The notes under the pieces: model-generated | What the model saw: the letters and a program-made list of their open reading frames with translations, nothing else | What the model was told of the DNA's origin: nothing | The model's database searches: none | DNA from: Sycobia sp. Sy_11 | Taxonomy: Eukaryota > Arthropoda > Insecta > Hymenoptera > Epichrysomallidae | Direction of reading: 5' to 3' | Length of the DNA stretch: 64,000 nt | Assembly (NCBI GenBank): GCA_018907035.1 | Contig: JACCIC010000139.1 | Location: 372,001 to 436,000 of the forward strand | In this document: one piece after another, positions 1 to 64,000 of the stretch | Numbering within the stretch: the stretch's first letter is position 1 | How the letters are laid out: each line of letters starts with the position of its first letter | Program-made: the position numbers and the translations under genes

Positions 1-201
1 TATAGCCCCCCTCCCCCCAATCATACACATACTACACATATTGTGAGGCAAAAGATATTGAAAAATCTACCATAGAGCGGGCTAGTCGAATCAGTGAATT
101 ATTATCGATTCAATAATGGTCATAAAACATTTTTTTAAAGCATCGCACTGGTTCAACAGTTTCGGTTTTACATTTATATTTTCCATCGAGCCCTCTCGCC
201 C

Positions 202-204
<3 letters not shown>

Positions 205-246
<42 letters not shown>
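205..246. repeat. (CT)n microsatellite
   Basis: Uninterrupted CT dinucleotide tract of about 42 bp. Confidence 0.97.
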
Positions 247-249
<3 letters not shown>

Positions 250-621
250 TATCCCGGAGCCTTGTGATTCTCGGATATATCACCCCGTTATTGGATATAG
301 GCGTCACACGCGGCGTGGGTGGAATCTACGATTTTGATTGGAGTCGCGAGAATACGGTAAAGAGATACTGATTTATCGCGTTAATATTAGTTTTGACGGA
401 GCGCTCGCCTGTGGATTTTCTTTTTTTTCTTTTCGTTTTCTTTTTGTTGTTTTTTTTTTCTTTAATACACGCGCGCGCCCGCGTATACTTTTATTATAGA
501 ACTCGCGCGTCGCGTTTTGGTATAATTTTGAATATTTGCCAAGCCACCGCACAACGCGCGCGTCGCATCGTCGCCCACATGGAAAATAATCCGAGAGGGT
601 TAATTTAAAAACAAAAAAAAA

Positions 622-624
<3 letters not shown>

Positions 625-652
<28 letters not shown>
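625..652. repeat. (CA)n microsatellite
   Basis: Uninterrupted CA tract of about 28 bp. Confidence 0.97.
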
Positions 653-2965
653 AAGTTGACCTAATTTTTCTATAATATGAATATTGTTTAATATCGTTGG
701 CATCCACTATACATGTGAGAATATCGTCGAAGTGCAAGATTCAAAAAGACTTATTTTTATATGTAAAAATATTACAATCCATAGATTACAGTAATTCGAA
801 TGATTTGTAAAAATATAATTTAAGAAAATTTCAGTTTTAATTCTCAATTTATGTCACTCGACCTTTATCCTCTTTTATGATTCGTCTAAACTAAGAATCA
901 TTTGGCTATGGATTCTGCAATGCAAGGCGAGCATTTTGCCAAATCTTCTGCAGCATCGTCGATTTTTCCTAAAAAGCGAAGCGAATAAACCGATTTATAT
1001 TTACTGTGTAAATATTTACAGAGGAATTTCTTAAGAATCATCAGCTCTGTAATACGAAGCGGGCCGCAGTCCTTGTCCTCGGTAAAGGCTGCAGCTTCCC
1101 TGTACACATAGGAATATGGAAAATATATTTCTTTTATTGAATGAATACTAAAGAATTGCTTATAAGCTCGTATTATACACGCCCCGGCATAGGCAAAGAA
1201 TGATTTATCATACGAGAAGGATGCAATGACCCAGTATTTTGCATAATTTGTCACAATGCCAAGTTTTGTATTCTTGCCTTCCCCCCCCCCTCTTCCCTTC
1301 ACTTCGACAATCGCGTCTATAAAAAATCCCGGGTTTTTTAATCGTGCGCCATCTCTCACAGAGCGCCCGAAAGGAATTTTTCTTTAAAAATAAATTTTCT
1401 CTCTTTTCTCGAACATTTCTACAAAAATATCGGATTATCTTACACATAATATACATATAATGTAAAAATTATTAATAACTTTACCTTGTACAAATGCCCA
1501 TGTATTAGAGAGTGCATTTGTCGATTGAACGACGGGTAGAAATAATGTCTATTTCACGCACAAGAAGACTTTTTCATCAAGTCTAAAAATCTTCTATAAT
1601 GCAGTAGTTTTTTTTTTTTTTATACATTCGCATATATATTTAATGATACAAAATATAAAAATATATTTAGATTTTGCTTACCTTGGACCAGAAAACTAAT
1701 TTTTTCAGTTCTATAGTTAAAAATAAAGAAAAGTCCAAATCAAAACAGTGTTCAGAAGTTAACTAGAGCAAAATATGCTTGTTATTTGCCTTAAACTATA
1801 TTCTATAATCGCTTATCAATAATGATTTGTGATAGAAACTAGAAAAAATTTATACAGCATAATTATAATTAATCGAGAATATATGTATTTAACTTTGTAA
1901 AAACCATCGACATTTTCACTTTGATTTCATCCACGCGTTTTCAAAACTATTTTCAAACGCACGTAAAAGCATATGATTTATTGCTTTTTTAGCGATTGCA
2001 TTTAAAATTTTTTTGTCGAATAAATTTGAAAAAATTCATTTTTATACTACTGATTGCAACATAAGTTAATAGAAACAACATTGATAGATCAATTTATTTC
2101 TTTATGAATAGTTTTATAATCAGAAAAAAAATTCGTTCTTTTTATGAAACAAATTATTCTTATATATGCACAGGAAAAATAGATAGCGAATATTAAGATT
2201 AAATTAAAAATTCCAGATGAAATGGCAACAAGTTCTTTAACTTAATTATAATTCGATTATTGTGGATTTTTCTTAAAGCTATTATATAGATATTTACCAT
2301 CTAATACATAGGTTTTTACTGTTGTCCGAATATACACACGGAGGATCTGTTTATTGAAGATTCTACAAACTTATATGATGAAATTATAATTTGATTTCTA
2401 TTAATCACATAAAATTATCAATGAGATGGCAAAATAAGGAAAATTTCCTGCATATATGCCAATAATTAATTAAGTCATAAATTTGATATACGTTTTAAAT
2501 AAATTATTAGGACAATTTCTATCGAACAACGAATTCTATAAAGGACGAAGAATTGAAGGAAGTCGAATCACGCGCATGCCCAATTATGTAATTAACGATC
2601 GCAGTATAGCGCGCGTATTAAGATTTTTAATCCTAAATATAGCTATAAACTTTATTTCGCAACTAAATTTATGTGCATTGAGAAACGCCTCGTGTTTTAT
2701 TACGAGTTTTTAATAGGAGCTTAATGGGGGGGGGGGGTTGAGTCATCATTGGGTTATAGATAAAGTTCGACTTTTCATCGCCATGTATATACGTATACAA
2801 AACTTTCTGCGTGAATGAGAAACGGGTGCCTCGTACATGGTCTACTCGTATAAGTACGAAAGAAATTTTTGCTAGATTTGAGTAGAATAAAATAAATATT
2901 TATTCGAATGATTTATAGTTAATAGTTCATTTATTTCGTTCTAAATCAATCAATTTGTTAGCTAC

Positions 2966-3038
<73 letters not shown>
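2966..3038. repeat. Compound (TA)n-(GA)n microsatellite
   Basis: A short TA tract passes directly into about 55 bp of pure GA repeat. Confidence 0.97.
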
Positions 3039-3040
<2 letters not shown>

Positions 3041-3930
3041 GGAGAGATTGAGAAATACATTAAATTATAATTAATTACAATTACACATAATTATTATTAT
3101 AGTTCATTATAAATTATTCATTAGCACACTTCCATTCGTCGATGATGTATAGTATAGTTGTTTTAATATTTTATCTTATATATATTTAAATGAATATCTT
3201 CATTTATTTATTGAAATTTTAGAAAAAATTAAGAAACTTTTTATTACAAATTTGTCGCTGACAGTTGTGTACGATTAAATGACTTTTAAAAATAAACACA
3301 TGATCCAATTTTTTTTTTCATATCATTTGTAAGAAAAAAACCGAAATTACTTCTACCATCATTTAATTAATATAAATAACGATTGAATTTCAACTATACA
3401 CTTCTATGCGATTATATAAATAACATTTAATGTAATAAAATTTTTTTCCCTGATGAGTTTTTGTTCCGTTGAACTCGCAGCGTTGGCAAATATTATTTAA
3501 TTAATTAAATGGCAATTAAATAGAGTTGCATATAAGAGAACTATCATTAGATTCAATTTAATTGTTTATTGTTTTAAAACAATATTTTCATTAGTAAAAA
3601 CTTAATTGACTCTCCTAGCGTGACCTTCGTAATGGAAAACGTTATTACCTTATCTATAAATATGTACTTTAATATTTTTATCAAATAAATATTTATGCAC
3701 GCACATACTTTTTTACGGGGCGCATATGCATCGCTCTGAATGCAGGCAATCAGAGTATTAATAATACTCTCGAGTATTAATAATAATAATCTTTTGACTC
3801 GGAATGGAACGCACAAAAACGACGAAAAAAAAACGAAATAACTTGCATATATTTTAAAAGCCAGGAAATGTTAAATATTTAAAATTTTTATCACTTTATT
3901 TACGTATAAGCAATGTAGAATCCGCACGCT

Positions 3931-3933
<3 letters not shown>

Positions 3934-3987
<54 letters not shown>
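3934..3987. repeat. (TA)n microsatellite
   Basis: About 54 bp of pure TA. Confidence 0.97.
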
Positions 3988-3991
<4 letters not shown>

Positions 3992-4510
3992 ATAGCAAAT
4001 TTATTAAGTTACATAAAAAAAGTCGTTAAAGTAAAGATATTCTAGTCTTATAAATAATTCATGGATTGAATTAGGTAAAGAAGGTGCAATATATGCACAC
4101 ATAAAAATACGAGTCTTGCGTATGCGCATATAATCTATTAATCTTTATAATACGATTTGTTATTTACATCGGATATATTATGTAGTACGTATCTATTAAT
4201 ATATTATTAGCAAATGGTCGAAAGCAAAATCATCAGGTTATTTTCAATCTTTTTCTACCATATAGTACTTTTAACTAACTTTTTTCTTTTTTTTTAGAAA
4301 ACAGCTCGCCTATTTAAGCGGTTGAACATGCCTCGTTTTTTTTTAAATAATATGATCCTGTATTAGGCAATTTTTCTCAAAATGCGCAGTATTTGTATAA
4401 TTTTATGGTTCTCATTTCGAATGTTATAAAAACGAATGAACATATATTATAAAAACATTTGCATTAATATAATCGAAATCCTGCTGAAATATTTATGAAC
4501 ATGAATAACG

Positions 4511-4511
<1 letters not shown>

Positions 4512-4563
<52 letters not shown>

Positions 4564-4611
4564 TATATTTATTCTTCGAAAAGACAGTTCGTGAACATTT
4601 TCTTTACCATA

Positions 4612-4669
<58 letters not shown>
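4512..4669. repeat. (TA)n followed by (AC)n microsatellite
   Basis: A TA tract (4512-4560) and an AC tract (4613-4669) are separated by about 50 bp of unique DNA. Confidence 0.96.
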
Positions 4670-4670
<1 letters not shown>

Positions 4671-4696
4671 TTGTGTCGATTTTTATGAATTAAATT

Positions 4697-4800
4697 AATA
4701 AATATTTGTATCGGTCTTACAGAATTTATGCTATAATATATTATTAATATAGTATACTAAAATAATGACAGTCAAACTGTCCTTATTTATGATCACGTCA
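4697..4800 (+). mobile_element. Solo terminal-repeat copy of a MITE family
   Basis: This roughly 100-bp segment matches by eye the arms of the inverted-repeat element at 22311-22790. The shared order is an AATAAATATT start, a TATCGGTC block, a TATAATATATTA core and a GACAGTCAAACTGT block. Only one arm is present, so it is a solo or decayed copy. Related copies occur at 24811-24917 and 55262-55350. Confidence 0.65.
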
Positions 4801-5559
4801 AGTTTTTCTTGGTTTAAAATAGAAGCGTTTATTTGACGAGTTTGATATATATATAATACATAAGACAGATTTTCATAAAGAATACCATACTAAAAACATC
4901 GATATATACTGATGTAAATTTACTCTATACTATATACAGCAAAGCAGATATTTCAACACGAAACATAATGATTCATCTATCAATCTACACCTCAGTTTAT
5001 TGAAAATACGCCCTGATGCAATTCTCGATTTTCTAGTAAGATATACTTGAATACATTTTTAGAAGGTATTAAAGCACGATTTTTAAAGAAAATGAAATTA
5101 ATTATTTTCATTTTAAAAAATATTGTATTATTTTTACACCGTAATATGTTATTGAGTATTATATTTCGGTCAATTATATTTCATTTTTCGTATATCAAAT
5201 TAACTTAATTTCTACAAGTAAAATTTATTCTATCTGTGATATGCTTAAAAATGTATACATTTTGTTTCAATTTTTTTTAGATACAATACACTGCTTAAAA
5301 AATATAAAACAATCAAATGCAAATCCTTCAATATCTTTATTACACAATTTTATTTTCGCATTTTTAAAGCAATCTGGACATTACTTATTTAAATTTGTAT
5401 ACCATAGTAAAACGACAAGTGTCCTGACTGTATCAGACCGTATTTTGTTTAATGACCGTTTGTCGACCGTCTGTTTCTCTTTCCTACTTTCCGCAATTAC
5501 CTGCAGCCTGCAGATTCGCACTTATGTGTATGTGTATGTATCAGATATCTCCTTATGTG

Positions 5560-5560
<1 letters not shown>

Positions 5561-5615
<55 letters not shown>
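5561..5615. repeat. (TA)n microsatellite
   Basis: About 55 bp of TA repeat, followed by degenerate CA/TA sequence. Confidence 0.96.
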
Positions 5616-5620
<5 letters not shown>

Positions 5621-6431
5621 CACACATATACACACGCAATGACACAACGCACACTACTTATGTCTTTTTTAGAAACATATTTAATCTTATGCGCTCAGCT
5701 CAGCTGGAGCTGCGGCTGCCCGATGCGGGCGACAACTAAATAGCAGCCCGCAGAATGTCAATTGCTGCACGACAACAATAATTATCAGACGCTCCTCATC
5801 TCTTATCGTGCACGAAATTTCAACTTGCGAGCCGTGCGTGCCATCAGTTAATCTTCGATATCGTTTTTTTTTTGCTCTCTGAATCCTTAGTTCAGAATTA
5901 TATTATCTTGTGGCTCGGATGTTTTTCAGTGTGTGATAGCAAATACTTGTATAATTAAATGTTGTAATATTTTTAAAGTATTTTTTGACCTGCAGTCAAA
6001 TGTTGTTTTCTTCTTGTTAAATAATTTTTATATACATTTATTTGTTTTAGAGTGTTTTCTTGTATCTACATCGAGACTAAACTTCAAGATGGAATGATAA
6101 GTCAAAATGAAAGTCATTGAAGTTTTTTTCTTCTTCTTGTGACATTGAAATTATATTAAATGGTAAGTACTTACATTTAGATTTTTCTGCTATCTTCTAG
6201 TTGAACTACCAGAAATAACTTTTATCAATAATAAATTCATCTTCTAAAATATCATTAGCAATTTGTATAATTGGTAGTTGAATAGAATTTTTATGGAGAT
6301 TGCTATATATTATAATAGTACCACTACTGTATAACATTTAATTTTGTAATTTTAGTTTTGTTAATGTTTGAAAAATAGTATTTATTATTGTAGTAATACT
6401 TTCTGGATTAAATAAGAGAAATATCTCAAAT

Positions 6432-9217
6432 ATGCCTTCAAAACTAAGTAAATTTACAATTGGAGCCACCTGCAGACAATATGCTCATCCATGGCAAGAT
6501 TCGTGCATTAGTAGCACTGCAGGATTAGGGCTTCATGCACTACAAGAATCACTTAGAATATATTCGACACTGTATTTGGTATGTTTTTAAAAAAGTTTTG
6601 AAATTTTGAACTATGTATTTAATTTTTACTGAGCTGTAAAAATACTTTTTTTAATTTAGATTGCAGTTTTGAGTAAAGGAAGAATTCCAGGAGTAGCTGA
6701 TTTAAAAAGAACTTTTTTTAGTATAATGCAATCTACTGCATTTTTATCATGGAGTGCATTTGGTTATTCTACATTTATTTGTTTATTTCGGTAAATTTTC
6801 ATTAGACTTTTTCTCTGTGTACTATATTATCTGAAGGAATTAATTTATCTATTTATTAGGAGAATCTTGGGTCATTTTAATATACTCACAGTATCATTTC
6901 TACCATCATTTTTCTCCAGTCTTACTGCAATTATTTTGGAAAGACCATCTAGGCGTACAATGTTATGCTTATACGTTTCAAATATTGTGAGGTTCTTTAT
7001 CTTAAACATCAAGGGAATATGTACACCTTGAACTTATGTAAATTTTTATGAGTATCATTAATTCATCATTTATGTTTTAAATATTAATGAAAACTCAATG
7101 TTATATTTGCAAAGCATTTGAATACTATAGTTTTTAAGAATGATGTAGAAGTTCAACAATAATTAGTATTTAATATTACATTTGTTTATACAGCATTATA
7201 ATTCCGAAATTCAGCCTTGCAATGTGCTTAGTCCATTAAGTGTTGAAAAATAGCTTGATTCAATGTGCATGCATACTCCCTTATAGCATGTGATTATAGA
7301 AAAGTAAGATTAATATAACTAATTTTTACATGAATGATTTTTTTTATTTATTTTCAGGCCACAGAAACTTTATTTAGAATGGCAGTGTGTAGAGGATATG
7401 CACCTGTTATTCCATATGGAGAAATTTATATATTTGCTGCTAGCATGGCAACATTGTTATATCTTTATAAAAGTCAAGATAATAATAACGATTCTATTTT
7501 TAAAATAATTAGGTAATTTTAATGAAATCATTTTTCATAACATAGTTATATTTCAACTAGACATAAATGATTTTATGCATGATGGGAATAAATTATTTCA
7601 AGTTTCATGTTTGTCTATTATTCCAACAAATATGTAGTTCTATTTAACATTTAAATGTTTATTAAAATATATTTTTGTTAATTATTTTTTTGAACAATTT
7701 TTAATATTTTATTTATCAGAATTGGACTTGGTCCACATGAAGAAAAAGGATATTTACAACGAACAAATTCTCAGCCTTGTGTCACAAAAAGTTCCTGTGA
7801 ACAAGACAATATTAAACGAAGAAAAAACTCATTAGAATCTAGATTTAATTTAATATGGAAAGCCTTAAGTTTATACAATTGTTTAATTAAAAAAATTAAG
7901 ACTATAGGAGGTAGGCATCCACTGTGTGCTCATCCAAATAGTTGTGTACATAATGTTTTAGGAGTAAGTTAATATGATTAGTGAATAAGTTACTATTTTT
8001 GAAAATGATATCTAATATTAAAATGATAAATTATTTTTAGGGTGGATTAAAAATGTTTGGTCTTGGTTTTTGCATGCAAATTGGTCTTAAATTGGTTTTG
8101 CAATTGAAGATTTTATTAAGAAAACCAAAACATTTAAAACAAATACTTTTTAAGAAAGGAAATTTAAACTTAGCTTGCTTCCTTGGAGGATTTGCTGGCT
8201 TGTACAAAGTAATTTTAACATAAAAACCAATGTTACTTTAATGCATTAAGTATTAGCATCATTAATCAATTTTTTTTACTTAGAATTTATTGTCTTGAAA
8301 ATCAGTTGTTTGAACATGACTTTATTAAAAAATAAAATGACATTTTATTACAGTTAGTATCATGTGTTTTAAGAAGAGCACATAATAAAGATTCATCACA
8401 GCATGCTATTATTGCTGCTTTAATAGCAAGTACATCGTTTGCAATGTATCCAGATAATACTATTGCACTTTACGTTATGTGGAAGGCTCTTCAGGTAACA
8501 ATTACTTTGTGCCAATTGTTATATTTTTATATAAGTTATAATGTTTACAGATTAATGTAATTAATTTCCAAATAAAAGTCTAATATTATAGGAAGAAACA
8601 TTGCTAATCCAACTGTCTAAAAATATAAAACTGTATCAAATAACTTTTTATATCTTGGCTAACATATGTGTTAAAGTTTTGTTCCCCTAAACAGTTTGAT
8701 CATCAGCGTTTCTTTCTATATTGTTCAACGATAATACTGTCATTAGGAATATACTAATAAAAAAAGTTAATAAATAATTTTTTGCTAGAACATGATAATA
8801 TAATTTAACATAAACAAAAAATGTTTCTTTTGAAATAAATTATTCAGTGAATTAAACTTTTAGTTATTGTGGAACAATGGTGTTGAAAGTGAAATAGTAC
8901 CTGAAGTGAAATGGTTTTCAATATTTTTATACTGCTTTAGCACAGCCGTTTTATTTCACGCTGCTATTATAGAACCACAAAATTTAAGACTTTCATATTG
9001 GAAATTTTTGTTTAATATTTCAGGAGGAAGGTAAATTTTAATAATTATTTTTATATTAAAATCTTGTTTTATAGATTTATTAATAAATATTAAATTTTTC
9101 AGAATTGCCACTATGTCTCGTATACCAATTGATAGATTTGGTTTAGCAAGTAGTAAACACTTGCAAGTAATTCTTGAAAAAACACGAACTACTGATAAAC
9201 TGAAATATTCCTTTTAA
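6432..9217 (+). CDS. TMEM135: TMEM135 homologue (peroxisomal/mitochondrial multi-pass membrane protein)
   Basis: Nine exons joined at GT-AG sites: 6432-6578, 6660-6790, 6860-6986, 7358-7512, 7720-7963, 8041-8208, 8354-8494, 8864-9030 and 9103-9217. They give 1395 nt, or 464 aa, against 458 aa for human TMEM135. The start is the first ATG, giving MPSKLSKFTIGATCRQYAHP. The cysteine-rich first segment (CRQYAHPWQDSC) is typical of the family N-terminal domain. It is followed by several hydrophobic helices and a Tim17-like C-terminal half with GGFAGLYK and TSFAMYPDNT motifs. Family members sit in peroxisomal and mitochondrial membranes and are linked to lipid storage, cholesterol export and mitochondrial dynamics; the exact role here is inferred. 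A possible polyadenylation signal (AATAAA) lies near 9765. No frameshifts or missing segments are seen. Confidence 0.93.
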
Positions 9218-9880
9218 AATAAGAAAATATATTTTATAGAAATCATTAACACCATTTAAAATAGGAAACCAAAGACATTCCAGCAGGTTAACAAATGATC
9301 AAATAATAGTTAAATTTACTTTTTTTAAATTTTTTAGTAAACCCTTTATCATGTAATTTGAAATAATATAAATTTTAATTTATAAATTATAATAGCAGAA
9401 ATTGAAACAAAAATTTAATTTTTATTCACGTCAAAACAAATTTTAAAACGTTTTGTAATTTGAAGTTTGTGTTAAACTTGATGAACTTTGTCTATTAAAC
9501 CAATGGTGCCTGGATATATTGTGATAATTTAATTTTTTTTATCAATATTTCGTATAGCAGAAAATTTACTTTAATATTTATAACTATGTTTTTTAAATTA
9601 TTCAAAGAATATGTTACATAATGCAAATATTTTGTTACTATATTGCAGCTTATATGTAGATTTTAAAATACTATTAAAATCAATAGTGAATACTGTAAAA
9701 ATTTTATTCAATTAAAATGTTTGTAAAAGAAAAAAATATTTCATGAAGCAGAGGGTGATAAGTCAATAAACTTTATATAAAATTCTATTTTATCTGTAAT
9801 TTATTTGATTTATAAATTAAAAATATTTAATATAATTTAAAATATAAAAACATATATCTATCTATTTATCTATCTATTTA

Positions 9881-9933
<53 letters not shown>

Positions 9934-11002
9934 CTCTATCTCTCAAGTTCATAAACAGAGACTTGTATGAAGGTAACAAATTTAGTATTTAAATTTGGTC
10001 CACTGTCACTTCTTATTAGCTACAATTAGGCACTAAGCACGATTACACATTATCATAGAATGAACAAACAAATCAATTTTTACATTTAATAACTTCATAA
10101 TATTTAAAAATAAATTACTTATAATAAATATAAATAACTAATTCTCTATTCAGTTACTGTTGAAACAATCTTAACTTTGTTTTTTTAGTCTACACATCTA
10201 TATACTTAAATTTCAGATAAAATGAAGCAAAAATAACAAGCATTATATGAATAATATGAAATGATATTATTGATCAGTATGGCTCATAAGAATTTGTTTG
10301 AATATTAAATTGCAAAATTTTTCACGATGGATAAAAGTTTGAGTACAACATGTTGGACTATAAAGTGTTATTTAGCTATTACTTGAATTCAAAAAGAAGT
10401 TTAATATGAAATAATCCATGATTACATATTTTATTATTATGCTTCCCATATTTTCAAAATCTCAGGTCAAAAATAGGAATCATTGTTTGAAAAAGTTGAA
10501 TCAATCTTGAAGGATTTTTAGATTAAGATCGATCACCCTCATATATTATAAAAAATACTGAATGCTTTGTATTTAAATTTTTATAAAAAAATTATTCCAT
10601 TTCAATAAGAGATTTTCATTCTTTTGAATGGAAATGATATAAAATAATAATATAATCTTTTTTCTATCTTAAAATTTAAAAATAATTAAATACATTCATA
10701 ATTTCATTGATAATTCTTTAACAAAATACCAGAAAGTTAATTAGCTGTCAGTATAGAAAATTGAAATTAAGAAAATAAGATTTATAAAAAATGTTGATTT
10801 ATAAAAAAACAAAGGTAAATTAGTATCATATTATGGATATATGTTTTTATTTTTAAGCTGCAATCTATCACTCAATTTTATATAAAATATATTTAGATTA
10901 TTAGAACAAATGGTACAATTTCTTGAAATTATATATTTCTATATATTTCCTCAGGCATTTATTATAAATAATATTAATAATTTTATAACTTACTCCTGGC
11001 AT
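9218..11002. other. Convergent 3' intergenic region between TMEM135 and LAS1L
   Basis: AT-rich DNA with no coding exon that I can support. It holds the 3' UTRs of both flanking genes. A (TATC)n stretch at about 9849-9884 runs into (TA)n. On the minus strand an AATAAA lies near 10957, just past the LAS1L stop. Confidence 0.75.
9849..9931. repeat. (TATC)n-(TA)n compound microsatellite
   Basis: Imperfect TATC/TATT units pass into about 48 bp of pure TA. Confidence 0.95.
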
Positions 11003-13689
11003 TCATTGCTTCAAATCACATTGGTTAACGGCACTTTGTTCTTTATCACATTCAATATTTTGCTCTTCAAACTCTGTGGTAGACATGCACATGTTTGATT
11101 TTGGTTTTTTCTTAAGCCTTTTGTTCTTTTTTATGATATTTTCCCATTGGATATTACTTTGTCGCTTAAGATTGCTGGAATCAACAATGTTTGACAATTT
11201 CTCGTGATTGACAACCGCGTATCGAATTTCCGAAAGAGGAACAGTAAATGATTCAATCGGTTGGGGACCCATTTGCCATGGTAGCATTCCTATTGGACAT
11301 TTACTCCAATCACAGTCCTCTGAAATTAAATTACATAAAGTTTAAAGATCATTTTACATCATGAAATATGATAAAAAGAATAGTTTATAAGAAGTGCAAA
11401 AGAAACTCTTATTATGTACAAATATCAAGCTAATGTAATTTATCTTTTATTATTCCATGTCTTTTTACTGTTAAACAGTTTTTAAACATAACATAGAAGT
11501 GACATCGTTCACTTAAAAATTATTTAACAATATTTTGTATTTTTTCTGAAAAAAGTTGAAAAATAAAAATGTTATAAAAATGTTATATTACCTGAAGCAA
11601 TTGTCCAACTTGTATTACGTATTTTGCAATCATAAAATTCATTATTAGACTCTTCTTCTTGCTGTGTTTCACCTATGTTTTTTTGTAATTGTTTTACGTC
11701 TTCAACAGTATAAATTTCACTATTATCTTCATTGTTGTCAATATCCATTATTTCATTTGTTTTATCTGTAGAATGTATTTTCATCAGATCTTCTAATTTT
11801 TCTTTTGCTATAGAATCGCAATCAAGAAACCATGAAATAATTGGTACATAGTGTTCAGAATATTCATTATATTTTAAAATAATTCTTTTAATTAAAGAAG
11901 CATCCATTAGACACTTTGGAAAATCTCCGCTTACATTTAGAGAAAGAATATTTGTTAGTTCTGGATGGCATTTTACTACTTCTTCTTCAACCATCTTTAT
12001 AAATTGTTTTGAAGAAAGTTTCTGTTTTTGATCATCTAATTTTATTTCTAAATCTAGATATATACGACGACCAATTTTTTGTTTGCGAAAAGCTTGAGCA
12101 ATAGTTTTTACCCAAAGTGCAGCCATTAATTTACTATTTGCATCTATGTCACTATTAATTAGATCAATAAGTTGTAAAAACAAAGTAAATAAGATCTTTT
12201 TTTCTTGCATTAGAAGAAGAAAATCTTTCCAAAAAGTTATTAATGATTTCGGTAAACAGTTTTTATACTTTTTATTTGGCTTATTGTTTATAAAGAGGGA
12301 TAAAATTTCTGAATTTGGTAAGAATGCTTCATTGTTTAAAATAGAATCAATAATTATTTTTTCTCTTCTTAAGATATAGTCACCTTTACTAAGGCTTTTT
12401 GATATTTCTGATAATAATAAATGAGATATTTTTAAAAGTTCCGTTTCATCCGTAAGAACAAATTGTTTTTCACTTGAACTTTTCACGTTTGATGTATTAA
12501 GTTTAGTGAAAATATTTTTTAGTGAATCTCTAAAACATTATAAATACAATTACTTTTTTTATAAATAATGTTATGTATAAAGTTATCTAAATATTTAAGT
12601 AATATTTACTTAATTTCTACAAATCGAAGATCTGACATAACAACATGATCAGTCTTTATATATAATCCAATCGCTGTCCATAATTCAATCAAATCTATTA
12701 AATTTTTCTCATCTTCTATTAAATTTTCTCTATCCTGTGATTCCTGTAAATTTGTTGCTTCTGCCGACCAATATTCATCCTATATCAAATATTCTATTAT
12801 AAATTAGCAAAATATTAAAACATATTTCTTATAAATTATAAGTATTGTACATGTATCCAAGTTAATAAAATATTTGCAACAATACGCATAACATCTATTG
12901 AAGGTAATTGATGTCCATGAGCTATATCATGTCTGAGATTGACAATCCAATCAGGAATATTGAATTGTTTTGCAATCACGAATAAAGATATTTGTTTTTT
13001 GTGAGCAATATTTGATATATGATTTAAAAATTTCATTATTATAGTTGAGTACATCATACGTAAATCATTTTCATAAGTAACTGACAGTTCGCCACTGTTA
13101 ATTTTTGGTGTCAACTCTTGATCTCGTAAAAAAACTTGTATTAAGCCCAAAGTACATTCAACTCCAACTGGTAATTTGGGTATCCTAAAGAAAACATAAT
13201 ATTGATTCACTGTTAACTAATTATAAACAAGAAATAATATCATTATAATAATCATGTTATAAATTTTATTATATTTTTTTATATTGTTAAATCTGTAAAG
13301 GTGGTGAAAAGAATGGTACGTTTAAAACTATAAATAAATAAAGTAAATATATACCTTGCTTTCCATACAAGAAGTGTGTCATAAGCCTTGCTTTGCTCTG
13401 TTAAATTGCCAGAATAGATCTGTTTGTATACTAGTAGCCATTCTTCTCTAAAAGTAAATTTATGAAAATAGATTTATAAAAATATATTTTTTAGATAGAT
13501 TATATTTTTTTATAAGAATAAAAATATGTAATTAATTAATATTAGTTAATTAATATTAATAATAATATAATATTTTAAATTTATTTGCATAAAGTAGCAA
13601 ATAACAGATTATGTATATATTAAATTGTTAACTTACACACATGCCCAAGGTACGTGGATCAAGTCTTCCCGCTTCCCTATCATTGCCAT
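11003..13689 (-). CDS. LAS1L: LAS1L-type pre-rRNA endoribonuclease (HEPN)
   Basis: Six exons on the minus strand: 13637-13689, 13355-13447, 12851-13184, 12610-12779, 11592-12529 and 11003-11319. They total 1905 nt, or 634 aa. The N-terminal Las1 domain is clear: a VPWACVEEWLLVY start, then the HEPN catalytic motif RxxxxH as RHDIAH at residues 133-138, followed by GHQLPS. Las1 cleaves the ITS2 spacer of pre-rRNA in the nucleus, in a complex with the Grc3/NOL9 kinase, during 60S subunit maturation. The C-terminal part is acidic and serine-rich and then basic (a lysine run near the end), as expected for the divergent family tail. Human LAS1L is longer (734 aa); the difference lies in the low-conservation C-terminus. 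The start is the first ATG; a second in-frame ATG follows two codons later. The catalytic residues are intact. Confidence 0.92.
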
Positions 13690-15125
13690 TTTTATAATAT
13701 ACCGACTCACTTGGGTTATAGTCACAAACTAACAATACTCACATTCACAATATTTATAATTTACAATTGTGTTTGGATTCAACAAGCATCTCAAGGTATC
13801 TATCCCTAATCTTTGGTATCACCTGGTCTGGTATTACATTTATAAATCACAAGATGTGAACCAATTTGAAAAAGGTATACAACACGCACCAAACCAGAAC
13901 CAAACTAAAAAGTAAGCACTAGTAAACACTAAGCACCAAGTCTGTATGGACGCAATTCTCAAGTATAAAGTACAACGCGATTATGAATGGTGTATGTGTA
14001 TCTGGTATATATTTATATATCATATATGGGTCCACGTGGGATTGGAATCATTGGAATCTCTCCGGCATTCTTTAGGCCTAAAGAAGCATACATCTGCAGC
14101 GCCGCCAAGTGGGAATTTTGCATAGGCATATCTGGGCAGGCGACAGTATTAATAATTTCAAATCTGCAGACATTTACTCCAAAACTATAATCCCCATTAC
14201 TACCCTTTCTTATAGAGAATAAAAGAAATGAAATTAATTAATGCAGTTATGATATATTAATATATTCATGTCATTATTCGAAAAAATCCCTCAGATTTTC
14301 CCAAAACTTCACATTTTTAAAGCGTTAAGGAAAAGACAAAATATGTTTGTAAAGATTGTTATTACTATCAATATTTTTAGATACGGTTAATTTTTTAACT
14401 ATAAATGAAATCTACATAAAAATATAATATTTATTGATGATATGTAAACTTCGAGGGAAAATTTTTTTAATATAAATGAGATTTACTTATAACTGCGACC
14501 TTTATTGATGCAAATCCAGGCTTTGAGGGATGGTCATTCTTAAAAATTTTTTATGAGCTCTGCAGAAAAATATGTTATTTTTTTAAATTTAAATGTTATA
14601 CATAAAATATATTTCTAAACTTAATCATAAATAAACTATAATGAGCCTTTTCTTTTTATTGATTATTTATTGTTTTTTCAGAAAATGCATATAATTATGT
14701 CGAAATATTACAATTGATAATAATTCATTTCTTTTTATTTTTTGTAAGAAAATTTTTTATTTTTACTTTATATTTATAACTATAAAGTAAGCGCAAAATA
14801 CGAATAATAAATATTAATATAGCAAAAAAACAAGGCGATATAAACTATATAATACGTAAGTATATATTTCATCATTAAAATCTATTGAATATTGTAAGAT
14901 GAGCTCGTATATAATAAGGAATCATGCGACGCCGTGAGACACGGTTATCAGATACGTAGAGTAATTTTTCCATTAAAATATTTAAAATTTAAGTATGCCA
15001 AAAGCATCATCTTCACATAAAAGTTTATTGGTGTAATTCACTCGACACTGTCTACCACTTACCAGACATATAATGTTTATTACAGCTCGAATGTGTTGTG
15101 ATATTTGGATCTCTCCACTATGCAG

Positions 15126-15127
<2 letters not shown>

Positions 15128-15181
<54 letters not shown>
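15128..15181. repeat. (TA)n microsatellite
   Basis: About 54 bp of TA. Confidence 0.96.
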
Positions 15182-15185
<4 letters not shown>

Positions 15186-15282
15186 TAAAAATATAAAATA
15201 ATCTAACGTAATTTATAGGTCTGTCAATGGGAACAAAAATTTGCATAGCTTGTCATTTTGACCGTATGTAGAATTACCTGGT

Positions 15283-15319
15283 ATTACCAGAGATAATAAG
15301 GGTTATTATCTCTGGTATT
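15283..15319. repeat. Short near-perfect inverted repeat
   Basis: Two arms of about 15 nt (ACCAGAGATAATAA and its complement) are separated by only a few bases, so the DNA or an RNA copy could form a tight hairpin. Confidence 0.8.
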
Positions 15320-16275
15320 ACTACGTACGATACACACTATTATTATTTTTGCATATGAAAAATTAAAAAATATACTAAAATTATATTATAGCTCAGACTA
15401 GCCCAAACAAAAAATATACTAGAATCTTGGAAATGGAATATGCTCACTACGTACAATGATGTAATACAGGAACTACACAGAACCATCCAATCACAGTGTT
15501 TCTAGATGAATAATATTAAAAATACATTTTATTTATTAATCTAAATTATTAACTGTTAATCAAAATTAAAACTGTTAAAGTTTTTATTATAAAAAAATAC
15601 TTATCATCGTTTTTTTTTAATATTTTATATTTGTTTGCTGTGTTTCATTGCAGCCATAATTGCAACAAAGATTGATTGCAATCTAAGCTTTCATTGCTTT
15701 CATCTGTGCTTTTACGACTGTTGTTTTACTAGGTTTTACCTGGTTTTACCTTTATGTTATTATAAGATTATAATTTACCTTCGTAAGGTTGAGTTATGTT
15801 GATTTAGTATTGAGAAATTTGAGCACCATTTGAGCTTGAGAGCACACGCGGGTTCACCTTATGAGATCTGACTAAACTGAGTCGTGAGACCATGTTGAGT
15901 TGTAGAGATTTTAAAATTGAGTATTGAGAATTGAGGTTCGGTTTAATAGAGTAGACTGTGATTGCTGTGATCCTGTGCCTGTGGTTGAGACATAGGTTGA
16001 CCTGGGTTGACACTGTTTAGAGCACGATTGAGCTGAGACCGTGACTTAGAGACGTTGGAATTGTGGGGGCGATCCAGTCAGATTTGCGATCATGTAAAAA
16101 AAATTAAAACAGTAATAGGAGAGAGATGATTAAAACGCTATACGCACAACCTGGCTAGTTTTTATATAGAAGAACAAATTATATGAAGAAATAGTGACAA
16201 AATTAAAGCGTGATCAGATAGAGAGAAGTTAAAAAAGATAAATTTCACGTGTATATTTGATATCACCCCGGCGAC

Positions 16276-19200
16276 ATGTCGCTAATTCGTACTCTTTGGC
16301 AGTGCGCTTTTAGTCCGCGACTTTATAAATTCTACGAAGTTTCATGGGTAGGGCGTCTCATCGACGTGGGTATAATTTCTTTAATCCTAAATGCCCCCAC
16401 AGTTACTTTACAGAAAAGCTTGGACTGACTTTGCTTTGCAAGGTTATGTTCGAGCCTTTTATTAATGTTTAATCAATTTTCTCTGTATTAACTTGCAGAA
16501 ACCTTACGAGGCCAAGAGATTAGAAAAATGGGGCGACCAGGTTGTAATTTCGGTAAAGATTTTTATTTTGTCATTGATTCACTGTTTTAAGATGTAGAGT
16601 ATTGATGAGATTTATGTTAAAAAGAATTCATAACAATTAAATGTTAAGTTATTAAAATAAGAAATAATCATATTGAATTAGAAGTCTGTATAAATTAAGG
16701 ACACAGCTTTCTGAATTAAATGAATATATAATTATTTTTAATATAATTATTAAATAATTTATAGTAAAATAAAAAATAGTTAAATATGTATGACAAACAA
16801 TAGAACTAAATCTTATTTTATTGTATTATATGCTTATATATATTTTATGTATTTGTAATTTAGAAATATTCATTAGAATTAAAATAATCATTTTTTTATT
16901 TTAGTTTGTGACAGCATGGTCTTTTACTATCTATGCCATTCCACTGATTGTTATAGTTTTATTCAGAAGAGGATCTCCATTATCAGATGCATATACAATA
17001 TCACAATTTGTAACAGGAGTTGGTATTATATTGGTAACATCAATAATGGCTCGTGGATATTCACGAGCTCAAAATCCAACATATTTAAAATTTATGAAAG
17101 TATTAGATGACGCAAGAGCTAATTATAATTCTGAAACTAAACAGGAGCTTGGTAAATATGATTTTGAATTTTGGGCTTGGCCAATAGATTTTGAATCTTC
17201 GTCAGTTGAAAAGTATGTTTTTGTAATTGTCTTTATGCTATTTATGAAAATATTTTTATGTTTAAATGTAAAATTAATAAGTAGTGCTAATGATTGAATC
17301 CTTTTGTAGAAATTTATTATCAGAGAAATTTACTCTACAGAAATTAGACTTGAACAATCGGACAATGAGTCCTAGACGAAAGGATTCAATTCTTACAGTA
17401 CCATGCAAAATATTATCCTATGGTATTGCTCATTCTGTAGCTGTAAAACTTATTTATCCAGGAAGTTCTTCATTTGTTAACTGGGCAATGCGTAAGTCCT
17501 AATTTGGATTAAAATTTTTGAACATCAAATATAATGTAAGTATTTCTATATTTTAGGTGGAATGCTTCTACAAGGTAGAGTAGATTTAATAAAAATTGGA
17601 GCAGAAAGATACAAATTATTGGCATCGGATAAAAATGAAATTGATACAATTTTTTTAGATCGAAGGCAAAAGTACTTATTTTTTCATATATTTAAAATTT
17701 ATGAACTGTTTGTATATACTCTGGAAATGTAGATTGTCTTAAGAGCTGATGGAGATACGATGCCTGTATTCTTATCTATTATATTCACAGTTATTTATTG
17801 AATATAAACTCTGAATTGGATACAGATTATTGTATTCCCATTATACCTTTACTTTGAATGCATTCGTTAATCTATAAATGAATAAAAATTATTAAATATA
17901 TATATAATAAAATGAAAAACTATATTTCAAATTATTTTAAACATTTTTAAAATTTTACTATGATTTCTACAATTCATACAAAATATAATTGAAAACCGTT
18001 CATAATTTTAATTCTTATATTTCATTAAGCTTATTAAATCTTCAAAGAAATATTTATAAATTATGTAGAACTTCAAATGGGGCAATTCTTGTAATAACCT
18101 GTGAGGGTAATTGTGGATTCTATGAAGTTGGAATTATTACTACTCCATTAAATAAAGGATATTCTGTATTAGGATGGAATCACCCAGGTTTTGGTGGTAG
18201 TACAGTAAGTATTATAATTGCAATATTGAATTCTAAAATGTTCAAATGGTTTTTCATATTTCTACCATATTTAAGAATAAAATATTTGTGCTTTTTCAAT
18301 ACTTGATATTTAAAATTTTTAGGGTTCACCCTATCCTGATCAAGAAGAAAATGCAATTGATTGTGTAATGAAATTTGCTATTCATAAACTTGGGTTTACA
18401 GAAAATAGAATTATATTAAATGGTTGGAGTATTGGAGGATACACAGCTTCTTGGGCTGCTATGAACTATCCTTCAATTCATAGTTTAGTAAGTTTAACAA
18501 TTCTTTGTACATAATAAATGTACTTGTGATGTCTTGATTGCATATAAAAATATAATAGTTTAAAAATAAGTTATGGATAATTCAAATATCTTATGCGCTG
18601 TTATCAGAGACAAATAGATATGGTATGACACAAATTGACAACAACGATTGTTAACGTTAATAAAACATTTATTTCGGCAGCCATTATATAAAATATCATA
18701 ACCGTAACACTAGTGTACAAATTTATTTACCTGATAAGATTTTTCTCCCTCGTTTTACTTGGATGTAAATTGTCTTATAAAGTAAATAATCAACTTCCAT
18801 ATCAGTGCCAAAATATATTACATTTTCACAAGGTTTCTATTGGAAATAAGATAAAAAAATTACTGAATTCAATAAAATTACAACATAAAACAATTTAAGT
18901 AAAAATTAATATAAAATGTAAAATCAAATCATCAAAACAATAATGAATTTTGATAAATTATACTATTATTTAAATAAAATACAACTATATTTTATTTATC
19001 CATATTAAGTGTCTTTCCACACTATCAAATCCAATATTTTATCATTTAATTAACAAATTTAATAATTTATAGAATCAAATATTTTTTTTAGCTTTTGGAT
19101 GCAACATTTGATGATATTTTACCATTAGCCTTAGCTAGAATGCCCACATCAATAGAACCTTTAGTGCGAAATATTATTAGAAGCCATTTTAATCTGAATG

Positions 19201-20859
19201 TTGCTGCTCAGTTGAATAGGTAAATTAAAATCAAGTATTAAAACTATAAGAAAATTTTATCAATGACATATTTGTATTTATTAGGTTCAATGGTCGTGTT
19301 CTGATAATTCGGAGAACAGATGATGAAATGATTTGTGTACCTGACAACAGTCTAGATGGTAATCGAGGAAATAATTTGTTAGAGAAATTATTAGTAAATC
19401 GTTATCCACATCTTTTTACAAATTCTCCCGAATCATTTACAATTTTGCGAAAGTTTCTTGCTGCCCCAACATTTAATTTTAAAAGTAAGTAAATGGAATA
19501 AGTAAATATAACAATTACCTATTTCAGTGAAAATATATTATTCCCTATAAAAGTTTTTATGGTGAGTGCTAGTTGTAAAATGGATTAATAAAAAATTTGG
19601 TCTTTGATTTAATAGAATTTCTTTCAGATATTAAGGAGGTTCTTTTCTAATTTAGTGTAAATGAGAATTAAGCCTCGTGATTCTTTAAAATTAATTGCAG
19701 TTTCAAAAATTATTATTTTTTTTGCTAATTTTTTATAATTTCTAATAAGTTATTAAAGATTTTTTTGACATAATGCAGAAACTTTAACTCTGAAAATATT
19801 GTTAGAAAGCTTAGAATTTATATTCTTAGAACTAAGTTTTTCATTACAGTATATAAAATATATATAAAATTATGAAATAAATTTTCAAGAACCATTAAAT
19901 CATATATATAACAAAAAGATGTAACTTGAATTTCTCAAGAGTAATTTTATACCATGATATCAAAATTCGCTTGATGAAGGAATTTTCTTAAGAATAATGA
20001 AAAGTCTAAAATTTTATTATATTTTATATAATGATTTTTGTATTATTTTTAATTTTTAAAATACTATATTTTATTTGTAATAGTATATCAATTTATTATT
20101 TTTATTTAATAATGAAATCACATTTAATAAATTTTCTTCTCTAATTTTCGAAATTTAAAAAATTAATTTGATTGTAAAAAATATTTTTAGGATTGATACT
20201 GAATGATATTGGAGCAGATCATGGCCGTTGTATAGAATTAATTGCTGCTGACATTTTAGAAAATAATGATACTGTAAAATATCCATCGAATTTGGGAAAA
20301 TCTTGCAATACGAAAACAAAACAACAACTTGTTTTATATCTGGTAAGCTGTAGAAATAGTACAGAATAATTAATTTTATAAGAAAAATTGTTTATTCAAG
20401 TCAATGATTATCTTATATAATTCTTTAATTTTCTTAACTCTATAAAAATTTTAATACATATATTATATTCTGAAAACTCGCAATATTTTAAGAAATAGTA
20501 TCTATTGACCCCTTCTATGAACAGTAGCATCAGTAAAAAGTGTCTGAAGAACACCACGATTGCGGAATATTTGACGAAATTAAACAACTTTAACATCAGT
20601 CCTTAATAATTATATGCCTCCGCGAAGATAAACAACAGTTTATTGCCATTCGTTGAACACTAAAATGCCGCTGATTTAATCAAATTCTGTTTCTATTCTT
20701 CATAGGAAGGGTCACTATGCTTTAGATATTTAAAATAAATCTTTTTAATTTTAGGCCTCTATGTATATGGAAGATCAAAATTCCCAACATTGTACACCAT
20801 TATCTAGTGAACTTTTTCATTCTGGTTGGAATCCGATGTCCGCAATTAAGGAGAAATAG
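16276..20859 (+). CDS. ABHD16A: ABHD16A-type phosphatidylserine lipase
   Basis: Eleven exons: 16276-16347, 16499-16552, 16905-17212, 17310-17491, 17557-17671, 18069-18204, 18323-18487, 19092-19219, 19285-19484, 20191-20342 and 20755-20859. They give 1617 nt, or 538 aa (human 558). Exon 1 carries the family N-terminal SPRLYKFYE signature, and exon 3 the two membrane segments. The alpha/beta-hydrolase core shows CEGNCGFYEVG, GWNHPGFGGST, the nucleophile elbow GWSIGG (Ser325), RRTDDE with the likely acid Asp400, and QHCTP with His516, so the triad is complete. Family members are ER-membrane lipases that convert phosphatidylserine to lysophosphatidylserine. The last two short exons match the conserved C-terminus (HCTPLSSELF). 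Polyadenylation signals AATAAATAAA lie near 21149. The gene appears intact. Confidence 0.93.
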
Positions 20860-21580
20860 AAATAATAATTTTCTGTTTATAAATTTATGGTGTGGCTGTG
20901 AGTCTTGATGAGAAAAGCTATCTTAACGTCGCTTTATTCTAACAAAAGCATCGTGCAAAAAGTAATTATTTGGTTGAACAATCAAGTAAATTTCTCAGAT
21001 AAAAGACGTTATTAAGTTTTTTGTATGTGAGAAAATATTTCTTTTTTAATAATGTACTTGGAGTGCATTTAAACAAAAAGTTTATATTCTTAAAAATTAT
21101 GGTGCGAGGAATGTTATTGTTTACAACTATTCTAGCGTTATTTGCTAGAATAAATAAAAAAGAAGAATACGTGTGTGGTTGACAATGTCTTTATATTTAA
21201 ATTTAATTTAATTGTTTTTTAATATTTTCAGTTTGTATTTTACTTATTACAATGACAATACATTTACATATTAGTATTAGAGATCAAAACATCTAGAAGA
21301 GAACATTTTTTGTATGGGTAGGGCTAAATTTTTTTATTTCTTTAATATACGTTGTTTAAAGTAGCGTATATATCAGTTGTTTACATGTACTTTTCCAAAA
21401 AGCAGATTAAAAATAAATAAATTATCTAAGACTCTTGTAAATAATGACCTTACTTAATTATAAATATCTTTAAAAATTCTTAAATATATCTATTTTGGTA
21501 AAAATATTTTTTTTTTTAATTAATACAACTTTATATGGTTAATTAATTTAATGTACAGATTAAAAATTAAAATAGAGCTG
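20860..21580. other. Convergent 3' intergenic region between ABHD16A and RanGAP
   Basis: AT-rich 3' UTR and spacer DNA. It holds the ABHD16A polyadenylation signals near 21149. No coding exon is seen. Confidence 0.75.
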
Positions 21581-24500
21581 TTACGTGCTTCGTGCTCGAC
21601 TAAGTGCAGCCTTCAATGAATCTTTTGCTTCTTGAAATGGATCAACTTCTCTAGTTCGGCTAAGTTTCATTGGTTTTTCAATGAATACTTTTAATGAATC
21701 CTTTGTTTCAGATAGAAAATAATCCCTTTCACAAAACTTTTCTAATGCTTTATAGCAACCTTCCAAATTCCAATTTATTTTAGTAGTACTTTTATCTTCA
21801 CCCTATACATAGTATCAAATATTCAAATGAAAAAACAATTGATAAGTCAAAAAGTGTTAAACAAATATATTAGGTTCAATATGTTAATTAAATTTTAGTA
21901 TATTGTTAATTAAAAAATAATTTGAGAACAATCTATCAAATTTATACTTTTAAAAATGATTTTTTCTGTATATTATATTAATTTTTATACTGCTCAAAAT
22001 AAGATTAGTTAATCAATTAAAAACTTACTTTAAGAAGACCTAGATTGATTAGTAATGCATTATTCACACTGGAAACTTTATTATTGTTTATCGCAAATGT
22101 GAATAATTCTGAATATAAACATTCTGTTACTTGTTCAGCAGAAATTCTAATATCCATATATCCACTTGCACAAAGTGCAGACACTTTCATTATAACTTTT
22201 AAAATGTCATTTATTGAATCTTCATTTTCAAGATTAAACATGCTCTAACAAAATACAAGAAAGTTTAATTAAATTTATATTTATAGCACTAAAATATAAA
22301 TACGTTTCATATAAATATTTTTATTTGTCTTACAGTATTTATACTATAATATATTATAATAATATAGTGGCAGTCAGACTGTCTTTGTTTATAATCACTA
22401 CCACAGAATCTGAAATAGAAATTACTACTAAAAATAAGATTACATTAGATTAAAAACTAAAAATAATAAAAATAAACTATATTCTCCGTTAGCAAAGGAC
22501 CACTTGACTACTCCCATCACTTTAAATTAAAATTTAACTTAGATGTTCGATGTTTTGAACCATTACGGTTCATATTCAAGCACTGAACTTCTTAGTTTTA
22601 TTATTGTTATCATTTCTATTATTTTTATTATTTTAAATTTTTAATCTAATTTACTTTTATTTTTAGTATTTTTAAATTTCTCTTTCGGATTCTTCTGGGG
22701 CAATTATAATCAAGAACAGTTTGACTGTCGTTATATTAGTATAATATATTATAGTATAAAGATTGTAGGACCGATAACAATATTTATTTATTTAATTTAG
22801 AACAGTCAACATAAGTACAATTTTAAATTATTGAAATGAATATTGATTTTAAAATAAACTTACCTTGATGTAATTTGAAAATATTTGTGTCCTATCTCCT
22901 TGTAACAGTAGAAAATTATCTCCCGTGGGTGCTTTTAAGAATTCTTGAATTGTAATAGACTTAACCAGTGGTTTTTCTAGTTTTATTATACTAGTATTTA
23001 CTTCTTCGTTTTCACTATCATCTTCTTCACTCTTAGTTTCATCATTTGTAGTATCGTTTTCTTCTTCACTACTTTCAGGATCATCCTCATCTTCACTCAT
23101 TTGATGAAGATACCTTATTTTACCAGAATTTGCAAGAAGATTAAATAGTATTTTTCTTCCTCTCTCTCCAAATGCATTTCCATTTAAATATAAATATGTA
23201 AGTTGTTTTTTATCAGCTACTGCATTTGCAATAGAACTAGCTGCTCCTATCTTGATTTCATTAAAACTCAAATTGAGTTTACTGAAATAAGGATGATTAT
23301 TTTTAATATTTAAAGCATTAGCTAATAAAACAGCACCACGAGTTTTTAATAAACAATCTCCAAGATTAAGGCACTCAAGATGATAGAAGTTATGTAAAAC
23401 ATTAGCAAGAGCTGCAGCTCCTTTGGGTCCTACTGTATTATCATTCAGATCGAGAACTCTGAGTTGTTTATTTACAGCTAAACCATTAGCTAAAGCAGAT
23501 ATGCCCTCATGATAAATACCATTTTGAGGCATTACTATTTCTTCTAAGCTTGTTAAAGTTTTGAATACTTCAGCTAAAGCAGTAGCACCTTGATTCTCTA
23601 ATCTGTTTCTTCCAGCAATAAAAACTTTTAATGCCAAAGGTTTTTGTGTTTCCTTTAAAGCATTCGAATTGCAGTCAAGTAGAGCTTTGGCAAGAATTTT
23701 TCCACCAGTAATACCCAGACCATTATTGTTGAGCTTTAATTCTTGCAATGTATAACAAGGATTAGAACTTAACAAAGAAGCTAATCCTTGTACACCAATA
23801 GGTCCAAAGGCATTGTCACTCAGATCAAGTATTATTAAATGTGTTTTTGCTGCACACAGTCCTCTTCCAAGGTGTTCTAAAGCAACAGGAATTTCATCCT
23901 TCATTCGCCCTGTAAACATATCCTTCCATAGAGCTCTTTTTAGACTTGTTCCATTTTTTTCTATGGCTTTTGAAATGCCTTTTGCTGCATCTGGTCCAAG
24001 TGTATTTCCTTCAAGGTCCAAATATTCAATGTTTTTACAATTTATAATAGCTTCTTGAACTGGTTTGGCTAAATATACATAAATATTGTTTGTTAATTTT
24101 GATAGCTTTTAAAAATTATTTATAGAAAAAGGAAAAAAGTTTCTATTTATATCTAATAAATCATTATATTAATTATTTATTTTATAATATTGACTAAAAA
24201 TTATATAATTTTTTTTTTAACATTTCATTTGAAGCAGTATATAAATACATGAAAACAAAAATTGTTATATTATTGAAATGCGAAATGTAACTATTGCAAT
24301 GCTAAAACATAATAAACAAATTGAATAGTCAAAATTCAATTAACTATTTTATTATAAATTAGTATATTTAAATCAATACATATAAAAAAAACAGTTTATG
24401 AGGCATTTGTACTCAAGTATTTATCACAAGCAATTTAATGATTTATATGAATCTTCTGTTCATTCATATTTTATTAAGTTTTATTAAAACTGGTTTAAAA

Positions 24501-24685
24501 AATATTGATCAATGGAACATTAAATTTACTTATAATAAAATAAAATAATAACAATTAATTATTTTACCATCATCCTCGGTGTTAAGCTTTAGCGACTTTC
24601 CAGCAAACGAGACGCCCAACCTTGGATTTTTCTGATCAGCAGCATTCAAAGAGTTAACAATTTGATTAAAATTGAAAGATGACAT
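21581..24685 (-). CDS. RanGAP: Ran GTPase-activating protein, full-length copy
   Basis: Four exons on the minus strand: 24568-24685, 22864-24068, 22029-22244 and 21581-21802, giving 1761 nt or 586 aa (human RanGAP1 is 587 aa). Residues about 40-360 form the leucine-rich-repeat GAP domain ([40 protein letters not shown]). An acidic stretch (about 363-400) and a linker follow. Exons 3-4 encode the RanGAP1 C-terminal domain. The exon 3/4 junction reads GLLK|GEDK, matching the vertebrate SUMO-acceptor site LKSE as an LKGE consensus at Lys513. The protein stimulates GTP hydrolysis by Ran on the cytoplasmic side of the nuclear pore and so maintains the transport gradient. Only about 124 bp of upstream DNA is shared with the second copy; beyond that lies the truncated copy's 3' flank. 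Intron 2 carries a MITE. Confidence 0.93.
22311..22790. mobile_element. Inverted-repeat MITE in RanGAP intron 2
   Basis: A left arm at about 22311-22425 and a right arm at about 22680-22790 are imperfect inverted copies of each other. Both contain the ATAAATATT start, a TATAATATATTATA core and a GGCAGTCAGACTGT or GACAGTCAAACTGT block. The total length is about 480 bp and no open reading frame is present, so it is non-autonomous. I could not assign it to a superfamily or define a target duplication. Solo arms of the same family lie elsewhere in the window. Confidence 0.75.
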
Positions 24686-24809
24686 TTTTTAAAGTTTTTC
24701 AATCTCTACAACACTGATATTACAACATAAAGGTTATTTTGAGTTTCTATACAATTATTTGTCATAAAAATACTTTATATGCGTGATCAAACTTATAAAT
24801 GCAAACATT
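22690..24809. repeat. Tandem duplication unit A (RanGAP exons 1-2)
   Basis: This segment and 24810-26928 are direct tandem copies, both beginning TTCTTCTGGGGC and ending in AAATGCAAACA. They include about 124 bp of upstream DNA, exon 1, intron 1, exon 2 and the first part of intron 2. Outside these borders the sequences are unrelated. Confidence 0.95.
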
Positions 24810-24810
24810 C

Positions 24811-24917
24811 TTCTGGGGCGATTTTAAACAAGAATAGTTTGACTGTTGTTATATTAGTATAATATATTATAGTATAAAGATTGTAGGACCGATAATAATA
24901 TTTATTTATTTAATTTA
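24811..24917 (-). mobile_element. Solo MITE arm at the duplication junction
   Basis: Matches the right arm of the element at 22311-22790 and was carried along as the edge of the duplicated unit. The rest of the element is missing here. Confidence 0.75.
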
Positions 24918-24966
24918 GGACAGTCAATATAAGTACAATTGTTAATTATTGAAATGAATATTGATT

Positions 24967-26814
24967 TTAAAATAAACTTACCTTGATGTAATCTGAATAT
25001 TTTTCTGTCCTATCTCCTTGTAACAGTAGAAAATTATCTCCCGTGGGTGCTTTTATGAATTCTTGAATTGCAATAGGCTTAGCCAGTGGTTTTTCTAGTT
25101 TAATTATACTAGTATTTACTTCTTCGTTTTTACTATCATCTTCTTCACTCTTAGTTTCATCATTTGTAGTATCGTCTTCTTCTTCACTACTTTCAGGATC
25201 ATCCTCATCTTCACTCATTTGATGAAGATACCTTATTTTACCAGAATTTGCAAGAAGATTAAATAGTATTTTTCTTCCTCTCTCTCCAAATGCATTTCCA
25301 TTTAAATATAAATATGTAAGTTGTTTTTTATCAGCTACTGCATTTGCAATAGAACTAGCTGCTCCTATCTTGATTTCATTAAAACTCAAATTGAGTTTAC
25401 TGAAATAAGGATGATTGTTTTTAATATTTAAAGCATTAGCTAATAAAACAGCACCACGAGTTTTTAATAAACAATCTCCAAGATTAAGGCACTCAAGATG
25501 ATAGAAGTTATGTAAAACATTAGCAAGAGCTGCAGCTCCTTTGGGTCCTACTGTATTATCATTCAGATCGAGAACTCTGAGTTGTTTATTTACAGCTAAA
25601 CCATTAGCTAAAGCAGATATGCCCTCATGATAAATACCATTTTGAGGCATTACTATTTCTTCTAAGCTTGTTAAAGTTTTGAATACTTCAGCTAAAGCAG
25701 TAGCACCTTGATTCTCTAATCTGTTTCTTCCAGCAATAAAAACTTTTAATGCCAAAGGTTTTTGTGTTTCCTTTAAAGCGTTCGAATTGCAGTCAAGTAG
25801 TGCTTTGGCAAGAATTTTTCCACCAGTAATACCCAGACCATTATTGTTGAGCTTTAATTCTTGCAATGTATAACAAGGATTAGAACTTAACAAAGAAGCT
25901 AATCCTTGTACACCAATAGGTCCAAAGGCATTGTCACTCAGATCAAGTATTATTAAATGTGTTTTTGCTGCACACAGACCTCTTCCAAGGTGTTCTAAAG
26001 CAACAGGAATTTCATCCTTCATTCGCCCTGTAAACATATCCTTCCATAGAGCTCTTTTTAAACTTGTTCCATTTTTTTCTATGGCTTTTGAAATGCCTTT
26101 TGCTGCATCTGGTCCAAGTGTATTTCCTTCAAGGTCCAAATATTCAATGTTTTTACAATTTATAATAGCTTCTTGAACTGGTTTTGCTAAATATACATAA
26201 ATATTGTTTGTTAATTTTGATAGCTTTTAAAAATCATTTATAGAAAAAGGAAAAAAGTTTCTATTTATATCTAATAAATCATTATATTAATTATTTATTT
26301 TATAATATTGACTAAAAATTATATAAATTTTTTTTTGTATAATTAAAATTAAAATAAAAGAAGCAGTATATAAATACATGAAAACAAAAATTGTTATATT
26401 ATTGAAATGCGAAATGTAACTATTGCAATGCTAAAACATAATAAACAAATTGAATAGTCAAAATTCAATTAACTATTTTATTATAAATTAGTATATTTAA
26501 ATCAATACATATAAAAAAAACAGTTTATGAGGCATTTGTACTCAAGTATTTATTACAAGCAATTTAATGATTTATATGAATCTTCTGTTCATTCATATTT
26601 TATTAAGTTTTATTAAAACTGGTTTAAAAAATATTGATCAATGGAACATTAAATTTACTTTTAATAAAATAAAATAATAACAATTAATTATTTTACCATC
26701 ATCCTCGGTGTTAAACTTTAGCGACTTTCCAGCAAACGAGACCCCCAACCCTGCATTTTTCTGATCAGCATCATTCAAAGAGTTAACAATTTTATTAAAA
26801 TTGAAAGATGACAT
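24967..26814 (-). CDS. RanGAP, 3'-truncated tandem copy
   Basis: Two exons on the minus strand: 26697-26814 and 24982-26186, identical in length and phase to exons 1-2 of the full-length gene and encoding 441 residues. No homologue of exons 3-4 lies before the next gene starts. If intron 2 is not spliced, translation continues for four codons (VSLF) to a stop at 24967, giving about 445 aa. An AATAAA run near 24905 on this strand could end the transcript. The leucine-rich-repeat GAP domain is complete and identical in protein sequence to the other copy. The C-terminal domain and the LKGE SUMO-type site are absent. The donor at the end of exon 2 is intact, so splicing into exons 3-4 of the downstream copy is an alternative. 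This copy lies nearest the shared RanGAP/UTP20 upstream region and so probably keeps the ancestral promoter. It could be functional, a drive-type gene, or a neutral fragment. Confidence 0.85.
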
Positions 26815-27877
26815 TTTTTAAATAATTCAACACTGATATTACAACATAAAGTTTATTTTGAGTTTCTATACAATTATTTGTCATAAAAATACTTTATATG
26901 CGTGATTAAACTTATAAATGCAAACAAAGCGCTGTAATGGCGATACACAATATGAATTGTGGCCAGAGATGCCGGCTGAACGGCCAACTCGAGTATGCGC
27001 ATTAGAGTCTTTACCCCTCCACGTGCTGATTGGCTGAAACTCGCGCGATATTTTAAAGTTATATGGTCTGTATGATCGTATAAAACAATAAGCAAGCTGC
27101 AAGACTATTAAAAAAATTATTGATACTATAATATATAACTGTGGCCACATGCATATAAATATTTTACAACATGTTCACTACTAAAAACTCATTAATTAAT
27201 ATTATTAATTATTAAAATTATTATTAATTATGAATATTAAGATTAATATTATTATAAACTATTATAATAATTATTAAATTATATAATTAATAATAATTGT
27301 AATAATTAATAATATTAATTAATGAGTTTTTAGTAGTGGACATATTGTAAAATATTTATATGCATATGGCCACAGTTATATATTATAGTATCAATAATTT
27401 TTTTAATAGCCTTGCAGCTTGCTTATTGTTTTATACGATCATACAGATCATATAACTTTAAAATATCGCGCGAGTTTCAGCCAATCAGCACGTGGAGGGG
27501 TAAAGACTCTAATGCGCATACTCGACTCGAGTTGGCCGTTTAGCCTCGCATCTCTGATTGTGGCAGGGCAGCACGTCCACGAGGCACAGCGGTTACGCGG
27601 GAAAGCAGAGATAAATTGTCAGCAGCTGTCAATGTGTGTTTTCTAATCATAAAGATGGTCTTCTCTGGTCTTATTTTGGTTACTGACCAGCACTAACAAA
27701 AGCACGTGCACAGTGTCTGGTGCACATGTTCTTTCATTTCCTACTGTCTTCTGAACTTACAATAAGGGTTTAGTTGGTTCTAAGCATTTGTTATTCAACA
27801 GTTGTTTATAAATGGAAATGTAGCAAAATAATTGATTATTTGAAGTTTACATATTTAACCAAAATTTCATTTTGAAA
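26815..27877. promoter_or_regulatory. Bidirectional upstream region of RanGAP (truncated copy) and UTP20
   Basis: About 1.06 kb separates the start codons of two divergently transcribed housekeeping genes. More than half of it is occupied by a hAT-type fold-back element. A GC-richer, CG-containing stretch at about 27565-27650, between the element and the UTP20 start, is the likeliest core promoter area. The assignment is by position only. Confidence 0.5.
26964..27556. mobile_element. Non-autonomous hAT-type fold-back element (MITE)
   Basis: A 593-bp element starting CAGAGATGC and ending GCATCTCTG. It is flanked on both sides by the same 8 bp, ATTGTGGC (26956-26963 and 27557-27564). An 8-bp target duplication with CAG-type termini is the hAT hallmark. 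The arms are about 240 bp each, highly similar inverted copies, around an AT-rich centre (about 27190-27310) made of AATTAT/TTAATA runs. No transposase frame is present. The whole element could fold into one long hairpin. Confidence 0.9.
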
Positions 27878-45264
<17,387 letters not shown>

Positions 45265-46362
45265 ATACGCGATTATTGAAAATACATTCTTGTATATTTG
45301 TATTAGCTTAATTTTATAATAATGAAGTAAGTAATCATTTGTACATATTTTGTTATGTAGTTAAATTATAAGTAACATAAATATTTTAATATTATTAAAA
45401 AAACACAAATTTTGATTTTTATTTTGACAACCCAAAATAATTTTTTTTTTAATTTTTATTTCTATTGTTTGAAGTTCTAATCTCTTAATCTTTTTTTTAT
45501 ACATACGCAATTAATTAATTATATGGTCAAAGAATATTAATATATTGGTGTTTCAGTCATGAATTTTTTTAATTTTCTAAAAACGTATAAAATTATAAAC
45601 GGAAGTGTCTTTTATACGTTATTCTAGATTTGTAAAATTAAAGATTATACGAATTGGCCTTACAATTATAGATAAAATCATTTGTGGAAACAGCACTCGT
45701 TACGCATACCACAAAATTTAAAAAAGTATCGTGCTTACATGAATTTAATAAATGTGAATATGTAAATAAAATGTTATGGAAAAAAGTCATTATAACAAGG
45801 TACGTCTCGCTACAGGTCACGCGCCTTATCAGTAGAATGACAGACGGTCTATTCTCATAGACGCACGATGAACACGCGAGAATGCAAAATAGCGCTGCTT
45901 ATCACATCGGAGTGACTATTGAGAAAAAGGAGGCGATTGAAATTTTGAAAATAGCACCAGCGATGCGGGTCGAAGTATTCTTTGCGCGTGTTCTTTGCCA
46001 TTCAGACGTTTAAAACAAAAAAACAAAAAACAAAAAAAAAAACATGATTTTCGATTCTCATTTTGTCGTCGTATGTCGAAAAGAAAAATAGGCTAACGAA
46101 GCTTTTATTATCTTTATAGATTCAACCTGGTTCGACGATCAAAATTGTATTGCTCGACCGTGAACTCGCGCGCTCGCTCTCCCTGTCTCTCCCCCTCGTC
46201 GAACATGAAAAAAAGAAGTTCGTTTGTTATCGAAGAACTGCACGCGCGCGCCCGCGCGCGTGCCGTCCGTCGTCGCTTAGAGGCTTCCAACAATATCTTC
46301 GCCGCGCTTCGCCAATTAATCTTCTCCGTCTCTCTCTCTCTCTCTCTCTCACTCTCTCTCTT

Positions 46363-46413
<51 letters not shown>

Positions 46414-47311
46414 GTGTATATATATCATCGGAGAAGCGCCGGCCGACGCGACACAATAGCTCGACCGTCTCGGCTAGCATCAGTGGCGGTGCGCGCGCGC
46501 GCGCGCGGGTCTTGCACACTCTGTCTCGGTTACGCAACGCGCATCGATAAAATTTAGGCTGTCCCTCATTCCTCGTCAGCGTCAATCCAGTCGCGTTCTC
46601 ATCTCCTTTTGGCGCATATTAACGCACGCACGCACGCATTGCGACACGAGCTTATCGCATACAGTATTTACATTCGAGGGCATCGGCGTTAATATTGAAT
46701 TTCTACGACTGCCGTACAAAATACCATATATAAAAATACCGCAGCGACCGCCGTGGCGGCTCCTCGGGTGCCGACGACCGGGCTATCCGACACCGTGCTC
46801 GAGCGCCTGCGGGCGGCGTTGGCGGCGGCGGCGGCGGCGACGACGACGACCCGCGCGCTCACACCGAGGACCGCGGAACGATCGATCGCGACGGCCACGT
46901 GCGCGTGTAATACGCGCCGTTTTGTTAGAAATCCGGGCAATGTCCCTCGCGGGACCGAGTGGCATGCGACGCCGGCGAGCGCGAGTCGCGAGCTCTTAGT
47001 CGCGTAATCGGATCGAGATCGGGTGGCGGAGCGCGATTTTTCCATTTTGCCAAGCGGTTTTCCTGCTTTCGTTCTTTCTTTTTCTTCTACTTCTTCTTCT
47101 TCTTCTTCTCATTGTTCTTTTTGTCTTCGGTTCCTCTTATTTCGTACATTTACTCGTTGTTCTCTGCATATATATATATTTACGCGCGGGGTAGTGCCGA
47201 GGATCGGGACCTGCGGATGAGCGCGCCGCAGGCATCAGCTCGCCCTTATCGGAGAGAACTAGAAGGGCCGCCAACGCCGCCCCCGCCAACGGAAGCTTTA
47301 CAACCGATGAG
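45265..47311. other. Intergenic region with GC-rich island upstream of the P450
   Basis: AT-rich UTP20 3' flank to about 45830. A marked GC- and CG-rich island follows (about 46140-47420), with CT, TA, CGCA, GGC and TTC simple repeats. Long open frames here are products of GC-rich simple sequence and show no domain. The island probably holds the promoter and 5' UTR of the P450 gene whose first codons lie at its right end. Confidence 0.65.
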
Positions 47312-47420
47312 ATGATATCGGTGGAGTTAGTGCTGCTTCTTGTCACCGTCCTCGCTCTTATCGTGGTCCAGCTTGCGCGGCAATGGTCGACCGCAAGGAG
47401 GCGTCCGCCAGGTGAGCGAT
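46140..47420 (+). promoter_or_regulatory. CG-rich island, likely P450 promoter and 5' UTR
   Basis: About 1.3 kb dense in CG dinucleotides and GC runs, in contrast to the AT-rich surroundings. It ends over the first coding exon of the P450 at 47312-47411. The promoter assignment is by position and composition only. Confidence 0.5.
46329..46407. repeat. (CT)n and (TA)n microsatellites
   Basis: A CT tract (46329-46360, one interruption) is followed by a TA tract (46366-46407). Confidence 0.93.
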
Positions 47421-50400
47421 CGTATACCCATTAATTTCACCCCCTCCACCTCTCCGCCCCTGCCCGAAAATGTTGAGTTTTTTATAATTATCCATGAAGG
47501 CTCTAGTATTGCAAACGCACACACATAAATGCGCGCGCGCGCGCAGTCACAGACACACAAATTCAACATAGATAAAAGTTTATACATAGATAAAAATTAT
47601 ACTATATATATTCACTAGTATCCCCCGTCTCAGCTTCACCCGAGATAATAATTTAACCGAGTTATTAAACAGTTCAATAATATTTATGTGAAAAATTATC
47701 TGTTAAAATCTATATTCCTGTTGATAAATTTTACGCATTGTCGCCCCCGTATAACAAGCTGCTATCATCTCAGCGTCCGCTTCAACATATTATCTCAGAC
47801 TTCACTTCAAAAAGTTCCAATTTCACAGATCTTTTTTGTTGCTTCATTTTTAGTTGGCACAATGAACTAAATATTCTCGGTATTTAGTTTAAAAAATATA
47901 TATATATTATATATATATAATTTAATATTAAAAAATAAATGAATTTCATAGAAAGAACAACAATTTTTTCATCACTAGAGCTGATAATAGTAAAAGCAAT
48001 GTTATTATTGTCGTAGAAAAGATCACCACATTAATAAATTACAATTTCAATTCGACGATATCAATTAATAACATTACAACATAAATTTTTTACCAGTAAA
48101 TGGAATAATTGTTTTAAAAAGTTAAAAGTACAAACCTACCGGCTCAATTTTGGGTCAAAAAGTGAGACTTTGCCGCGACTACGAGTGTCGATCAAATGAC
48201 AATCAAATAACCCCAAAAAATTTTAGATACCCATAAAATATCTGTATACATAACGTAAACTAAATTCAAGGTAATAATGTATGTATTATACCATGATTAT
48301 ATCTGCCAGTAAATGCGGTTAAATAATTTAAGTGCACCCTGGATTTAAACAAAAAGAATGACAACTACGAATGCGAGAACGATATATATTAGGAATGTTT
48401 TAAGAGCGTAACGGTACCGTATCAATAGTTAGTGGATCCCGATGATATAAATTCTCAAACAATTTTGCACTATATGCAAGAGAAAACGCTGGCTTTCTTA
48501 GATAATAAGAGTTTTTTAATTTTAAGAATAGATCCTACTGTAAATTCTCAAAATGAATTAAGTAATGCCTTAAAATCGTTTACAATTTTAACACTACAAA
48601 AGTATATTTATTAAAAATGACGGATTACCGATAGGTTCACCCCTTCCTTAGTGAAATGTTTATGGCAAACTTCGAAAATAATCTTTTTCAAACACCTTTA
48701 ATTAAAAATGTTATAGTTTAATTCATCCATATTTATTTTATTATAGAGACCGAAATAAAGTTCTTACACACCTCTATCTAGAGAATCTCAGAAAATAAAA
48801 TCTTAACTAATGGTTATACTAAAGCACCTCAAATTGATTTATTCATTTCTGTCTCTTCATCCATTATCTATTAAAAAAGCGATTACCTAAAATCTAGCCG
48901 ATAGATCAATAAAACTATCTGATCTTTCTTTTCACACAATTTTTATTACATAATAGTTAATCACTATTTTCTTAATTCTTCGATTTTACAATCCCTTTAG
49001 AATAATTAAAATTGTAAAACAATAACTAGTATAAAAGAAAGGATTGTTGTATTTCTATAAAAAATTATCGATAACTTCAGAATACTAAGAAATATAAATT
49101 TTACATGAGCAATAACATTTCCTAGGCCAGAAAATTTTCTGGACTGCGTGATTTGATGATCGAGGCCCCGATTCAACTTTCTGGTCCAGGATCGTGTACG
49201 ATTTTTTTTTGCTCCCAGGCCGAAAGTACGCTGAATAATTTAGACTTAATAAATTAATAACTATTAACTGTATATATTGTATTTTCTGTATAAACAGATT
49301 GTCTACATCATACTTGCAAAACGAGGTGAATAGATGCCTGACCGACGTTTGCAAAACCGAGACGAAGCCGAGGTTTTTGTTCGTTGGGTCGGACATAAAA
49401 AAAAAGTAAATGCATTAAACAATGCCTTAGAATATAAAAATTAATTATAGTTTTTAGCAGTATTACTATAATTTTCAATAAGAATCAAATCTAAAAATAC
49501 GATATAAATACAGTTTTTATATATTTTTACAGTTTTTTTATTTATCTCTGGTTCTTTGTTGATCTACACTTACTAATGTTTATTAAATTAAATTTTATTA
49601 TTTAATTAAATTAAAAATTAAATTAAAAAAACCTTATGTATTTTGTGAAGTACTAGTGATTTTGATGTACTTGCTGCAAGGCTTTATAGTAAATAATGCA
49701 GTGTTTTTTATTGTATAATTTAGTTAATAATTTTATCAATATATGCGGGGTACAGAAGAAGATTTCTAGATCTAAATCATGTATCAGTTAGAGTTGAGTA
49801 CTCATCTGAGTATTCTAAACCCAACCTATAATATGTATTATAAATAGTCTTCTGCTGCATTTAGAGATTTTGCTTATAATCTATATTTTTAACCAATTTA
49901 AGCCCAGTCATAACGATTATTTACCTTGTAATACGATAAATATTAAATATATAATTATAAATAATTACACTTTATATTGGCGAAAGTAAACTGAAATACG
50001 AAAATATGATTCTATCCTGTGTTATTATACCTGATTGATAGTTTTATTTTGCACTCACATTTTGTAAAGGCATTAATCACCTGCAATCATATTTTTTCTT
50101 TGATAAGCAATTAATTTAGATATCAAACGCTACGATGAAGTTTTTTAATTAAGTTGCCATACTTTTAAACATGAATTTAAAAATTTTCTATTTAACCATA
50201 AATACATATAAATTTATTGAAATATGATGATCGCATTATTCAGATTTAACTATGACTTTTGTCATAACAGGGACTTAAATATCTTTAAAAAATCATATAC
50301 TTAGACATAAATATTTAAAAACATTTTATATTGCTTAGATTTTAATAAAAAGATACTTATGTAATAATGTAGTAATGTTTTTATTAATGTAATAACTTTA

Positions 50401-53400
50401 ATAAAAAGTTATATTAGCTTATGTAATGTTGACTGAATTTTCAATTTGAGGCATTGGTTACAGTTCTTTCTTACGATACATGCATATCTAATATCTATTC
50501 CGGTAGGTAATAAATTCTATGAGTTATCTCGTGTTTAATTAATTTTATATACATTGACATCTAAATTTAAAAATGCAATAATCACCCGGAATGTCTTACT
50601 TCAAGTATTTCCATATCATGCTGAATCGGATTTACTATGCTTTAGACATCAGTAAATCAGTCATGTTAAATATTTGATAATTTTTTGTATTAAAATACTT
50701 TTCTTCCACTAACTGCTTTGAATTTTTTAATAAAATATACTCAAAATAGAACAAGATAGAACTTCCTTATTTTAATTCGCACATTTTAAAGTGTACGAAT
50801 TTCTCCATGTTCAATTTGGAGAAAAAACACTTCCAATGGTGTTGAGCAGAACGGCTTAGTGTATAGATGCAATAAATTATTATACAACGGATAAAATATA
50901 ACATTTCAATGACGAGCTTATAATATGTACAAGTATGTAAGGAACGATTTGAGTTAGTGAGATCAAAACTTATACTACCTAAACTTACTGGTCGGTGTTA
51001 CAGTGTATACTTGGAAATGTCTGAAAAACTGAACTCGGCAAGCTTTTTACGACCGCTTTTTTTCTTATAAAAATTTGTTCCTGCCTGAATGAGCATCAAA
51101 TGACAATCGTTTACAGCTACCATGCAGCGGAACTATCGCGGGTATGAGTACTATGTGCTATACGTAGTGCATCGACTTCTTACTGCACTTTATTCGACTT
51201 TTGAGCGATTACTTTCTCGAATAGAATCCTTTTAGTAGATTAACTAAAGTAGACTTCTAGCTGCTTCGCCACATCTGACTTACAACTTTTCAATAGTTTT
51301 TCCATCGACAATATTGACTGCTCATTTGATCTTCGCTAAAATAGCGTAATGTAGAATTTTGATGAGAGCAGAATAAGGTTGAAATTTTTGTTTGTCGGTA
51401 ACGGAAAATTTCATTCGACAGTCGATACTTACCGTTTAAAATTAAACGATATGCATCTAAGATCATAATGAGAACTCGAAAAATTTTTACTTACGAAGAC
51501 TAATGATATATCACTGTCGGATTTCGAGGACAGTAAATAATACGTGTTTTCGATCCACAAACAATTTTTATCATCGGCATCCATTATTATATCTATTGAT
51601 GCAGAGTATACACGACCTGCAATGTCTACCATAAAATAAATCAGTAATTTGGTATCCCACTCTCTGTGTCAGAAATTTAATTGACATAGCTTTATAAATA
51701 AGGTGCTCAATATATTAGATTGAGTAAAGAAAAATCTTTCTATAAATCTCTAGGTATATTATGTATATTTGTGAAACAGTAGGTTTATAACATCTGCCAA
51801 TCGCTTTATTTTTGTACTTTGCATACAGTCGAGTTGTGTCCGATTTAGTTCAAGTGTTTCAAGTCGATAAAAGATTTATATGATTCCATTTTAATACAAA
51901 AATTTATCAGAAAGTGTATGAAACCTGTGTTAAAATAGAATGGCGGAGAGTCGAAAAATTTCACTCAAAAATCGACTTAAAACAAACATTGCAATTTCAT
52001 TGGTAATAGGAAAACATATATATTATTGAATTTATTATACTTATATTTACAGTATATTTAATCAGATCCGATAGTGCATCAAATGGTTACGTTTTGATCA
52101 GCTTATATTCTAAAAAATTAAATAATAGTTGTATACATTTTTAGTTTATAATTCCTATTCCATTCTATGGATTTTATTTAGTTAAGCTTAGATAAGATAT
52201 AAAGTTCTGATGAGTAAAAGTTGTGATGAACTGATTTACAACAAATTATCTAAGTTGTCGCACTTATGTAGATAATTTGCGTGCAATAGTACATATTGGC
52301 ACTGCATAGAACAGTACTAAATTTATTTATATTTTTGCACATAGACATTTTATTAAAAAATAATAATTTAATATGATTTTCAGGACCATTTCCATGGCCA
52401 TTTATAGGTAACTTAAAGGAATTACGAAAATTAAGTAAGAAATTTGGCGGTCAGCATCAAGCATTTCTGGAACTTTCTAAGCGGTATCAGAGCCCCGTAA
52501 TAAGGTTGAGACTCGGTGGCAAAGATACATTCGTTGTTTCCGGGCTCGAGTGCATTCATACAGTTTTGAGTTCTGAAGAGTACGATGGCCGTCCCTGGAA
52601 CTATTTTATCAGTCTGCGTAACATGGGCAAAAGGAAAGGTGAATAAAAACTTTTCATATTATTAATATTAGAACTACTGTGGATCATAAAAAACAAAAAA
52701 ATTGCACAAATCGATCAAGTAACTTTTGAATGAATGCTGGACAAATATAAAAACACATCTCTACTTGCCATTGAGACCATTTTGCCTGTAGACATTTCGC
52801 ACAGGAATACTGCAGCAAGAATGACTTTTTGTCAATAAAGATATGAAAAAAGAATAACAAAAACAATAACCAAAATTTCAAACTATAGACACATTAGCAG
52901 ATCTTATATTCGATTGAAAAAATTACTATAACTCGAACCTATAAAAATTATTCTCTTGGTGAAAAGTTACATCAGTGAAATATCCATTGGCGAAATATCG
53001 CATTGGTGTCTTCAGGTAAAATGTCTTTAGATGAAATATTTTTTGATGAAATGTATTTAGACGAAAAGTCTTCCTACGGTTCCATTGAGGATTTTCCCAT
53101 TTTTTTGAAAGTCAAGAAACTAGTGTTGATAGACCCGTACATTAGTTGCTGTAACTGCTCTATTTGTTTCCAGAGTAAAATATTTATTGATTATATTTAT
53201 GTTTTTCAGATTTGTAAATAAGATGTAATTATTTACAAGGCTCAAATAAAATTTCTTGTATTTATATTATTACAACTTCGAAGTACCTTATATTGCCATT
53301 CGACTTAAAATCATACTATATATATTAGCAGAAATATGAATACAATTAGAGTATAAAATAAATTCCGATTTTTACAAAATTGAACTAGATTACTTAAACA

Positions 53401-56400
53401 TATTTAGGTTTAGCGTCAATAACATTAATTCGTATCAGAATTGATCTTAAAATATATTATGTATTTTTATGGAGGTATAACTATGAATGATGGCGAAGAT
53501 TGGCAAATTGTCCGCAATTGGTTCGTGCGAAAGATGAAATCTGTTGGATTTTCGCGTCGCGAAATGTCTGAATTCATCAAGGAAGAGTTGTCAGAAATTC
53601 TTGACAATATTAAAGATGGTGGAATTAGAAAAATGAAACCTATTATCGTTCCAACTACCATTAACGTTCTCTGGACACTTGCTACTGGACAGAAATTTAA
53701 AGCAGATAGGTGTGTATATCCGAAACTGAACTTATTTGCAATTTATGAATAATAAGTTGGTTTATTATTTTTATATTAAAGAATCTAATTATAAAATGTT
53801 ACTTTTTTTAACAATAGTGCTTTTGTATAGGCCACTAAACAAAGACATATAGTTACAAATTACAATGTAAGGTAACACTATTTTATAATTCCTATGTGGG
53901 AAAATATAGGAATAATTGAATTGAAAAAATTACAATTACTAGAGATCATAACATTATCCTTTAAAGCGCGAGGGTTTAGAAACAATTTTGAAATCGCATT
54001 TTACTATAGAAATGCGGTGTAAAGTCTAGTATAATTTCGGGCCAAACGTTAAGGCCCGAGTGAAAATTTTGAATTGCAATATTTTTTCTTGTTGTTTTGA
54101 GCATTATTTATGTTTTGTTTGGTGAAATAAAGTTACTTTGTATCATTATTGTTTGGCAAACATTATAGACTTCATTATAGGTTTGAAAATTAAAAATTGT
54201 ACTTATGTCGACTGTTATAAATTTTTCACCACTACGCTTGAGTAATTAATAAATTTTTCACCATTACACTTCAGTTTTCAAGCAATTCAGATGAAAATTA
54301 CAAGTAAAATTTTTTTACGTCTCTAAGCGTTTTCCATCCTTTAAAGGTCCAAATAATTCAAAAGAAATACACTGTTTATATAACGCAAGATTTTGTTTTA
54401 TGTTTTTATTTTCATGCAGATTACAGTACTTTGTCGACTTAATGACTAGACGAGCACAGGCCTTTGACATGACTGGCGGTACTCTTTCTGCTTTTCCGTG
54501 GATCCGTCACATTGCGCCGACGTATTCAGGCTTTACATTACTCGTCACCCTGAACAATGAATTCAGAGCAATTCTTGTCGTATGTATAAATTAAACATCA
54601 TATCTAGTAAATGAGTATTGAATATATCTTGTTTCATTCAACACTTAAATATTTTGTTTTAGGAAACTATCGAAGAGCATAAAAAGAATTATATGCAAGG
54701 ATGCGAGTCTGATCTTATTGACATGTTTCTCACCGAGATGTACAGAGGAAAAGAATCAGAAGCGATCTTCGATGGTATGGAACTTAATTGTTCGAATTAT
54801 TTCTCATATGAAAGCTTGTAGATCTAAAGGGCTATTTTATACTGGTTTCAAACCATGAATATTTAAAAAACTGCTGGTTATTCTTACGGTTAAATGAAAA
54901 TATAAAATTCCTTTTATAAGTTCATAGAAGAAAAAGTTTCAGATTAGTATAGTATTTAAAAAATTTAAGATTAGTATAGTTTCAATGAATGGTGTGACCT
55001 AGACGTAAAAGTTCAACGCCATTTTAATATCAAATCGATTATTTTTCAAATGGAAATTCGAACATTTGATCGCTGAAATAATAACAGGCGAAATTTGGTA
55101 TAGTCGAGGGCATGGTGAAGTTCGAAATTCACTAACGTATCTAAATATTTCGAAAACTATTTATCCTTGAAAGACTGTATAATATAATGGCAGAAGCGTT
55201 AAGAGGTGGGCAGTTAATGCTACTCTCAACTTTAAGTTGGTGGTTCAAGTTATTAAAGGCTAAATTACAGTTTGACTGTGATTATAATTGAATAGTATAT
55301 TATTATATTAAGACTCTAAAACCGATAAAAATATTTAATAATTTATTTAAATATTTATTTTCTTCTTATTTTTTAAATAAAAATTCTTATTCCTGACTTT
55401 ACATTTTGTAGTCGAAGATAAATAACATGAAATTTTATGATTTTTGAGATTCAAGAAAACTTAAGATGGATCAAAATTTTTGTTATTAGAATGTTAGCTG
55501 AGCTTGAGTTTAAAATTTGTGTTGACTTGTTTTTATGATATAGCAATATCAATGTGCAAGTTTTATAATGTGGATTATAACAATTTTATTTTAGAGGATC
55601 AATTAATCATGATACTTGTTGATATTCTTCTGGCTGGTCTCAATATTACAACAACGACACTGGAATTTTTGTTCTTAAATATGCTAATCCATCAGGATTC
55701 GCAGCGTTTGCTTCACGAAGAAATTGATCGTATTATAGGGCTGGAAAAACTGCCAGACATGAGCGATAAGTCGAAGTAACTATTTTTTATTACTATCGTT
55801 TTTATTACTATTCCAACCGTTCGAAAAAGCTGGTTATATATAAGCATTAATAAAGTTCATTAAAAGAAGCTGCTAGGAAATTCCATTCCAAAGCGCTAGC
55901 CTAATTTATATTATTTAATTACATTACAGGATGCCGTATGTCCAAGCAGTGATAATGGAAAGTCAGCGAATGACGCCAGTCGTGCCAATTATCGGGCCCC
56001 GGCGTGTACTACGTGACACCCGCTTAAAGGACTACGACATTCCACGTAACAGCGTCGTTATTTTAAATCTACACTCTATTCACGCTGATCCAAATTTATA
56101 CCCGAACCCCGAAGTTTTTAAGCCAGAGCGCTTTATCAAGGACGGCGTGTGTATTCATGATGATAATCTACTTTCCTTTGGAAAAGGTGAGTTGAGTAGT
56201 TATAAAATAAGCGTTTATAATTACTAAAACATACGAAGTTGTATGAGAAATCATATATATTGCATCTACTACTATGCATGAGCTTTGAACTATTTTTGTT
56301 CAACTTGAAAGGAGTAAATGCTTTTCTTATGGACATAAAATTAGGAAAAATTAATTTTTAGTTTTCACAGCTCTACATAAACATATGTACTGTCTGTATT

Positions 56401-57183
56401 TACCTAAATTATTACAATTTTACTTAGCAAACACAACTTTTCGAGAAACTAGACGCTCCACAGCGTATGCTATTCTTGCCAAAACATATTTACAATACCT
56501 CCCTGAGTAATTTCAATTTTTCTTGTCAAATTGTTAAGTTCGATCAACTGCTATAGGAACGCACCGTATAACTTTCTATTTTTTTACTGTGCAATATTAA
56601 TACAATTTATATACTTAATTTGCGGATTCCAAGTATCGTTGTAACAATATTTGTTATAGTTATTCTTTCATGAACAAGGGTAGGCCACGATGTTTGCGAA
56701 TAATGAATGTGATTCAGATTTCGCGATGTGACTTGTTAGATTCCCAATCTTTATAGGATTCATTTTGAAGGTAATTAGAATTAGCATATTCTATTTGGAT
56801 CACTGTCATAATCTAAATCTCGTCTCCTTTGTTTGTAAATTTACACTCATAAATTGAAAATAAAATAAATAAATCAATGAAGCTTACTTATAAATTTAAA
56901 CGAGGCTATCTCTATTTTATTCAATTTGCTTTAATGTCTCAAAAGGTTCGCGTACATATATTATTCTACTGTGAAATTCTGTTTTTCAGGAAGGCGCCAA
57001 TGTCCAGGCATATCGCTAGCACAAACAGCAGTGTTCCTCCTTTTCACTGGTATAATGCAACATTATCAGTTACTACCAGTTCCAAACCAAAAATTACCCA
57101 CTTTACAGATTAGACCAGGAATGACACAATCGCCAGTGCCAATGGACTTGCTTCTGGTGCCAAGGAATTCCGGCTGTGTGTAG
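47312..57183 (+). CDS. Cytochrome P450, clan 2 (CYP303/305-like)
   Basis: Eight exons: 47312-47411, 52384-52638, 53475-53709, 54420-54579, 54663-54774, 55595-55775, 55930-56186 and 56990-57183. They give 1494 nt, or 497 aa. Exon 1 supplies the N-terminal membrane anchor (MISVELVLLLVTVLALIVVQ). It joins in frame to the proline-rich hinge RRRPPGPFPWPFIGN across an intron of about 5 kb. Seen in order: helix C WxxxR (Trp128, Arg132), I-helix AGLNIT (301-306), ExxR (Glu358, Arg361), PERF, and the heme-binding loop FGKGRRQCPG with ligand Cys438. It should be an ER-bound monooxygenase. The phrase GITMNDGEDW and overall pattern suggest insect clan 2 near CYP303/CYP305, but the exact family is not certain. 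The I-helix lacks the usual acid-threonine pair. A polyadenylation signal is at 57288-57293. Confidence 0.93.
49302..49406 (+). other. Unassigned exon-like segment in P450 intron 1
   Basis: A pyrimidine-rich acceptor (TTTTCTGTATAAACAG) is followed by a frame reading LSTSYLQNEVNRCLTDVCKT and further residues to an AAAAAG/TAAATG end. Its base composition is more balanced than the surrounding intron. There is no recognised family and no good GT donor. It may be a relic exon. Confidence 0.2.
51495..51616 (-). other. Unassigned exon-like segment, antisense in P450 intron 1
   Basis: On the minus strand an ATTGCAG acceptor and a GTAAGT donor bound 122 nt. It can be read as about 41 residues (GRVYSASIDIIMDADDKNCL and onward). 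I recognise no family, and the upstream pyrimidine tract is weak. Confidence 0.25.
53015..53075 (+). repeat. Degenerate 15-bp tandem repeat in P450 intron 2
   Basis: Successive units GATGAAATATTTTTT, GATGAAATGTATTTA and GACGAAAAGTCTTCC have an exact 15-bp spacing. Looser relatives (GTGAAATATCC, GCGAAATATCGC) lie just before. Confidence 0.6.
55262..55350 (-). mobile_element. Solo MITE arm in P450 intron 5
   Basis: In reverse orientation it shares the CAGTTTGACTGT block, the TATATTATTATATT core and the CCGATAAAAATATTTA end with the RanGAP-intron MITE arms. Confidence 0.6.
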
Positions 57184-59573
57184 AAATAAGAGTTCTTCAG
57201 TTCCGCAAGTTATTCTTGCGCACACAACAAGTTTTCGTTCACAAAGGTTACGTATGTTAGCATACAATGCAACAGTCTACTATGTTAAATAAAAAATGTG
57301 AATATTATTGGATGAATTGGATGAAAAATGAGTGAATAATATGGACTTGTGAGCTGTATAATTTAAGGAAATAGAAGAATTTTGAGAATTTAAAAAATTC
57401 TTAAAATTATCTTCTCTATTATTGTAGGTTATATAAATTTTGAGGTTTTAAATATATAAACCTTAAAGTGTAGTGTCTATACCCATTCTATTTGAACGTT
57501 CTAATTAAATTATAATATGTTGCTATTCTTATACACTTAGCAATTTTACTAATTTAAAATAATTATATTACATAAATTGATTGTAAATAACTAATTTTTT
57601 ATTCCCTTTAAATATTCTTATTTAATATAATTCTTGGTCTAGAAAAATACGTTCAGGAAAATAAAAGTTTTAGAGATTAGAAATAATTATAGGATCGACT
57701 TACGTTACTATTCACAGAATAGTTTTAAAACACATTTTCTGTATCTACTTTACAAAAATAATCATACAAAAAAATTTTCAACTTCTTTTAACGAAGTTTT
57801 CAAATTTATTCTTCTTAAATAAAAAAATTGTGAAGCAGGCTAGATAATTGTTTTATTTTACAGTCCTCTAATTATAAGAACTAATACTATTTGTATATTG
57901 TTATTTTTTTAAAAAATTTCATTTACATATTGATGACCGAATTGGTTACGAATTATCTGTGGTTTTAGTAAATTACTAAAGTAAGTCAGTAAATAACTTG
58001 GACATTGCAAGTTTGTTAGGTGCATTAGCTTTCAGTGTAAACACTTTCTTCTGAAAAAATATAGGACATATTCAACATTCCAAAACTTTATTTATTTGTT
58101 CTGCTACTAACTTCAGAGTTCAAGCTCGAACGGAATGGAAAGTCAGAGTATTGAATTTGAATTGAAATAAAAACATTAATGGAAGTAATAAGACTGATAT
58201 CGATAAAGAAAATATAATAATTGATATGACAATAAAATTGTAAGATTATGCTCCAAGAAAGTAAAGTGGATAGTATTTTCAGGCACTGTTTGAACTTGTC
58301 GGTTGAGCGAGATTTTCAGTAGGATGATGTCTGTGGTTCTCACCCATGGATCGCCCAATAAAAATAATCAGGTTATTTCTTCACCCGGAAGAATAATTGA
58401 CTTTCGTTGCTATTTCTGTACTATGTAATTTATCATAATATATAATCATTTACAAATTACTAGCTGTGCAATTTTCTGAAATATTTTTCTCAGCTATTAT
58501 ATGTATTATTACGTCTTTACGTTAACTTAAAGGACATGCTTTGTAAGTGAATACAAAAATAAAAGTAGATATGTTAAAGGATTTTATATTTTGTTTTTTT
58601 TTTTTTTTATATAGGAAAATACTAAGATCAAAAGTAAAAATCATTTGCTAATTATATGAATCAGATACCAAGCGAGAAATCCTAATTTTTTAAAGATAAT
58701 TGAATACGAATAGAATAGAAAAATTTTCTTCATAATACAATCCATTTTTATTGAACTATTTTCTTGTATTTTATTAACAGTTATTGTATTAAATTATTTG
58801 TAAGAAGTAGCATGTTATTAATGATGAGAAATCGTTTAATGGAACAATTATCTCATTGACGATAAAACTGTTATGAAAGATACAGACGTCTTCATTATCT
58901 AAAAAAAATTTTAACGTAACGTAATTATCAAGAAATAAACAAGAAAATGAAAGAAAGTCAATATCGGAATTTATCGTTATGCTATACTAATACTTTTTAA
59001 TATTTGTATATGCAATTAATAAAAATAACATAATTACACGATAGTGATATTAATTTTTTAAAAAACATTATAGTGTACAATAATGTGTTTGACAATAGGC
59101 TACTCTCGCCTTATTAGTTCAATTCAGAGGAAAATAGTTCTTATGGCGAGTTTGACTATATATTTAATTAATATTAATCGCTGGATTATAATCGCTTTAA
59201 AGACACATTCTGAATTTCATCCCGTGAATATATTTTTTATGTAATAAAAAACTAATTTAATTTTTTTTTATTATAATGAAAGCTATCAAAGATGATAATG
59301 GTTTGATTTTATCATGACAATTGTAAAAGAAATTGTATATGCAATAGTTGTCTATATCATGGGGATTACAAGCGATTTATCGTTATACATTTGCCTCCTA
59401 TATACTCAAATTCTGCTTTTCTATTGATTCGAGCATAATGAAATTCAAAAATTCTTCACATGTACAACAGTCGAATAGTGCGTTAAAGAAACTCAACTTT
59501 CATGTCGTATACGCATGGATTATTGTAAATATCTTTCAACTAATACATTTAATTATTTTTTTCAAAATCTTAC
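57184..59573. other. Intergenic region downstream of the P450 and the receptor
   Basis: AT-rich. It contains the P450 3' UTR and probably the last odorant-receptor exon, which I searched for by eye and did not find. No other supported feature. Confidence 0.55.
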
Positions 59574-62546
59574 CGATAAAAAATTGTTGAAATTCAGAAC
59601 GTATAATCCTCCTGCCGTTAGTAGGCAGGGCTTGGAGCATCGAAGTGCAAAAACCTTAAGCAAAGTCTTAGATTTCTCGGAGCATTCATACCATTCATTA
59701 AAGTACCTGAAATAAGAAAGTCAATATGAATATATGTATACATATATATACGTTAAACATTTCATTTGCATCTATACTTAACGAGCGGTGGTAAGTTTTT
59801 TCATCTAAGCTATGTAAGAAGCAAAGTTGTAGTTTAATAAGTAAGAAGCATTTTGTACTTTAATATTAGTTAAGGTATGAACAGAAGCTGGCTTTTTATC
59901 ATTGAAAGGCTATAATGATATAATTTTTAATTTGTTAGTACATAATTGTAGATTAACTAAAGTAATTTTAAATTGTACGCCTAACTAGTTTTCGTATAAA
60001 GAATTTCATTTTTCTAGAATAATTATTTCCTATACTGTGAAATTATTAACAAATTAATTTTTGATTAGCTGTGTGTAAAGTTTATGCAGAAAAAGGAGAA
60101 AAAGTAGTGTGTAAATTGCTCGAAACTGAGAAAATTGAACTAAATAAAAACTGAATAAAAATAATAATATAAAACAATGTTTTGATAAAATTATTTCTGT
60201 AATGTGTTGGTGTAAAATTCAATGACAACTACTTCTGACTGTTAAAAACCGAAAAAATTAAAAAAAAAACAAAAGCAAAAAATTCAACTAAAAAAATTCA
60301 TAAATGGCGTGCTTTTATACATTTCTTATTTTTTAAACCGTGGTTATGGCGTGGATCGAATCAAAATTCGATGTCGAGAAACAATCTGAATATGATTCAA
60401 ATTACAATGCTACAATACAATGTTTTTTATATATTTTAATCTGCTGTTGAGAATTTCTTCTGTTTTGAATTTCGAATCTCTGCGCATCTTTGTAGATTAT
60501 TAACTAAACAATTAACAATTAAAAAATGTAATTTATCTGCAGTATAATTTAATGATTTTCAAAACTTTTTGGATAATTTTCGAATTCGTTTTATAATACT
60601 AAAATTTTTAAATAAAATAGGACCGTATATTATAATAAACTTACGAATCACGAAGAAGGCTGGAACTGTAATCCATGATCTGTTGACCTGGCCAGCTTAG
60701 ATAAAATAAATGAGTAGTCTGACCTATCAGGATCATACTGTATCTGATACAAGTTATAGTTTGGTCGTTGAAAACTAGTATCTGAAAACGGATTTAGATT
60801 TATTATAAACTCTATGTAAACAATTAGATTTGAACTCGAGGCAGTCGACCAAGCATTAATTCCGCTTAAATTATAAATCATAAAATTTATTGAAAAAAAA
60901 ATTTCCAAATGAACGATTGATATACAGGCTCGACTGCCCAGAGGCTAAAGGGGATTATTAAAGTGCGTACTATTTTCTTCTATGAATCGATCTTATATTA
61001 TTTGGTCATAATGTAATTGTGTCAATGTACGTATTAAAACTACTACGATTATTCGAAGATATTTTATCATGTATAAGCAAGAATAATGCAAAATAGGCTT
61101 TATCTGAAATTGTTAAATTAACTATTAAAAATTTTCCTAGAGAATTTTAGGATGCCAAAAAGATATCGGAATAGATCGGTATTATATGTCAGGTAAGATT
61201 AGTTTTGAAAAGATTAACTCAATCTCACAACTCTTTTTCAATCATTCCAAATAAAAAAATCTTTGAAAAAATCTATTATCTTAGAATTTAAAATCAGAAT
61301 ATGTTCTCTGATCTATTCTCTTATTGCAAGTGAATAGTTCATGTATTAAGGACAAGGGTAGTCAATAATTAATCGTCTAACTATAGACGTACATTCAGTC
61401 CTGAATAATTACATTATATTTTGCTTCTTAAGCAGCTGTTGAACATACACTTGAACATACTTTATAAAAATTTTTACTCTTATATTAACAATACGTAATA
61501 ATTCACTGTATAAAAATGAATAAGCAATTGTTAAGTCAGATTTTGGATTTTTTTAAATTGCCGGAAATTGGTTTAATTTCTATTACAACAAAGAAAAGAT
61601 GATAAAACAAATGAAAAAAAAGATTTTTACTTTTTCTAATCTAGATTTTTCTAATCTAAGATTTCGAATCTCTCTAAATTTAAATTAAATGTAGATTAAA
61701 TATAATTTTTAATTTTTTCAGTGAGTCGACTTAATTTAATTTATTAATAAATAAATATACACTTATATAAATATATCGTTTGCAAATTTTAAACTTTAAT
61801 ATGAGGACGTGAAAATTTCGATCTGAAACCTTAAGCAAATTTTTCACTTTTTCTGTATGTCAATAAAAATTTTAGTTAATATTTAAGTTGTTCGTCAAAG
61901 CACGTATCGGTCAGTAGGTGACGACTTGGATTTTACGAATATTATTCCAAAGTAACAATCCTAGATTATTAATACTAGGCTGCCTATTTGAATTGACGAA
62001 CCCAACCATTAGTAGATGAAATCTTTTGATATCTGCTTTAGTAGGTATATATGTGTTTGTCTATCTTCGTCGTAAAATATGTTGTTAAATGGACAAAAGT
62101 AATTTGTAGTTATTGCAATTATTAACGCACAAATATTGAGCCGATAAAAAGTTCACTGTTCATTTTCCATTAATAGATGTATACTTCCATTTTAATTCAC
62201 ATAATTATAATTTTGCATACAAATGGCGCTAACAAATTAAATTTACCGTTAACAGATCACCGTTTGTGAACTGTTAAAGGTATTTATTTACTGTTAGGTA
62301 TTTCTAATCACTAAAGCTTAAAAAGGAATCTGTTCTATCAAATTTACATATTTTTGAAGTCAATAAGCTTTAATTTTTTTTTTAGAAAAAGGGGATTTTA
62401 TGTAAATTTCTATATCGTCTTAAAGAATGTTATGAATTTAAATATATTAAAGTTTGTTAAATAACTATCATTCAACGCATTAAAAATACTTACTACACAA
62501 GCAATACTGATGTATATTAAATTTATACCCATGGTGAATAAATAGA
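59574..62546 (-). CDS. Odorant receptor (7tm_6 family), partial
   Basis: Three consecutive minus-strand exons with matching phases: 62494-62546, 60645-60781 and 59574-59706. They encode about 108 residues. Seen: YLFTMGINLIYISIACV (a transmembrane segment), then HLFYLSWPGQQIMDYSSSLL (the conserved hydrophobic-WPG-DxS region), then YFNEWYECSEKSKTLLKVFA and CSKPCLLTAGGLYVLNFNNF, the typical receptor C-terminal region. These receptors are membrane proteins that form ligand-gated channels with Orco in olfactory neurons. The N-terminal exons (beyond 62546, perhaps beyond the window) and the short final exon were not found, so the gene may extend off the right edge or be a decaying copy. The three exons themselves have no stop or frameshift. 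Confidence 0.85.
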
Positions 62547-64000
62547 CTGCAGAATAGGTGGATTCAAGCTTTACAGTAAATCTAAATTATTGGATAATCA
62601 TACATTTAAAAATTATTGTTAATTTGTAAAATTATGTAATTATTAAATAATACTAATATTTTATATTATACTAAACTTTAAAATTTTGTTATGTAACTGA
62701 ACTATTTGAATTATCCATTCGTATGAGAAATCTTTTCCGGTCAATCCAACATGTTCTTTATAAAAAATCCGTTTATTAATTTGCCTTAAGCGATACCTGG
62801 AATTTGATATTCGAAATTACATTTCGAATTTATATATTAAATAATTCATTACACTGATACATCGAATGAATAGAGAATTGAGCTTTTTTAAAATTTTGTT
62901 TTATTAAAAGTAACTTGTGTTCCAATCAAAACAATGTTGTTAACGGTTCTTTTGCCTCATAAAAGAACTATACATTTTAAAATCCATTTAAATTCATGTT
63001 GGCGAATGGTGCGTAATGACTACTAAATTAATGTTAAATTGTTACTAAACTAATATTAAGAAAGTATGCACACGTGATAGAGATTTCACAGCACAATGTA
63101 AATTTTGTATACGAGAATTTTTTGAAAAGACGATGCGATACTGCCTGAATTAAGATATTATGTGGTTTGAAGAAAGATAGAATAAAGATAGAAAGAATAG
63201 ATGGTTGTTTGAAGAAAGGTCACATGAGATATAAGCTGTGTTGCAATGTCCCGAATGGAAAAAGCGACATGATATTCTTTAACACAGTGCAAGACATCCT
63301 TCATATTCTACTTTCTTTAATAAGAGATATACTTTTGTTATAGAAAAATTTTAAGAAGTTACACCAACGTGACTTGATTCATTGACTAGAATTAAATATT
63401 TCACTAAGGATTTGTTTAATTCCAGTTATCTGTTTAAAAGACATTTGTCCTTCATTTAATAAAGGGTTGACAATATTCCTACTTAATGAAAATTTGACTT
63501 ATACAGTACAAGTTCATATAAATTCTATAAATTGAAGAATTCAAATAATTCTAGGGAATGCAATCGAAATAATTTTTTCAAATAGTGAGAAAGTATATAT
63601 AAAATTATTCGGAATTTTTAGAAAGTATATAATTAAGGTGTGCTACGTATGAGAATTAAGGAACCTCTCTAAACATTTAATGTGAAAATAATTTCATATG
63701 CTGAAAAGAAATTTTGTATTCATCAAAAGATGCCTTTGAATTGAGCGAAATTGCCGCTGTCACTATAGTTGCGAAACAATGCGCGTGTGACGTTATGTAA
63801 GCAACGCCTCACCGAGCATCTTCACTTAATTTTTGAAGCCCGACTCCAGTGATTAAATTTGAAAGTAAAACTTTTTTAAAGGACGTTCATCCAAAATGAT
63901 GATTTGGACAAGTCCTGCAGAAAACTTTAAAATCAGATCATTTTGGTATACTCTATATGTGGTAATAAATAGTAATAGCGTATGTACCGGGAGAAACGAA
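62547..64000. other. Right flank, upstream of the receptor exons
   Basis: AT-rich to about 63720. A patch with more CG dinucleotides lies at 63740-63850. Earlier receptor exons are expected in this direction but I could not identify them. A plus-strand ATG frame at 63896 is noted under findings. Confidence 0.5.

What the first reader, a model, noticed from the sequence alone, without database searches (positions are those of the whole stretch)
21581..26928. Truncated tandem RanGAP duplicate resembling the Drosophila Segregation Distorter gene
Seen: a roughly 2.12-kb unit holding RanGAP promoter-proximal DNA, exon 1 and exon 2 is duplicated in tandem, while exons 3-4 exist once. One copy encodes 586 aa; the other encodes an intact leucine-rich-repeat GAP domain and then stops after about 445 aa. 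Known: in Drosophila melanogaster the meiotic driver Sd-RanGAP is a tandem, C-terminally truncated RanGAP duplicate that keeps GAP activity and mislocalises. Inference: an independent event of the same architecture has arisen in this insect. It could be a selfish element, a localisation variant, or a neutral fragment.
Basis: partly seen in the sequence, partly recalled or inferred. Interest (0 to 1): 0.92.

Follow-up and report, generated by a model that had tools for sequence, protein, structure and literature searches.

The report
Partial RanGAP duplication in chalcid wasp
A wasp's genome assembly shows a second copy of the first half of the RanGAP gene right in front of the complete one; it looks like the fruit-fly "Segregation Distorter" at first sight, but it is older, partly kept alike by gene conversion, need not make a shortened protein, and sits in a group of insects whose males are normally haploid.

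Summary
The tandem duplication is there in this assembly: 22689-24806 and 24807-26926 are 97% identical over about 2.12 kb, same strand, holding RanGAP exons 1-2; exons 3-4 occur once. (1) The 445-aa 'truncated' protein is intron read-through: both copies have the identical exon-2 donor CAAG|GTAAGT, and the full copy gives a 445-aa stop too if its donor is ignored. The upstream copy can splice in frame to exons 3-4 and give 586 aa. (2) Differences are clustered at the unit's two ends, as gene conversion of the middle would leave; Sd-RanGAP is young and unconverted. (3) In the GAP core the copies differ by 0 replacement and 6 silent changes, at the ends by 15 and 2. (4) The host groups inside chalcid wasps; hymenopteran males are normally haploid, so Sd-type sperm killing in heterozygous males has no ordinary setting. 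Best reading: one RanGAP locus with two alternative 5' exon cassettes, at most a minor GAP-only isoform. Gene models with the GAP region twice also occur in a bee, two nematodes and an ostracod. No RNA, reads or relative's DNA were available.

The parts
24807..26926 (-). Unit B: upstream copy (exon 1, intron 1, exon 2, start of intron 2, about 112 bp 5' flank), on the native promoter side
22689..24806 (-). Unit A: downstream copy, continuous with exons 3-4
26697..26814 (-). RanGAP exon 1 of copy B (coding, 118 nt)
24982..26186 (-). RanGAP exon 2 of copy B (1205 nt, LRR/GAP domain); donor CAAG|GTAAGT intact at its 3' end
24568..24685 (-). RanGAP exon 1 of copy A
22864..24068 (-). RanGAP exon 2 of copy A
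22029..22244 (-). RanGAP exon 3, single copy (part of the RanGAP1_C domain)
21581..21802 (-). RanGAP exon 4, single copy, ends in TAA
24967..24981 (-). Intron-2 bases of copy B that give VSLF and the stop in the read-through
24806..24807 (.). Tandem junction, 1 nt (A) shared between the two parental flanks
22311..22787 (.). Inverted-repeat element in intron 2; the proximal duplication breakpoint (22689) lies in its right arm; related pieces at 4688-4793 and 55267-55348
26964..27556 (.). 593-bp near-perfect palindrome, CAGAGATG...CATCTCTG ends, 8-bp direct repeats ATTGTGGC on both sides (hAT-type MITE by these marks, a rule I recall); 37 bp from the distal duplication breakpoint, between RanGAP-B and UTP20

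Best explanation
A 5'-partial tandem duplication of RanGAP in a chalcid wasp. It has left one locus with two 5' exon cassettes (exon 1 + GAP exon 2) in front of a single 3' end. Shown: the duplication in this assembly, intact splice sites and reading frames in both cassettes, a nearly identical middle with more diverged ends, and no replacement difference in the GAP core. Inferred: transcription starts at the native promoter beside cassette B and/or in the duplicated 112-121 bp in front of cassette A; splicing joins e1B-e2A-e3-e4, e1B-e2B-e3-e4 or e1A-e2A-e3-e4, each of which gives a 586-aa RanGAP; gene conversion keeps the GAP exons alike; truncated products (445 aa by intron retention, 449 aa by e2B-e2A splicing, the latter a likely NMD target) are minor. 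Its effect is redundancy or dosage, not drive.
For: Donors of e2A and e2B identical. Three cassette combinations give 586 aa in frame; e2B-to-e2A goes out of frame and stops after 8 residues. Reading past this exon boundary is what open-reading-frame calls do: of the 120 proteins listed, I looked at the ends of seven short unnamed ones (P0076, P0085-P0089, P0113; 391-438 aa), and all 7 stop 2 to 7 residues past the same boundary, the first added residue being V, as a GT donor read on would give. Uneven divergence: 51 substitutions fall 16,5,1,2,2,12,2,11 over eight bins; nine of the 12 are one complex indel cluster; 0 of 5000 random placements were as uneven, whether or not the clusters are dropped; longest identical run 362 bp. 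Non-coding comparison, with that cluster dropped: 15/296 at the ends against 4/499 in intron 1, Fisher p 0.0003. GAP core codons 40-376: 0 replacement, 6 silent; P 0.005 if B were unconstrained and A fixed only silent changes; against the ends (15:2) Fisher p 0.0003.
Against: No transcript evidence of any kind. The non-coding comparison weakens to p 0.08 if the cluster's nine mismatches are counted as nine events, and is p 0.003 if a second cluster upstream is dropped too. The longest-gap test alone is 69 of 5000. The selection argument rests on 6 and 17 changes, and gene conversion lets selection on A clean up B. Two AATAAA and one ATTAAA lie 68-76 nt after the B donor, so premature polyadenylation and a GAP-only product are possible, although the same signals stand in copy A's intron 2. 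In codons 377-441 copy B departs more from the family than A (summed mean BLOSUM difference 8.4 in A's favour, sign-flip p 0.11 with the hymenopteran set; 13.2 and p 0.048 with chalcids only), which a truncated B, freed from its C-terminal domain, would also explain.
Confidence: 0.5

Rival explanations
1. Copy B is a separate, stably expressed GAP-only RanGAP (about 441-449 aa, without most of the RanGAP1_C domain), kept for an extra or differently placed GAP activity in soma or germ line, without any drive.
For: GAP core under apparent constraint (0 replacement: 6 silent); residues matching Rna1 R74 and N131 present in B (their catalytic role is recalled); B's stub deviates at conserved C-domain positions T412A, L417I, Q434E, F436Y; poly(A)-like signals after the donor.
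Against: The donor is intact and identical to A's; the poly(A)-like signals are not new, A's intron 2 has them too; the asymmetry of the stub is marginal.
Confidence: 0.22
2. Neutral relic: the inner parts (end of e2B, junction, e1A) are decaying and the middle is only kept alike by recent gene conversion.
For: The ends' replacement share is compatible with no constraint (15 of 17, P 0.16 against neutral). A fits the family better at the end of exon 2, B better in exon 1, as if the two inner ends were free (sign-flip p 0.09 with the hymenopteran set, 0.052 with chalcids only).
Against: No stop or frame shift in the coding part of either cassette; core 0:6 (P 0.005 if B were neutral).
Confidence: 0.16
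3. Assembly artefact: two alleles laid in tandem.
For: Not excluded: no reads are held, one assembly was seen, and the own-genome search did not complete.
Against: No N in the window; breakpoints inside a repeat arm and beside a palindrome, with 1 nt shared; clustered divergence with two complex indels does not look like a plain allele pair; no other direct repeat over 150 bp by the same megablast.
Confidence: 0.08
4. Sd-like selfish element: truncated RanGAP that mislocalises and biases transmission.
For: Same outline as Sd: partial tandem duplicate, 5' of the parent, GAP domain intact (PMC2668186, PMC7214746, passages). Drive in a haplodiploid's female germ line is thinkable: a passage of PMC11797023 reports likely meiotic drive of the fire-ant Sb supergene in eggs, and abundant diploid males in that ant.
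Against: Host inside chalcids; hymenopteran males normally haploid, without homologous pairs (PMC6704150 abstract and passages); truncation unproven; no clear RanGAP-specific acceleration; signs of conversion between copies, unlike Sd.
Confidence: 0.03

Closest known systems
Sd-RanGAP, Segregation Distorter of Drosophila melanogaster
   Same: Tandem, same-strand, 3'-incomplete RanGAP duplicate placed 5' of the complete gene; GAP domain kept; C-terminal part outside the duplicated unit.
   Different: Sd: about 5-kb unit, Hs2st in intron 1, K_sil 0.0027 between copies, no evidence of recent conversion, about 2% of second chromosomes, product lacks 234 aa and is expressed in testis (PMC2668186 and PMC7214746, passages). 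Here: 2.12-kb unit, about 6% in the intron-2 piece and 5% in exon 1, a nearly identical middle, breakpoint in an intron after an intact donor, product unknown, host in a haplodiploid order.
Habropoda laboriosa RanGAP gene model, 978 aa (P0001)
   Same: A hymenopteran RanGAP with two head-to-tail GAP domains before one C-terminal domain; the copies are 82% identical over 367 aa and group together, apart from Anthophora.
   Different: Annotated as one fused protein; longer branch of the first copy (0.26 against 0.065). Taken as a separate event because its two copies are sisters in the tree, though conversion within a locus would also make copies look like sisters.
RanGAP-like models in Ancylostoma (P0098), Nippostrongylus (P0111) and Darwinula (P0081)
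   Same: The GAP region matched twice in one protein.
   Different: Distant hosts; gene models only; not examined further.

Membership tests
Sd-RanGAP driver | Partial tandem duplicate of RanGAP, same strand, 5' of the complete copy | tested here: met
   layout of Sd from the primer description in PMC2668186 (passage)
Sd-RanGAP driver | Descends from the same duplication event | tested here: not met
   Sd arose within D. melanogaster (PMC2668186 passage); here A and B (residues 1-376) are each other's closest relatives inside chalcids
Sd-RanGAP driver | GAP domain with catalytic residues intact | tested here: met
   B aligned to Rna1 (1k5d_C), R74 and N131 positions conserved; their role is recalled
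Sd-RanGAP driver | A C-terminally truncated protein is made | tested here: inconclusive
   truncated and full-length products both possible; donor intact; no RNA
Sd-RanGAP driver | Nuclear mislocalisation with GAP activity | not testable with these tools
   needs protein work
Sd-RanGAP driver | Distortion in heterozygous males, with a target such as Responder | not testable with these tools
   no crosses; host placed in chalcids, in an order whose males develop as haploids (PMC6704150), which argues against it
Tandem duplicates homogenised by gene conversion | Divergence clustered at unit ends with a nearly identical interior | tested here: met
   0 of 5000 placements as uneven with 51, 42 or 39 substitutions; non-coding ends against intron 1 p 0.08, 0.0003 and 0.003 for the same three counts

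The most novel reading that the evidence does not exclude
A convergent, stably kept GAP-only RanGAP has arisen in a haplodiploid wasp and acts in the diploid female germ line or in the early embryo by weakening the Ran gradient, i.e. an Sd-like molecule working outside male meiosis.
Probability: 0.05. Interest if true: 0.8.

Novelty: new member of a known kind. Interest (0 to 1): 0.33.

Why it matters
If copy B does give a GAP-only protein in a species whose males are haploid, it would separate what a truncated RanGAP does for the cell from what it does for drive. If not, the locus is an example of how a Segregation-Distorter-shaped duplication can arise and persist without being a driver, which matters for anyone who screens genomes for drivers by architecture. 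Gene models with the GAP region twice in a bee, two nematodes and an ostracod (4 of 120 listed proteins) hint that partial RanGAP duplication recurs.

Tried and rejected
Positive selection on the ends: 15 replacement: 2 silent is within neutral expectation (P 0.16), so not claimed. RanGAP-specific acceleration: RanGAP core d(query)/d(Nasonia) is 1.18-1.35 over six outgroups and UTP20 1.01-1.13 with Trichomalopsis standing in for Nasonia, so RanGAP is higher with each of the six; against Phymastichus 1.01-1.15 and 1.00-1.08. Tajima-type unique changes (query: other) are 10:3 (p 0.09), 9:9 and 5:3 for RanGAP against Nasonia, Phymastichus and Eretmocerus, and 57:36 (p 0.04), 62:44 (p 0.10) and 59:46 (p 0.24) for UTP20 (296 and 1564 ungapped columns). 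A mild RanGAP excess is not excluded; an arms-race rate is not shown, and the long RanGAP stem in the tree (0.41) is not clearly gene-specific. Polarising the 15 replacement differences, by my reading: B looks derived at 34, 392, 412, 417, 434, 436; A at 15, 22, 377, 438; 8, 21, 408, 410, 435 unresolved; the best named outgroup is 71% identical, so this is weak. Venom recruitment (RhoGAP proteins in parasitoid venom; listing, the rest recalled): B's N-terminus, by eye, shows no hydrophobic signal-like stretch; no predictor was run. Own-genome search for further copies: unanswered seven times. Structure prediction was not used. Literature: RanGAP + duplicat + Hymenoptera gave 2 papers, neither on this by title; RanGAP + tandem duplication + paralog + independent gave 12 papers, 11 listed, seen as a listing; one search gave 22, 15 listed. 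PMC8645118 (51 insect genomes) was searched for passages; its main text does not hold the words Hymenoptera or Nasonia. Searches were searches on haplodiploid drive, seen as listings; PMC11797023, PMC11333046 and PMC6704150 were then searched for passages. A search for the length of the Sd truncation found no paper; it was taken from a passage of PMC7214746.
Full report
What is there. On the minus strand of the window lies a RanGAP gene. Its best hit by score is a fused bee model (Habropoda, 55%); next comes Nasonia vitripennis RanGAP1, 71% over the whole length. Pfam's RanGAP1_C matches residues 393-580. A 2.12-kb segment is present twice, head to tail: 22689-24806 (A) and 24807-26926 (B), 97.0% identical over 2130 columns; it is the only direct self-match over 150 bp that a megablast with 20-base words finds in the 64 kb. 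Each unit holds 112 (B) or 121 (A) bp 5' of the ATG, exon 1 (118 nt), intron 1, exon 2 (1205 nt) and 175 bp of intron 2. Exons 3 and 4 are single in the window. A joined to exons 3-4 gives 586 aa. The two parental flanks share 1 nt at the junction, so recombination between long repeats did not make it.

The 445-aa protein comes from reading on past CAAG|GTAAGT. That donor is the same in A and B, and A read on in the same way also gives 445 aa ending VSLF. Seven short unnamed RanGAP ORFs of the list (P0076, P0085-P0089, P0113), six of which group in the chalcid clade (P0113 was not in the tree), end 2 to 7 residues past the same boundary, each starting with V: such ends are what a stop-to-stop reading of this exon gives. 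From the exon phases, e1B-e2B-e3-e4 and e1B-e2A-e3-e4 are both in frame and give 586 aa; e1B-e2B-e2A shifts frame and stops after 8 residues (449 aa). Thus the DNA allows at least three full-length and two truncated outcomes. Nothing in hand says which is used.

How the copies have evolved. The 51 substitutions fall 16, 5, 1, 2, 2, 12, 2, 11 over eight equal bins; nine of the 12 belong to one complex indel (24218-24230) and three of the last 11 stand beside a 10-bp indel. With none, the first, or both clusters dropped (51, 42, 39 substitutions), 0 of 5000 random placements was as uneven; the longest-gap test is weaker, 69 of 5000. Non-coding ends against intron 1: 15/296 to 13/499 with nothing dropped (p 0.08), 15/296 to 4/499 with the first cluster dropped (p 0.0003), 12/296 to 4/499 with both dropped (p 0.003). 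The longest shared run is 362 bp, in exon 2. I read this as gene conversion in the middle of an older duplicate. In coding sequence, exon 1 and codons 377-441 carry 15 replacement and 2 silent differences, codons 40-376 none and 6. The latter has P 0.005 if copy B were unconstrained and A accepted silent changes only; the former is compatible with no constraint. Both rest on few changes.

Which end is the old promoter. UTP20 lies head to head on the plus strand; its first exon seems to start at 27878 (by eye; position). Its joined pieces match UTP20 proteins, best Trichomalopsis 65%, and two exons hit Pfam UTP20_N. B therefore has the likely ancestral upstream neighbour, while A has only the duplicated 121 bp before B's intron remnant. 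As in Sd, the 3'-incomplete copy is the upstream one (primer layout, PMC2668186).

How it may have arisen. The proximal breakpoint (22689) lies in the arm of an inverted-repeat element (22311-22787) with relatives at 4688-4793 and 55267-55348. The distal breakpoint (26926) lies 37 bp from a 593-bp palindrome, 26964-27556, with 8-bp direct repeats ATTGTGGC at both sides and CAGAGATG/CATCTCTG ends, by recalled rules a hAT-type MITE. Both can form hairpins; breakage or template switching there is an inference.

Host. In a tree of 26 rows, A and B (residues 1-376) fall in a 13-row clade with Nasonia, Eretmocerus, Phymastichus, two Trichogramma and six unnamed rows at 100/100, and UTP20's five best hits are Trichomalopsis, Ceratosolen, Eretmocerus, Phymastichus and Copidosoma; that these are chalcids is recalled. 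The species itself was not found. Hymenopteran males develop from unfertilised eggs and make sperm without homologous pairs (PMC6704150, abstract and passages). Sd acts in SD/SD+ males; the like is not expected in haploid males. Against a flat exclusion: PMC11797023 (passages) reports abundant diploid males in invasive fire ants, there called effectively sterile, and likely meiotic drive of a supergene in fire-ant eggs, so diploid males and female-side drive do occur in the order.

Function. My best reading is a RanGAP locus with two interchangeable 5' cassettes giving normal RanGAP, with conversion keeping the GAP exon alike (0.5). A real GAP-only copy is the main rival (0.22), then a decaying relic (0.16), artefact (0.08) and an Sd-like driver (0.03). 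Fit to the family is mixed: A is closer at the end of exon 2, B in exon 1, with sign-flip p 0.09 (hymenopteran set) or 0.052 (chalcids) for the contrast, which would suit decay of the two inner ends but is marginal.

Comparison. Against Sd (passages of PMC2668186, PMC7214746, PMC7263674): same outline, different event, different age (K_sil 0.0027 there; here 10/175 in the intron-2 piece and 6/118 in exon 1), no evidence of recent conversion there, signs of it here, a truncated testis product there, unknown product here. Of the 120 proteins listed, four match the GAP region twice (P0001, P0081, P0098, P0111). Habropoda's two copies are 82% identical and sisters in the tree, which suggests its own event, though conversion could mimic that.

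Noticed in passing
26964-27556: 593-bp near-perfect palindrome with 8-bp target-site-like repeats in the shared RanGAP/UTP20 upstream region; hAT-type MITE by its ends (recalled rule).
   Followed up: partly
22311-22787, 4688-4793, 55267-55348: Dispersed inverted-repeat element; one copy in RanGAP intron 2 carries the duplication breakpoint.
   Followed up: partly
P0001 (Habropoda laboriosa, 978 aa): Bee RanGAP model with two GAP domains before one C-terminal domain: a partial tandem duplication or its fused annotation.
   Followed up: partly
P0098, P0111, P0081: RanGAP-like models with the GAP region twice in two nematodes and an ostracod.
   Followed up: no
24218-24230 against 26337-26359: Complex 11-bp indel plus nine mismatches in an otherwise nearly identical intron 1; perhaps a local event after the last conversion.
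   Followed up: no
44446-44567 and 4614-4669: Long GT/CA-type dinucleotide runs.
   Followed up: no
window 21581-28700: RanGAP and UTP20 lie head to head here and share a listed contig length in Phymastichus and Eretmocerus, so probably neighbours there too.
   Followed up: partly
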